This document shows positions 1-55,557 of a stretch of DNA of 55,557 bases, piece after piece; position 1 is the stretch's first letter; each line of letters opens with the position of its first letter. The translations under genes were made by a program, and so were the position numbers. Source of the DNA: Candidatus Zixiibacteriota bacterium (lineage in GTDB: Bacteria > Zixibacteria > MSB-5A5 > GN15 > FEB-12); NCBI GenBank assembly GCA_040756055.1, contig JBFLZR010000009.1, forward strand, positions 68,620 to 124,176. Direction: 5' to 3'. Below the pieces are notes generated by a model. It was not told the origin of the DNA. It did no database searches and worked only from the letters and a program-made list of their open reading frames with translations.

Positions 1-1014
1 CCTTGATTCCTGTCCGAGGCCGAAAGAGTAGTCGGATTGGAAATTCAGACGGCGTGTTCCGATGAAGTTGCGTTTCCCCAGGCCGAGCGATAGATCCCAG
101 ATCAGGTCGCGCAGTTCCGATTGACCGGCACCGGTCTTGACAGATACATAATATGGCTTGCGCTCTCTCACTTTGAGCTGGAAATCCGGGCGGGATCGGT
201 CCCCGCTGTTTTCCGCCTGAGTCAACTGCAGATAGCTGAAATATCCCGATTCAAACAGTCGGCGCTGCGAATCCAGAATTGCCTTACGCCGGTAAACGTC
301 TCCGGACTTCAAAGTAAGTTCACGTCTGGCTACGAACTCGGGGTATATCTCAGAGCCTTCGACAGTGACATCCCCAAAGTGAACCAGGGAATCAGCCTCC
401 ACGACGAAATTCACGGGGGTAATCGGTCGGGTGGTCAACGTATCGATTTCAAAGTCTACTCTCGCGTACGGATAGCCGTTGTTGGCCAGGATAGTCTTCA
501 TATCGAAGACGACCTGATTTATTTGTATCGGGTCGACAGGCTCGCCCGATTTAAGTTTCTGATGGATTTTCGAGAAACGGAAGTCAAAACCACCAGGATA
601 GGTCCCGGTAACTGAAGTTGAGCCATAGAAAAACTGATTTCCTTCATTGATAGCGACTCTCACCAGGGCGGTGGAGTCGGGTTTCAGTATTTCGAAAGTC
701 TCATCCACCTGAACTCCGAGGAATCCATTGATATAATAAAGGTATTTGATTTCGAGTGTATCCCTGCCCAGTGTTTCCCTCTGTATGCGGCTGCGCCTCT
801 CCCCTGTGAGGACATCAAACAGAGTCCGAACCTTGGAGTACATCCTATTTCTTATTCTGGAATCACTGAGATACGAGTTGCCTTCGATCACGATAGAATC
901 GATTATCGGCTTATTCCTCGCCCAGCGCAGAGTGACTTTATCAAGAGGCTTTGCGGCACACAGACCCGGGAGGGTTATAAACACGAGCAGCAACAATACT
1001 GTCAGTCGATTCAC
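1..1014 (-). CDS. Omp85-family outer-membrane assembly protein (TamA/BamA-like), N-terminal part
   Basis: This gene has no stop codon in the window because it runs off the left edge; 338 codons are visible. Reading the minus strand from a GTG at 1014 gives a signal peptide (MNRLTVLLLLVFITLPG), then POTRA-like repeats around residues 35-110 (IDSIVIEGNSYLSDSRIR) and 205-265 (HFGDVTVEGSEIYPEFV), then the start of a beta-barrel (YYVSVKTGAG; GKRNFIGTRR). That order is the Omp85 architecture of BamA/TamA, which insert or translocate proteins at the outer membrane. The start shares its G with the TAG stop of the upstream tamB-like gene (TAGTG), so the two are probably translationally coupled. Pairing with TamB argues for a TamA role, but the sequence alone does not separate TamA from a BamA paralogue. 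A clear BamA lies at 45235. Confidence 0.85.
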   Translation of the reverse strand, partial: MNRLTVLLLLVFITLPGLCAAKPLDKVTLRWARNKPIIDSIVIEGNSYLSDSRIRNRMYSKVRTLFDVLTGERRSRIQRETLGRDTLEIKYLYYINGFLGVQVDETFEILKPDSTALVRVAINEGNQFFYGSTSVTGTYPGGFDFRFSKIHQKLKSGEPVDPIQINQVVFDMKTILANNGYPYARVDFEIDTLTTRPITPVNFVVEADSLVHFGDVTVEGSEIYPEFVARRELTLKSGDVYRRKAILDSQRRLFESGYFSYLQLTQAENSGDRSRPDFQLKVRERKPYYVSVKTGAGQSELRDLIWDLSLGLGKRNFIGTRRLNFQSDYSFGLGQESR

Positions 1015-4000
1015 TAGAATTCCCAGTACAGCTTGAGGTTCATGTGGTATAGCTCATCCTCGTCCCGCAAACCTTCGAGTAACACCGATCGGTTGAATCG
1101 GTATTCGAAACCGACCTCCTGTCGGCTCTGGCCGGAGAGCGCGGAACGACCGTAGAGATACAGATTCGGTGAGGTGTAAAATCCCAGGGTCACCCTGGTA
1201 TCGAGCGGGTCGAGCTCGCCCGAATAGCTCGGGTCGATTTCGAAGGTCTCAACGCCCAGGTGACGCAATTGCCTTGAGCCGATTCGGGACACTTGCGCCG
1301 AAAGCAAATCAGTCATGCGTCTTTCAATACCTCCGCTGGCCGTGGCCCCCGCCTCACCGCTATAAACGTTGGCCACCAGAAGCGGGAGAATATCTTCGCG
1401 GGAGTTGACATCGGAATCCTCTGTCGGGTTTATTTCCGGCTCCTCGAGGGTGCCGGTCACATGGATGCCAAGCTCAAGTTGTTCGACCTGGTTTTGTTCT
1501 TCGGCTCCCCCCCGGCTGCCGGCCACGCGCGTATAGGCGGTGATATCGAGACTGGGATTGAAGGTGTCGCCGCCCTCGAAGACTACGCGGCTGCCGGGTT
1601 CGATTGTAAAAGTCTTGTCGAACAGAAAGCCTCTTCCGCGCAATATCTCCATTTCGCCTATGAAGCTGTATATGCCGGACTCGCGCAGCATGGTAATCTC
1701 GCCGGCAAACTCAGCGTCGATATCTTCGTTTTTTATCCAGTAGTTCGAGATTATGTTTATGTCGACGGCCAGATTCCACGTGTTCTGTCCCGAGAGCGCG
1801 GTCATTATCGGTGAACCCTGGTCCGGCTCCGCAAAATCGACCAAGTAGTTCATTGACAAAAGCTGAATGTTCCCGGTCACGAGCGGCGGACTGTCGCCTT
1901 CGACGTGTAGTTTGCCCTCGAAACTACCCTCTATGTCATCGAGTTCATAGCGGAAAGTAAACTCTTCAGGAATGACAACATCGAGATCGTAATACAAACT
2001 GTCGAGAGACTTGACCGTGATGGTACCTTCGGCAAAAACCGATTTTTTCTCCTCGTTGTCCATAACATAGGCCTCCATCCCGTCGATAATAATCCGGTTG
2101 TCGTTCATTCTGACACCGACCGAATCGCTGCGCAGCCAATCCTCGAGGTCGAAGTATTTCAGCCGCGCGTCCACCATGAAAGCTCCTCCCTCAAGATGGG
2201 GATTCAGCGGCGTCCCGGAAAGAACGAAGTCGGCGAAGAAGTCTCCTTCGAGCTGTTCGACCGACGGCTGAAGCAGGGTGACGAGATCGAACCGGCTGTC
2301 GACGGCAGCTATGGAGATATTCATCGGCAGGTTCGGAAACCGTTCCAGGGAATCCGCCGTGAAGGCGAGATCGACATAAAAAGAACCCTCCGCCCGGTAG
2401 TCTCCGTAGCCGGACAGCAACTGGAAGTTGACAATATTTAGTAGGCGATCCCCATATACAAGACTCGTGGCAACATCTCCCAGAAGCAAGTCCTCGTATA
2501 CCAGCGAATCCGTTTGCGCATTCAGGATAAACTCGGGTTGCATGACTGACCCGGTTATAGAAGCTTCGCACGACAACAGACCATCAACCATAAGGCTTTC
2601 GGCAAACAGGTTTTTCCAGGGTTTCATCGGTATGTCGTTAAGCAGCAGTTGAAGATCCATCGTTTCATCATAATTCGCCCTGCCGTTTGCCGATAGCCAG
2701 GCGCCGTTGTTGCCGATCGCGGCCTGAAGGATGTTAAAACCGAGCGAATCAACCTGGACTTGCATCCCCGCGCGGTTGTAGAATCTCTGCCCGAAAAGGT
2801 CCAGTATGAGGGTGTCTACCGTCATAAGTCCCGGTTGAGCCTCGTAGTCGTAAAGTCCCATCGAATAGAGCCGCGTGTAAGGATTGTTTATGCTGGCGGT
2901 GTCGAAAAAAACAAGATTGGAGTCAATTCTAATCAGGGCATACCCCGTGTCAAACGGCATATCATATACAGTGCCCCGATAAAAATCAATATCAACCGAA
3001 CCGAGTTTGCGCGATAGAAAACGTTCGATATCGACAGCAGCGAACAGGCTGTCGCTGAACAAACCATATATCCAGACCGAGTCGGACATGAAGTAACCCT
3101 TGAGATCGGGATCGGAAGTGTTACCGGTGAGGGTTGCCTCGGCACGACCTCTTCCTCCCGGCTGGTCGATAAACAACTTCCCTTTGTAGCGATCCAGGTT
3201 TTTCAAATCGGCGGTGACAGCAAGGTCCATATCACCGGAATATTCAACTTTGCCGTTGGCGTAGAAGATATTTTCGAAATAGTCCACTCTGAAAGAATCA
3301 AGGAAGATGATGGAATCGGTGGTGATCACCATATCCCCGCTCCCCCGCTGGATGGGATAGTCGTCGAACGACGATTCATACAGGCGGGTACGAAGATCGA
3401 GGACAAGGTCAGCGCGTTTGAAGGATTCGCCGTACATGATAATATGTCCGTTGAGATCCGACTCGAAAGTGTTCGCGATGAGATTGTTCAGATTGAACTG
3501 CCTGATGTCGGCTTGCAGGTTATAAGTTTCAACCGGACCGTTGAAATCGATATAACCATTACCATCTATCCCGCAATCGCCAAAAATGGTGCCATAGAGG
3601 GTATCGAACTGAAGGAATTTGTCAGCCAGCGAGAAATCCACGAACAGGTTGTCAAGCGACATGAAAAGAAACTGGCCGCCAATATCAACCGAGCCACGCA
3701 GATCGTCCCCGGCGAATTCAACCGTACCGTTAACATCGACCGTTCCTTTCAGCTTCGGTCCGATAAACGTAGCCACATCGGCGAGATTGACGTTATCCGC
3801 GGCAAAGGAGACAACGCCTGAGGGAACGTTTTCAAAATTCATGTTGCCGTCAATTCTGATTCTCAGGTCTCCGAATATGAAGACGATGTCTTTGAAAAGA
3901 AGCTTGTTGTCGGCGAAGGTCACCTTGCCGCCGGCGGCATCCAGTCCGAGTTTTTGACGGTTGGATGTGAACTCGAACTGCTCAACATCGACAGAGTAAG

Positions 4001-4559
4001 TATCCTCCTCTCCTTTGAGCGCCAGCGATATGAATATATCATCAAAGGTCAGGGTGTCATCCGGCTTGATCAGTTTGACCGTAAGGCTATTAAGACTTAA
4101 TCGACCTATGGAAAATGGCGGCGCCAGGTTCGGCGGTTTCGCGGCGGCGGTGTTCTTCGGAGAAAAGTTCGGTATGATCCAATGCCCGCTGGTGTCTCTT
4201 AGCAGAACCAGTTCGGCGGAATCGACTGTCAGATAATCGAAGATGAATTTACTGTCCCACAGATTGGCAAGGGCGTACGACGTAACCAGGCGTGGAATGT
4301 GCAACAACTGGTAGCGCCGAGAGGCATCGTCGTAGTACACCGTTACGTCTTCCACCAGCAGACCTGACAAGAAGCTGCCTTTTACTTTTCCGACGGAGAC
4401 ATCAAGATTGTACTTCTGACCAACGACAGCATCCAGTTTCGCGTTGATAATTCTCTCGATGCCACCCAGCTTGAACAGGTACAGGTAGCCTCCCGCGAAA
4501 AGAACGGCGAGGCTCAGCGCGGCAATGAGTGAGACTTTAATCCATCGACGAATTTTCAT
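1014..4559 (-). CDS. tamB: TamB-like translocation/assembly module protein (DUF490 C-terminus)
   Basis: This 1181-residue protein has a single N-terminal membrane anchor (about residues 9-30). A very long region of repetitive beta-strand segments of the AsmA/TamB type follows (for example GNMNFENVPSGVVSFAADN), and it ends with a TamB C-terminal domain including GTLEEPEINPTEDSDVNSRE and a final aromatic strand (LKLYWEF). In characterised systems TamB spans the periplasm from the inner membrane to its Omp85 partner TamA and helps assemble outer-membrane proteins or move lipids. The length matches the family. Its ATG overlaps the stop of the CMD-family gene (ATGA at 4556-4559), and its stop overlaps the start of the Omp85 gene, so the TamA-TamB pair is intact and sits inside the sigma-factor operon. 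The family call is confident; the cargo is unknown. Confidence 0.9.
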   Translation of the reverse strand: MKIRRWIKVSLIAALSLAVLFAGGYLYLFKLGGIERIINAKLDAVVGQKYNLDVSVGKVKGSFLSGLLVEDVTVYYDDASRRYQLLHIPRLVTSYALANLWDSKFIFDYLTVDSAELVLLRDTSGHWIIPNFSPKNTAAAKPPNLAPPFSIGRLSLNSLTVKLIKPDDTLTFDDIFISLALKGEEDTYSVDVEQFEFTSNRQKLGLDAAGGKVTFADNKLLFKDIVFIFGDLRIRIDGNMNFENVPSGVVSFAADNVNLADVATFIGPKLKGTVDVNGTVEFAGDDLRGSVDIGGQFLFMSLDNLFVDFSLADKFLQFDTLYGTIFGDCGIDGNGYIDFNGPVETYNLQADIRQFNLNNLIANTFESDLNGHIIMYGESFKRADLVLDLRTRLYESSFDDYPIQRGSGDMVITTDSIIFLDSFRVDYFENIFYANGKVEYSGDMDLAVTADLKNLDRYKGKLFIDQPGGRGRAEATLTGNTSDPDLKGYFMSDSVWIYGLFSDSLFAAVDIERFLSRKLGSVDIDFYRGTVYDMPFDTGYALIRIDSNLVFFDTASINNPYTRLYSMGLYDYEAQPGLMTVDTLILDLFGQRFYNRAGMQVQVDSLGFNILQAAIGNNGAWLSANGRANYDETMDLQLLLNDIPMKPWKNLFAESLMVDGLLSCEASITGSVMQPEFILNAQTDSLVYEDLLLGDVATSLVYGDRLLNIVNFQLLSGYGDYRAEGSFYVDLAFTADSLERFPNLPMNISIAAVDSRFDLVTLLQPSVEQLEGDFFADFVLSGTPLNPHLEGGAFMVDARLKYFDLEDWLRSDSVGVRMNDNRIIIDGMEAYVMDNEEKKSVFAEGTITVKSLDSLYYDLDVVIPEEFTFRYELDDIEGSFEGKLHVEGDSPPLVTGNIQLLSMNYLVDFAEPDQGSPIMTALSGQNTWNLAVDINIISNYWIKNEDIDAEFAGEITMLRESGIYSFIGEMEILRGRGFLFDKTFTIEPGSRVVFEGGDTFNPSLDITAYTRVAGSRGGAEEQNQVEQLELGIHVTGTLEEPEINPTEDSDVNSREDILPLLVANVYSGEAGATASGGIERRMTDLLSAQVSRIGSRQLRHLGVETFEIDPSYSGELDPLDTRVTLGFYTSPNLYLYGRSALSGQSRQEVGFEYRFNRSVLLEGLRDEDELYHMNLKLYWEF

Positions 4560-5221
4560 GTCTTCAACTGACCAATGATCCGTTTTGCCGCGCCGTAACC
4601 GTTACCGGCGGCGGGCCCGATATCATCAATCACCGAGGTAACCAATTCCGGGGGTGCTCCGACGTTGAGCGCTCCACGGATGTGCGAATGAAGCTGTTTT
4701 TCTCTGTTTTCCATCATCAAAAAGGCCATAATCGCCAGTTCTCGGGAGATGATGTCTACGTTTGGCCTGGACAACACCTTCCCGTATCCTTCGATAATCA
4801 TCCAGCGAAACACTTCGGGCGCCATAGCAGACACGCGGTCCATCAGTCTGAGATTATTCGGCCCATACACTTTTTTATACAACTCGGACCCCTCGTTGAA
4901 CCACTGCTTGGATTCCTGCGTGGTAATTGGTCCGCAGCCGTCAGCGCTGTTATTCGCCGGCAAAAGGCGATGAAGTGTTTCGACCGCGGTCAACATCCTG
5001 GGAAAGCCAAGAAACAGGTACGACTGCAGTACGATTTCGTAGAACGATGAACGCCGCAAACCGTAATGCTGGCCGCGCTCGATGGCCTTCGCCATAACGC
5101 CATCTTCCGCGAAAGTTATACTGGCAGCATACAGCGCCAGGGCTCTTTCAGCGGGATGGCGATCGGGTGAAAACAGGTCTAACCTGTGGGTCAGCGCCCC
5201 GATATCTGCCGACTGATTCAT
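4556..5221 (-). CDS. Carboxymuconolactone decarboxylase (CMD/AhpD-like) family protein lacking active-site cysteines
   Basis: The 221-residue all-helical protein contains two CMD-like halves, around residues 26-88 (AERALALYAASITFAEDG, then YEIVLQSYLFLGFPRML) and 145-205 (SRELAIMAFLMMENREKQL, then HSHIRGALNVGAPPELV). This resembles the gamma-carboxymuconolactone decarboxylase / AhpD fold. AhpD-type peroxidase reductases carry a C-x2-C motif; here only one cysteine is visible (C96, in ADGCGP), so a thiol peroxidase role is unlikely. The gene lies 47 bases after the pseudo-HtrA gene and overlaps tamB by four bases (ATGA), placing it within the envelope operon. No aromatic-degradation genes are nearby, so the family name should not be read as a function. 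Confidence 0.75.
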   Translation of the reverse strand: MNQSADIGALTHRLDLFSPDRHPAERALALYAASITFAEDGVMAKAIERGQHYGLRRSSFYEIVLQSYLFLGFPRMLTAVETLHRLLPANNSADGCGPITTQESKQWFNEGSELYKKVYGPNNLRLMDRVSAMAPEVFRWMIIEGYGKVLSRPNVDIISRELAIMAFLMMENREKQLHSHIRGALNVGAPPELVTSVIDDIGPAAGNGYGAAKRIIGQLKT

Positions 5222-5268
5222 GGGGGTAAGTTAAAGGAAACGAGGAAGAAATGGCAACGTAAAACTTG

Positions 5269-6453
5269 TTAGCGCAGCTGCTCAAGCCGCTTTTCAAGCA
5301 GGCGAATGCTCTCTTTGAGGACGTTGATTTCACTGAGCAGTGAGTCTCTCAACGACTGCGGCAGCCGTTCGGCATCGTCGGAGTATAGCGCATTGCTTAG
5401 AGTCTTCGTGGTACCTATCTTCGCGGTAATCCAGTAGGGATGGTTCTGTCTTAGAACGCCGAACTCAATTTCGGTTCCCACGGCGGACTGCTTGACCATA
5501 CTCGCCAGAAGGGTCGCTGATGGCATACCAAGCCGATTGACACTAAACAGCAGGTCGCCCTTTTTGAGCCCGGCTCTCGCCGCCGGTGAGGTGGGAACAA
5601 CCCTGGTGACCACAAGACCACGCTCGATCAGGATGTCGGGCGATTGAGAGCTTGCCAGTTGATTGGTCCCCCGGATCTCGAGAGGCGGAAAGATTTCAAT
5701 CTCCGCGGTTGTCAGTCCCAGGTAGCCCGCGTAGCGATCTCCCTGGTTTATGAGCACATCGGCTACTTCGTGTATCTCAAACGCCGGCACGGCGAGTCCC
5801 ATGCCGTCGAGGCCGCTCTGTCCCATGCCGCCAACGACTATACCGATCAAATCGCCGGAGAGATCGAACACACCGCCCCCGAGCGTACCGGAAGTTATCG
5901 GCGCCGTGAATTGCATGACGCCATCGGGCCGCACCCCGGCGCAAAATCCCAGCGAGGGGGCGGCGCGCAGGCCATAGGCATTACCGAGGGCGACTACCAT
6001 TTGTCCGGCGCAACCGAGTTCACGTGACAACCGCACCGGTTGACCAACCGGTTTGGAAGATTTGAGCATGGCCAACCCGCTCTGGTAATCCACTGCTTCC
6101 ACTGTTGCCTCAACCTCTTTGTCCTCATACAGGATCCGAATCAAGGGTCTATTGGCCACTGATGAAGCCACGGCGAGTATATGGCCGAGGGTGTCATAGA
6201 CAATCCCGGTCGCGATGACATTATAAACGGTTTCCCTTCCCGGTTGAGCATCCACACCGGGAACCGAAGCCGCCGGGTAGGAAGACTCTATGGCAACGAT
6301 AGAAGTTGACAGGCGATATACGAGATCACTGAGCCCGCTTTCGAAGCGGGTCAGAGAATATTCCTGGGCGATAACAGTTGAAGAAAAAAAGACCGCCCAA
6401 AAAGCTATAAGCACATACTTTCCGGCGGCCTTGCCATAAACGTTAGGTAGCAT
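5269..6453 (-). CDS. HtrA/DegP-like protein with PDZ domain and degenerate catalytic triad (pseudo-protease)
   Basis: I chose the ATG at 6453 (394 residues) because it opens a normal signal peptide ending near VIAQ|EYS; an in-frame start 17 codons earlier would lie deep in the anti-sigma gene and spoil the signal. Residues about 75-210 align with the HtrA trypsin-like domain (ATGIVYDTLGHILA; VALGNAYGL; GDLIGIVVG), and residues about 278-347 form a PDZ domain (VVPTSPAARAGLKKGDLL). Aligned to the HtrA motifs, the His of NNHVV is S97, the Asp of TDLAVLK is G126, and the Ser of GNSGGP is L191. All three triad positions are therefore lost, so it should be proteolytically dead. The last 28 residues look like a coiled coil. 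It overlaps the anti-sigma stop, which suggests a sensor or chaperone role in that pathway; this role is inferred. Confidence 0.85.
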   Translation of the reverse strand: MLPNVYGKAAGKYVLIAFWAVFFSSTVIAQEYSLTRFESGLSDLVYRLSTSIVAIESSYPAASVPGVDAQPGRETVYNVIATGIVYDTLGHILAVASSVANRPLIRILYEDKEVEATVEAVDYQSGLAMLKSSKPVGQPVRLSRELGCAGQMVVALGNAYGLRAAPSLGFCAGVRPDGVMQFTAPITSGTLGGGVFDLSGDLIGIVVGGMGQSGLDGMGLAVPAFEIHEVADVLINQGDRYAGYLGLTTAEIEIFPPLEIRGTNQLASSQSPDILIERGLVVTRVVPTSPAARAGLKKGDLLFSVNRLGMPSATLLASMVKQSAVGTEIEFGVLRQNHPYWITAKIGTTKTLSNALYSDDAERLPQSLRDSLLSEINVLKESIRLLEKRLEQLR

Positions 6454-6454
6454 T

Positions 6455-7144
6455 TTAGTAAACCTTCGCGCCCTCCTGGACTGAAGAGCCTGCGGGCAGT
6501 CCATATACGCGGATCACCGGCCGTACACGGAAATAGTCAGGTACGTAAGGAGCATGGTAGGCGGTCTGAGAGGTTACCTGCCTCATACCGGAGACCGGTT
6601 CGAAACTGTTTGCGGAAGTCATCGAACTGGTCAGCGTGTTAACACGTTCCACCCGCGCCAACTCATCATTGAGCGACCATCCGCGATGCATCGGCACCGC
6701 CAGGTTGGGGTTGTTTACGGGCTGCACCGTGAGATAGGAATCGTCGAGCTCCCTGGTCGAGGAACTCGTGAGCCCCACCCCCTGCTTGATTTCGGGTGAG
6801 ATGGCGACGATGGAAATGAACAGAACCAGGCAGGCGGTCGCAACGACCGGAACCAACTGCCCCCAGGTTACTCTTGGAGCGGTCTTGGGCAGGTAGGCCT
6901 CCGTGCGGGTCTGGGCGAACCTCTCCTGGGCAACTCGGTTGAGGAGTTTGGCGTTAAAATCATCGGAAACCTTAAACTGCGGAATTTCTGACCTGACATC
7001 GAGCAATGATTTATAAAAGGCCTCTTCTTTGCGACAGGCCGAGCAGGTCGAAAGGTGTTCACTCACAGCCAACCTGCGCCGCCCATCCAACTCATCACTA
7101 CAATAGGCCGACAGGTAAGAGCGCACTTTTCGACAACGCATCAT
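6455..7144 (-). CDS. Zinc-finger (ZAS) transmembrane anti-sigma factor
   Basis: This 229-residue protein starts with a zinc-binding anti-sigma domain: C4, then H30-x3-C34-x2-C37 (SEHLSTCSACRKE), the Hx3Cx2C signature of ZAS anti-sigma factors that hold ECF sigma factors inactive. One membrane helix follows near residues 95-113 (VVATACLVLFISIVAI), leaving about 115 residues outside the cytoplasm that could sense the periplasm. A strong ribosome-binding site (GGAGGG) lies just before the ATG at 7144. The gene overlaps the sigma gene by 47 bases and is followed at once by the pseudo-HtrA gene, so it is almost certainly the cognate regulator. The release mechanism (regulated proteolysis or zinc/redox switching) cannot be told from the sequence. 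Confidence 0.88.
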   Translation of the reverse strand: MMRCRKVRSYLSAYCSDELDGRRRLAVSEHLSTCSACRKEEAFYKSLLDVRSEIPQFKVSDDFNAKLLNRVAQERFAQTRTEAYLPKTAPRVTWGQLVPVVATACLVLFISIVAISPEIKQGVGLTSSSTRELDDSYLTVQPVNNPNLAVPMHRGWSLNDELARVERVNTLTSSMTSANSFEPVSGMRQVTSQTAYHAPYVPDYFRVRPVIRVYGLPAGSSVQEGAKVY

Positions 7145-7715
7145 AACCCTCCAGTTTGGGCTGTAGTTTGTCTCGCAACATCATGCGAGCGCGGTTAACG
7201 CGGGACTTGACCGTTCCCAGCGGAACACTGAGCATCTTGGCAACCTCTTCATAAGGAAGCTCCTGGATGTCGCGGAGGATAAATGCCACGCGGTATTTCT
7301 CAGGGAGATCCTTTATCGCGCTTGAGAGCGCCTGTGGAAGGCGACTCGGCAATTTCATCTCCACCGCAAAATCAGTCTCGTTCCCTTTCATTTCAGTAAT
7401 GTCAAAGAATTTGAATTTCTTTCTCTTTCGGAGTTCATTGCGCGCCAGGTTAAGGGCAATGGTGTATATCCAGGTTGAGAAACAGTGCTGAAAGTTGAAC
7501 GACTGCCGGTGCTGGTAAACACGAACAAAGGTCTCCTGAACAATATCCTGGGCTTCTTCAACCGATGACAACATGCGCCCGATAACGTTCATGAGCCTGT
7601 CTTTGTATCGATCCACAAGCTGATTGAAAGCAACCATGTCGCCGTTCTGGACAGCCTTTATAAGAGCGAAATCGATATCTTTTTCTGTTTCCTTAATCAC
7701 CGGAAATCCTATCAC
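7098..7715 (-). CDS. ECF (RpoE-like) sigma-70 family RNA polymerase sigma factor
   Basis: The 205-residue protein has the two-domain ECF layout. Region 2 lies at about residues 25-95 (VDRYKDRLMNVIGRM; EEAQDIVQETFVRVYQH; the STWIYTIALNLARNELRKRKK -10 recognition helix), and region 4 at about 132-185 (LPEKYRVAFILRDIQ; VPLGTVKSRVNRARMMLR). There is no region 3 and no N-terminal extension, as expected. The predicted start is GTG at 7715, and I see no good Shine-Dalgarno before it. A possible ECF-type promoter lies 14-43 bases upstream, which would make the transcript nearly leaderless. The anti-sigma factor overlaps its 3' end. The downstream genes imply that it controls envelope biogenesis. Confidence 0.92.
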   Translation of the reverse strand: MIGFPVIKETEKDIDFALIKAVQNGDMVAFNQLVDRYKDRLMNVIGRMLSSVEEAQDIVQETFVRVYQHRQSFNFQHCFSTWIYTIALNLARNELRKRKKFKFFDITEMKGNETDFAVEMKLPSRLPQALSSAIKDLPEKYRVAFILRDIQELPYEEVAKMLSVPLGTVKSRVNRARMMLRDKLQPKLEGYDALSKSALLPVGLL

Positions 7716-7728
7716 CTGAACGCTTATT

Positions 7729-7758
7729 TCTAATACCCTTCAACCCGGATAAAGTTCC
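7729..7758 (-). promoter_or_regulatory. Candidate ECF-type promoter upstream of the sigma-factor operon
   Basis: On the minus strand GGAACTT ends at 7752, and after a 16-base spacer TATTAGA follows at 7735-7729. GGAACTT matches the well-known -35 of sigma-E group promoters; the -10 match is weaker. The position, just upstream of the ECF sigma start, would fit autoregulation. This is a motif match only. Confidence 0.3.
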
Positions 7759-7888
7759 AACGCCTCCAGTAAATATGCCTTCTCTATATATTTGGCTTAT
7801 AACAAGTTAACTTTTTTTGTGAATTGGTCAACGACTTTTTTTTAGCAATTCGAGGCAGGTAGTAATCCCCCCTGGCGAGAAACAGCAA

Positions 7889-9103
7889 CTAAAACATTTC
7901 AGGCCATGGACTTATGTAAATGATAAGACCGATGGCAAATACGATAAGAACAGGGACCGTGAATTTCCGATAGACTTTCAGCAGATCGCTGCCAAAATAC
8001 TCATTGGTAAGAATCAGACAAAGGTGAGTCGGCGACAGGATTATACCCAGAAAGCCGGAGATGTAAGCCAGAAAGATGTGCGAAGGGACTATCTGTGGCT
8101 GGTATAGATAGCTCGCCAGAAGTGTATATCCAAGCCCCACGTAGGCGGCCACCATGCCGGTCAGCATACCGGCGGCGAAGCACACAAGGAAAATTACGAG
8201 TTCGGCCGGCAGGTTGAGTGACGAAGCTATAGTTGGAATTGACTTAATTGCCCCCGTGAGTTCCAGTGAGGTTTGGAATGACAGGATTCCGAACACCAGA
8301 AAAACGAGCTTGATAGAGATCCCTTCCTTAAAGGCGGCTTTCAACCTGGCTGTTTCGGGTCTCGTAAGAAGAGAAACCAGTACGAGCGCCACAACTACGG
8401 CAATAGCCAGTTCCAGCTTGAATATAGCATAAAGTCCGATTGCCAGGGCGATTGGCCAAATCGCTCCAGCTATGCCGCCAAGCGCCTTGATTGTATCAAC
8501 CGAATCGGACCCGGCCAACTCTATCTTGCGGGTGATAAAAATCAGGCCAACCGAGGCCATCACAAATGTCATGGGCATTTGAAGCAGCGAGACTTTATAT
8601 ATCGGCATCCCGGTCAAAGCCTCGGTCAAGATAAGTCCCGGATATATCGGCCAGCAAAACTCGGCAATGTGACGAAACCAATAGTTGGTGATCAGCTTAA
8701 ATTCGGGCGAATGTTTACCCTCGGCCAGAACGTTGTCCACCAGAGGCGCCGACAAAAGCGATCCGCCGGGCATCGGCATCAGACCAACGAGCGTCGGGAG
8801 AACAGTTGCAGCAGTGCGGCCCCCTCCCGGAAGCCTTCGGCAGGCTGCGGTGAGCTTGGTCAGGTATCCAAGTTCTTTAAGCAGAGCGCCAAGGATAGTA
8901 ATGGAGACCACTATGGCTGTCAGGGAAATAAAACGCTCGGACTTTATGAGCTCCCAGTATCCATTGAGCAGCACCAGCAGATTCAGGCCATACAGCAGAG
9001 CGGTTACGACACCCGCTCCGAAGAGGGTTATGCCCACCGGCACCTTCTTGCGCAAAGCGATTACGATGGCGGCCAGTACGGCAACAAGCTTGAGGGCATC
9101 CAT
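7889..9103 (-). CDS. DUF401-family multi-spanning membrane protein (putative permease)
   Basis: This 404-residue protein consists of roughly ten hydrophobic helices and matches the DUF401 family, with the conserved LMPMPGGSLLSAPLVD segment (about residues 108-123) and the related C-terminal loop GMVAAYVGLGYTL and SPTHLCLILTNEYF. The two halves resemble each other in pattern, as in other ion-transporter-like families with inverted repeats. Family members are uncharacterised, so the substrate is unknown. It stands alone, transcribed away from the class-IV aminotransferase gene, with a shared short intergenic region (9104-9191). The 170 bases between it and the sigma-factor gene contain only AT-rich sequence and the candidate promoter. 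Confidence 0.8.
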   Translation of the reverse strand: MDALKLVAVLAAIVIALRKKVPVGITLFGAGVVTALLYGLNLLVLLNGYWELIKSERFISLTAIVVSITILGALLKELGYLTKLTAACRRLPGGGRTAATVLPTLVGLMPMPGGSLLSAPLVDNVLAEGKHSPEFKLITNYWFRHIAEFCWPIYPGLILTEALTGMPIYKVSLLQMPMTFVMASVGLIFITRKIELAGSDSVDTIKALGGIAGAIWPIALAIGLYAIFKLELAIAVVVALVLVSLLTRPETARLKAAFKEGISIKLVFLVFGILSFQTSLELTGAIKSIPTIASSLNLPAELVIFLVCFAAGMLTGMVAAYVGLGYTLLASYLYQPQIVPSHIFLAYISGFLGIILSPTHLCLILTNEYFGSDLLKVYRKFTVPVLIVFAIGLIIYISPWPEMF

Positions 9104-9191
9104 GGTGCGTATCTACACTAATCGGACGTCAAAGTCAATCGGTTTGCGTAAGCGTAAAAAAAGGCTGACAGTATCATTTGAGGTTCTTATA

Positions 9192-10094
9192 ATGGAACGC
9201 AATATTATAACGGAATTTTTTGGGAGACATCCGATACCAATGAGTGAGCGACCGCTGAGGACACTAACGACCATCAATGGCCGCATCGTCAAACGAGGTC
9301 AGGACAAGATATCGGTTTTTGACAATGCCCTGCTGTATGCCGAGGGTTTGTTCGAGACATTCCTGGCGGTAGACGACAAAATCATTTTCGAAACCGAGCA
9401 TCTCAGACGACTCTACAAAGGGGCTTCGGTGATAGGTCTGACGTTACCGGTGGAAGAGCCGCGCCTCAGGCAGTGGATGTCCAAAACCCTGTCACTACAC
9501 CCCGACCACATAAAGAAACTCCGCTTGACGGTAACCAGCGGAGAATCGGCCCGATGGGTGGGCGTGCAGGGGCCGCCGAAAGTCGTGCTGAGCGCTTCCC
9601 CTCACGAAATGCCGAATCGTCCTTTCAAGCTGCATGTGTCGGAATTCAAGGTGGATCACAGGTCGATTTTCCGGGTCATAAAAACAATATCGTACGCGAT
9701 CCACGCCGCCGCCCTGAAGCAGGCCAGGGCCAGAGGCTGTGACGACGCCCTGCTTCTGAACGAGAATAACAACGTGGCCGAGGTTACCTCCGCCAATATC
9801 TACTGGGTCAAACGAGGACGCATCTTCACCCCGCCGATAGGCTCGGGGTGTCTCGAAGGCGTAACGCGAGGTATTGTTATCCAGCAGGCTCGAATTCTCG
9901 GGCTGCCTATCGAGGAGAGAAACTGCAAGCTGCGCACGCTGCTGAGCGCTGATGAAGTTTTCATCTCCAGTTCTCTCAAGCTGGTCGTCGGGGTCTCGCT
10001 GATTGTAGCAGATCGCAAGTCACACCGGATATCCACCGGACCCGTCACACGACTCTTACATCACCACTTCAGACAGATGACCGGCTTGAAATAG
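9192..10094 (+). CDS. Class-IV (fold type IV) PLP-dependent aminotransferase / aminodeoxychorismate lyase-like
   Basis: The protein is 300 residues from the ATG at 9192, which has a GAGG eight bases upstream; ATG 9240 (284 residues) is an alternative that starts closer to the usual family N-terminus. Family hallmarks are TTINGRIVKRGQDKISVFDNALLYAEGLFET, the catalytic PLP lysine likely K164 (RVIKTISYAIH), the cofactor-binding EVTSANIYWV with E197, GCLEGVTRGIVI and ADEVFISSSL. These motifs are shared by branched-chain aminotransferase (IlvE), 4-amino-4-deoxychorismate lyase (PabC) and D-amino-acid aminotransferase. The medium length does not settle which one, and no folate or branched-chain genes are adjacent. 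A longer open frame starting near 8685 runs antisense to the DUF401 gene and is not used. Confidence 0.82.
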   Translation: MERNIITEFFGRHPIPMSERPLRTLTTINGRIVKRGQDKISVFDNALLYAEGLFETFLAVDDKIIFETEHLRRLYKGASVIGLTLPVEEPRLRQWMSKTLSLHPDHIKKLRLTVTSGESARWVGVQGPPKVVLSASPHEMPNRPFKLHVSEFKVDHRSIFRVIKTISYAIHAAALKQARARGCDDALLLNENNNVAEVTSANIYWVKRGRIFTPPIGSGCLEGVTRGIVIQQARILGLPIEERNCKLRTLLSADEVFISSSLKLVVGVSLIVADRKSHRISTGPVTRLLHHHFRQMTGLK

Positions 10095-10108
10095 TTGTCT
10101 GTTTTAAA

Positions 10109-10137
10109 TTGACTTAGTCTCTTCAATTTTTCTAATT
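10109..10137 (+). promoter_or_regulatory. Candidate sigma-70-like promoter for the outer-membrane barrel gene
   Basis: TTGACT at 10109-10114 and CTAATT at 10132-10137 are separated by 17 bases, in an AT-rich stretch about 50 bases before the start codon at 10184. Confidence 0.35.
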
Positions 10138-10183
10138 TTCTCAAGGCAAGTTTTATTTCAGTTTGGGAAAGAGGATTGACGTT

Positions 10184-10993
10184 ATGAATAGACCGCTTTG
10201 TTTGCTGGCCGGGTTGGTTATGGTTTTATTTACAGGTCTTACCACCAATGCTCAAGAAGAATTCAAGACAAGCTTTTATGATATCCCTCCCCGATGGCTG
10301 GTCGATTTGCCGACCGCCGGTACGCTCCCGCGGGGTCATTTCAATATCGGTGTCAGGCTCTATCCGAACGGCGGCGCCATCGGTAAAACCGATATCGGGT
10401 TATCAAATCGTCTGACAATCGGGATTTCTTTCGGCGGCGAAGGGGTTATTTCCAACGACGATCCTAACTGGAACCCGAAAATCGAATTCAATGTCAAGTT
10501 TCGCGTGATCGACGAACTCGAGTACTTCCCCGCCGTAACCGCTGGTTTTTGTTCCCAGGGTTTTGGCGCGTACAACGAGGAATTCGATCGTTACACTTTC
10601 AAGTCGAGAGGCTTTTACGCTGTCGTGAGCCGTAGTTTTTATTTCTACCAGTGGACGTCGGGATGGCACTTCGGCGTGAACTACTCCCTGGAGAAGGACA
10701 TCGACGAAGAAAAGGATGTCAGTGTCTTTGCCGGGTTCGACGCTACTTTCAAATACAATCTGGCTCTGCTTCTGGAATACGACGCGGCTTTGAATGATGA
10801 TCGTTCGACGTTACCTGATGGCAGACCGAATATTTTTGGCGGCAAGGGGCGCGGCTATATGAATCTGGGTATCAAGTGGTTGTTCGCGGAGAACCTGGAA
10901 TTGGCGGCGCACCTGAAAGACCTGCTTTTGAATCGTCGTGAGTCCGAGACAATCACACGTGAGATCACGATAACTTATATCGATAAGTTTTAG
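10184..10993 (+). CDS. Predicted outer-membrane beta-barrel protein of unknown function
   Basis: The ATG at 10184 (269 residues) has a good ribosome-binding site (AAGAGG nine bases upstream) and opens a signal peptide (MNRPLCLLAGLVMVLFTGLT, cleavage near NAQ|EEF). An upstream in-frame TTG at 10163 is less likely. The mature protein alternates polar and hydrophobic residues in short strands (IGLSNRLTIGISFGGEGV; FAGFDATFKYNLALLLEYDA; GYMNLGIKWLFAENLELAAH), as in barrel porin-like proteins. The repeated 'YPNGGAIGKTDIGLSNRLTI' style resembles YjbH-type uncharacterised barrels. It ends in a basic stretch and FITYIDKF-like residues rather than the usual terminal aromatic. It converges on the creatininase-family gene with only five bases between. 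I do not recognise a specific function. Confidence 0.65.
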   Translation: MNRPLCLLAGLVMVLFTGLTTNAQEEFKTSFYDIPPRWLVDLPTAGTLPRGHFNIGVRLYPNGGAIGKTDIGLSNRLTIGISFGGEGVISNDDPNWNPKIEFNVKFRVIDELEYFPAVTAGFCSQGFGAYNEEFDRYTFKSRGFYAVVSRSFYFYQWTSGWHFGVNYSLEKDIDEEKDVSVFAGFDATFKYNLALLLEYDAALNDDRSTLPDGRPNIFGGKGRGYMNLGIKWLFAENLELAAHLKDLLLNRRESETITREITITYIDKF

Positions 10994-10998
10994 CGGCT

Positions 10999-11733
10999 TT
11001 ACAGCGAGAATTTTCGCCAGCGTTTCAAAACCAGCTCGGCAAATTCTCCGACAGCATCGATGACTTTTTCCCGATAAGCGCGAGCCTGCTCGGCGTTGAA
11101 ATTCGGCTGACCCTCCCCCTCTTTATACAGCAGTATAGAGCCTGGCACAGGATAAATGTCAGCTCCCGGCCTGAAAAACCAGGCGAGTTCCGGGTCATGG
11201 GCCGACTCATCCACCAGCGTCGGGTCAATGGCCTGTATCATCGCGGTCTCGTCGGTACCGGCATGTCCTCCGACGTGACCGAAAAACTCCTGCGTGAGGT
11301 CGGCGCACAGATGCCACCAGTGAATGACGGCGATGTTGGTTTTCCTTTCGAAGTGAAATTCGGTCGCGACCGTTTTCAGGTCGGCGTTGTTGCCTCCGTG
11401 GCCGTTCATGATGAAGATATTTTTGAACCCCGTGTCGGCCAGTGAACCGAGCACATCATGAACATAAAGACGAAACGTATCCGGTTTGATCGTGAAACCA
11501 CCGGGATAGCGATACAAAGATCTGGTGATACCGTAATTTATGGTGGGAGCTATCAGGGCGTTTAAGCGTTCCGCGATTCCCCCGGCGATGTCTTCAGGAA
11601 TCCTGTTATCCGTGCCGAGGCACGATGAGCCGTGGGCCTCCACCGTGCCTACCGGCAAGATCGCGGTGTCAATCCGCGAAGGTACCGTATCTTTCACGGC
11701 CAGCCAATTGAGGCGGTCAAGGTGACGCAGCAA
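10999..11733 (-). CDS. Creatininase-family metal-dependent amidohydrolase
   Basis: The 244-residue protein shows the metal ligands of the creatininase family: VEAHG (E32, H34), GTDNRIPE (D42), the glycine-rich MNGHGGNN (H112) and GGHAGTDETA (H157, E162). Members hydrolyse cyclic or linear amides (creatinine, formamidopyrimidine intermediates) or trim the mycofactocin peptide; which reaction applies here is open, and no mycofactocin or flavin genes are adjacent. The predicted start is TTG at 11733, preceded by GGAG, and it lies three bases after the DUF2064 gene, so the two form an operon. The length is normal for the family. Confidence 0.85.
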   Translation of the reverse strand: MLRHLDRLNWLAVKDTVPSRIDTAILPVGTVEAHGSSCLGTDNRIPEDIAGGIAERLNALIAPTINYGITRSLYRYPGGFTIKPDTFRLYVHDVLGSLADTGFKNIFIMNGHGGNNADLKTVATEFHFERKTNIAVIHWWHLCADLTQEFFGHVGGHAGTDETAMIQAIDPTLVDESAHDPELAWFFRPGADIYPVPGSILLYKEGEGQPNFNAEQARAYREKVIDAVGEFAELVLKRWRKFSL

Positions 11734-11736
11734 CTG

Positions 11737-12483
11737 TCACTCCAGTTTGGCGAGAATTCGTTCGAGGACTTTTTCGGTTTCGCGCGCGGTCTGCTCGTCT
11801 CCCTCGAATCGGAATTGATTTATATCGCGAATCATCATCTCGAGTTCCTCGGCGTTCTCGACACAGTACCAGATCTCCAGTTCCGACCAGGCCAGATCTT
11901 TCTTGCTGAACGCGTCGGCGACTTCGGAATAAATGGCCGGCGATTTCCAGTCGAAGTCGGCCAGGCTGATTTTGTATGAACCGGACATACCAATCAGATA
12001 ATAACGGCCCTCCGGCGTCGGTCCAAAGACGGCATCGGATTTCGTAAGCATTTTCAAAGCGGTACTGAACATGCCGGCCGCTATGGTGGGCGTACGACTC
12101 CCGGCGACGAGGACGTGTTTGTATCCTTGTTCGAAGCAGCTCTGGAACACCTGCTCTATACGAATGCCCCAGCGGTTTTTTTCGAGTCCGAAGCTCTTGA
12201 AGCGCGACTTGAAGAAATCTTCGTGCTTGCCCGTAAGTCTTTTTGACAGGTAGTCAGTTACTATTTTGACCAGACGAGCTCTTTCCGGATTGTCGATATA
12301 AAACAGTCGAATGTCCGCGTCTTCTATAGCCGAGGCGTTTACGATAGTATCGGTGATGAAAGCCTGATGAAGAAAGCGCAGATTATCACCCTGAATCGGT
12401 CCGAAATCCATCGAGGAGCCATCTTCCATCGGCTCCTGTATGCATATAGCTATTACAGAATCTCTTTTCTTCTTTTGATGCAT
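11737..12483 (-). CDS. DUF2064 / glycosyltransferase-A-like protein (TIGR04282 type)
   Basis: The 248-residue protein resembles DUF2064 proteins, which have a nucleotide-sugar transferase (GT-A-like) fold. The diagnostic segment is FGPTPEGRYYLIGM (about residues 156-169), corresponding to the family's GP..DGGYYLIGL motif; upstream is YKHVLVAGSRTPTIAAGMF, equivalent to the conserved D-x-P region, but here with SRTP in place of the usual SDTP/SDCP. That substitution may mean altered metal or nucleotide binding. The N-terminus lacks the usual K.P..G.VKTRL opening, so it is a divergent member. It is cotranscribed with the creatininase-family gene. Function unknown. Confidence 0.65.
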   Translation of the reverse strand: MHQKKKRDSVIAICIQEPMEDGSSMDFGPIQGDNLRFLHQAFITDTIVNASAIEDADIRLFYIDNPERARLVKIVTDYLSKRLTGKHEDFFKSRFKSFGLEKNRWGIRIEQVFQSCFEQGYKHVLVAGSRTPTIAAGMFSTALKMLTKSDAVFGPTPEGRYYLIGMSGSYKISLADFDWKSPAIYSEVADAFSKKDLAWSELEIWYCVENAEELEMMIRDINQFRFEGDEQTARETEKVLERILAKLE

Positions 12484-12579
12484 GTGACCATGTTGAGCGT
12501 ATGGTTAATTTGCTCACAATATATGCCTGTCGATTTTGGCAGTCAAGATGATGCGGTCTAAAAAACAGACAAATATTTT

Positions 12580-13326
12580 TTATCCGACATTTTGAAGAGC
12601 CGGCACCTGTTGCAGGATAAAGGCGGAGATCAACTGGAGCCAGTTGAAGAATATCATCACACCGACAATCATCAGCAGTGAACCGGAGATGATCTCGACG
12701 GCGCGAAAATGCCTTTTGATGAATCCGAAGGCGCCTATTAAGTAGTTAAATAACAGAGCGGTAAGTATGAAAGGTATTCCGAGTCCGGCGGAATAGAACA
12801 GCAGGAGCACTACGCCGTGACTTACTGAACCCTGCTGAGCGGCGAGAGTCAGAATAGCGCCGAGGATGGGGCCAATACACGGGGTCCATCCGAACGCGAA
12901 AGCGATGCCGATAGCCATGGAGCCCAGAACCCCCATGCTTTTTTGACGAGCATGAACGCGTTTTTCGTAATTGAGAGCCTTGATCTTAAACACACCGGCC
13001 ACGTGCAGACCGAACACGAAGACGACGACACCGGCAATCTTGTTAAAGATGTCGAGATTGGATTTCAGCACCGTGCCGATTTTGGTCGCTCCGGCGCCGA
13101 GCAACACGAACACCAGTGAGAACCCGACCACGAAGAAGACAGTGTTTATCAACATCTTCCATAACTGCGAAGACGACCGTTGTCTGGAACTGAGTTCTTC
13201 GATTGAGACTCCTGATATAAACGACAAATAACCCGGTATTAGGGGCAGGACGCAGGGTGACACGAATGAAAGCAATCCGGCCAAAACGGCAGCGGGGATT
13301 TCGACAGTAGGTTGATCGAATACCAT
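12580..13326 (-). CDS. ccdA: CcdA-family thiol-disulfide transporter (cytochrome c biogenesis / DsbD membrane domain)
   Basis: This 248-residue protein has six predicted membrane helices and the two redox cysteines of the CcdA family: C25 in SFVSPCVLPLIPGYLSF and C150 in FGWTPCIGPILG. CcdA carries electrons from cytoplasmic thioredoxin across the inner membrane to periplasmic thiol proteins, for example for cytochrome c maturation. The thioredoxin gene lies 2.5 kb upstream on the same strand and could be the electron donor. It follows the pseudo-receiver gene after 64 bases and is probably in the same transcript. The 96 bases after its stop, up to the DUF2064 gene, show no clear terminator. 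Confidence 0.9.
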   Translation of the reverse strand: MVFDQPTVEIPAAVLAGLLSFVSPCVLPLIPGYLSFISGVSIEELSSRQRSSSQLWKMLINTVFFVVGFSLVFVLLGAGATKIGTVLKSNLDIFNKIAGVVVFVFGLHVAGVFKIKALNYEKRVHARQKSMGVLGSMAIGIAFAFGWTPCIGPILGAILTLAAQQGSVSHGVVLLLFYSAGLGIPFILTALLFNYLIGAFGFIKRHFRAVEIISGSLLMIVGVMIFFNWLQLISAFILQQVPALQNVG

Positions 13327-13390
13327 CAGGTCCTCATCTCTTTGAACGTCTGAAAGCTTTTAAACAACTGAGTGAAGAAAAAGTTTGGGC

Positions 13391-14617
13391 TCACTGATTT
13401 TTTTCAAGGTGCTTGATGATTTCGCGCTTGATCAGTTGCATCAGCTTTTCGCTATCTATTTTGGCGGCAATTAATTGAGCCACCTTGTCGGCCAGCTCGG
13501 AGATAAAGCGACGGGTAAAGAGCTGCACCTGTTCAGGGGTCATTTTCTCAACACTGTCCTGCCAATTCAGCGGCTTGCTTCTCCCCTTTGACGAGGATGA
13601 ATCATCGCCTATGGTCACGCTCTCGGGCTCGTCGGAACGAATCTTTTCGATCTCTTTCTTGAACTCGTCAATGAACTCGTCCACACCGTGAGAATCACCG
13701 GCGGATTTGCCCGCGCTCTTTTTTGGCGGAGTCGAAGGAGTGATCGGATCGACCATTGACGAGGGATCCGAAAAGGACAGTTCGTCGGGTTGCTCGGTCT
13801 GACGCGAGGCGGGACTCTGCCCCGAAGGGGACTGGTTTTCCCTGCGTACTTCATCTATGAACCACTGATAATCGTGGGCGCGATCTTCAGGCTCCAGACT
13901 CGATGCCTCTTTGTCAATCAGGCCGTATTGGTCATTAAGGATCTCCAGCTTGCCGGAGGAAGCCATCCTGTCAGGTCGGTTCTTGGCCGGTCGGTGTCCG
14001 ATCTCGGCATTTTCATCACGGATGAGAAGAGATTCCACCCTGCCGGAGTCACTTGCGTCGGAATCGTTATCGTAGTGGTGGTCAAACCCAACCATCTTTT
14101 CGGCCCCGCGCGGCTTGTTCTGCTTCGAGGCAATCTGTGTTTTATCCATTACTTCAGAATCAGTCACATCGATCTGATCTAATCCAAGCGCAGCATCCAG
14201 AAACTCATCATGAAGATCTGCACCGCTGAGAGGGTTGGAGGCACCAGCGGTCTGCCTGGCAGCAGGCTGACCCGCAAACGCATTTACTTTATCCATAAAC
14301 TCACCCGGATCAAAAGGTCTTGAAATTATGATCTCCTGCGGAAGCGGCAACCCGGCTGAATCCTTATCAGCGAACACAAGCATAGGAATCGAAGCTACAC
14401 GAGGGTTTTCCTGGACATACTCGTACAACGGTTTATGCCCCTTGCCCTCCAGTTCGCCACCGACCACAATAAGATCGGGCCGAGAGAACTCCATGACCTC
14501 CAAAGCCTTTTCGCCCGACATTACCGAAATGACCTCAAAGCCATTTTGTCTTAGAACGGATTCGGCGACACCTCGAATGGTATCGGATTCTTCGGCAAGT
14601 AAAACTCTTTTATGCAT
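13391..14617 (-). CDS. Pseudo-receiver (response-regulator-like) protein with long disordered linker
   Basis: Residues 1-115 (from ATG 14617; a GTG at 14632 is possible) follow the CheY-like receiver pattern: KRVLLAEESDTIRGVAESVL, NGFEVISVMSGEKALEVME, RPDLIVVGGELEG, IISRPFDPGEFMDKV. The phospho-acceptor aspartate expected after DLIVV is G53, and the switch lysine is R100, so it cannot be phosphorylated in the normal way. A long acidic, serine- and proline-rich linker follows, then a helical C-terminus (about residues 345-408; ELADKVAQLIAAKIDSEKLM). The architecture resembles pseudo-receiver scaffold or localisation proteins in delta-proteobacteria. It starts three bases after the rhomboid stop codon, so the two are coupled. 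Role unknown. Confidence 0.75.
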   Translation of the reverse strand: MHKRVLLAEESDTIRGVAESVLRQNGFEVISVMSGEKALEVMEFSRPDLIVVGGELEGKGHKPLYEYVQENPRVASIPMLVFADKDSAGLPLPQEIIISRPFDPGEFMDKVNAFAGQPAARQTAGASNPLSGADLHDEFLDAALGLDQIDVTDSEVMDKTQIASKQNKPRGAEKMVGFDHHYDNDSDASDSGRVESLLIRDENAEIGHRPAKNRPDRMASSGKLEILNDQYGLIDKEASSLEPEDRAHDYQWFIDEVRRENQSPSGQSPASRQTEQPDELSFSDPSSMVDPITPSTPPKKSAGKSAGDSHGVDEFIDEFKKEIEKIRSDEPESVTIGDDSSSSKGRSKPLNWQDSVEKMTPEQVQLFTRRFISELADKVAQLIAAKIDSEKLMQLIKREIIKHLEKNQ

Positions 14618-14634
14618 TGTATTCTCTACCACCG

Positions 14635-15459
14635 TTAGTCATTTATTTTTCGATCCGAGAGTCTGGACGAAGCTTCTTCAAGGAATTTGCGGTCTTCCTT
14701 GCTGATATTTTCGATGCCGACCTCATTAATTTTGTCGAGGATATCATCTACCCTCTTCATTATTTCTTCGGCTTTTTGTCGGTTTTTCTCCAGTTTCGCA
14801 GATTGGCGTCGATAACGCAAGTCTTTAATTTTTCGGCCGAAAGACAGCCACCGCCAGCTGGACTTGAAGTAAATCAAGCCAAACAGAGCGCCTCCGAGAT
14901 GAGCGAAATGGGCGGTGTTCGGTCCGCCGAAGAGAAATCCCAAAAGCAACAGGCCCGGTATGGCCCATTTCACCATCACCGGGAACAAAAACCAGATATA
15001 GAGGTAGCGATTGGGAAATGAAATCCAGTAGGCCACCAGCACTCCATATACCGCTGCCGAGGCTCCGATCATAGGCGCCATCTGAGACGATTTAACAATA
15101 AGGGTCAATATCGCTCCAGCCAACCCTGATAATATGTAGAAACGCGCAAAGCGCCTGGTGCCAAGGTTATACTCGATCTCGGTGCCAAACATCCACAGGG
15201 CAAACATATTGAAGAAGATATGCCCGAAGCTTCCGTGAAGGAACATATAGGTAAACGGCTGGTAAAGCAGATTTGGGAAATCCGAGTAGAAGCGAGAAGG
15301 GGTTAATCCAAGGAGGTCCGTTAAGCGCGGATAGAAATATTGAATGATAAATACCGCGAGATTAGCGATAATCATCACTTTTATGAAGGGCGATAAGGCT
15401 CCGGGGCCAAACCCAAAGCTCCGTCGCGGTCTGGGTTCTCTATCTTGATAATATGCCAT
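14635..15459 (-). CDS. Rhomboid-family intramembrane serine protease
   Basis: The 274-residue protein has six predicted membrane helices and the rhomboid signatures: HIFFNMFALW (H80, N84 of the oxyanion side), IGASAAVYG with the likely nucleophile S134, and FAHLGGALFG with the base H187. The residue after the nucleophile is Ala rather than the usual Gly of GxSG. The C-terminal 75 residues are a charged, probably helical cytosolic tail (SAKLEKNRQKAEEIMKRVDD). Rhomboids cut membrane proteins within the bilayer, often in signalling or quality control. No obvious ribosome-binding site precedes the ATG at 15459, and a tiny ORF with a perfect site ends seven bases upstream, suggesting coupled translation. 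Confidence 0.88.
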   Translation of the reverse strand: MAYYQDREPRPRRSFGFGPGALSPFIKVMIIANLAVFIIQYFYPRLTDLLGLTPSRFYSDFPNLLYQPFTYMFLHGSFGHIFFNMFALWMFGTEIEYNLGTRRFARFYILSGLAGAILTLIVKSSQMAPMIGASAAVYGVLVAYWISFPNRYLYIWFLFPVMVKWAIPGLLLLGFLFGGPNTAHFAHLGGALFGLIYFKSSWRWLSFGRKIKDLRYRRQSAKLEKNRQKAEEIMKRVDDILDKINEVGIENISKEDRKFLEEASSRLSDRKIND

Positions 15460-15466
15460 TACTTAA

Positions 15467-15565
15467 CTATATCGGAAGCCTGACCGGATTTTTTACGAAC
15501 CGCCTATGTGGTTGCCGGCTATCCGGTTTCGCGGCCGTTTCTGCTTCTGCCATTTTTGGTTTCAT
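15467..15565 (-). CDS. Short basic leader-like ORF (32 aa) upstream of rhomboid
   Basis: The minus-strand reading frame MKPKMAEAETAAKPDSRQPH... encodes 32 residues rich in Lys, Arg and Pro. It has one of the best ribosome-binding sites in the window (GGAGGG at 15571-15576, five bases before ATG) and stops seven bases before the rhomboid ATG, which itself has none. It may be a leader whose translation lets ribosomes reinitiate at the rhomboid gene, or an upstream extension region mis-framed by a sequencing error. I recognise no family. Confidence 0.4.
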   Translation of the reverse strand: MKPKMAEAETAAKPDSRQPHRRFVKNPVRLPI

Positions 15566-15599
15566 TATCTCCCTCCGGGAGATCGCGCGGAGGCGCAGC

Positions 15600-15695
15600 T
15601 CAAGAATGGATTCCAAACCGCGGAAATACTTTCGTTACCAGAAAAAACCAGACCGCCAAAAATACGGCCAACGAAATTATGTCATACCAGTCCAT
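15600..15695 (-). CDS. Small single-pass membrane protein (31 aa)
   Basis: The minus strand encodes MDWYDIISLAVFLAVWFFLV followed by TKVFPRFGIHS. The sequence is a short hydrophobic helix between an acidic N-terminus and a basic end, with the aromatic and proline pattern (KVFPRFG) that recurs in small conserved membrane proteins of FCB bacteria, as I recall. A GGGATAAG stretch upstream could serve as the ribosome-binding site. It lies between the thioredoxin terminator and the rhomboid leader ORF, so it may head the rhomboid operon. Too short for standard gene calling. Confidence 0.5.
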   Translation of the reverse strand: MDWYDIISLAVFLAVWFFLVTKVFPRFGIHS

Positions 15696-15831
15696 CTGTC
15701 TTATCCCGGTGCCTGCTCACGGGCACATCATACAATGTAAATATAGGTAACATCTTCCAATTATTGAAATGTAATTTGTCGAAAGAAGTTCCATTGACGG
15801 TTAATCATTAGCGACGGTTTCTTCGACAAAG

Positions 15832-15862
15832 AAAAACAGCCGGCTCACGCAAGTGAACCGGC
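15832..15862 (-). terminator. Rho-independent terminator after thioredoxin
   Basis: GCCGG-TTCAC hairpin: arms 15839-15848 and 15853-15862 pair over ten positions with one mismatch around a GCAA loop. On the minus strand it is followed by a run of five T (15836-15832). It lies 27 bases beyond the trxA stop. The 140 bases from here to the small membrane ORF hold nothing else I can name. Confidence 0.8.
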
Positions 15863-15888
15863 CGCAGTCAGCCTTTGAAACTTATATT

Positions 15889-16215
15889 CTAATTGAAAGC
15901 CCTGTCGATACGCGCCATCAACTGGGCCTTGGGTATGGCGCCCACGACCTGGTCAACCATTTCTCCGCCTTTGAAGAAAAGCAGTGACGGGATCGACATT
16001 ATGTTATATTTACCCGCGGTGAGGTTGTTGGCATCAACATCCAGCTTAACGACCTTAACCTTATCCGAGTACTCAGTGGCTATTTCTTCCAGAATAGGGG
16101 CAATCATCTTGCACGGCCCGCACCAGGTTGCCCAGAAGTCCACTATGACAGGCTTGTCAGATTGCAAGACCTCCTGATCAAAGGTGTCGTCGGTAATGTT
16201 CAACGGTTTACTCAT
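15889..16215 (-). CDS. trxA: Thioredoxin
   Basis: The 108-residue protein is a canonical single-domain thioredoxin. It has the active site WCGPC (C32, C35) after VIVDFWAT, the cis-proline loop IMSIPSLLFFKGG, and the terminal helix. I chose ATG 16215 because GGAGG sits six bases upstream; the TTG one codon before would be too close. It reduces disulfides in cytoplasmic proteins and is the likely electron donor for CcdA encoded downstream at 12580. It is followed by its own terminator. The 188 bases upstream, up to the activase gene stop at 16404, must contain its promoter, but I see no clear consensus there. Confidence 0.96.
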   Translation of the reverse strand: MSKPLNITDDTFDQEVLQSDKPVIVDFWATWCGPCKMIAPILEEIATEYSDKVKVVKLDVDANNLTAGKYNIMSIPSLLFFKGGEMVDQVVGAIPKAQLMARIDRAFN

Positions 16216-16403
16216 CAAATGCCTCCAATCGATATCCAGTATTCAAATATTTTTTCTTTTAACAATGACAGTCACCGGTTGTTCCGACAGCGCATAATAA
16301 TCTTGCCCTCGTCGCAACCCGCGCTCGAATGGTAAGTTTTTGGGAAAATAATATCAAGTTAATATTGGCAGCGCTTCGGAAAGTGTGAACGGTGGCCCTG
16401 GTA

Positions 16404-19400
16404 TTAACCTCCGGCCACCTCTTTGAGCTTTATCGCAGGATGCTGACCCTGCTGAATCGCCTTGACCTGTTCGGCAAAGGCTTCCAACCTCGTCTCTTCG
16501 CCAGAGTCGCGAAGGCCCTCGTAGCTGATATTGAGCCACGGCACAAAACCCAGGTCTTCAGAGATACGTTTGGACAAGGACGACACAACCGTTCCGGGCA
16601 TACAGTTGAACGGCATGGCATTAACGACTCCGCAGGCGCCCTCGGCGACCATTTCCATAGCCTTGCCAATCGAAAGAACAGCTTCTCCTTTATAGTCCAG
16701 CTGCAAATATCTCTGAGCCAGTCTGAGGACTTTCTCAATAGGATAATCCGTGCGGAAATCTCCGTCTTTTAAAAAGCTTCTGATAATCTTGTGCTCTTGT
16801 CGTTTCTGGAATTGCAGCTGAAGAGTTCCCCGTAATATGCCTTTCAGATCCAGATTGGATATCGAGTCGCGGCGATAGGTGTATGAGGTATACATCGGCC
16901 ACTCCGTGAACGTTGCCAGCCATACTTCGAGACCGAGATTCTCCAGCGACTCAATCAGGTGATTGTTTGAAAAACGGTTATTGCGCAGATATATCTCACC
17001 CACTACCCCAACTACCGGTCTGGTTCGCTCGGTCGTTTTGATTTTGGCGAAATCACCGGAGGCCCATCGAGCCAGGTCCGCTAAAGACTCATCGCGGACG
17101 ATTGCATTATCAAGGCGATTGACATAGTGAAGATACAACTTCTCCGTTTCTCCCTTGTTTATCTCATACGGGCGTGTGCGAAGCAGCAGTTTTTGCAGGC
17201 AATCAATAAATACCATACCACGCCAGGCGGTTTTGCGAAATTCCGTGCCATCGAGACCGAAGTCAGTATATCCGTTTTTCGAATTGGGAGAATATATGGG
17301 AATATCGGTATACCCCAGGTCATCGAGTACAATCCTGTGGAACTGGCTATACAGTCCGAACCGGCACGGCCCATTGGCGCCGGGCATGAAGAAAATTGTT
17401 TTGCGCGGGTCGCTGTCTTTAGAGCGAAGTTTCTTGATCATATCGCCGGTGGTGATGACGCAGGGGAAGCACTCTTTGCCGGTGGTGAATTTTTTGCCGT
17501 ATTCGAGAGTCTCTTCATCCGGTTCATCAAGCACTTGCGCCGTAAGGCCACATCTCTCGAAAGCGGCTCTGAGCGCGTAGGCATGATCACACATATTGGG
17601 AATATAGATTGTCTTCTCGAAGGGTCGAAAATCGTCGTTGGCGATGCTGAAATGGGTAACCGGCGTTCTGAACTTGTAGAAGCGCAAAGAATCTATAAAA
17701 GCCTCACACCGGGTTATGAGACCCGCATCGGCCGAATGCTCATCAAGCTCAAGCTGCAGGTAGGGCTTACCCGCCATGGCCTTGCGGAAAAAATGAGTAA
17801 TGAATGAATCCGGACCGCAAGCGAACGATGTGATATAAACGGCATAGAGGTTGGGATGCTCACGGATATACCGCGCGGCCGAGAGGATTCTCTTTCCGTA
17901 ACGCCAGTACATAAACGGGGTGTCGTCCTGACCGTTTTCGATATCGAGGAAATCCACAGGAATGGCCTTAACGCCCAGATTGCGGATCTTGTCGGGCAAT
18001 TCCAGAGAGAGCTTACGGTCGTAGCCGTTGTATGGTCTGCTGACGACTACCAACACCTTTTCATCGGGGGACAGTTCTTTGAGAAACTTTTCGCCGGTTG
18101 CCCGCAACTCTTTTTTGTATGCCTGGTAGGCGGAAAGCCCGGCGGCTACCGCCCGATTGTACTCTCTATCGGAAAGATGGAAATCAGATGCCAGGCGTTT
18201 CAGTTTGTGTCTGAGGTCTTCGGCATTCTGACTCAGGTGTATGGGACGGTCAATGAACTTGACCCCCGAGCCGGCAAAATCGAAACGGGCCGAAACAGAG
18301 GAACCTATTGTCTGCACGTAAGGACATATATAGGCTCCGCTGTCGATCTCTTCCTTTTCCTCAACAACTTTTATCAGCGAAGGCAAGAAGATATAGTCTA
18401 TCTGCTTTTCCAGCAGGTTGGCGATGTGACCATAGACAATCTTTATCGGATAGCATGTTTCCGCGCTGAAAAGTTCGAGCGCCTGAGAAACTATCTTATG
18501 GTTGGAAAAATCGGAGTTCACTATTTCGAAACCGGCGGACTCAAAGAATGCCTTCCAGAACGGATAATATTCGAAGAAATGCAGGACTCTCGGGATACCT
18601 ATTCTGCCTTTATTTTTTTCCACGCGGCTGGCGTCGTAATAGCGCCGGTACAGCAGTCTCTGTCTGGCCCTGGCATAGTCGAATGGCAGGTGTTTTTTTT
18701 CATTTCGGTCAACCTCGAATTTCTCGCAGCGCGAACCGTAAAACAGCGGCTGTTCCCCCTCGACTTCGACCTTATGAATTTCGCACTGGTTAGGGCAATC
18801 CTCACACGGGAAGGTATCTATCCGGTAGCGCTTCTTATAGAAGTCAAAGCCCTTGAACGAAGTCTCAAAGCCGGGTTCGGAGAGCTTCTCCTCGGCCAGA
18901 ATGGCTGCTCCGATGGCCCCGGTAACATCATGGTGCGGCGGCACGGTAACATCTTTACCCGTCAATTTCTCGAAAGCGGCCACGACAGCTTTGTTCCAGG
19001 CCACCCCGCCCTGAAAGAAAATGTGCCGGCCGATTCTTCGGTCTCCCACAACCTTCGTAAGGTAATTGCTGGCAATGGAATAGGCCAACCCGGCCAAAAG
19101 GTCATCCTTGCTCGCGCCACTTCGCTGATGAGCTACAAGGTCTGATTCCATGAAAACTGTGCATCGTTCCCCGCAACCGACAGGACATGTGGCTTTAAGG
19201 GCACGGTCCGAGAATTCAGTCTCGATGTTGATATTTAGTTTTTCCGCCTGTTCCTGAAGAAATGAACCGGTCCCGGCGGCGCAGGCTTTATTCATTTCGA
19301 AATCGATCACTGATCGATTATCAATCGATATATACTTTGAATCCTGGCCGCCGATTTCGAAGATTGTATCAACCTCGGGGTCGATATCGACAGCCGCTGT

Positions 19401-20612
19401 AGCCTGGGCGGTTATTTCGTTACGGACAACATCGGCCCCTATCAAGTCACCGATTAAATATCTGCCCGAACCGGTTGAGCCAACGGCCCTTACATTTACC
19501 CTGTCGCCCACCTCTTCGCCGATCTCTTTGAGTCCGCAACGCACCGCCTCGATTGGCCGGCCTTCTGTCATCAGGTAGCGCCGGGCGACAACGCGGTGGG
19601 ACTCGTCGATCAGCACCAGGTTTGTGGAGAGGGAACCAATATCAACGCCGAGAAAGACATCGAGGTCGTCGAAATCACAAGGACTTTTTTCCAGCGTAAC
19701 ATCATAATATTTGGAATGAGGAAAATCGAACGAGAGAGCGTCGCGCCCGGCCTGTGCCGACCTGCGAAAACCGAGATAGGATTCTATTTTGCCGATATCG
19801 AAGTTTTCGACCACCAGGTCATCATCGGCGGCAAGAAGAGCGGCGCCGATGGCTCCGATAACGTTATGGTGCTGAGGGACAATCAGCTCACCTTGCTCGA
19901 GCTGCAGTATCTCGGTAAAGGCGCGAACCATACCGGGGTTAGCCGCCACACCGCCTTCAAAAACAATTGGCTTTTCGAATTTCATGCCGCGGGCGATTGA
20001 GCTCTTGAAGTTTCGCGCCACGGCAAAGCAAAGGCCCGCAACGATGTCGTAATCAGGGGTGGCTATCTGCTGAAGATGAATCATATCGGACTTGGCGAAG
20101 ACCGAACATCGACCGGCTATGCGCGGGGGATTTTTCGACTTCAACGCCATCTGCCCGAATTCACCTTCTATCGATATCTTAAGGCGGTTTGCCTGCTGAT
20201 CGAGAAACGAACCGGTTCCAGCGGCACACTGGGCATTCATCGAAAAGTCTTTAACTACCCGTTTTCCGCTATCGAGGATTATTAATTTGGAGTCTTCCCC
20301 TCCCATCTCGACAATCGTGCGAGCTTCGGGAACAACATGGTAGTTACCGGCCGCGATGGAAGCGATTTCTCCGTAAAACTTGCCCCCGAGTACCGAGCAG
20401 GCTGTTTTGCCTCCGATACCGGTGAGACCAAGTTTTAGCGTCGCGCTCTGAAGTTCACCGAACCGGTCTCCGAGCGCTTCAAGCAGTGTCTCGAATGGTC
20501 GCCCGTGAAAGCGCCTGTAAACGGTTCGTGTCAACCGGCCATTTTCGAACAAGGCCAGCTTGACGGATACCGAGCCGACATCGATGCCGAGAGATTTAGT
20601 TGTCGGTGACAT
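16404..20612 (-). CDS. Giant acyl-CoA dehydratase activase: two BadF/HgdC-type ATPase domains plus DUF2229/HgdB-like region
   Basis: From ATG 20612 the protein is 1402 residues (a TTG four codons earlier is possible). The first ASKHA ATPase domain spans about 5-265 (GIDVGSVSVKLALF; IVEMGGEDSKLIIL; NAQCAAGTGSFLDQQ), and the second about 320-585 (VFLGVDIGSLSTNLVL; IFEIGGQDSKYISI; NKACAAGTGSFLQEQ). The cysteines in NAQC and the later RCSVF, and in NKAC and RCTVF, match those that bridge a [4Fe-4S] cluster in HgdC-type activases. A C-x2-C-x3-C motif near residue 610 (PCEDCPNQCEIH) starts the DUF2229 and 2-hydroxyacyl-CoA dehydratase-like remainder. Such enzymes use ATP to push an electron onto a partner dehydratase or reductase. 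No separate dehydratase is visible nearby, so the client is unknown. Confidence 0.88.
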   Translation of the reverse strand: MSPTTKSLGIDVGSVSVKLALFENGRLTRTVYRRFHGRPFETLLEALGDRFGELQSATLKLGLTGIGGKTACSVLGGKFYGEIASIAAGNYHVVPEARTIVEMGGEDSKLIILDSGKRVVKDFSMNAQCAAGTGSFLDQQANRLKISIEGEFGQMALKSKNPPRIAGRCSVFAKSDMIHLQQIATPDYDIVAGLCFAVARNFKSSIARGMKFEKPIVFEGGVAANPGMVRAFTEILQLEQGELIVPQHHNVIGAIGAALLAADDDLVVENFDIGKIESYLGFRRSAQAGRDALSFDFPHSKYYDVTLEKSPCDFDDLDVFLGVDIGSLSTNLVLIDESHRVVARRYLMTEGRPIEAVRCGLKEIGEEVGDRVNVRAVGSTGSGRYLIGDLIGADVVRNEITAQATAAVDIDPEVDTIFEIGGQDSKYISIDNRSVIDFEMNKACAAGTGSFLQEQAEKLNINIETEFSDRALKATCPVGCGERCTVFMESDLVAHQRSGASKDDLLAGLAYSIASNYLTKVVGDRRIGRHIFFQGGVAWNKAVVAAFEKLTGKDVTVPPHHDVTGAIGAAILAEEKLSEPGFETSFKGFDFYKKRYRIDTFPCEDCPNQCEIHKVEVEGEQPLFYGSRCEKFEVDRNEKKHLPFDYARARQRLLYRRYYDASRVEKNKGRIGIPRVLHFFEYYPFWKAFFESAGFEIVNSDFSNHKIVSQALELFSAETCYPIKIVYGHIANLLEKQIDYIFLPSLIKVVEEKEEIDSGAYICPYVQTIGSSVSARFDFAGSGVKFIDRPIHLSQNAEDLRHKLKRLASDFHLSDREYNRAVAAGLSAYQAYKKELRATGEKFLKELSPDEKVLVVVSRPYNGYDRKLSLELPDKIRNLGVKAIPVDFLDIENGQDDTPFMYWRYGKRILSAARYIREHPNLYAVYITSFACGPDSFITHFFRKAMAGKPYLQLELDEHSADAGLITRCEAFIDSLRFYKFRTPVTHFSIANDDFRPFEKTIYIPNMCDHAYALRAAFERCGLTAQVLDEPDEETLEYGKKFTTGKECFPCVITTGDMIKKLRSKDSDPRKTIFFMPGANGPCRFGLYSQFHRIVLDDLGYTDIPIYSPNSKNGYTDFGLDGTEFRKTAWRGMVFIDCLQKLLLRTRPYEINKGETEKLYLHYVNRLDNAIVRDESLADLARWASGDFAKIKTTERTRPVVGVVGEIYLRNNRFSNNHLIESLENLGLEVWLATFTEWPMYTSYTYRRDSISNLDLKGILRGTLQLQFQKRQEHKIIRSFLKDGDFRTDYPIEKVLRLAQRYLQLDYKGEAVLSIGKAMEMVAEGACGVVNAMPFNCMPGTVVSSLSKRISEDLGFVPWLNISYEGLRDSGEETRLEAFAEQVKAIQQGQHPAIKLKEVAGG

Positions 20613-20737
20613 ATAATCAATCAACCATTCGCCCGCCGAGAAGGCAAGCGATTTATTGAGGGCATGAATGGTCCCCTTTTAATTTTGTTGTCTTTATAGA
20701 TAGATACGGTATATTCCGCTGCGATGAAGGCATAATA

Positions 20738-21181
20738 ATGCGATTAGTTGTACAGCGAACATCCGGCGTTGAGGTCGTTATCGACGGCAAAGTTCTTAGC
20801 CGCACAGGGCGAGGACTGCTGGTTTTAGTGGGCAGCAGAAAGGGTGATAACGAAAAGTGTTCTGAGTGGCTGGCGGACAAGGTCGTCAACCTTCGGATTT
20901 TTGAGGACGATGACGGCAAGATGAATCTATCGTGCCTCGATGTTGCGGGTGAAATCATGATTGTCTCGCAGTTCACTCTCTACGCCGACACGCGTAAAGG
21001 ACGACGACCGGCTTTTACCGAAGCCATGGAGGCGACCGAAGCCGAGAGACTTTACAATGAGTTCGTGAGACTGGTCGGGGCATCCGGCCTGAAAGTGGCG
21101 ACCGGTAAGTTCGGGGCCAAGATGGACGTGCGTTTCGACAATGACGGCCCGGTAACGATAATACTCGACTATGACATATAA
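20738..21181 (+). CDS. dtd: D-aminoacyl-tRNA deacylase
   Basis: This 147-residue protein carries both signatures of the Dtd family: SQFTLYADTRKGRRPAF (about residues 76-92, including the SQFT catalytic motif) and the cross-subunit GP motif near the C-terminus (NDGPVTIILD). Dtd hydrolyses D-amino acids (and glycine from tRNA-Ala) wrongly attached to tRNA. It is the first gene of a plus-strand run of eight. Its 3' end overlaps the maf start by 11 bases. The 125 bases upstream separate it from the divergent activase gene. Confidence 0.96.
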   Translation: MRLVVQRTSGVEVVIDGKVLSRTGRGLLVLVGSRKGDNEKCSEWLADKVVNLRIFEDDDGKMNLSCLDVAGEIMIVSQFTLYADTRKGRRPAFTEAMEATEAERLYNEFVRLVGASGLKVATGKFGAKMDVRFDNDGPVTIILDYDI

Positions 21182-21776
21182 GTTTATCAATCAGCTTGCC
21201 AACAAATATGAGATAATCCTCGGTTCCGGGTCGCCGCGCCGGGTGGCTCTTCTCAGGGAAACAGGCGTGTCTTTCAGCCAGATTGTCCCTAATCTCGAAG
21301 AACAGCAGCTTGAAGGCGAACAGCCGTTCACGTATGCGGAACGACTGGCGCAGGACAAAGCTCTTCTTATTTGCAGGAAGCTGGGCGAGAACCAGGCCGT
21401 GATAAGTTGTGACACGATCGTGGTTCTCGAGGGAAGAGTGCTCGGAAAGCCTTTGGACAAGTATGATGCGTTTAATATCCTCACTCTCCTGTCCGGGAAA
21501 AAGCATGTCGTATGCACTGCTCTGGCGGTGGCCGACCGTCGCGGCATTCTGACAAGCGGCTACGAAACCACAAATGTTTTTTTTAATCATGTTTCCCCGG
21601 AGCAAATTAAGGATTATATTGCCAGCGGCGAGCCGATGGACAAAGCGGGCGCCTATGGGATACAGGGGATGGGGGCATTTTTAGTTGACAGTATTGAGGG
21701 TAACCTGGATACTGTTATTGGGTTTCCGCGCGAGTTGTTGGAGCGTCTGGCAAGCAGGATAGTTGGATTACAGTAA
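21171..21776 (+). CDS. maf: Maf-family nucleoside triphosphate pyrophosphatase
   Basis: The 201-residue protein has the Maf signature ILGSGSPRRVALLRETGV near its start, the acidic ISCDTIVVLEGRVLGKP and the DKAGAYGIQGMGAFLVDSIEG motif. Maf proteins hydrolyse dTTP/UTP or modified nucleotides (house-cleaning) and were first linked to septum formation. The KAGAYGIQG motif fits the dTTP/UTP (YhdE) type. The ATG lies inside the dtd stop region, which implies coupled translation. The next gene overlaps or follows within 20 bases. Confidence 0.94.
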   Translation: MTYKFINQLANKYEIILGSGSPRRVALLRETGVSFSQIVPNLEEQQLEGEQPFTYAERLAQDKALLICRKLGENQAVISCDTIVVLEGRVLGKPLDKYDAFNILTLLSGKKHVVCTALAVADRRGILTSGYETTNVFFNHVSPEQIKDYIASGEPMDKAGAYGIQGMGAFLVDSIEGNLDTVIGFPRELLERLASRIVGLQ

Positions 21777-21795
21777 CCCTCACAACCCGAACAAA

Positions 21796-22737
21796 ATGAG
21801 CGAATTGTACAAGAAATTTGGCGAGCTGCTTAAGATCGAAAGAAATCGCAAAGCGCTGAAGCTCGAAGACCTGTCGGAGCAGTTAAAGATCTCGGTAACC
21901 AATCTTGAGTACATAGAAGCCGGCGAGATCGGTTCACTTCCCTCGAAAATTTACTATAACCTTTTTGCCAAGGCCTACGCCGAGTCGCTGGGTATTGACT
22001 TTGAGCGCACTATCGAAGCGATCAAGGAGGACCTTGGAGAACTTACGTATAACGGGGACACCGGCTCCTCGAAACCGGCGCCGGACAAGCCCCAAAAAAA
22101 GAAACCGGCCGAGCAAAAGAAAGATGCGGAGGAGAGAGAAAGCGCGGCATCCATCAAAAAGCTCCTCTACCTCTTTGGGGCGATCGTTGTCGTGTTCATA
22201 ATTTTTCTGGTAATATTCCTGATATTCTTCTCATCCGAAAAACCGATCACCGACGAGCAAACATCCACCCGGCAGGCATCGCAGCCTGCAGTCGTGGATT
22301 CCGATCACGTTACTTCAGACACCGGGGGCACATCGTACGACTGGAACGTACCGGAATACCGGGTGCCGCAGAAGCTCAGGTTAAAACTCACACCGAGAAA
22401 CGAAAGCTGGTCGACCGTGCTTGCCGACGGCGACACGGTTATATTCCGCAATCTGATACCGGGCCGCGTCTATGACGCCGAAGCTGATTACCGGCTGATA
22501 GTGTCGGTCGGGATACCGTCTCAGGTGGATATCGAGCTTAACGGGAAAGCAGTGGATCTTAGCGACCCGGGCACGGGAAGAATCTCAAGGGTCGAAATCA
22601 ACCAGGTAAACGCAGACAGCTTTTTTAACCGGGATGCTTTGGAGTCCGTATCTGCCACCACGCCCGGCCCGGCGAATGATCAGCGACCGGCTGATACCGC
22701 CGGAAACAGTGGTGGGCTTGAGGATGATGAAACTTAA
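21796..22737 (+). CDS. rodZ: RodZ-like membrane-anchored helix-turn-helix protein
   Basis: From ATG 21796 (313 residues; a TTG 11 codons earlier overlaps maf) the protein starts with a RodZ-type HTH (residues 4-75; LLKIERNRKALKLEDLSEQL; EYIEAGEIGSLPSKIYY). A Lys/Pro-rich linker follows, then one membrane helix at about 123-146 (LLYLFGAIVVVFIIFLVIFL), and a periplasmic domain resembling DUF4115 at about 190-285 (LRLKLTPRNESWSTVLADGD). RodZ links the MreB cytoskeleton to the wall-elongation machinery and helps set rod shape. The start lacks a strong ribosome-binding site, so coupling to maf is probable. It overlaps the following gene by about 14 bases. I am confident in the architecture; the cell-shape function is by homology. 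Confidence 0.85.
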   Translation: MSELYKKFGELLKIERNRKALKLEDLSEQLKISVTNLEYIEAGEIGSLPSKIYYNLFAKAYAESLGIDFERTIEAIKEDLGELTYNGDTGSSKPAPDKPQKKKPAEQKKDAEERESAASIKKLLYLFGAIVVVFIIFLVIFLIFFSSEKPITDEQTSTRQASQPAVVDSDHVTSDTGGTSYDWNVPEYRVPQKLRLKLTPRNESWSTVLADGDTVIFRNLIPGRVYDAEADYRLIVSVGIPSQVDIELNGKAVDLSDPGTGRISRVEINQVNADSFFNRDALESVSATTPGPANDQRPADTAGNSGGLEDDET

Positions 22738-23278
22738 GAGCATAATCGCCGGCATGAAGCTCAGGCAGGCGGCGCGGCGAATGGAGCCTGCGCAGGTCGA
22801 ATTTCCCAGGTCTTTGAAAGACCCCAAGCATGTTCTGGTGTGCCTGCCGAGCGGTTTGCGGGAGCTCACCCTGGTGAAGCAGTTTCTTCCGGCAATAACA
22901 GACCTTTTCAAGCCGGCCGATATCACCCTTCTCTGCGTGCCCGGCATTCGTGTCAGTGATATCTTTCCACGAAAGGGATTTCAGATTTTGACGCCAAGCA
23001 GTGAGCAATTGACCTGGGCGGGGCTTCCGAAGAAGAGTTATCTTGACAGCCTTCGTGAAATGAAAATTGATTTGGTTCTGGACCTGAATCTGGATCAGTC
23101 CAATTTTACTTCCAGTGTCTTACTGACTTTTCCCAGGGCGGTCAGGATCGGTCGAGGCAACCATCTGGGTAAGCCATATTACAATCTCGAGATAAAGACC
23201 AAGTATTTGCGCGACGAACGCAACATTTACATGTCTCTTTTGGAGACGATCAAACTGATAAAGAGCAGTGACAATTGA
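22724..23278 (+). CDS. Glycosyltransferase-family-9-like half protein of unknown function
   Basis: The likely start is ATG 22724, inside the end of the rodZ-like gene, giving 184 residues. After a basic N-terminus (MMKLKSIIAGMKLRQAARRM) the pattern resembles the N-terminal Rossmann half of ADP-heptose/LPS heptosyltransferases: KHVLVCLPSGLRELTLVKQF, PADITLLCVPG, KIDLVLDLNLDQSNFTSSVL and AVRIGRGNHLGKPYYNLEI. The usual C-terminal donor-sugar domain (about 170 residues) is absent: the frame ends before smc, and the following bases do not continue it. It may be a domain-only scaffold. I infer the fold and do not claim an enzyme activity. Confidence 0.5.
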   Translation: MMKLKSIIAGMKLRQAARRMEPAQVEFPRSLKDPKHVLVCLPSGLRELTLVKQFLPAITDLFKPADITLLCVPGIRVSDIFPRKGFQILTPSSEQLTWAGLPKKSYLDSLREMKIDLVLDLNLDQSNFTSSVLLTFPRAVRIGRGNHLGKPYYNLEIKTKYLRDERNIYMSLLETIKLIKSSDN

Positions 23279-23314
23279 GGCACGATTTGCGAGTGACAAC
23301 AATTTGGAGGCGGT

Positions 23315-26300
23315 GTGTACCTTAAGAAATTAGATATAGTCGGCTTTAAGTCTTTTGCCAATAAAACCACGATTCATTTTTCTCCCGGAATAACGGCCAT
23401 TGTAGGTCCGAACGGCTGCGGCAAGACAAATATACTTGATGCCCTTCGCTGGGTTCTCGGCGAACAGAAAGTGACCATGCTGCGCGGCAGCAAGATGGAA
23501 GAAGTCATTTTCAACGGAACGCGCGAGATAAAACCGCTGGGAATGTCCGAGGTCACGATATCGCTGGTCAACAACCGCGGGGTGCTTCCGACAGAGTATA
23601 CCGAAGTACAGATTACGCGCCGGCTTTTCCGCAGCGGCGAGTCCGAATACCTGCTCAACAAGGTGCCTTGTCGCTTAAAGGACATAACCGAGCTCTTCTA
23701 TGATACCGGTGTCGGGGCGCACTCCTATTCCGTAATTCAGCAGGACATGATCGAAGCCGTCATCTCGGACAAAGCCGAGGAAAGAAGATTTCTGTTTGAA
23801 GAAGCGGCCGGGATTACCAAGTACAAGCAGCGCAAACGTGCCGCGCTGCGCAAACTCGAAGCGACAGAGAATGATTTCCTTCGTCTCAATGACATTTGTT
23901 CCGAGGTCAAAACACAGGTCAACTCTCTTCGCCGGCAGCAGAAAAAGGCCGAACGCTATCAGCAGATTGCCGACGAGATCAAGGCCTGGGAACTTTATCT
24001 CAGTTCGAACCGTGTCCGCAACATTGACAGGGAGATTAGAGAACTGAAGGCCAGGCGGGACCAGCTCAACAATCAGCTGGTGGAGAAGAGTACCGCCACC
24101 GACAGCCTCTCCTCCAATCTCGAAGGCCACCGCAGGCAACAAATCGATATTGAGCATGAGCTGACGAAGGTCGGTAACGAAATCTATGAAATTTCGGACA
24201 GGGCGCACAATCTTGAAAAGGATATCTCCGTTCATCGGGAGAAGAAATCGAATGCCCGGTTATTGATAGAGCGAAACCACAACGAAATTACCGCCCTCGA
24301 GAAACGCGCCGAGCTTCTGGTCGAGCAACAGAGAGAGGCCGAAGCGCTGTTAGTGTCACAGAAACAGGACCTCGGGGCGATCGAAACAGAATTGAAGCAG
24401 GCTGAGGCGGCGCAAGCCGACGCTGACAGCAAACTTCTGTCGGCCAGGTCGGGCAAGGAACGCGAAAATGAGTTGCTGATCCAGCTTGAAGGCCAGTTGT
24501 CTTCGGGCAAAACGGAAGATGATACTCTCCGTACTCAGATTGAGGAGCTCACTGATAGTGTCGCGGCCACTGAAGAGTCGCTCAAGCAGGCCAATGTCGA
24601 ACGCGAAAGTGTCGTCAGGCGTGTCGCAGCGCAGCAGAGCGCGGTCGCCGAGATCGAAGAGCAGCGTCGACTTCGCGAACAAGAAAACTCACAGCTCGGT
24701 GAGAAGCTCAAGAATCTACTCGAGCAGACTGAGGAGCACTCGGCAGAAATATCAAATCTACAGGCGTCTATCGAGGCATGCCAGGCACGCAAGAATCTGC
24801 TCGAAGAAATGATGCTCCATTACGAGGGCTATGAATCCGGAGTCAAGGCCGCCATGGATGAGCGGAGCCGCTGGCCCGGCATTTACGGCACGGTGGCCGA
24901 AAAGTTCGTGCCGGTAGAAGGTCTCGAAATCGCGGTTGAGGCGGCGCTGGGCGAGATGGCGCGATTTCTCATCTGCGATAAGCGCGCCACCGGTGAATCC
25001 ATAATAAACTATCTCAAGTCCGCCAACAAGGGACGCATCGGCGTTTTGGTTCCCGACAGCGGAACGATCACCCCGGCGGTGAAACGTCCCGAGCTCGAAA
25101 TGCCGGAGTTTATCGGCTGGCTTGACAATCTCGTTACCACCGAAGATCATCTCCGCCCGCTCATGCAGGCGGTCCTCGCGCGCACCGCGGTCTTCAAAGC
25201 CGGGTTCAACCCCGACGAAATTCTGCGGCGTCTCCCCTACGGTTTTCAGGCAGTGTCGGATCGCGGTGATGTATACAGCAAGAACATCATTTCCGGAGGC
25301 TCTCACGAACAGCTTCAGCTTTTCCGTCGCCGGGAAAAAGTGAGCGAACAGGAACAGATGATAGTGCAGCTCGAACAAAGCCTGAACGAGCTTAGCCTGA
25401 AGAAGAACAGAACCACCGCGGAGATCGCGCAGGTGAGGTCCGACCTCAGCAAGCTTGCCGACCAGCTTGACTCCCTTGGCGAGGACATAGAGTCCGCCCG
25501 CTCACAACTTCATGAACTCGAATACGAGTTGCGCAGTCTGGACACCGAAAAGGCACGCCTGGACAAGGAGAAAAAAGGCCTTGCGGACAAGCTGGACAAG
25601 ATCGCGCACCGTCAGTATACCCTCGGCCTGGATTTCAATCAGCTTACCAGTCGCCGCAAGGAACTCGCGGCGAGCATCGCCGAGTCATCACAGCGCCTTT
25701 CGGAACTTGAAAAGGAAGCCAACGTCGCCCAGCAGCGTTTGGCAAGCCTCCAGGTCAAGCAGGTAGAGTCGCGCTCCAGGATAGACCAGACCGAGAGCAA
25801 GCAGAAACATCTTGCGGAACTGCAGGATAACATTACATCGACAATCGAGATCAAGACTCAGGAGATCGAAAACGCCAAACAACAGATCGTCACATCCGAT
25901 GAAAGCATCGGCCGGCTGGAAACCGAACTGAAGCAGACTTTCGAAAAGCGACAGGAAGCTAATTCCCGTCAGACCGAACTGCGCGCCTCGCAGGGTGAGA
26001 TACTGGACAAGGTGTCCGTTATTGAGAGTCAAATAAAACAGGTACGTTCGGAGCGAGAAACGATAAGCGAAGAGATGCATCGCCTCGATATCCGCCTGAA
26101 CACCATCGAGGCTGAACTGGGCAGTATCGGCGAGAGAATTCGGGAGGAATACGATGTCGACATAAAGGCGGTGGATGCTCCAAGTCCGGACGAAACCGTT
26201 CCCGAAGAGGAGGCACGTAAACTGCTGACCGAAAGGAAGGAAAGGCTGAAGTCCTTCGGAGCGGTAAATCTTCTGGCTCTCGAAGAATACAAGACTGCTT

Positions 26301-27055
26301 CGGAGAGAAAGGATTTCCTCGAGGCTCAGCTTTCGGACCTGTCGACGGCGAAGGAAGATCTCCATTCGACCATCACGAAAATCAACCAGACAGCCAGGCA
26401 ACTGTTTTTGGACACCTTCAATCAGGTGAGGTTAAACTTCAAGAGCCTCTTCGTTGAGCTGTTCACGGGCGGTGAGGCAGATATCTTCCTCCGTGATCCG
26501 AGCGATCCGCTCGAATCCGACATCGAGATTATTGCCCGCCCCCGCGGGAAGAAACTGCTCGCCATCACCATGATGTCGGGCGGCGAGAGGGCGCTGACCG
26601 CGATTTCACTGCTCTTCTCGCTGTATCTGGTTAAGCCGTCGCCTTTCTGTATCCTCGACGAGATCGACGCTCCTCTTGACGACGCCAACTGCCACCGGTT
26701 CTTGCGGATTATTCGCAAATTCTCCGAGCAGACACAGTTCATCATAATCACGCACAACAAGATCAGCATGGAGGCCGCCAACAACCTTTACGGCGTCACC
26801 ATGGAACAATTTGGCGTATCTAAGATCGTGGCCGTCAAGTTCACCGACGGCGACGAGGCCGAAAGTTCTGCAGATATTGTGGCGACTGACGAAGAGGTGG
26901 AAGTGGATGCCGATTCGGAGCCCGGTAACGGGCATTCGAAAGCGATTCAGCCCGAAACAGCGCCCGATAACCTCGAAGATGTCCCGCAGCGAGTCATAGA
27001 GCGATTGAACCGTCCGATTGGCACACCATCCAGCAGCGAAGACCAGCAGGATTAG
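23315..27055 (+). CDS. smc: Chromosome segregation protein SMC
   Basis: The 1246-residue ATPase opens with MYLKKLDIVGFKSFANKTTI and Walker A GPNGCGKTN (residues 31-39). It runs through a coiled coil to a hinge near residues 515-665 (GIYGTVAEKFVPVEGLEIAV; LGEMARFLICD), returns by a second coil, and ends with the signature MMSGGERALTA and Walker B FCILDEIDAPLDDANCHRFL. SMC dimers with ScpAB compact and segregate chromosomes. The GTG at 23315 follows GGAGG by four bases. After the ATPase head there is an unusual acidic, probably disordered tail of about 65 residues (DEEVEVDADSEPGNGHS). It is followed 11 bases later by ftsY. Confidence 0.97.
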   Translation: MYLKKLDIVGFKSFANKTTIHFSPGITAIVGPNGCGKTNILDALRWVLGEQKVTMLRGSKMEEVIFNGTREIKPLGMSEVTISLVNNRGVLPTEYTEVQITRRLFRSGESEYLLNKVPCRLKDITELFYDTGVGAHSYSVIQQDMIEAVISDKAEERRFLFEEAAGITKYKQRKRAALRKLEATENDFLRLNDICSEVKTQVNSLRRQQKKAERYQQIADEIKAWELYLSSNRVRNIDREIRELKARRDQLNNQLVEKSTATDSLSSNLEGHRRQQIDIEHELTKVGNEIYEISDRAHNLEKDISVHREKKSNARLLIERNHNEITALEKRAELLVEQQREAEALLVSQKQDLGAIETELKQAEAAQADADSKLLSARSGKERENELLIQLEGQLSSGKTEDDTLRTQIEELTDSVAATEESLKQANVERESVVRRVAAQQSAVAEIEEQRRLREQENSQLGEKLKNLLEQTEEHSAEISNLQASIEACQARKNLLEEMMLHYEGYESGVKAAMDERSRWPGIYGTVAEKFVPVEGLEIAVEAALGEMARFLICDKRATGESIINYLKSANKGRIGVLVPDSGTITPAVKRPELEMPEFIGWLDNLVTTEDHLRPLMQAVLARTAVFKAGFNPDEILRRLPYGFQAVSDRGDVYSKNIISGGSHEQLQLFRRREKVSEQEQMIVQLEQSLNELSLKKNRTTAEIAQVRSDLSKLADQLDSLGEDIESARSQLHELEYELRSLDTEKARLDKEKKGLADKLDKIAHRQYTLGLDFNQLTSRRKELAASIAESSQRLSELEKEANVAQQRLASLQVKQVESRSRIDQTESKQKHLAELQDNITSTIEIKTQEIENAKQQIVTSDESIGRLETELKQTFEKRQEANSRQTELRASQGEILDKVSVIESQIKQVRSERETISEEMHRLDIRLNTIEAELGSIGERIREEYDVDIKAVDAPSPDETVPEEEARKLLTERKERLKSFGAVNLLALEEYKTASERKDFLEAQLSDLSTAKEDLHSTITKINQTARQLFLDTFNQVRLNFKSLFVELFTGGEADIFLRDPSDPLESDIEIIARPRGKKLLAITMMSGGERALTAISLLFSLYLVKPSPFCILDEIDAPLDDANCHRFLRIIRKFSEQTQFIIITHNKISMEAANNLYGVTMEQFGVSKIVAVKFTDGDEAESSADIVATDEEVEVDADSEPGNGHSKAIQPETAPDNLEDVPQRVIERLNRPIGTPSSSEDQQD

Positions 27056-27066
27056 CATTCGATCCG

Positions 27067-27981
27067 ATGTTCAATTCGTTCGAGAAACTGAAGCTGTCGC
27101 TTACCAAGACCAAAGACAATATTCTTGGGAAAATCTCACGGGTCGTGTTGCGTCGACAAATCGACGATGATCTGCTGGACGAGATCGAGGAAATTCTTAT
27201 CGAAGCCGATGTCGGCGTGGCCGCCACTCAGCGTCTGATCGAAAGCGTCAGAGACAAAGCCCGCGAGCAGCATCTTACCGAGGGTGAAGACATAATCCGG
27301 CTACTGAAAGAGGAGATAACCGGCATACTTGTGCGTGAAGAGTCCCCCTCCCCTGTTCACACGAGCGCAAAACCGGAAGTCTGGCTTATTGTCGGGGTGA
27401 ACGGGGTGGGCAAGACGACCACCATCGGGAAACTGGCCACCAGTTTTTCATCGGAAGGCAAGAAGGTCATAATTGCGGCGTGTGATACTTTCAGGGCCGC
27501 GGCGATTGACCAGATCGCCATATGGGCCGAGCGCAGCAATGTTGACATAATCAAATCTCAGTCCGGTTCCGACCCGGCATCGGTGGCCTTCGATGCCGCC
27601 AAAGCGGCTGTCGCCCGCCGCGCGGATATGTTGCTGGTCGATACAGCCGGTCGCCTTCACACGAAAGCCAATCTCATGGAAGAGTTGAAGAAGATTAAAC
27701 GGGTGATTAACAAGGCCGCTCCGGATTCCCCCGTTTACAGCAAGCTTATTATCGATGGTTCGACCGGCCAGAACGCCATATCGCAGGTTAAGATCTTCAC
27801 CGACGCAGTCGGATGCGACGGAATTATCGTTACCAAACTCGATGGTACCGCCAAAGGCGGAGTCATGATTGCGGTTGCGCAAGAGCTCGGTGTTCCCGTA
27901 GATTTTATAGGACTGGGTGAAGGTATAGATGACCTTCAAAGATTCGATGCCAGACAATTCGCGGAGGCGTTGTTTTCCTGA
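27067..27981 (+). CDS. ftsY: Signal recognition particle receptor FtsY
   Basis: The 304-residue GTPase has the NG-domain layout: a helical N domain (about 1-100; LLDEIEEILIEADVGV), the G1 loop GVNGVGKTTTIGKLA (about 112-126), DTFRAAAIDQ, the G3 loop DTAGRLHTKANLMEELKKI, and TKLDGTAKGG near the C-terminus with GLGEGIDDLQRFDA as the closing motif. FtsY docks the SRP-ribosome complex at the membrane. The acidic A domain of enterobacterial FtsY is absent, as in many phyla. The TGATG at 27979-27983 couples it to yjbQ. Confidence 0.97.
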   Translation: MFNSFEKLKLSLTKTKDNILGKISRVVLRRQIDDDLLDEIEEILIEADVGVAATQRLIESVRDKAREQHLTEGEDIIRLLKEEITGILVREESPSPVHTSAKPEVWLIVGVNGVGKTTTIGKLATSFSSEGKKVIIAACDTFRAAAIDQIAIWAERSNVDIIKSQSGSDPASVAFDAAKAAVARRADMLLVDTAGRLHTKANLMEELKKIKRVINKAAPDSPVYSKLIIDGSTGQNAISQVKIFTDAVGCDGIIVTKLDGTAKGGVMIAVAQELGVPVDFIGLGEGIDDLQRFDARQFAEALFS

Positions 27982-28379
27982 TGGAAACATATACGGTGGA
28001 GACTCATCAGAGGGAAGAACTGGTCGATGTTACTCCCCTGCTGCAGCGGGCCATTGAGCAGAGTAGGGTCGAGTCGGGTATGGTTTACTGCCTCGTTCCC
28101 CATACGACTGCCGGCATCACCATTAATGAGAACGCCGACCCCGATGTTAGGCGCGATATCCTTTACAAACTCAACAAGGAAATACCCCAGAGCGATGGCT
28201 ATCATCACGGTGAAGGCAACTCCGACGCGCACATCAAATCATCCCTGATGGGCTGTACCCTTCAGGTTCTCTTCGAGAATAAGAGGCTGGTTCTGGGTAC
28301 CTGGCAGGGAGTGTACTTTTGTGAGTTCGATGGACCACGGCGGCGGAAGTTGATTATCAAGGTTATTCCAGTTGGTTAA
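27981..28379 (+). CDS. yjbQ: YjbQ-family (UPF0047) secondary thiamine-phosphate synthase-like enzyme
   Basis: The 132-residue protein matches the compact YjbQ/UPF0047 family: CLVPHTTAGITINENADPDV (about residues 40-59), the His/Asn-rich HHGEGNSDAHIKSSLMG, and LVLGTWQGVYFCEFDGPRRR near the end. Members bind a metal and show weak thiamine phosphate synthase activity; the true role is unsettled. Its start overlaps the ftsY stop by one base, and its own stop overlaps the TTG start of rlmH. Confidence 0.92.
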   Translation: METYTVETHQREELVDVTPLLQRAIEQSRVESGMVYCLVPHTTAGITINENADPDVRRDILYKLNKEIPQSDGYHHGEGNSDAHIKSSLMGCTLQVLFENKRLVLGTWQGVYFCEFDGPRRRKLIIKVIPVG

Positions 28380-28842
28380 AATCAAAATCATCGCCATCGG
28401 CAAAGACAAGGACACATGGGTATCGGATGGCTGCGCCCATTTTGTCAAGCTTCTCGGCCGATGGGCCAAAGTTGAATTCGTCGTTGTACCTTCTCTAAAA
28501 AACACCGCTTCCCTCTCCCCTACATTAATAAAGCAGAAAGAGGCCGAACGCCTTTTACCCGCCATTACCACCGGGCATGTCGTGGCGCTGTGTGATTCCG
28601 GCCGCAAGATGGATACATCGGCTTTCTCCAAATGGCTCGAAGGCACAGCCTCGAAAAGCGGCGGTACCATCACTTTCATCATCGGTGGGGCTTACGGGCT
28701 TGATGACAGAGTGTTGGACAAGGCGGATGAAGTTTTGTCGCTATCTTCGCTCACTTTTTCTCATCAGTTGGTCCGACTTGTTCTGCTGGAACAACTCTAC
28801 CGTGCTCTCTCTATCCTTCAAGGCACGGACTACCATAAGTAG
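28372..28842 (+). CDS. rlmH: 23S rRNA (pseudouridine-1915-N3)-methyltransferase RlmH
   Basis: The 156-residue SPOUT methyltransferase has the trefoil-knot SAM site (TFIIGGAYGLDDRVLDKADE, about residues 99-118), the conserved LSSLTFSHQLVRLVLLEQLY, and the invariant end GTDYHK. RlmH methylates pseudouridine 1915 in helix 69 of 23S rRNA. The start is TTG at 28372 inside the yjbQ 3' end. It is the last gene of the dtd-to-rlmH run. No terminator hairpin is evident after it. Confidence 0.95.
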   Translation: MVKIKIIAIGKDKDTWVSDGCAHFVKLLGRWAKVEFVVVPSLKNTASLSPTLIKQKEAERLLPAITTGHVVALCDSGRKMDTSAFSKWLEGTASKSGGTITFIIGGAYGLDDRVLDKADEVLSLSSLTFSHQLVRLVLLEQLYRALSILQGTDYHK

Positions 28843-28896
28843 TTGCCTGACATAGCGGTAACGTCGGGCGCGGCGAACAAGACACATTTTTTGGCT

Positions 28897-28924
28897 TTGA
28901 CGAAATCACCGCCGGCCTTATATT
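28897..28924 (+). promoter_or_regulatory. Candidate promoter for the sorted-protein triplet
   Basis: TTGACG (28897-28902), a 16-base spacer and TATATT (28919-28924) form a good sigma-70-like match in the 263-base gap between rlmH and the first sorted-protein gene. This leaves an untranslated leader of about 175 bases. An ORF track of 67 codons in this gap (28843-29046) has no coding character that I can support. Confidence 0.42.
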
Positions 28925-29105
28925 GTAATTGTCTCATCGAGCGTTGTCGGACGGTTCTAACGATTCTTGCACACATGCCCATGTTGTACGTCTATATGAC
29001 AGCGGGGGATACAAGCAGCACCTCTGATTATCATGGAACCCCGTAATCCTCACCGATTAGTGGAACGTAGGCTGACAAAACAAAAATAACTGCAAGGGAG
29101 GGAAC

Positions 29106-31337
29106 GTGAAGTTCCTGATAGGGTTAATCTCGGTCATTGCGGCACTCACGACCGTCACGGTCGCGCAAACCATTGGTGATGAAAGGTTGCCGGTCTACCT
29201 TGAGCAGGACAGCATTTATACCGAAGTCAAATTACCGTTCGTAACACAAAGCGCGGGGTTGTCGTTCGACGGTACGTTTCCGTCCTACGGCGCGATTCAC
29301 CATACCTCCAAATTTGCGGCATCCGTCTCCAGCCAGGGAATTCTCGGCGCGCCGTTCATCGACCCGGCGACTGATGAACTGGCTTTGGGCTTCGAATTTC
29401 CTTACGGCTCGGGCATAGATTACATGTGCCGGGGAGGGCTCTGGATCGGAGGCCTCATTGGCAGCGATACACTAGTGTCCGTTGCCAATTGCACGGAGAT
29501 CGAGATCGCCGACGGTGTTCCCAGTATCTACAACTTAAATGAGATGTTCCCCCCCACCGCGTATACATCCATGCAAGCCATTGACCCGTTTGGCTCTGAT
29601 ACCGGCAGCTGCTTCCGCGCACTATTCGTGGACACCTTCACTTACGGACTCCCCAATCTGAACCCCCCTGCATCCGATATACAGCATGTACCCATGAATC
29701 TCTCCATAGTGCAGAAGTCTTATTCCAGAAACGACTATCCTTACCGAAACATAATGCTTCTCGACTATATCATCACAAATATCGGGCAGTCTCAGATACG
29801 GGAGGTCTATATTGGCCTGTATGTTGATGGTGATGTATCTGACTCCGATGACGACCTCGCCGGGTCATTTCGTGATTTGAGCACCGCTTATATTTTTGAC
29901 AGTGACGCCAATCTGGTCAATACGTCGTTCTCACCTACAAGCCCTACGGCGGCGATGGGCACACGGCCCGTCATGGTATATCCGCCAGTGACTGACACGA
30001 ATTTCAACTGGTGGGGGAGCTATTTCCCTGTCGACTTCGGCCCGCGACAAGAGCCTACCGAACTGGAGCCATATCGAGATTTCGGGGATGGGTTGATTGG
30101 CACACCGACCGGAGACGGCAATAAATACTATATCATGAGTCATCCGGAGTGGGACTATGACCAGGTTATGACGGCCCTGGTTCCGTTTGGCGACGATGAG
30201 TGGGTGGATCCGGATATTTTTCAGGCCATGGATTATGCCAACGGCAAAGACGCGCGTTTTCTGCTATCGGTCGGACCGGTGGATATCATGCCCGACAGCG
30301 CCATTAGAGTAGTGTTCGGTCTGTTTGCCGGTGAGCTTGTCCATATCGATCCGAGCAATATCTATCGTCTTGCCGAGGGTGATTATGCCGGATATTACGA
30401 TGGATTGTTCTTTGATGTTTTTCGCGCCAACGCCGAGCGTGCCTGGTGGTTCGCGCAGGAAGCGCTTGATCCTGCTTTGCCGCCTACCGGCTTGACGGCA
30501 ACTATTTTGAGTAATGACGAATTCATGATAAGCTGGGACCGCTGGGTTCTACCCGACGTATCGGGGTATAACCTGACTCTAATTGACCCATCGAATTCGA
30601 GTAGTGTCCTATTTGTCCCGGCCGGTGAGAATTCCATAACAATTTCAGATGTCGAACCCGGAGCGACATATGTCGTCACGGTAAGCCACGTGGGTGATTT
30701 CGGCCAGGGGCAGACTAGTCCGCCAATCACCGTCCAGATGCCCGTTATAAGTGTCGTGCCTGCGCCGGTGACTTTCGAGACCGAGATCGTTACTTACTCG
30801 TTCGGAGCATCGGCGGTAGCGTTCTGCTGGATTGATTCCGGCAGTGATGATATCCACCATTACAATATCTATAAGTCGACAGCGACAGAAGGTGCTCCGG
30901 CGACACCGACATTGTACGCAAGCGTACTCTATCCATCCACCTGTTATGCTGACACGGTGCCTGTCGACGGCGCATTATACTATGTAACCGCTGTCACTCA
31001 AACCGGCGCGGAGTCGCCCTTCTCAGCGGCTTTGCAGGCAGCGGAAATACACACGAAGACGGCTGAGTTGAGGCAGAATTACCCCAACCCATTTAACGCC
31101 AGCACCAGCATTTACTACCAACTCGACAGTCCGGGCTCGGCAAGTTTGGAGGTGTTTAATATTCTCGGACAATCTGTGCGCAAGCTCGTGGACGGAGAAA
31201 CACAACCAGCCGGGCTATACCATGTTGTCTGGGACGGGACCGACGAAAGCGGACAGATCGTATCGTCGGGGATGTACTTCTACCGCCTGGTCACCGACGG
31301 GCAGACAGTCTGCCGCAAGATGGTGCTGCTGAAATGA
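29106..31337 (+). CDS. Secreted protein with fibronectin-like modules and C-terminal T9SS-type (FlgD-like) sorting domain
   Basis: The GTG at 29106 follows GGGAGGG and opens a signal peptide (MKFLIGLISVIAALTTVTVA). Residues about 30-450 form an uncharacterised domain shared with the two next genes (DTNFNWWGSYFPVDFGPR; YRDFGDGLIGTPTGDGNKYY; HPEWDYDQV). Fibronectin-III-like modules start near 458 (LPPTGLTATILSNDEFMISW) and 557. From about residue 656 comes the sorting domain (RQNYPNPFNASTSIYYQL; LGQSVRKLVDGE; YHVVWDGTDESGQ; SSGMYFYRLVTDG). In Bacteroidetes such domains direct type IX secretion. The final ATG overlaps the stop (ATGA) with the next gene. No secretion genes lie in the window. Confidence 0.85.
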   Translation: MKFLIGLISVIAALTTVTVAQTIGDERLPVYLEQDSIYTEVKLPFVTQSAGLSFDGTFPSYGAIHHTSKFAASVSSQGILGAPFIDPATDELALGFEFPYGSGIDYMCRGGLWIGGLIGSDTLVSVANCTEIEIADGVPSIYNLNEMFPPTAYTSMQAIDPFGSDTGSCFRALFVDTFTYGLPNLNPPASDIQHVPMNLSIVQKSYSRNDYPYRNIMLLDYIITNIGQSQIREVYIGLYVDGDVSDSDDDLAGSFRDLSTAYIFDSDANLVNTSFSPTSPTAAMGTRPVMVYPPVTDTNFNWWGSYFPVDFGPRQEPTELEPYRDFGDGLIGTPTGDGNKYYIMSHPEWDYDQVMTALVPFGDDEWVDPDIFQAMDYANGKDARFLLSVGPVDIMPDSAIRVVFGLFAGELVHIDPSNIYRLAEGDYAGYYDGLFFDVFRANAERAWWFAQEALDPALPPTGLTATILSNDEFMISWDRWVLPDVSGYNLTLIDPSNSSSVLFVPAGENSITISDVEPGATYVVTVSHVGDFGQGQTSPPITVQMPVISVVPAPVTFETEIVTYSFGASAVAFCWIDSGSDDIHHYNIYKSTATEGAPATPTLYASVLYPSTCYADTVPVDGALYYVTAVTQTGAESPFSAALQAAEIHTKTAELRQNYPNPFNASTSIYYQLDSPGSASLEVFNILGQSVRKLVDGETQPAGLYHVVWDGTDESGQIVSSGMYFYRLVTDGQTVCRKMVLLK

Positions 31338-34300
31338 ACGCCGGGCGTTACCGCATGATGGTGCTGGCCGCTGCCATCACCTGCCTTGCGGCCGTGGAGA
31401 TTCAATCCAGAGGCAATCCGCTCATGGGAATTCGCGCCTACGACCTGTGGGAGCCATCAGCGACCGATACGAGCGAATGGGATACCATAGTTTTAGAAGA
31501 CTACATCGATCTAACCACTGTGAATTGGCCGACCAATCACTTCGTTCTCCAAACTGGCACAATTAATACATCATTCAATTGTTATGGGACTTTTGGCGAT
31601 CAAGAGTATGCTCGCCTTGAAGACTGGCCTGAGGTCGCATTTGAGTCCCCGCCAAATAGCGCTAATGAGTATATGTTCGTGGGAGCCATCTGGATCGGTG
31701 GGATTCTTGGGGAAGATACCGCCACTTCTGTTGGAGTTGATGGCTGGTCGGGCTGGGACCACGAATTTCACCCGCCTCATTACCCTGACAGTGGTTCCGT
31801 ACGCCTTATTCAACACGCCGGAGACTGCGCGCTCAGAGCCGAGTTCTGCGATACAATTCTGGAGCCCCGCGCTCAAGAAGTTCACACACCTCTCGGCGTC
31901 CAATGTATACTTAGAAGCCACGTTTGGCGAACCCCGCCATACCAGGATATCGTGTTGTACGATTTGACGGTGACCAACATACAAAGCGACATCATCAATA
32001 AAGCATATGTCGGTCTCTTTTGTGATGGTGATGTCTCCGGTCCATTCAGCGGCGCGTACTCGTACGAAGACGATATGACCGGTAGCATTAGAGCAAAAGC
32101 GATCGCCTATGCCATCGATAACGACGGCGATCTTGATAGGGGCGGCGTCCGGAAGTGTTTTGCCGTTAGACTACTCGCCTCATCCTACCAGTTCCCTGAC
32201 ACCAATTTTAACTGGTGGGCGAGTGTCCGTTCAACCGTGCTAATCGATTTTGGCCCGAGAAAGCGAGGAACTGAGACTGACCCGTTCAGAGACTTTGGCG
32301 ATGGTACGCTTGGCTACCCGAATGGAGACCGGAACAAGTACTATGTCTTAAGTCATGACGAGTGGGACTACGACCAGGTTCAAACCTACAGCATCCAACC
32401 GGATAATCCAATATGGTGTTATCCCCCGGAGGATCTGGCCGCTAATATTACCGACGGAATAGACTCAAGATTCTGCCTATCATTTGGACCAATAGATTTA
32501 TGCCCCGACTCAAGCCTCAGGATAATATTCGCCATGTTCACCGCTGACTCAATCCACCTTATCGAGGACAATCTGAATTACCTTCCGGAAAATGTGCCCA
32601 AGTACCTTTGCAACCTGGATTTTCGAGACATGTTGGTAAATGCTGAGCTTGCATCCAACCTTGTCGACTCGGTTTTGAACCCCCTTCTTCCGGTTACAGG
32701 CCTGCAAATAACTCACGGTGATTGGGACTCGGTTGTGGTTAGATGGGATCCATGGTGTTTCGATCATGTGAAGGACTATGAGCTGTATCTCTCCGAGGTA
32801 CCATCGGATTCGATATATTATCCCGGGCTGGTTCCTCCCTGGCTTCGCCCACTGACGTTTGATCACCTTCCCCCCAAGGGCAGAGGTCAAAGCCCCACCG
32901 CGACGTTTACCGATCTGGATCCGAATAAATTCTATTTTTTTAATGTCGCCAATCGCACCGGCCCAAGGGTCGGTGATCCGGGAGACCCCATATTCCTCAG
33001 TATGCGCCAGCGCTATTCCGCGCCGGTAACCGATGGCCCGTATGCTCTATATATCGCAGGTGGAACCGCTGAACTCGTCTGGGACAGGCCGGCGATTGCT
33101 GACCTCCATCGTTACGACATCTACATGTTTGAATCCGAAAAGGCTTATAACGCCAGATATCATCCCTTCTACAGCGAAAAACGCTTGGCCGATAAAGAAG
33201 AACCGGTAGACACTTTTTTCATTGGTGACTCGACGACTTACTTCTACTACGCCCTTGAGCCTTTTGTCAGCGTGGCGGCCAGCGACACCACCTTCACGAT
33301 CACGTCGCCGGTCGAAGGCTACTGTTACGCGGTCACGGCGGTTGATAAGTACGGCTTCGAATCGGAGTTTTCGGAATCGGTTACACTCCTGGAGACAGTT
33401 CCTAGAACTCAGGACATAGTGGTGGTCACGTTGTCACGAATCAACAATCCCATCTTCACCACCCGCGAATGGATCAACTCGTTCTATCACGAAGTCCTCG
33501 ACGGCTACGATTACGATATCTATTACTACGCCGATACTATGGCGGCGCTCGAAGATTGTTGGGACGACGATGCCGAGTGTTTCAAGTGGACCGATCTGGC
33601 TCGGTATAAATTAGCGATTCTCGATGAGGACTGGCGCGATGTCGCCCTGAACTCGGTCTACGAAGAGCGGGTCATGCCCCTGACCAAGTACCTCATGTCC
33701 GGCGGTAAACTGGCCTTTTTCGGCAATCTGGCGGGCCTCAACCCGTTTTTCTCCACTTTGAGCACATCAAAGTATTATGAACAAAACCACTGGTTTGTCG
33801 AAAGATTCTTTGGTATCGATTCGCTGTTTTTCTATCCCTACAACTATTATTCCACCCGCACTGCCAGGCCCTATATAGACACCTGTTTTGGTTTCATTGG
33901 GGCTGTATCGCAATCGGGAGAGTACCCCGACCTGGCCTTTGATACTCTGGGTAACCTGCTGAGTCCTTTCATACTCAACTACTGGCCGTCAAACACCGTG
34001 CCCTGTGTATCGACCTTCAGGCCCAATGACATGGGAGAAGTTACTCACCTGTATCGGGCCAGATATCCTGAGACCTCGTGGCTTGATGGTCATCCGGTGG
34101 GGATTCACACGGTCACGTCTGAGGCGGAGACATATCTTTTCGGGTTTCATTTGTGGAGCACCGAGCGCGCCCAGGCAAGACTTCTTATAGATCAGATGTT
34201 CGGCAGTTACCCTGCGACGGCAGTGAGCTCGCCGTCGGTGGAGTTGCCAAACGAGTTTAATCTTCGTCAGAACTATCCCAATCCATTCAATCCCTCGACG

Positions 34301-34531
34301 GTGATAGTTTTCGATCTTCCTCGCAGCAGTAGCGTTAGTTTGGAGATTCACAATGTTCTTGGCCAGAGGGTGCGGACTCTTGTGGCCGACAGGAACCTGC
34401 CTGCCGGTACCCATACTATTGAGTGGGACGGCAACGACGGAAATGGAGTCCGGGTTGCCTCGGGTGTATATTTCTACACCCTCACGGCGGGCGCAAACTC
34501 AGCACACAGAAAGATGCTATTGCTGAAATGA
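31334..34531 (+). CDS. Large secreted sorted protein, second of three paralogues, with Rossmann-like insert
   Basis: The 1065-residue protein starts at an ATGA overlap with the previous gene and has a hydrophobic leader (MNAGRYRMMVLAAAITCLAA). Residues about 30-470 carry the domain seen in its upstream neighbour (DTNFNWWASVRSTVLIDFGP; YRDFGDG-like FRDFGDGTLGYPNGDRNKYY; SHDEWDYDQVQTY). Fibronectin-like modules follow. At about residues 693-930 is an alpha/beta domain absent from the first paralogue (DIVVVTLSRINNPIFTT; YKLAILDEDWRDV; SGGKLAFFGNLAGLN), reminiscent of class-I glutamine-amidotransferase-like folds. The C-terminal sorting domain starts near 978 (RQNYPNPFNPSTVIVFDLP). The N-terminal half looks more AT-rich than the C-terminal half. 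Function unknown; probably cell-surface or released. Confidence 0.85.
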   Translation: MNAGRYRMMVLAAAITCLAAVEIQSRGNPLMGIRAYDLWEPSATDTSEWDTIVLEDYIDLTTVNWPTNHFVLQTGTINTSFNCYGTFGDQEYARLEDWPEVAFESPPNSANEYMFVGAIWIGGILGEDTATSVGVDGWSGWDHEFHPPHYPDSGSVRLIQHAGDCALRAEFCDTILEPRAQEVHTPLGVQCILRSHVWRTPPYQDIVLYDLTVTNIQSDIINKAYVGLFCDGDVSGPFSGAYSYEDDMTGSIRAKAIAYAIDNDGDLDRGGVRKCFAVRLLASSYQFPDTNFNWWASVRSTVLIDFGPRKRGTETDPFRDFGDGTLGYPNGDRNKYYVLSHDEWDYDQVQTYSIQPDNPIWCYPPEDLAANITDGIDSRFCLSFGPIDLCPDSSLRIIFAMFTADSIHLIEDNLNYLPENVPKYLCNLDFRDMLVNAELASNLVDSVLNPLLPVTGLQITHGDWDSVVVRWDPWCFDHVKDYELYLSEVPSDSIYYPGLVPPWLRPLTFDHLPPKGRGQSPTATFTDLDPNKFYFFNVANRTGPRVGDPGDPIFLSMRQRYSAPVTDGPYALYIAGGTAELVWDRPAIADLHRYDIYMFESEKAYNARYHPFYSEKRLADKEEPVDTFFIGDSTTYFYYALEPFVSVAASDTTFTITSPVEGYCYAVTAVDKYGFESEFSESVTLLETVPRTQDIVVVTLSRINNPIFTTREWINSFYHEVLDGYDYDIYYYADTMAALEDCWDDDAECFKWTDLARYKLAILDEDWRDVALNSVYEERVMPLTKYLMSGGKLAFFGNLAGLNPFFSTLSTSKYYEQNHWFVERFFGIDSLFFYPYNYYSTRTARPYIDTCFGFIGAVSQSGEYPDLAFDTLGNLLSPFILNYWPSNTVPCVSTFRPNDMGEVTHLYRARYPETSWLDGHPVGIHTVTSEAETYLFGFHLWSTERAQARLLIDQMFGSYPATAVSSPSVELPNEFNLRQNYPNPFNPSTVIVFDLPRSSSVSLEIHNVLGQRVRTLVADRNLPAGTHTIEWDGNDGNGVRVASGVYFYTLTAGANSAHRKMLLLK

Positions 34532-37500
34532 AGAAAAGAATCCCTTACCCACTGGCGGTGACAATAACAATCTTTTGTCTCGCCGCGTTGAGCATTGCAG
34601 GAGATAAATATCCCGAGAGGCCGGGACCGAATCCGGTCTGGGATCAGACCGAGACTGACAGCATCCTGCGGATCGATCAGACCGTATGGCCGGCACTCTA
34701 CGCCGTTCAGAACACGGGAGCGGTGCGCGCTTCGTTCACCTGTTTCGGTACGATCGGGGAGTTGGTACCCGGCCGGATGACAGGCTGGCCCGGCGTCGCC
34801 TTTGAAAGCCCGGTGAACAGCAGGCATGAATATCTCTTCACGGCCGCCCTTTGGGTCGGAGGAATCATCGGTGACGACACTCTCGTATCGACCGGGATTG
34901 CCGGCTGGACGGAGGTGGGACACGAGTATTACCCGCCCCTTTACCCGGACACCGGTTCAATAGAAATCATACACAACGCCGGCGACCTGAGTATCCGCGC
35001 TGAATTCTATGACACCGTTGAACAACGGGTAAACTTTGAACAGCATATTCCTCTCGGGTTGAAGTGCAGCATGAAGAGTCATGCCTGGAACGCACCTGCC
35101 TATCGCGACATGATTCTTTACGACCTGGTCATAACCAATTTTGAGGGAAACGACATCAGAGAGGCTTATGTCGGCATCTACCTCGATGGCGACGTGTGGG
35201 TTTGGTGGGAAAGTCACGGTTACGGCGACGATCTGGCCGGAAGTATCAGAGACAGAGGCATCGGCTACATAATAGACAATGACGGCGATATGCGAGCCGA
35301 TGATCCTGACCTGCGGAATTTGACGAAATGCGTGGCTCTCAAGTTGGTCGCCTCGTCACAGGAATTAGCGGATACCAATTTCAACTGGTGGGTCAATAGC
35401 GCTCTTCCTGAGAGGGATTTCGGACCCCGACGACTGGGAACAATCGACGACCCGTTTCGCGATTTCGGTACGGGGGGGGTCGGCACTCCTTCCAGGGACA
35501 AAAACAAATACTACACCCTGCGACACCCGGAATGGGACTACGATCAGGTCTACACCTTCACCGTCCAGCCCGATGACCCGGTATGGTCTCTTCCCCCCGC
35601 AGAGATGTCTCCGGGCACAAGTAAAGGGGCGGACACGAAGTTTCTGCTTTCGTATGGACCGGTTAATCTTGAACCGGACTCGAGCCTGAGGATGATTTTC
35701 GCCATGTTCACGGGCGACTCTGTCCATGTGGTCGCCGACAATATCGACAATCTTCCGTCAAATGTCACAAAGTACGTTTCGAATCTTAATTTTGGCGATG
35801 TTATTCTGAACAGCTATCGCGCCGATGAACTCGCTGACAGCATTCTCAATCCCATGTTGCCGGTGACCGGTCTACGGGTAACCTATCAGAGTTGGGATTC
35901 GCTGATGGTCGAGTGGGATCCCTGGGTTTTCGATGACGTTAGACACTATGAGTATTACCTGACGGAGGTTCCTTCGGATTCCATATACTACCCCGGAGTC
36001 GTTCCGCCGTGGCTTCGACCGGAGTCCTTTGACAGACTTTCGCCGCAAGGTAGATCGCCGCGGCCGAAGACTATTTTCACTGATCTCGATCCCGATAAGT
36101 TCTACTTTTTCAATGTCGCTCATCGTAGCGGTTCTGATGTCGGAGATCCGGGAGAAACCATCTTTCTTAACATGAGAGAACGTCACCGCGCACCGGTGGT
36201 AGATCGCTTATATGCTCCCTACTTCCCGGGACAAGTTGCTCAATTCTACTGGAGAAAACCGAACATCTCCGAACTCGACCATTTCAACATTTACCGATTC
36301 GAAAGTGAGGACGATCTCGAAGACCGTCATCTACCCTTCTACGACAGGGGGCAGATGCTCGGACAATTACAGCCCAAGGACAGCTTCTTCATAAACGATA
36401 CCCTTCGTTATTACTACTATGCCAAAAAACCCTTCGCCGTAGTCGGACCCGATGATACAACATTCACCGTTACGTCACCGGTTGACGGACACGCCTACGC
36501 GATCACGGCTGTCGATAAACACGGATTCGAATCCGATTTCTCCAATGCTGTCTTGCTTCTTGAGGCTATTCCCAGAACACAGGACATCCTGGTGGTAACG
36601 GCATCCAGAGTTATAGATCCCCTGTTCACGACTCGCGACCGGATCAATTCGTTTTATCAGGAGGTTCTTAATGGCTACGACTACGACATATACTACTACG
36701 CCGATACGATGGCCGCTCTTTATGATTGCTGGGACCCCCAGGCAGAGTGCTTCCGATGGACCGATCTTGCTCGTTATCGTATGGTGATCCTTGATGAGGA
36801 CTGGCGAGATGTAGCGTTAAATACCGACTACGAAGACAGGGTGCAGCCGTTCACCAAATACCTTTGCTCGGGCGGCAGACTTGCATTCTTCGGAAACCTG
36901 TTTGGCCTCAATCGCTTCTTTTCGACTCAGAGCCAGCCGGAATACTATCAGCAGGACCATTGGTTTATCCAGCGGTTTTTCGGAATCGACTCTCTGTTTT
37001 TCTATCCTTACAACTACTATTCCACCCGCACATCGCAACCATACGTGGACACCTGTTTCGGTTTTATCGAGGCCGTATCGCCCGATGGTACTCTGCCGAA
37101 TCTGGCTTTTGACACCGCCGGGGCCCCTCTCAGCGCTTTTATTCTAAAGTACTGGCCGTCCAATACCATGCCCTGCGTCTCAACTTTCATCCCCGGTGAG
37201 GCGGGCCAGGTGACCCACCTGTATAAATCGAGATACCCAGAGACATCGTGGCTCGACGGTCATCCGGTCGGCGTGAGGACTATTACGGATGAGGCTGAGA
37301 CCTATCTTTTTGGTTTTCACCTCTGGTCGATCGAGCGCGAGCAGGCCCGGCAGTTGATAGACCGTATATTTGACAATTCGCCTACCGCTACTTCAACGTC
37401 ATCCCTGACAGAATTGCCGGATAAATTCAATTTGCGGCAGAATTATCCCAATCCCTTCAACCCGGCAACGACCATTGTCTTCGAGCTTCCTCACGGATGC

Positions 37501-37701
37501 GAGGTTTCGCTGGAAATTCACAATATCCTGGGTCAGAAAGTCAGAACACTCTTGTCGCGGACACGACTCGCGGCCGGTTCGCATTCGATGGAATGGGATG
37601 GAACAGACGGCGCAGGCCAGGAGGTAGCGTCGGGAATTTACTTTTACACCCTGAAAACCGAGGAAAACACGGCCCACCGCAAGATGCTGCTGGTTCGGTA
37701 A
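34528..37701 (+). CDS. Large secreted sorted protein, third paralogue (tandem duplicate of the second)
   Basis: I place the start at ATG 34528 (1057 residues), where ATGA overlaps the previous stop and a signal peptide begins (MKKRIPYPLAVTITIFCLAA, near LSIAG|DKY); a longer frame from 34423 runs through the preceding sorting domain. It parallels the second paralogue along its whole length, sharing DTNFNWW, WDYDQVYTF, YYPGVVPPWLRPESFD, the alpha/beta segment (DILVVTASRVIDPLFTT; MVILDEDWRDVALN; FYPYNYYSTRT) and the sorting domain at about residue 970 (RQNYPNPFNPATTIVFELP; LGQKVRTLLSRT). It is the last gene before acs; I see no terminator hairpin after it. Confidence 0.85.
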   Translation: MKKRIPYPLAVTITIFCLAALSIAGDKYPERPGPNPVWDQTETDSILRIDQTVWPALYAVQNTGAVRASFTCFGTIGELVPGRMTGWPGVAFESPVNSRHEYLFTAALWVGGIIGDDTLVSTGIAGWTEVGHEYYPPLYPDTGSIEIIHNAGDLSIRAEFYDTVEQRVNFEQHIPLGLKCSMKSHAWNAPAYRDMILYDLVITNFEGNDIREAYVGIYLDGDVWVWWESHGYGDDLAGSIRDRGIGYIIDNDGDMRADDPDLRNLTKCVALKLVASSQELADTNFNWWVNSALPERDFGPRRLGTIDDPFRDFGTGGVGTPSRDKNKYYTLRHPEWDYDQVYTFTVQPDDPVWSLPPAEMSPGTSKGADTKFLLSYGPVNLEPDSSLRMIFAMFTGDSVHVVADNIDNLPSNVTKYVSNLNFGDVILNSYRADELADSILNPMLPVTGLRVTYQSWDSLMVEWDPWVFDDVRHYEYYLTEVPSDSIYYPGVVPPWLRPESFDRLSPQGRSPRPKTIFTDLDPDKFYFFNVAHRSGSDVGDPGETIFLNMRERHRAPVVDRLYAPYFPGQVAQFYWRKPNISELDHFNIYRFESEDDLEDRHLPFYDRGQMLGQLQPKDSFFINDTLRYYYYAKKPFAVVGPDDTTFTVTSPVDGHAYAITAVDKHGFESDFSNAVLLLEAIPRTQDILVVTASRVIDPLFTTRDRINSFYQEVLNGYDYDIYYYADTMAALYDCWDPQAECFRWTDLARYRMVILDEDWRDVALNTDYEDRVQPFTKYLCSGGRLAFFGNLFGLNRFFSTQSQPEYYQQDHWFIQRFFGIDSLFFYPYNYYSTRTSQPYVDTCFGFIEAVSPDGTLPNLAFDTAGAPLSAFILKYWPSNTMPCVSTFIPGEAGQVTHLYKSRYPETSWLDGHPVGVRTITDEAETYLFGFHLWSIEREQARQLIDRIFDNSPTATSTSSLTELPDKFNLRQNYPNPFNPATTIVFELPHGCEVSLEIHNILGQKVRTLLSRTRLAAGSHSMEWDGTDGAGQEVASGIYFYTLKTEENTAHRKMLLVR

Positions 37702-37784
37702 AAATGCTCAAACAATCTTAATAAAAAAGACCTGCTATACGTATATTTGGCAGTCAACCCATCAAGCTGCAAGGAGCTTTAAAG

Positions 37785-39755
37785 ATGGCAAAAACTGCCG
37801 CGGGCAAGCAGAAAACCAAAGAGTCATCACGAATCGGCAAGCTGCTGGTTGAAAAACGCAAGTTCAAGCCTTCCATTGTCTTTGTCAAGAAGGCTCACGC
37901 CAACAAGAAAGATATTTACTCTGCCGCCAACTCCAACCCGGCTGAATTCTGGGAGAAAATGGCTTCGGAGCTAGTTTGGAAGAAAAAATGGACCAAAGGG
38001 CTTCAGTGGAATCCCCCCGATGCCAAATGGTTCGTCGGCGGAAAACTCAACGTAACCGAGTCCATTCTCGATCGTCACATCACCGGCTGCACTCGCAATA
38101 AAGCCGCCATAATGTGGGAGGGCGAACCCGGAGATAAACGCACCATCACCTACTACGAGCTCTATCGTCAGGTCAACAAGTTCGCCAACGTCCTCAAGCA
38201 TTTTGGTATCAAGAAAGGTGACCGCGTTGCTATATATCTGCCGATGATACCTGAACTTGTCGTGGCTATGCTCGGCTGCGCCCGGATTGGCGCGATACAC
38301 TCAATCGTGTTCGGCGGTTTCTCCCCCGAATCACTCCGTGATAGAATTAATGACGCTCAGGCCAAGATGCTAATCACGGCTGACGGTTCGTTTCGACGCG
38401 GACAAATTTTACCGTTGAAACACGACGCCGACATCGCCATCGCCGACTGCCCTTCAATTGAAAACGTCATCATAGTCAAGCGAGGCGACTTTCTTCTCAG
38501 GGTCAAAGAGGGCCGCGACCACTGGTATCATCGCCATATGCAGGATGCCGATAACTACTGCCCTCCCGTCTACATGGACAGTGAGGATCCGCTCTTCATA
38601 CTCTACACCTCGGGCACAACCGGCAAACCCAAGGGTATCGTGCACACGTGCGGCGGATATATGACCGGCGTTCATGCGACAACGAAATACGTTTTCGATA
38701 TCAAGGAGGATGATGTTTACTGGTGTACGGCGGACATCGGTTGGATCACGGGACACTCTTATATCACCTATGGACCGCTCTCAAACGGCGCGACACAGGT
38801 AATGTACGAAGGGGCTCCGGACTGGCCGGATCAGGATCGGTTCTGGCAAATTGTCGAAGACTACGGGGTCTCCATATTCTACACCGCGCCAACCGCCATC
38901 AGATCATTCATGAAATGGGGCCGTGAGTGGCCGGACAAACACGATTTGAGTTCACTTCGGCTGCTTGGAACGGTAGGTGAACCGATCAATCCGGAAGCTT
39001 GGATGTGGTATCACGAGGTCATTGGCCGCAAGGAGTGCCCGATTGTCGATACCTGGTGGCAGACCGAAACCGGCCACATCATGATTACACCGCTTCCGGG
39101 TCTGACTGCCACAAAACCGGGTTCCGCCACCCGCCCTTTTCCGGGCATTGAAGCCGCGATACTTGACGAAAACGGTAAGCCGACCAACAACGGCGGTGGG
39201 TACCTTGCCGTAACGAAACCATGGCCCGGTATGTTGCGGGGAATCTGGGGTGACAGGCAGCGCTATATAGATACCTACTGGTCAAAGTGGCCGGGTGTCT
39301 ATTTCCCCGGTGACGGCGCGAAGGTCGATGAAGACAGGTACTTCTGGATTCTCGGTCGTGTCGACGATGAAATAAACATCTCCGGGCATCGCATCTCTAC
39401 CATGGAGGTGGAATCAACTCTTGTCGCCCACCCCAGTGTTGCGGAAGCCGCGGTGGTGGGAATTCCCCATGATTTGAAGGGTGAGTGTCTTGCGGCTTTC
39501 GTTACCCTTGGCAACGGCGTTGAGATCAACGACAGACTGGTAGGTAATCTAAAAGATTTCGTCACGCGAAAAATCGGCGCGATTGCCAGGCCGGAGAAGA
39601 TTATCTTCACGCCGGACCTGCCCAAAACGCGCTCCGGTAAAATCATGCGACGGCTCCTGCGCGACATAGCTGCGGGAAAAATCATGGGCGACACCACCAC
39701 TTTGGCCGATCCGGACGTATTAAATAGGATCAAAAAACGTTACGAAGACGATTAG
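37785..39755 (+). CDS. acs: Acetyl-CoA synthetase (acetate-CoA ligase, AMP-forming)
   Basis: The 656-residue enzyme has the full Acs sequence. It has the P-loop-like [18 protein letters not shown] (about residues 270-287), [31 protein letters not shown], the hinge region [20 protein letters not shown], and the acetylation-lysine motif [17 protein letters not shown] near residue 620. It activates acetate to acetyl-CoA via acetyl-AMP. The ATG follows AAGGAG after nine bases. The first about 35 residues are a Lys-rich extension beyond the usual start. It stands alone, with an independent promoter region (37702-37784) and a strong terminator. Confidence 0.97.
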
Positions 39756-39833
39756 CAGGGTATGAGGGCTAGAGCAGGGCGAGGGTTGTGTGGCCCGGAG
39801 CGTTACATAAAGACTAAACGCTCACTGTGGGAA

Positions 39834-39871
39834 ACAGGGGTTCGAGATACCGAACCCCTGTCCTTTTACAT
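39834..39871 (+). terminator. Rho-independent terminator after acs
   Basis: A perfect 11-base stem (39834-39844 with 39851-39861) with a six-base loop is followed by a T-rich tract (CCTTTTACA). It lies 79 bases after the acs stop and between convergent genes, so it may also slow transcription from the SPFH gene, although no T run lies on that side. Confidence 0.8.
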
Positions 39872-39890
39872 TGTTTTCCTGAGACTGAGA

Positions 39891-40700
39891 TTACTGCCCA
39901 CCGAGAATGATCGGCAGGCTGCCGGCGTCGTTGCCGACTATAACCACCTTGGTATTGGGTGACTCGGCGATTTTGAGGGTAGCCTCAATACCTTTCCATT
40001 TCAACAGCGATGGCGTTATGCCGGCCGAGACAATTTGCTGAAAATCGGCGATACCCTGTGCCTCAATTCGTTTTCGCTCTGCCTCGAGCTTTTCTTTCTC
40101 GATCGTGAATTGCATCTTCTGCGCTTCCTGATCCGCCGTTAGCTTGAAATTGATAGCCTCGGATATTTTGGCGGGTATCACTACATCTCGAACAAGCACC
40201 TTCTCGACAATAATGTACTTCTCTGCCATAGCATCTCTGAGCTGGGTCAGAATTTCATCATTCAGTTGCTCGCGTTTAGTCGAATAGATTTCTTCCGGTT
40301 TGAATCGACCGGCCACAGCCCTGGCAATCCCCCTGATATTCGGAGCAACGGCGACCTCATAGTATCGCGGACCGATTTCAATCTGCAGCGAATCGAGCTT
40401 GTCAATTTCCGGGCGGTACAGAATAGACACTTCCATGTTGATCGTCGCGCCATCGGACGATAGTACCGTCAGATCCTCCCTCTGCTCCATCACTCTCGTC
40501 GGATACACGAACATGGTGTTCCATGGCAGATGCCACGCGAAACCTTCGGGGTAAATCTTCCCCATCTCGGTACCATCACCGAACTTATAGTAAAACACGC
40601 CCCGGTGGCCCGATGGAACCTGGGTACCGCAGCCGACCAGCGTGGCCGACAGTATCAGAATTATCAGCAGCGGCAGATGTTGAAATTTCTTTCCCGACAT
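39891..40700 (-). CDS. SPFH/prohibitin-family protein anchored as a lipoprotein
   Basis: The 269-residue protein has a prohibitin-type SPFH (band 7) domain at about residues 28-190 (SGHRGVFYYKFGDGTEMG; WHLPWNTMFVYPTRVMEQRE; VRDVVIPAKISEAIN). A helical segment follows (QEAQKMQFTIEKEKLEAERK) and then a tail IVGNDAGSLPIILGGQ. Unlike prohibitins, which use an N-terminal membrane helix, it has a lipoprotein signal with a lipobox ending LVGC (C24), so it would be lipid-anchored on the periplasmic side. SPFH proteins form membrane ring scaffolds that guard proteases. AAGGAGG lies four bases before the ATG. No partner protease is adjacent. Confidence 0.85.
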   Translation of the reverse strand: MSGKKFQHLPLLIILILSATLVGCGTQVPSGHRGVFYYKFGDGTEMGKIYPEGFAWHLPWNTMFVYPTRVMEQREDLTVLSSDGATINMEVSILYRPEIDKLDSLQIEIGPRYYEVAVAPNIRGIARAVAGRFKPEEIYSTKREQLNDEILTQLRDAMAEKYIIVEKVLVRDVVIPAKISEAINFKLTADQEAQKMQFTIEKEKLEAERKRIEAQGIADFQQIVSAGITPSLLKWKGIEATLKIAESPNTKVVIVGNDAGSLPIILGGQ

Positions 40701-40833
40701 AAAACCTCCTTAATGGATAATAACGATTTGCTGATTAACTGTCATATATTACCGGTCTGGCGAACACATATTCAACAAAAAAACCATCTCAGTCGGCAAT
40801 CGATAGCTGAGCCAAACCGACCGTGCTTGTGGT

Positions 40834-41532
40834 TCAGGCCAGATCAAACAGCAGCAACTCCATCGACGAATATGCCGCAAGTTTTATTTGTGATTCGCGG
40901 CTGACAGCGACACCATCACCGGCCCCAACTCGCACGCCACCAACGGAACCATCACCACGCACAATCTGAATCCATAGATGTCGTTCGGGCCCGATGTCAT
41001 ACACCAATTCCCGCCCGGGATCCAGCACGGAGCCATAAAGCTGAACATCCTGATTAACGTGTATCACTTCGTCCGCGAAACGATTCGAAGCCAATAGGTA
41101 CAGATCGTTGCGCAAACCCTCCTCCTCAAAGCTTATTTGCTGATAAGATGGCTTGAGGTTCTTCTCTTCCGGAAAGATCCATATCTGAAGAAAATGAACC
41201 GGTTCGGTCTTCGAGTGATTGAACTCGCTATGGGTCAGGCCGCTTCCGGCCGTCATGCGCTGAAGGCTGCCGGGACGGATGACCGATCCCGTTCCGAGAC
41301 TGTCTCGGTGCTCGAGGGCGCCTTCGATGACATAGGTCAGAATTTCCATGTCACGATGCGGATGTTGCCCGAAGCCGCCGCCGGGCGCGACACGGTCTTC
41401 GTTAATCACACGTAGTTTCCGGAAGTGAGTGTGCTCCGGATCGTGGTATTGGTTGAAGGAAAACGTATGGTAACTATCCAGCCAGTCAACAACTGTTCGC
41501 CCACGTTCGTGGGCCGCACGCAGTTTTATCAA
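40834..41532 (-). CDS. Pirin family protein (bicupin, YhhW-like)
   Basis: The 232-residue protein is a pirin-type bicupin with the iron ligands in place: H57 and H59 (GFGQHPHRDMEILTYV), H101 and E103 (AGSGLTHSEFNHS). The first cupin is conserved; the second (about residues 150-230) is not metal-binding, as usual. Bacterial relatives include the quercetin 2,3-dioxygenase YhhW, but most pirins have no assigned substrate. It is monocistronic, downstream of a lipoprotein gene on the same strand with 86 bases between, and has no clear regulatory site. Confidence 0.93.
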   Translation of the reverse strand: MIKLRAAHERGRTVVDWLDSYHTFSFNQYHDPEHTHFRKLRVINEDRVAPGGGFGQHPHRDMEILTYVIEGALEHRDSLGTGSVIRPGSLQRMTAGSGLTHSEFNHSKTEPVHFLQIWIFPEEKNLKPSYQQISFEEEGLRNDLYLLASNRFADEVIHVNQDVQLYGSVLDPGRELVYDIGPERHLWIQIVRGDGSVGGVRVGAGDGVAVSRESQIKLAAYSSMELLLFDLA

Positions 41533-41618
41533 TATTAAGCCCCTTTTTCAATGTCTTAATTAAATATCCTGTCAGATGAATAAAACAGCCGAAGACGGCC
41601 ATTTGTTCACGCGGGGAA

Positions 41619-42572
41619 TCAGTCGCTCACGCGATAGGGGATACACCACATCTTATTGGTGAGGTTGTGGTGCTGGAAAATCAGTATATTCAGGGGATTT
41701 TGATTGTTGTCCACGGTGTTGATGGTTACACGCAGTATGGAGTCATCACCGGGTACAAAGGCATATTTGTGAAATCCGTTGTCGGTCTCTCCGGCAACAG
41801 TATAATGAGGCGGCACGACAGGAGTCGTTACCGAAAACTCCAACGCCTCACCATCGGAAATCACTGCAATCCCATCCTCGCCGGTGATGTCGAGATATAC
41901 ATGGTCAGTGTAATATGTAGTCGGCAAGGTATCCGGCCCCAGTGTATCCCACGGAACTCGGGAAACGTCAATCAACAGGTAGTCGTTGCGCTTTTGCAGA
42001 ACACTATCCGCCCAAAACGTAGTAGCGTCTTCGCGTTCAGCTAGCACTCGCGTCTCAGATGCCGTCCCGCCACCTCCAAAGCCCATGAGCTTCCATCCGA
42101 CAAAAGCCTTACTGTCATCACCTATCTTTATGAAATAGCCATAGCGAGTCAGTGTGTAGCGAGATGATGTTTCGCTCGAGTCAGTCCCCTCAATCCTGTG
42201 CTTCGTGACATAGAAATTGTCGACAACGGTTGCCTCGGCATCTCTGGATACCGATATCGGCGGACCAAAGTCCTGCACATAGGATGCTCCGTTTTGCGAC
42301 ATCTGCTCGGTGATTATGTCGACGCTGATCTCGCGTTTGACGGAGTCATCGACATCAAAATAGATCACCCCCGGTTCATCGGCGAAAGTGTACTGATCTT
42401 CCGGGATAATATTGGTATTGCGAAATAGGGCTATGGCGTCATCGGATTCGGATATATACCGGATGATTTCTTCCGAATCGACTATCACCGGTATATCAAT
42501 TTCGTCACACGCCGACATAATAAGTGAGCCGGCGACGAGCAGTGTGAAAGTGCTAACCCTGTTTAATCTCAT
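41619..42572 (-). CDS. Putative lipoprotein of unknown function
   Basis: From ATG 42572 (317 residues; a TTG three codons earlier is possible) a lipoprotein signal is evident (MRLNRVSTFTLLVAGSLIMS, lipid-modified C22). The mature chain begins DEIDIPVIVDSEE and contains repeated aspartate-rich beta-like segments with no domain that I recognise (GYFIKIGDDSKAFVGWKLMG; WDTLGPDTLPTTYY). The last third resembles an immunoglobulin-like module (EFSVTTPVVPPHYTVAG). Its position between uvrB and pirin gives no functional clue. It could be a surface lipoprotein that binds ligand or partner. Confidence 0.6.
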   Translation of the reverse strand: MRLNRVSTFTLLVAGSLIMSACDEIDIPVIVDSEEIIRYISESDDAIALFRNTNIIPEDQYTFADEPGVIYFDVDDSVKREISVDIITEQMSQNGASYVQDFGPPISVSRDAEATVVDNFYVTKHRIEGTDSSETSSRYTLTRYGYFIKIGDDSKAFVGWKLMGFGGGGTASETRVLAEREDATTFWADSVLQKRNDYLLIDVSRVPWDTLGPDTLPTTYYTDHVYLDITGEDGIAVISDGEALEFSVTTPVVPPHYTVAGETDNGFHKYAFVPGDDSILRVTINTVDNNQNPLNILIFQHHNLTNKMWCIPYRVSD

Positions 42573-42609
42573 AAGTGTCAAATCTCGGTGTTAAGACAGT
42601 GACGCTTAG

Positions 42610-44658
42610 CTACCGAGTTTTGTTTTTTCCTTTTTTCAGATCGGCTTTCAGGTCTTTAATTTCATCGCGGATCAGCATGGCTGTCTCGAAATCAAGATTG
42701 TCGGCGGCCTGCTTCATCGCCTTCATCATAAACGCCACCTGATCCTCTTTCCGCATGGTATCAAAATAATCCGGTTTTTCAAACCCTTTTTCTTCTACCG
42801 TCTTGGCATCGGCAAACTGCGTCGCCCTGAGTATCTCTTCCCGCGTTTTGAAAATGGTCTCCGGATTGATATTGTGCTCTTCATTGTAAGCTATCTGTTT
42901 GGCCCGACGGCGGTCGGTTTCTTCGATCGCTTTTCGCATCGAATCGGTAATTTTATCCGCGTAGAGTATAACTTCGCCATCCTTGTTTCGAGCGGCCCGG
43001 CCGACTGTCTGAATCAGCGAACGTTCGGAACGCAAAAAGCCTTCTTTGTCGGCATCCAGAATGGCCACCAGAGAGACCTCCGGAAGATCCAATCCTTCCC
43101 TGAGAAGGTTAACCCCAACGAGGACATCGAATTCCGCCAACCGCAGATCGCGAATAATCTCGGTTCTGTCGATAGCGTCAATTTCGCTGTGAAGGTACCG
43201 CACTCGAATACCGGCCTTTTTCATATAGTCCGTAAGGTCTTCGGCCATCCTCTTGGTCAGGGTGGTAACCAGCACGCGCTCAGCTTTGGCCTGCCGGATT
43301 CTTACCTGTTCGAGAAGATCATCTACCTGGGTGCCGAGGGGCTTGACCGTTATTTTGGGATCGAGAAGGCCGGTAGGTCGAATAACCTGATCCACAACCA
43401 CACCTTCGCATTTCTGCAGCTCATATTCGGCCGGTGTGGCAGAGACGAAAATGGTCTGTTGCGTCACAGATTCGAACTCCTCGAAAAACAGCGGTCGGTT
43501 GTCCAGCGCCGATGGCAGGCGAAATCCGTGCGCGACCAGCGTTTCCTTGCGGCTGCGATCACCGGAATACATCGCCCTCACCTGCGGAATTGTCTGGTGC
43601 GACTCGTCTATTATCGTGAGAAAATTCTCCGGGAAGAAATCTATCAGGGTGAAAGGCCTCTCCCCTTTGCGTCGTCCGGTAAGATGGCGGGAGTAGTTCT
43701 CGATTCCCGAGCAGTAGCCGACTTCTTTGAGCATTTCAAGGTCGTACTTAGTCCGCATTTCTATACGCTGGGCTTCCAGCAGTTTGTTCTCCGTCACGAA
43801 TTGCTCAGTTGTCTCTTTGAGTTCAGCTTTGATATCGGCAATAGCCTTCTCAAGCTGCTGCTTGGAGGTAATGAAGTGTTTGGCCGGATAGACCGCTATT
43901 TTATCGCGCTGCTTGATAACCTCGCCGGTCAGCGGGTTGACCTCGGTTATTCGGTCAACAGTGTCGCCGAAGAATTCAATCCTGAAGGCGTTTTCGTGAT
44001 AAGCGGGAATCAGTTCAACCGTATCCCCGCGAACCCGAAAATTGCCTCTGGCGAAGGCTATATCATTGCGATTGTAATGGATCGCGATCAGCTTGTGGAT
44101 GATCTCATCGCGGTCAACCTCCATACCCTTTTGGATAAACACAAACTGCCGCTTGTACTCCTCCGGCGAGCCGAGGCCGTAGATGCAGGAAACCGATGCT
44201 ACTATTATGACATCGTCGCGCTCCAGAAGTGACGCGGTGGCCCTGAGGCGCAGGCGATCGATATCATCGTTGATTGACGTGTCTTTCTCGATATAGGTAT
44301 CAGTGGTCGGCAGGTACGCTTCCGGCTGGTAGTAATCATAATAGCTGATAAAGAACTCGACCGCGTTGTTGGGGAAAAACGCTTTCAATTCACCGTACAA
44401 CTGGGCCGCCAGAGTCTTGTTGTGAGAGATAACCAGGGTAGGCCGGGATGTCTGGGCGATCACGTTGGCCACCGTGAAAGTCTTGCCCGAACCGGTCACG
44501 CCCAGCAGAGTCTGGTACTTCTGCCCGGAATTTACTCCTTCGACCAGTTCCCGGATGGCGTTAGGCTGGTCCCCTTTGGGGGTAAATTTGGACTGTAGTT
44601 CAAATACACCCCTTGGCGATTTCCTGTCTGTATTCGTCCCTTGCGGCATCTTTGGCAT
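42610..44658 (-). CDS. uvrB: Excinuclease ABC subunit B
   Basis: The 682-residue helicase-like protein shows Walker [15 protein letters not shown] (about residues 53-66), the beta-hairpin region [20 protein letters not shown] that grips damaged DNA, SYLDES-like [15 protein letters not shown], the helicase motif [20 protein letters not shown], and the C-terminal UvrC-interacting UVR motif ([20 protein letters not shown]). UvrB verifies lesions in nucleotide excision repair with UvrA and UvrC. Its length matches the family. It stands alone, and uvrA and uvrC are not in the window. An antisense open frame of 452 codons within it is a shadow. Confidence 0.98.
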
Positions 44659-44902
44659 CTAACCCTTTTAATGTCCGAACTCTCAATATAGTTGGGCCTT
44701 GCCCCGGCGGCAATCACAATTCGCGGTTACAAAATGCCCTAAATTAAACTGGAACCATGTTTTATCCGGGTAGTTTAAAGGCTGAGACAAAACCGGCCAA
44801 GCCGGCAAGAAGGAAAATTTGCCTTGACTTGATGGGTGTTTTTATTACCTTTTGCAGCTTAACTTTAAGCCTGAAAATAATTTCGAAATTTCGGAGGATA
44901 GA

Positions 44903-45229
44903 ATGTACGCTGTTTTCAAACTCGCTGGAGTACAGTTTTCCGCACAGGAAGGTGAAGTAATAAAAGTACCCCTGCAGAAGGCCGAGCCCGGCGCAAAGAT
45001 TGACATCACCGATGTCATGCTGGTAAAGAACAACGACAATATGCTGGTCGGTACACCGTATCTGAGCGACACGAAGATAGAAGCTGAGCTTCTCGGTAAC
45101 GGCAAGGACGACAAGGTTGAGATTTACAAATACAAACGCCGGACAAAATACCGTCGCAGACAGGGGCATCGCCAGGATTATAGCGAGATCAGGATCGACA
45201 AAATCATTGCTCCGGCCGCCCAAAATTAG
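44903..45229 (+). CDS. rplU: 50S ribosomal protein L21
   Basis: From ATG 44903 (108 residues), preceded by CGGAGGATAGA, the protein is a typical L21 (MYAVFKLAGVQFSAQEGEVI; KTKYRRRQGHRQDYSEIRID). It is an early-assembling large-subunit protein. The neighbouring L27 gene, found next to L21 in most bacteria, is missing; bamA follows five bases later. The 244 bases between uvrB and this start are AT-rich and hold no gene I can support; they could contain an L21 leader. Confidence 0.94.
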   Translation: MYAVFKLAGVQFSAQEGEVIKVPLQKAEPGAKIDITDVMLVKNNDNMLVGTPYLSDTKIEAELLGNGKDDKVEIYKYKRRTKYRRRQGHRQDYSEIRIDKIIAPAAQN

Positions 45230-45234
45230 GTAAA

Positions 45235-47730
45235 ATGATGCGAGAAAGCGGAGCACGGATAGCTCTAACGATAATTCTGACCCTGCTGCTGACTGCTATC
45301 GTAGCGCAGTCCCAGCAGGTATATAATGTTGTAGATATCGAAGTAGTAGGCAACCGGGTTGCCTCCAAGTCACTGATACTCGGAGTCTCTTCGCTTCATC
45401 TCGGCTCTCCCCTGACTCCCGTCAACACCGCGGAAACCATACGCCGTCTATACGGCCTGGGTATTTTCTCGAATGTCAAACTCGAGGCCGAGGAGGTCTC
45501 AGGCGGACTCAAAGTCTATGTCATAGTCGAAGAACTTCCCAAGCTGGCGGGCCTTGAATTCGTCGGAAACGATAAGGTTGACGATAAGGATTTCAAGGAG
45601 AAGCTTAATCTTGGCGTGGGCGGCTATGTTTCCCCATATCTGGTTGAAAAGAAAAGAAACGAAATCAAAAACATATACGCCGAGAAGGGGTATTTCCAGG
45701 CGACCGTTACGCCATCGCTGGAATATAATTTCGATTCTACTGAAGCCATCCTCACTTACAAGATAGACGAAAAATCGAAGGTTAAGGTCCAGCAGGTCAT
45801 CATGACCGGCAACGATCGTGTGCTGGCCGATGACGTAATCGGCGTCATGCGTAACCGCAAGAGAGGTTTCCTGCGGAGTTCCGACTTTGCGCAGGATAAG
45901 TACGAAGAGGACCTGGAGAAGGTCATCACCGAGTTCCACAAGCGCGGTTTTATCGATGCCTACCTTATGTCGGATTCGACTTCCATAGACACAACCATCA
46001 ACCGCATGACGATCTATATCGATGTTTACGAGGGGCCCAAATATTACTTCGGTAACGCCGAATTTGTCGGCAACGAAGAGTTGCCGTCGGAGCTTCTTCA
46101 GAAGCTGCTCAAATATGACGAGGGTGACGATTTTAACGCCGAAAAATATGACGAATCCATTCAGGAGATATACTCGGCCTATTACGACATAGGTCATCTC
46201 AATATGCGCATGCTCGACGACCGCGCCACGAAAAACGATTCTATAATCGACATAACTTATACCATCTCCGAGGGGCTGCCCTCGCATGTCAATCTGGTCA
46301 AGATCGTGGGCAACACCAGGACCAAGGATAAGGTTATTCGTCGCGAAATATCGACCCTTCCCGGCCAGAAATTCAGCCGGGCGCTTTTGATTCGTTCCAT
46401 TCGTGACGTGATGGCGCTTAACTACTTTGCCAATGTCGAGCCGACACCGATAGGGCTTCCCAGCGGTGATGTCGATGTCGAGTTTAAAGTTGAAGAGAAG
46501 CAGACCGGGCAGGTATCCGCCGGAGCCGGCTACAATAGCGAAGACAAAGTCGTTGGCAATCTCGGATTGGGCATCCCCAATTTCCGCGGTATGGGACAGA
46601 GTGTTTCGTTTAATACGACTTTCGGCAGCAGGCGCAATTCGCTATCGATTTCGTTCACTGAGCCGTGGATGTTCGGCCGGCCGACATCGATGGGCGTTGA
46701 CCTGTACACCACTAACCGCAACTGGTACGGGGATTATCTTGAGGGCCGGCAGGGTGCTTCCCTGCGTTTGGGACGAAGACTTCGCTGGCCCGACAACTAC
46801 TTCAGGGTGTACACATCCTATCGCCTGGAACGGGCAAGATATTATGATTTCGATGATGCTTTCGTCGAAAGCAATTCATATAAAGGCTACTATCATTGGG
46901 CGCGTGAAGAATTTGACTCCGACGCCGATAGCTTCGTCGTAAAAGACACTGTCCTGCTTACCGAAGTTAACGGCCCCTATCCCGGTTCGTTGCTGCAGTA
47001 CAATGAAGAGTACAATTCAGCGTCCAAGCTTTCATTTACAATTGTCAGGGATTCGCGCAATCTACCGGAATTCGCCACCTCGGGATCGAAAATCGTATAC
47101 ACCTTTGAGAACACCGGCGGACCGCTGGGCGGATACTGGAAGTATCAGAAGCACTCGATATCGATAGCCAAATTCATTCCACTATTCTGGAAATTTTCTC
47201 TGGCCGCCAAAGTCGAGTACGGTGTCATTGTGTCACCGGGGGTGAGCGATGACCGGATACTTGTATCGGATCGCTTCACGCCTGGTGGAACGGCTTACGA
47301 CGGGATCGTAAGAGGCTACTCAGACGGGAGCCTCACACCGGATTCCACGGTAACTCAGTCAGACACGTTATATTACTACAGTGATTCTTCCGCGATATTC
47401 AGCCCTGACCGCCCCGCGCCCGACAGTATCAAGACAGCAGGCTCCTATCCGGTCAGGGTGCGCGGCAAATACATGCTCGTAACAAATGTCGAAATCCAGT
47501 TCCCGATTGTCGAGCAGCAGATATACGGACTGCTGTTCTTCGACGCCGGCAATTCGTGGCTGCGTAAAAGAGATATCAGACCGTTCGCGGATTTGTATAA
47601 AGGAGCCGGACTCGGTTTCAGAATTGCCGTACCGGGAATAGGTACGCTCGGGTTCGACTTCGGGTACGCTTTTGATGGAGATGATCAGGGGTGGAAACCG
47701 CACTTCCAGATAGGAACTACGTTCAGGTAA
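45235..47730 (+). CDS. bamA: Outer membrane protein assembly factor BamA
   Basis: The 831-residue protein has a signal peptide (ending near VAQSQQ), five POTRA-like repeats (IEVVGNRVASKSLILGVSS; LEFVGNDKVDDKDFKEKL; VIMTGNDRVLADDVIGVM; AEFVGNEELPSELLQKLL; VKIVGNTRTKDKVIRREI) up to about residue 420, and a 16-strand barrel with the IRGF-equivalent loop VRGYSDGSL near 685, ending FDFGYAFDGDDQGWKPHFQI and GTTFR. BamA inserts beta-barrel proteins into the outer membrane. The gene starts five bases after rplU and heads a run into skp and lpxD, a common arrangement. Confidence 0.95.
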   Translation: MMRESGARIALTIILTLLLTAIVAQSQQVYNVVDIEVVGNRVASKSLILGVSSLHLGSPLTPVNTAETIRRLYGLGIFSNVKLEAEEVSGGLKVYVIVEELPKLAGLEFVGNDKVDDKDFKEKLNLGVGGYVSPYLVEKKRNEIKNIYAEKGYFQATVTPSLEYNFDSTEAILTYKIDEKSKVKVQQVIMTGNDRVLADDVIGVMRNRKRGFLRSSDFAQDKYEEDLEKVITEFHKRGFIDAYLMSDSTSIDTTINRMTIYIDVYEGPKYYFGNAEFVGNEELPSELLQKLLKYDEGDDFNAEKYDESIQEIYSAYYDIGHLNMRMLDDRATKNDSIIDITYTISEGLPSHVNLVKIVGNTRTKDKVIRREISTLPGQKFSRALLIRSIRDVMALNYFANVEPTPIGLPSGDVDVEFKVEEKQTGQVSAGAGYNSEDKVVGNLGLGIPNFRGMGQSVSFNTTFGSRRNSLSISFTEPWMFGRPTSMGVDLYTTNRNWYGDYLEGRQGASLRLGRRLRWPDNYFRVYTSYRLERARYYDFDDAFVESNSYKGYYHWAREEFDSDADSFVVKDTVLLTEVNGPYPGSLLQYNEEYNSASKLSFTIVRDSRNLPEFATSGSKIVYTFENTGGPLGGYWKYQKHSISIAKFIPLFWKFSLAAKVEYGVIVSPGVSDDRILVSDRFTPGGTAYDGIVRGYSDGSLTPDSTVTQSDTLYYYSDSSAIFSPDRPAPDSIKTAGSYPVRVRGKYMLVTNVEIQFPIVEQQIYGLLFFDAGNSWLRKRDIRPFADLYKGAGLGFRIAVPGIGTLGFDFGYAFDGDDQGWKPHFQIGTTFR

Positions 47731-47752
47731 CAATAATCTTAAGGGGATACAT

Positions 47753-48292
47753 ATGTTGAGTATCAAAAGGACAATTCTGTTGGCTCTCTTTGCGTTCTTC
47801 GCGCTTTCGGTGGTCGGGAGTGTGGTCAACGCACAGGGGCTGAAAATCGGATTCGTTAGAGACGATCTCATCCAGACCCGCTACACCGCCTGGCAACGCG
47901 CTCAGGAACAGTGGGATCTCGAGCAGAAAGCTTGGGATGACGAGGCTATGGCCAAGAAGCAGGAGATTGACGATCTGATTGTCGAGTATGACAAGCAGAA
48001 ACTGATTCTCTCCGAGGACAAGAAAAAGGAGAAGGAAGCGGCTATCAGGGCCAAGCAGGAGGCGCTCGACGCCTACACTCGCCAGGTATACGGCCCGGGT
48101 GGAACTGCCGAGACAAAAAATAAGACCCTCCTTGAACCTCTTTTGGAAAATGTGAACCGGGCTATCGAAGCGGTGGCCCTCGAGGGTGATTACGACGTTA
48201 TCTTCACCATGCAAAGCGGACTGGGGTATATCAAGGAAGGTTACGACGTAACTGAAAAAGTCCTGGAATACCTTGAAAAGCAAGAGGAATAG
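47753..48292 (+). CDS. skp: OmpH/Skp-family periplasmic chaperone
   Basis: The 179-residue protein opens with a signal peptide ([20 protein letters not shown], near VNAQ|GLK). It is otherwise almost entirely charged coiled coil (about residues 55-115; [40 protein letters not shown]) flanked by the Skp body ([41 protein letters not shown]). Skp holds unfolded outer-membrane proteins for BamA. AAGGGG precedes the ATG, and the 3' end overlaps lpxD by 20 bases. Confidence 0.92.
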
Positions 48293-49307
48293 CGCGGCGC
48301 TGACTCTCAAAGAGTTGGCCCGTCAAACGGATTCGATTCTGGAAGGTGACGGCGGCATCGAGATCACCGGTGCCGCCCCTATCCACACCGCGATCGCGGG
48401 CGAAATCACTTTTGTCGCCAACACCAAGTACCTCAAATTCCTCGATAGCACAAAAGCCTCCGCGGTCGTTCTCGATAAAGATACGCCCTGTTCTCAGGTC
48501 GCCGTAATCAGAAACCCAAACCCCTATCTCACTTTCGCGAAGGTTCTGGATATACTTTATCCGGAGAGTGTTGATGTAGCTGTTGGAGTCGACAAATCAT
48601 CGGTAGTAGCCCCCGACGCCCAAATATCCCCCGAAGCTTCAATCGGCCCCCTCTGTCACATAAAAGACGGGGTTGTGGTGGGCGAGGGCAGTAAACTCGT
48701 CTCGGGCGTGTTCCTCGGCAAAAACGTCAGCGTCGGCAAAAACTGCATCCTCTACCCCGGTGTGTGTATTATGGATGATTGCTGTATCGGCGACAATGTC
48801 ATAATCCACTCCTCGACTGTAATAGGCTCCGATGGTTTCGGGTTTGCGGAATCCGAGAACGGCCTTAAGAAAATAAAGCAGGTCGGCTGGGTAGAGATTG
48901 GAGACGATGTAGAGATTGGTTCGAACTGCTCTGTCGATCGAGGCGCGCTCGGGCCGACCGTGATCGGCAAAGGGACCAAAATTGATAATCTGGTGCAGAT
49001 CGGGCACAATGTGGAGGTGGGCCGTCACTGTATCATAGTCTCTCAGGTGGGAATATCCGGCTCGACCAAACTCGGCAACGGAGTGATTCTGGCCGGGCAG
49101 GTGGGGATCGTGGGACACATCGAAATTGGAGACGGAGTAAAAATAGGGGCGCAGTCAGGAGTATCCCATTCGATCCCACCCGGCAAGAGTTATTTCGGCT
49201 ACCCGGCCCGCGAAATCGGGCAGACGGCGCGCATTGAAGCCGCGCTCGTCCATCTGCCGGAATTGCTCAAGCGCGTCAGAAAAATCGAGAAGAAACTACC
49301 GGATTAG
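48273..49307 (+). CDS. lpxD: UDP-3-O-acylglucosamine N-acyltransferase LpxD
   Basis: The 344-residue acyltransferase begins at TTG 48273 inside skp. It has an N-terminal UDP-binding domain ([40 protein letters not shown]) and a left-handed beta-helix of hexapeptide repeats (about residues 110-305), with the catalytic His in [19 protein letters not shown] and the [20 protein letters not shown] segment. It adds the second acyl chain in lipid A synthesis, so the organism makes LPS. The rest of the lipid A pathway (lpxC, fabZ, lpxA) is not downstream here. Confidence 0.96.
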
Positions 49308-49308
49308 T

Positions 49309-49890
49309 TCAGGTCCGAAACTTTTCTTCAATCTCGGCAATCATCGCCCAGTTATCTTCCATCTTTTCCACCAGCTTCTTCAGGGCGGGATTGTGAGCAT
49401 CGAATGATTCGCGGCGTATACTTTCGAGCAAATCCCACTGCTGGCGGTTAATGATCTTCCACTGGGCTATCGAGCTGCTGAGCATACCGATAGTATAATT
49501 GAGTTCGCTGGCGACCTGACCCAGATAGGGGTGTCCGCAATCAAGTCGTGATTGTGTCGTCAGGTCTCCATCGGACATGCGCGCCAGCCGGGCGTGAATC
49601 TTGCCCGCCATCTGCTTGCTCCGAATCATCGGCAGCATGGTCATTACGGCCATCGTAGTCAGTGTCGCGACCACGGCTGATATCATGTAGGGCATGAAAG
49701 TGATACCGGCTATTTCAATGGAAGTGTAAACGGAAGCTATCTGTTCGTAGTAGAGCTTGTAGTTATAATAGATAATTGTCGCGGCCGAAAGCAATATAGC
49801 CGACGCCACCATCAGTCCCATGCGTTTATAGTCGCTACGGACGTCATCTTCGAAGACATTCTCATATGGCAGTGAAATCTCTTTAGACAT
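49309..49890 (-). CDS. Two-helix membrane protein with HAMP-like segment, no output domain
   Basis: I chose ATG 49890 because AGGAGG sits seven bases upstream; the longer frame from 50043 lacks one. The 193-residue protein has two membrane helices (about 26-44 MVASAILLSAATIIYYN; 64-90 FMPYMISAVVATLTTMAVMT) enclosing a short periplasmic loop. A cytoplasmic HAMP-like stretch follows (GKIHARLARMSDGDLTTQSR; ASELNYTIGMLSSSIAQWK) and a helical tail (ALKKLVEKMEDNWAMIAEIE). It resembles the front half of a chemoreceptor or histidine kinase with no signalling domain. It lies 3' of ssb on the same strand. I do not recognise a family. Confidence 0.55.
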   Translation of the reverse strand: MSKEISLPYENVFEDDVRSDYKRMGLMVASAILLSAATIIYYNYKLYYEQIASVYTSIEIAGITFMPYMISAVVATLTTMAVMTMLPMIRSKQMAGKIHARLARMSDGDLTTQSRLDCGHPYLGQVASELNYTIGMLSSSIAQWKIINRQQWDLLESIRRESFDAHNPALKKLVEKMEDNWAMIAEIEEKFRT

Positions 49891-50034
49891 CGTCTTTCCT
49901 CCTATGCGAAGAATCTGTTGCCCGCTTTGGTTTCCCCTTTTTTTATGCTTAGCGTATCTTGGTTCGGCAGAAGAAGGTGCGGAATTTAGTATTTCTTGAA
50001 TACAACCTGATGGTGGTTTTTGAACAAGATAAAT

Positions 50035-50060
50035 GCCCCGCAAACATGAGCTTACGGGGC
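50035..50060 (-). terminator. Terminator-like hairpin after ssb
   Basis: Arms 50035-50045 and 50050-50060 form an 11-base stem (GCCCCG core, with two G-U pairs) and a four-base loop, 28 bases after the ssb stop on the minus strand. Only a weak T-rich tract follows (ATTTATCTT), so efficiency is uncertain. Confidence 0.6.
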
Positions 50061-50087
50061 AGCAAATTAATTGAGCGCAAATTCTGA

Positions 50088-50519
50088 TCAGAACGGCAGG
50101 TCGTCGTCCCCTTCGGAAGCCTCAGCCGGTGGTGGCGCCGAGGTGTCCGGCGGAGCCTGTGAATAGTCACGCTCATCAGAACCGGCCGAGCCGCGGCTGC
50201 CGATGAACTGAAAGTTCTGCACCACTACCTCGGAAATATACCGCTTGTTGCCATCCTTATCATCGTAGCTTCGGTTGACAATGCGTCCTTCGATATAAAC
50301 TGATTTACCTTTGGCGAGGTATTCTTTCATGACCTCGGCCTGTCTTCCCCAGGCTACGATATTGTGCCACGTTGTCGACTCATTCTTCTGGCCATCCTGG
50401 CCGGTCCAGCGCTCGGTGGTCGCCAGTGAAAATGTGGCTACCGCCTTGCCGCTGGGAGTGTACTTCAATTCCGGATCTTTTCCCAGGTTACCGATTAAAA
50501 TCGCTTTGTTGACTGACAT
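50088..50519 (-). CDS. ssb: Single-stranded DNA-binding protein
   Basis: The 143-residue protein has an OB fold (about residues 1-108; NKAILIGNLGKDPELKYTPS; STTWHNIVAWGRQAEVMKEY; GKSVYIEGRIVNRSYDDKDG), a short Pro/Ala/Ser-rich linker, and the conserved acidic tip DDDLPF that recruits partner proteins. It protects single-stranded DNA in replication and repair. It is transcribed divergently from nadE. Confidence 0.97.
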   Translation of the reverse strand: MSVNKAILIGNLGKDPELKYTPSGKAVATFSLATTERWTGQDGQKNESTTWHNIVAWGRQAEVMKEYLAKGKSVYIEGRIVNRSYDDKDGNKRYISEVVVQNFQFIGSRGSAGSDERDYSQAPPDTSAPPPAEASEGDDDLPF

Positions 50520-50604
50520 GCTTCCCCTAACGCTTTTAAGTAATTGACTGTTCGTGCAATATACGCAACACCGGCGGGCTATGTCAAGCGAGCCGATATT
50601 TTGC

Positions 50605-50633
50605 TTGATGGCTTGGCGCTAATGGCTTATCGT
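50605..50633 (+). promoter_or_regulatory. Candidate nadE promoter
   Basis: TTGATG and TATCGT with a 17-base spacer lie 30 bases before the nadE ATG. The match to the sigma-70 consensus is modest. Confidence 0.3.
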
Positions 50634-50662
50634 TGTCATAATTCCATGAAAGGTAGCTCTAT

Positions 50663-51472
50663 ATGACCTATACATTTGACGCTGATAAAGCCCTGACGAC
50701 TATGAAGCGGTTCCTGGTGGGCAAACTCAACCAGTCCGGCATGGATGGCTACGTGGTGGGACTTTCCGGCGGCATTGACTCCGCTCTCTCGGCCACCCTT
50801 GCGGTTGAGGCTGTGGGGGCCGACAGGGTTTTTGCCGTTTTCATGCCCTATAAGACTTCTTCGGAAAATTCCGTCACCGATGCCCTCGCCCTGGTCAGCC
50901 AGCTCGGCGTACAGTATCGGCAGATCGATATATCCCCGATGGTTGACGCCTACTTCACCCATGTCGACAAGCCCGGAGCCGTTCGCCTCGGCAACAAAAT
51001 GGCCCGCGAGAGGATGTCTATCCTTTTCGATATCGCCCAGGAGAAGAGCCGGCTCGTTTTAGGAACAGGTAATCGCACCGAAATCGCGCTCGGCTATACC
51101 ACTTGGTACGGGGATTCCGCCTGCTCGTTGAACCCTATCGGCGAGCTTTATAAGACGGAGGTGAGGCTGCTGGCGAAAAAACTGGGCATCCCTCAGTCGA
51201 TTATTGACAAACCGCCGACCGCGGACCTCTGGGTCGGGCAGACCGACGAAGGCGAGATAGGTGTGACTTACGAAACTATCGACAAACTGCTGAGGCGATT
51301 GGTCGACGATGGTGAGACATCGATTTCCGCGCTCGAACGGGAAGGTTTCGACACCGCTGATGTCAGCCGGGTTGTCTCACTTTTGACGCGGTATTCTTTC
51401 AAGCGCCATACTCCGGATATAGCCCCGCTTGGCCGAGTGAACATTCCCGACAGCATCGAGCTTGAGGAGTAG
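50663..51472 (+). CDS. nadE: Ammonia-type NAD+ synthase
   Basis: The 269-residue enzyme has the PP-loop VVGLSGGIDSALSATLAV (about residues 30-47), the adenylation region RLVLGTGNRTEIALGYTTWYGDSACSLNPIG, and KPPTADLWVGQTDEGEIGVTYE. It amidates nicotinate-adenine dinucleotide to NAD+, the last step of NAD synthesis. It lacks the N-terminal glutaminase domain of longer bacterial NadE, so it would need ammonia or a separate glutaminase. It heads a plus-strand run with rsmI, a PAP2 protein and lgt. Confidence 0.95.
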   Translation: MTYTFDADKALTTMKRFLVGKLNQSGMDGYVVGLSGGIDSALSATLAVEAVGADRVFAVFMPYKTSSENSVTDALALVSQLGVQYRQIDISPMVDAYFTHVDKPGAVRLGNKMARERMSILFDIAQEKSRLVLGTGNRTEIALGYTTWYGDSACSLNPIGELYKTEVRLLAKKLGIPQSIIDKPPTADLWVGQTDEGEIGVTYETIDKLLRRLVDDGETSISALEREGFDTADVSRVVSLLTRYSFKRHTPDIAPLGRVNIPDSIELEE

Positions 51473-51480
51473 ATTCATCC

Positions 51481-52167
51481 GTGACGTCCTCAAAGGGGAA
51501 AATTTACCTCGTACCCACGCCGATTGGCAACATGGGCGATATCACGCGGCGCGCGGTGGAGACGCTGGAGTCGGTCGACCTGATTGCCTGCGAAGATACC
51601 CGCCACAGCGGACGATTCCTAAAACAACTCGGCATATCGAAAAAGCTGATAAGTTATCACGATTTCAACGAGGCAGCCCGGGCCCGCCAGCTGGTTGAGA
51701 GAATAAGTGAAGGCCAATCGGTCGCGGTTATCACCGATGGAGGCTCTCCTGGAATCTCCGACCCGGCCTACAGAATTGTCCGCGCCGCGATTGAAAATGG
51801 TATCGACATAGTGCCGCTGCCGGGAGCAAGCGCTCTGGTGCCCGCCCTCACCGCTTCGGGATTGCCGACCGACAGGTTCTTCTTCGAAGGCTTCCTCCCT
51901 CCGAAATCATCGGCCAGAAAGACGAGGTTGGCCAAATTAAAGCAGCTTAAACACACTCTTGTATTCTATGAGTCTCCGCACCGGATCGGTAAAACGCTGG
52001 ACGATATTTGTGAGGTTCTCGGCGTGCGCCAGATGTGTCTGGCCAGAGAGATAAGCAAAAAATTCGAAGAGTTCCTGCGCGGAAGCACCGTCGAAATCAG
52101 AGACCGGATATCGGGCAGATCGATAAAGGGAGAAATCGTGATTATCGTGGCCGGAGATATCGAATGA
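51481..52167 (+). CDS. rsmI: 16S rRNA (cytidine-1402-2'-O)-methyltransferase RsmI
   Basis: The 228-residue SAM methyltransferase of the tetrapyrrole-methylase fold shows KIYLVPTPIGNMGDITRRAVE, LIACEDTRHSGRFLKQLGI, the VITDGGSPGISDPAYR loop, VPLPGASALVPALTASGLP, and FYESPHRIGKTLDDICEVLG. RsmI methylates the 2'-OH of C1402 near the decoding centre. The start is GTG at 51481, eight bases after nadE. The gene lacks the C-terminal extension seen in some RsmI (about 280 aa). Confidence 0.94.
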   Translation: MTSSKGKIYLVPTPIGNMGDITRRAVETLESVDLIACEDTRHSGRFLKQLGISKKLISYHDFNEAARARQLVERISEGQSVAVITDGGSPGISDPAYRIVRAAIENGIDIVPLPGASALVPALTASGLPTDRFFFEGFLPPKSSARKTRLAKLKQLKHTLVFYESPHRIGKTLDDICEVLGVRQMCLAREISKKFEEFLRGSTVEIRDRISGRSIKGEIVIIVAGDIE

Positions 52168-53099
52168 ACCAAATCGATCCGAAGACAATATCGCGCATTC
52201 GCGTCTACCTTTTCGACCGGCTGATTATCGGCTACTGTTTGCTTATGGCCGTGCTGGTGGCGGCAGTGGGCCGCCCCGTTGAATTCTACTATGATGAAAT
52301 CATATTTTACTGCGCTATGGCGGGTATCGCCGCCCTGATTGTCCGCTATGTTGATGAAGAAAAAAGCCGTCTTCACAAACTCGTCCGACTCTTATATCCG
52401 GGGACGATGTTCACCTTCTTCTATCGGAAGACCGAGGGAACGATCTTTCTGCTGTTCGATCGCTTTCTGGACCCCGGGTTGACGAATTTCGAAAGAGCGA
52501 TCTTTGGAGTCAATCCCACAATCTTCATCGATCAGCATCTGCTCAATGTATGGCTCAACGAGATATTCTCCTTTTGCTACTTCGCCTACTATTTCATGAT
52601 TATCGTGTTCCTGCTGATACTCTTTTACAGGAAGAACTATGACGTGATCAAAAGTTCACTGGGGGCGATGTGTCTGACTTTCTTTTCGTCTTATCTCCTG
52701 TTCTTTCTCTATCCAATTGAGGGGCCTCGCTGGCACTTCGGGAACGCTTATGTTAACCAGATAGAGGGCCCCGTTTTTCGCCGGCTCGTCGAATTCGTTA
52801 TCGCCAAGGGGGCTGTGCATGGCGGGTGTATGCCATCGTCGCATTTCGGCATCGCTCTGGTTATTCTTATGTACACCTATCGGTATTATCGCCGGGCAGC
52901 ATGGGTTTTAGCCCCTCTGGTCGCTGGACTGGCGGTAGGGACTGTCTGGGGACGCTTTCATTATGTATCCGATGTAGTAGTCGGTGGACTGATTGGTCTG
53001 ATTTCCGTATTTTTTGTGTGGAAATACTGCACCATTTCACCCGATAGTGGTTATAATGCTTCTAAGTCAAAGGAGATGAAAACAGAAAATGTATCCTGA
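52164..53099 (+). CDS. PAP2-superfamily membrane phosphatase or phosphotransferase
   Basis: The start is ATG 52164, where ATGA overlaps the rsmI stop (311 residues). A longer frame from 52035 would run inside rsmI. About six membrane helices are visible, with the PAP2-type motifs GPRWHFG (about residue 189), MPSSHFGIALVIL, and the HxxxD-like WGRFHYVSDVVVGGL. These correspond to the inositol-phosphorylceramide synthase/AUR1-like branch more than to undecaprenyl-pyrophosphate phosphatases. It may act in lipid or cell-envelope phosphoryl transfer. It overlaps lgt by 11 bases, which supports an envelope role. Substrate unknown. Confidence 0.82.
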   Translation: MNQIDPKTISRIRVYLFDRLIIGYCLLMAVLVAAVGRPVEFYYDEIIFYCAMAGIAALIVRYVDEEKSRLHKLVRLLYPGTMFTFFYRKTEGTIFLLFDRFLDPGLTNFERAIFGVNPTIFIDQHLLNVWLNEIFSFCYFAYYFMIIVFLLILFYRKNYDVIKSSLGAMCLTFFSSYLLFFLYPIEGPRWHFGNAYVNQIEGPVFRRLVEFVIAKGAVHGGCMPSSHFGIALVILMYTYRYYRRAAWVLAPLVAGLAVGTVWGRFHYVSDVVVGGLIGLISVFFVWKYCTISPDSGYNASKSKEMKTENVS

Positions 53100-53892
53100 A
53101 GTTTTCCATATTGGTCCGCTGCCTATAAGAAGTTACGGTTTGATGCTGGCGGTCTCGTTCTTTCTGGGTGTCTTATACATCGCCCACACAGCCAAGAAAT
53201 ACAATCGACCGTTCGAACCGCTGTTGACCATAGCCTATATCATGATCGGCGGGGGAGTGATAGGGGCACGGCTCTTCTACGTCGCCACACACCTGAGTGA
53301 CTTTTCCGACAACTGGCTGAGCAGTTTCAATCCGTTTTCGCAGGGCCAGTTCGGCATCGCCGGCTTGAATCTGTACGGCGGAGTTATCGCGGCCGTTTTG
53401 GGAACAGTTATCTATTGCCGAATAAAAAAAATGTCGGTGCTCGATGTTTTCGACTTCTTCTCCCCCACGCTCGGTCTGGGCCTGGCTTTTACACGTATCG
53501 GGTGTTTTCTTAATGGATGCTGTTTCGGCACTCCGACGGATCTCCCATGGGGAGTGTCTTTCCCGGTTGGATCAATCCCATACTACATTTTCGGAGATAC
53601 TCACCTACACCCTTCGCAACTGTACAGTTCATTATACGGGTTATTTCTGTTCATCCTGCTTCACATCATGATGAAGCACCGAAAATTCGTGGGTCAACTG
53701 GTCGCGGTGATGTTTATGGTGGAAGCAGTGTTCCGGTACGCGATTGAATACGTACGCTACTACGAGTCAGAAATGCATGTTTCATTCTTGGGCATGAATC
53801 CGACTTACAATCACCTGGTATCTATCGGGCTTTTCCTGCTCGGTGCGGGTATTTATATCGTCCAGAGCAAACGAACTCGGGCCGGCTCCTGA
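53089..53892 (+). CDS. lgt: Prolipoprotein diacylglyceryl transferase
   Basis: The 267-residue protein has seven membrane helices and the Lgt signatures: GVIGARLFYVATH, LNLYGGVIAAVLG, the GLGLAFTRIGCFLNGCCFG motif, and HPSQLYSSLYGLFLFIL. It moves a diacylglyceryl group from phosphatidylglycerol to the lipobox cysteine, the first step in lipoprotein maturation, and would serve the lipoproteins at 39891 and 41619. Gram-negative Lgt often has His where the LYGG tyrosine lies; Tyr is also used in many phyla. A short inverted repeat (53878-53885 with 53902-53909) overlaps the stop, but no T run follows. Confidence 0.95.
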   Translation: MYPEVFHIGPLPIRSYGLMLAVSFFLGVLYIAHTAKKYNRPFEPLLTIAYIMIGGGVIGARLFYVATHLSDFSDNWLSSFNPFSQGQFGIAGLNLYGGVIAAVLGTVIYCRIKKMSVLDVFDFFSPTLGLGLAFTRIGCFLNGCCFGTPTDLPWGVSFPVGSIPYYIFGDTHLHPSQLYSSLYGLFLFILLHIMMKHRKFVGQLVAVMFMVEAVFRYAIEYVRYYESEMHVSFLGMNPTYNHLVSIGLFLLGAGIYIVQSKRTRAGS

Positions 53893-53962
53893 GATTTGAA
53901 ACCGGCCCGGCCATTCATTCGGTTATATCAGCATTCAGATTGAGGCATAGTCGCAGTTGGCG

Positions 53963-55450
53963 CTAATTTCCCCCTGAAGTTGTAAAACGTATTGTTCCCA
54001 AATCTCCCACCGCCCATCCGAGTCTGTCATTAAGGAAGTAAACGCCATAGAGCCAGTCCTCGGTGCCGGAGTTTTGCTCGGTCCATGTCTGACCGGCGTC
54101 TTCGGTGTACAACACTTTCCCCGACTGACCGACGATCCATCCAGTTAACTCGTCGACAAACTGAATCGCCTGCAAATATGTATTGGGCAACCCGATATCT
54201 TTCGTCGACCAGGTGAGGCCGCCATCGGTAGTGAACGAGATGGAACCAAGATTGCTCGTCTTCCCTACAATCCAGCCGTTGTTGACGTCTGTGAACCAAA
54301 TATCTCTGCTGTCGTAGAAAGGACAAGCGTGTACGGACCAGGTATCGCCGCCATCCGAAGTGCGGATCACGCGTTTGAACCCACTCACGGCCCAGCCGTT
54401 AGCGGCGTCGATAAAGTGGACACCATACAATTCCTCTGTAATTCCACTGGTCTTCTGAACCCAGGTTTGCCCGCCATCGGTCGTTTTAAGCACCACGCCG
54501 TACTCACCGACAATCCATCCTACATCAGGAGAAACGAAGCAGATATCATTGAACGTCACCACGGTATCTTCCAAACCGGACGGTATATTTTGCCAGGAAT
54601 CTCCATAGTCCGAACTTCGGTAAATAATTCCACTTTCGCCCACCGCAAAGAGCTCTTCACCTGCCAAATCAATCGCCGCAAAACCAAGCCCCTGTCCGGG
54701 GCCGGCCGGCAGAATAAGCCTCACGTCCCAGTTGTCGCCACCGTCGACCGTACCATAAATGTACCCCTCCCTGTAATCGGCGTTGGCAATAAACCCAACC
54801 GCCCAGGCCATATTACCATCAAGAGAAACCACATCGTGAATATTCTGTTCGAAGGGCGCCTCCTGTGTCAACCACGGCGGGACCGTCAAACGGCAGACGA
54901 CAGTCTGTGGAGAACCGCTCATATCATCCGAAGTCACTGTCAAATTCGCTACCTGAGTACCGGTACCCACGATGCCGGGATGCGCTGTAACCAGAATGTT
55001 ATCCGGCGTAACACCATCGTAACCTGAAATAGTCACCCACGATGGAGGATCGGACAAAGAATATGTCAGCGCGGAGCCATCGGCACAAGATATCGCAAGG
55101 TTTAAAGGAGCAACCTCTTCGTCCAGATTGTCAGCTTCAAAATCGAGAATCTGCGGGCTAACAACGAGATCCGGTGGAATGGGCGCCACCTCAACCGATA
55201 CCACCACATACTGGGGTGAGTTGTGGGCTCCCGACGATGTCACCACCACAGAATCTATGTAGGTACCGACCGGCAGAGAACTGACATTAAGGACCACCGC
55301 GAAGCTGTCCTTGGTAGAACCGAAGTTCGTCCCCTCCAGATTGGCAAGAGTGATCCATGAAGCATCGCAGGCAAAGCCGAACCCGATAACTGCATGCGGA
55401 ATACAGTCCACCTTGACCATATTGCCTTCTATGGTACAAACCCAGAACAT
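53963..55450 (-). CDS. YCF48/BNR-propeller protein with BACON-like domains, 5' end truncated by an insertion sequence
   Basis: The frame encodes 495 residues. It begins with what looks like the remnant of a BACON-type domain (about residues 10-85; CDASWITLANLEGTNFGSTK; VGTYIDSVVVTSSGAHNSPQ), then a second one (PDLVVSPQILDFEADNLDEE; PSWVTISGYDG). A YCF48/photosystem-stability-like seven-bladed propeller of repeated 'VVGEYGVVLKTTDGGQTW' units follows to the C-terminus, ending TTSGGN. There is no signal peptide although such proteins are normally exported. The ATG at 55450 lies in the terminal repeat of the adjacent IS481-like element, and a stop (TAA) sits just before it in frame. The true start has therefore been removed. 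The product may be non-functional. Confidence 0.7.
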   Translation of the reverse strand: MFWVCTIEGNMVKVDCIPHAVIGFGFACDASWITLANLEGTNFGSTKDSFAVVLNVSSLPVGTYIDSVVVTSSGAHNSPQYVVVSVEVAPIPPDLVVSPQILDFEADNLDEEVAPLNLAISCADGSALTYSLSDPPSWVTISGYDGVTPDNILVTAHPGIVGTGTQVANLTVTSDDMSGSPQTVVCRLTVPPWLTQEAPFEQNIHDVVSLDGNMAWAVGFIANADYREGYIYGTVDGGDNWDVRLILPAGPGQGLGFAAIDLAGEELFAVGESGIIYRSSDYGDSWQNIPSGLEDTVVTFNDICFVSPDVGWIVGEYGVVLKTTDGGQTWVQKTSGITEELYGVHFIDAANGWAVSGFKRVIRTSDGGDTWSVHACPFYDSRDIWFTDVNNGWIVGKTSNLGSISFTTDGGLTWSTKDIGLPNTYLQAIQFVDELTGWIVGQSGKVLYTEDAGQTWTEQNSGTEDWLYGVYFLNDRLGWAVGDLGTIRFTTSGGN

Positions 55451-55557
55451 AGGTTACAGTTTAGACTCATGACATAGGTAACACTTATAATACGGTACAA
55501 ATCAAGGAGGATTGGTTGTGCCGTGGAAAGAGAGCTGTGTCATGAACGAACGGATGA
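55428..55557 (+). mobile_element. Left end of an IS481-like insertion sequence, running off the right edge
   Basis: The segment contains two near-identical repeats, ACATAGGTTACAGTTTA (55447-55463) and ACATAGGTAACACTTATA (55472-55489), which look like transposase-binding sites of an insertion-sequence end. They are followed by a ribosome-binding site (AAGGAGG, 55504-55510) and the transposase start. The exact boundary is uncertain; I place it near GGTACAAACCC around 55428-55435. The other end is outside the window, so I cannot see the target duplication. Confidence 0.65.
55518..55557 (+). CDS. IS481-family DDE transposase, first 13 codons only
   Basis: Starting at GTG 55518, seven bases after AAGGAGG, the frame reads VPWKESCVMNERM and then leaves the window. 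M/V-PWKE-x-C-x-M-x-ERM is the usual opening of IS481-family integrase-core transposases, which continue FI...Y..GE with an HTH. The start and family are supported by this motif and the repeat pair upstream, not by the catalytic domain, which is not visible. Confidence 0.7.
   Translation, partial: MPWKESCVMNERM

Follow-up and report, generated by a model that had tools for sequence, protein, structure and literature searches.

An ECF sigma factor, its anti-sigma factor and a triad-less HtrA-like protein share a conserved operon with TAM-type genes in Zixibacteria

The window analyzed here, a 55,557-nucleotide stretch of contig JBFLZR010000009.1 from a Candidatus Zixibacteria genome, begins with six genes arranged head-to-tail on the minus strand, encoding in order an ECF sigma factor, a zinc-finger anti-sigma factor, an HtrA-like protein, a CMD protein, TamB, and an Omp85/TamA-like protein (Table 1). 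All six were located where the initial annotation had placed them, on the same strand, and their families were confirmed by matches to Sigma70_r2/r4_2, zf-HC2, Trypsin_2 plus PDZ, CMD, TamB, and POTRA Omp85 models. The sigma and anti-sigma genes overlap by 47 bases, the TAA of the anti-sigma gene and the ATG of the HtrA-like gene are one base apart, and the remaining junctions are, in order, a 47-base gap, ATGA, and TAGTG. The 50-base overlap between the anti-sigma and HtrA-like genes in the list of open reading frames was an artefact, caused by a spurious upstream ATG (6504) taken as the start; the corrected start is ATG 6453, directly after the anti-sigma stop. Past the window edge, iscS and mnmA, both non-envelope genes, lie downstream of the Omp85 gene in the same orientation. 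Terminator-like elements were not in excess in the operon region (4 found vs 9.9 expected), and Sigma-70-like promoter matches numbered 15 vs 7.4 expected, on both strands.

Table 1. Genes and sequence features of the operon, in window coordinates.
Feature	Position	Strand	Basis or remarks
Omp85/TamA-like gene, 5' part	1..1014	-	POTRA matches
tamB	1014..4559	-	PF04357, 7e-39, C-terminal end
CMD/PcaC-like protein, signal peptide not evident	4556..5221	-	PF02627; conserved at this place, flanked by pseudo-HtrA and tamB, in most of the order
Pseudo-HtrA: signal sequence, triad-less trypsin-like domain, PDZ, C-terminal helix	5269..6453	-	PF13365, PF13180; model; Foldseek
Candidate PDZ carboxylate loop GYLGL, residues 260-264 (ORF numbering)	5713..5727	-	Alignment
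Membrane anti-sigma factor with HxxxCxxC zinc-binding N-terminus and a single TM helix; periplasmic part modeled at low confidence	6455..7144	-	zf-HC2; AlphaFold model
Proposed PDZ ligand: final Tyr codon (TAC) of the anti-sigma gene, with its TAA stop	6455..6460	-	Y/F conservation
ECF sigma factor	7098..7715	-	Sigma70_r2 and r4_2; orthologs in the order 64-93% identical
Putative ECF-type operon promoter, GGAACTTTATCCGGGTTGAAGGGTATTA, -35 GGAACTT, -10 GTATTA	7731..7758	-	Motif and spacing shared upstream of sigma

The sigma factor contains regions 2 and 4 and lacks region 3, with PF04542, PF08281, and TIGR02937 all above cut-off. GTG 7700 is more likely to be its start than 7715, because relatives start with M-x-KETEKD and the predicted ECF promoter ends at 7731. 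This promoter has the GGAAC-type -35 element of an autoregulated ECF promoter, as judged from sequence only, and GGAACTT-N15-GTAnnA occurs with constant spacing upstream of sigma at 51 of 56 loci; the motif was absent from the f3 loci, and outside the order its strict form was missing from most loci. Within the present genome, the strict motif has a single match, the site upstream of sigma itself, by which the sigma factor looks autoregulated with a local target. A wider sigma regulon was rejected on the basis of this uniqueness and of the looser form of the motif, which showed no excess across 61 genomes (111 matches, 43 of them the sigma site, vs 139 in the reversed control).

The periplasmic HtrA-like protein has the trypsin-like fold and PDZ domain (PF13365, PF13180) of the HtrA/DegP/DegS serine proteases and lacks their His-Asp-Ser triad, all three residues being replaced (H>S114, D>G143, S>L208); it scored 98 bits against the curated TIGR02037 cut-off of 416. 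A complete triad was found in none of the orthologs examined, KSB1/Calditrichota relatives included, so that the initial description of a non-catalytic HtrA/PDZ protein holds, and the protein is termed pseudo-HtrA below. Its structural model (pLDDT 88.7) gave DegP and OMP-peptide-bound DegS and AlgW as top Foldseek matches, and G260 and G263 of the candidate carboxylate loop are invariant across phyla (G-x-x-G). The initial annotation had also put this protein in the place of a site-1 protease. A role as sensor or adaptor suits pseudo-HtrA better than that of a substituted site-1 protease, because DegP-type and RseP-type proteases above threshold are encoded elsewhere in the genome; the RseP-type site-2 protease exceeds the TIGR00054 cut-off at C3:142542-143594, and the genome encodes several further PDZ proteases, including active-type HtrA homologs that are candidates for a DegS-type site-1 protease. 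No RseB-family match was found among the operon proteins, and a search for related loci with pseudo-HtrA alone as the query returned no loci.

Of the genes downstream, tamB encodes a TamB domain (PF04357) spanning residues 836-1181, at the C-terminal end as in TAM. The Omp85/TamA-like gene is cut by the window; the complete gene (G000:C9:67708-69633) encodes 641 aa, and its product ends in a conserved ...HFTILYAF. The part inside the window contains POTRA domains and falls below both the TamA and the BamA equivalog cut-offs. BamA is encoded separately, at 45235-47730.

The arrangement is widespread among relatives. A sigma ortholog was present in 105 of 132 genomes (67 of 78 among the high-quality ones), tamB lies downstream of the sigma locus in 50 of the 51 informative genomes of the order, and the operon order is kept in four families of the order and seven more of the class. 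Conservation of the order in relatives, on which the initial annotation had staked its proposal, was thus found, and with dozens of genomes sharing it, the order is conserved far beyond chance; the sigma circuit and the TAM genes are physically joined as one conserved unit. The description of that unit as six genes stands as far as gene order is concerned, but its core is smaller and older, and the unit runs on into iscS and mnmA. Several Zixibacteria families, as well as KSB1/Calditrichota, have the sigma/anti-sigma/pseudo-HtrA trio but no tamB next to it; this trio is therefore the true core and predates the tamB link. In one genome (G010), 170 kb separate the two operon halves; the second half, which holds tamB, is intact and devoid of an ECF box. 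Two apparent natural knock-outs were discarded, one having an N-run gap at the locus (G031) and the other a tamB broken into pieces (G057).

The anti-sigma factor has the zinc motif and TM helix of the class I (ZAS) partners of ECF sigma factors: zf-HC2 is above cut-off, H29, C33, and C36 are invariant, and the TM helix spans residues 93-114 in the AlphaFold model. Its C-terminus reads ...VQEGAKVY in this genome. The final residue is Tyr or Phe at 81 of 85 loci with pseudo-HtrA (the four others being L050, L081, L083, and L084) vs 9 of 23 without (Fisher 1e-8, uncorrected for kinship); four of these nine are Neomarinimicrobiota-type loci ending in Y. The entropy of this position is 1.08 bits vs 2.7-3.6 bits at the next 14 positions, such that the neighbors drift while the final Tyr/Phe stays, and because it is encoded by TAC, TAT, and TTC across loci, the constraint acts on the residue. 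The aromatic end is not imposed by overlap with the next gene, as it persists where htr is at least 80 bases away and its codons vary. The other ZAS anti-sigma factors of this genome end in W, V, F, V, L, K, and P. Two lineages, f4 and f5, have lost pseudo-HtrA and retain the operon, and pseudo-HtrA is therefore dispensable; the aromatic tail has been lost in 7 of 10 in f4 and 2 of 4 in f5, and is kept as VY in G059, the single f4 genome with pseudo-HtrA. No relocated copy was found elsewhere in f4, where the other matches are canonical HtrA proteins scoring <180 bits vs 434 for G059. Pseudo-HtrA presence switches only about four times on the tree, giving three independent pairs on supported branches, over which coevolution of tail and pseudo-HtrA was not significant (median p 0.5). 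From these patterns we infer that the anti-sigma tail is a putative ligand of the pseudo-HtrA PDZ domain and a mimic of outer-membrane-protein C-termini.

A mechanism can be proposed on this basis. The anti-sigma tail would dock in the PDZ domain of pseudo-HtrA, which would cap the periplasmic segment of the anti-sigma factor and so act as a guard in the manner of RseB, with a scaffold resembling that of DegS. Unassembled OMPs likewise have aromatic C-termini and would compete for this PDZ domain; once free, the anti-sigma factor would become a substrate for RseP and an active HtrA from other loci of the genome, and the released sigma factor would raise its own operon, tamB and the Omp85 gene included. 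The PDZ domains of DegS and AlgW bind OMP C-termini, and that of AlgW binds WVF-type ends (PMC8545111). The operon's own TamA-like protein ends in LYAF, that is, with an aromatic C-terminus. We give this explanation, in which the TAM-type outer-membrane assembly module is controlled by an autoregulated ECF circuit that serves its own operon, an even chance of being correct. The wider proposal is more tentative, possible rather than probable: a new class of envelope-stress sensor in Zixibacteria and KSB1/Calditrichota, wired to TAM in the former, in which a dead-HtrA PDZ domain would hold an anti-sigma factor mimicking OMP C-termini and the signal would be set by PDZ occupancy by unassembled OMPs, not by allosteric protease activation. 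It is difficult to see why iscS and mnmA, on the same strand, would be stress targets.

In known envelope-stress systems, OMP folding is read through a proteolytically active HtrA, and the assembly genes that respond lie elsewhere. Zixibacteria is a phylum known mainly from metagenomes. As in the E. coli sigmaE/RseA/RseB/DegS/RseP system, a membrane anti-sigma factor holds an ECF sigma factor, an HtrA-fold PDZ protein is present, OMP C-termini are the likely signal, and a site-2 protease is present in the genome; unlike in that system, the HtrA encoded alongside is a dead protease, an OMP-like aromatic C-terminus belongs to the anti-sigma factor itself, tamB and the Omp85 gene lie inside the sigma operon, and the target set looks local. 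In the Pseudomonas AlgU/MucA/MucB/MucD system, sigma, anti-sigma, and HtrA-family genes likewise share an operon, but MucD and AlgW are active proteases, TamB/Omp85 genes are absent, and no MucB gene was identified in the Zixibacteria operon. The Proteobacteria TAM (TamA/TamB) also has tamB with its PF04357 domain next to an Omp85-type gene; we know of no sigma circuit in that operon, and the in-window Omp85 part of the present locus scores below the TamA and BamA equivalog cut-offs. Mycobacterial PDZ-interacting protease regulators of Rip1 (Ppr1) resemble the proposed arrangement in providing a PDZ-linked adaptor between protease and anti-sigma factor, but the protein families are unrelated and it is the PDZ domain of the protease that the regulator binds. 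MamO of magnetotactic bacteria is a comparable HtrA-family protein retained for other roles after catalysis was lost (PMC4794232), but it is not linked to a sigma factor, it is a transition-metal binder, and H and D of its triad survive (T replaces S), whereas all three residues are lost here. The open-access literature yielded no report of this gene arrangement or of a dead HtrA beside a sigma factor, and no paper on TAM expression linked to a stress circuit. Here, a single conserved unit combines sensor, switch, and TAM-type assembly module and would tie TAM expression to a putative stress circuit; the dead HtrA has stayed with the sensor trio wherever this has spread, and the anti-sigma tail offers a route to how a dead-HtrA pseudoprotease can signal.

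Other readings of the same locus carry less weight. The sigma factor might control only itself, the anti-sigma factor, and pseudo-HtrA, with cmd-tamB-omp85-iscS-mnmA as a separate housekeeping unit downstream, as the trio without tamB, the split operon of G010, the non-envelope iscS and mnmA, and the surplus of Sigma-70-like promoter matches would allow; we consider this somewhat unlikely given the near-constant tamB link within the order, the ATGA and TAGTG couplings, and the lack of any excess of terminator-like elements. Slightly less probable is that the tail-bound pseudo-HtrA promotes proteolysis rather than guarding against it, by delivering the anti-sigma factor, perhaps within mixed trimers, to RseP or an active HtrA. 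Such an adaptor would draw on the same genomic evidence as the guard model and has a precedent in MamO, which promotes MamE-dependent proteolysis without an active site of its own (PMC4794232), but sigma and anti-sigma factors persist in f4 and f5 after the loss of pseudo-HtrA, indicating that release is possible without it, although a replacement is conceivable. The least probable reading, which we regard as distinctly unlikely, takes the aromatic tail as a ligand of another PDZ protein, either an active DegS/DegP-type protease or RseP, and the link to pseudo-HtrA as shared ancestry; the multiple PDZ proteases of the genome and the nine loci with an aromatic end and no pseudo-HtrA fit this reading, whereas the decay of tails in f4 and f5 after pseudo-HtrA loss and the retained VY of G059 favor pseudo-HtrA as the partner.

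The six minus-strand genes that the initial annotation had joined into one envelope-stress operon, encoding an ECF sigma factor, a zinc-finger (ZAS) anti-sigma factor, an HtrA-like protein (htr), a CMD protein (cmd), TamB, and a TamA-like Omp85 protein, lie where it placed them, and their families were confirmed by Pfam and NCBIfam. The source genome is 3.3 Mb and 97.7% complete, and the window covers G000:C9:68620-124176 of it. The Omp85 gene runs past the window edge (complete protein, 641 aa); iscS and then mnmA lie 3′ of it on that strand, outside the window. The htr start was corrected to ATG 6453, directly past the anti-sigma stop, and the sigma gene probably starts at GTG 7700, since relatives open with M-x-KETEKD and the promoter element extends to 7731. 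Across 55 loci fetched from relatives in the order and the locus itself (four families), the one-strand series duf401-sigma-anti-sigma-htr-cmd-tamB-tamA-iscS-mnmA recurs, and the proposed gene order is kept, with tamB 3′ of the sigma locus in 50 of the 51 loci on long enough contigs. The sole exception, genome G010, carries cmd-tamB-tamA-iscS-mnmA intact ∼170 kb away, where the ECF box is absent; htr is missing from 10 of 11 informative loci of family f4, and cmd from one genome (G015). The DUF401 gene adjoins sigma on the 5′ side, on the same strand, in many families.

Of 132 genomes in the class, 105 have a sigma ortholog, as do 67 of the 78 rated high-quality. Named records matching sigma at 66–93% identity are mostly Candidatus Zixiibacteriota (GN15) MAGs, and identity falls sharply to 43–49% in KSB1, Calditrichota, and Neomarinimicrobiota. 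Loci of families f5–f19 generally carry the sigma/anti-sigma/htr trio, and tamB-tamA lie 3′ of it in f5, f7, f9, f10, f18, f19, and one of two f13 loci, and not in loci from f6, f12, f16, and f17. Because the trio occurs without tamB in these families and in KSB1/Calditrichota, it is the more ancient unit; tamB joined it later or only in some lineages.

The HtrA-like protein had been called non-catalytic, which was borne out: aligned to DegQ and DegP, its triad positions are S114, G143, and L208, and no complete triad was seen among 40 orthologs from the order or nine KSB1/Calditrichota relatives (isolated positions sometimes match), all of which keep the fold and PDZ domain. Its AlphaFold model (mean pLDDT 88.7) matched DegP, OMP-peptide-bound DegS, and AlgW in Foldseek. 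Across ten aligned sequences from different phyla, G260 and G263 are invariant in the GYLGL loop, which we take to be the site where HtrA PDZ domains hold the ligand carboxylate. Homologs of canonical HtrA (500 bits) and of RseP are encoded elsewhere in the genome; thus, anti-sigma proteolysis need not rely on the pseudo-HtrA, which resembles the pseudo-HtrA MamO in principle only.

In its structural model, the anti-sigma has an ordered N-terminus that binds zinc, a TM helix, and a periplasmic part modeled at low confidence. The chain ends in Tyr or Phe (codons TAC, TAT, and TTC) in 81 of 85 loci with the pseudo-HtrA, including 9/9 from KSB1/Calditrichota, vs. 9 of 23 without (Fisher, 1e-8 over all loci, 2e-6 in Zixibacteria alone), an association that is not significant on the tree, where only ∼4 pseudo-HtrA changes give three independent pairs. 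Entropy over 65 Zixibacteria tails is 1.08 bits at this residue vs. 2.7–3.6 at each of the preceding 14. The pseudo-HtrA was lost independently in f4 and f5, where 9 of 14 tails end in R, N, or Q; G059, the only f4 genome retaining the protein, retains VY, and no other pseudo-HtrA was found in f4 genomes. The ends of cmd, htr, iscS, and mnmA have no comparable aromatic pattern; tamA ends in F and tamB in Y/F, like the anti-sigma tail, as expected because TamA is a beta-barrel and the TamB end is barrel-like. Among the loci without pseudo-HtrA, four of Neomarinimicrobiota type (L165, L167, L168, and L170) have a conserved anti-sigma end, IKTVKxxY, and these tails may have another PDZ partner.

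The motif GGAAC-N17-GTAnnA stands 5′ of sigma in 51 of 56 loci with identical spacing, in a search permitting spacings of 17–21; the first and second positions past GGAAC hold T in 50/52 and 43/52, respectively. Near matches occur in L050 and L067. In family f3 (L078:3051-4091 and L079), the motif is absent 5′ of sigma, sigma is extended at its N-terminus, and a long insert separates the zinc domain of the anti-sigma from its TM helix. The strict form, GGAACTT-N15/16-GTAYTA, has a single match in the genome, and a looser form is not in excess over 61 genomes (111 matches vs. 139 with the reversed pattern), sigma's own site supplying 43 of the 111. The fixed spacing and these counts make sigma very probably autoregulated; the strict motif gives no sign of a large regulon, and degenerate targets are possible. 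Two f4 genomes of one genus have two further GGAACTT-N15-GTAnnA sites each (G042:C39:34599 and G042:C47:9490; G050:C134:27144 and G050:C64:24070), alike in sequence between them and possibly additional sigma targets in that genus.

From the parts, promoter, dead triad, and tail pattern read in these sequences, we infer a circuit, including the sign of its effect, in which the anti-sigma tail would dock into the pseudo-HtrA PDZ domain and OMP C-termini, known ligands of the DegS and AlgW PDZ domains (PMC8545111), would compete for it. The uncapped anti-sigma would be degraded, and sigma would then switch on its own operon and the TamA/TamB assembly module (TAM) by transcription through tamB. 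The nearest known systems are sigmaE/RseA/DegS and AlgU/MucA/MucD/AlgW; no account of this gene arrangement was found in the open-access literature.

DUF401 and BamA-region genes in the window
Feature	Position	Strand	Remarks
DUF401 permease/membrane protein	7889-9103	minus	5′ of sigma, same strand
BamA gene	within 45235-49307	plus	831 aa, five POTRA
OmpH/Skp-like small secreted coiled-coil ORF	~47753-48291	plus	called by eye; 3′ of BamA
LpxD	within 45235-49307	plus	3′ of OmpH/Skp-like ORF

The BamA gene is separate, so BAM lies outside the sigma operon, though in the same window. A second TamB-like ORF (1305 aa frame) occurs at G000:C5:111716-117336 on another contig of the source genome, with an Omp85-type gene (616 aa, three POTRA matches) nearby on the same strand.
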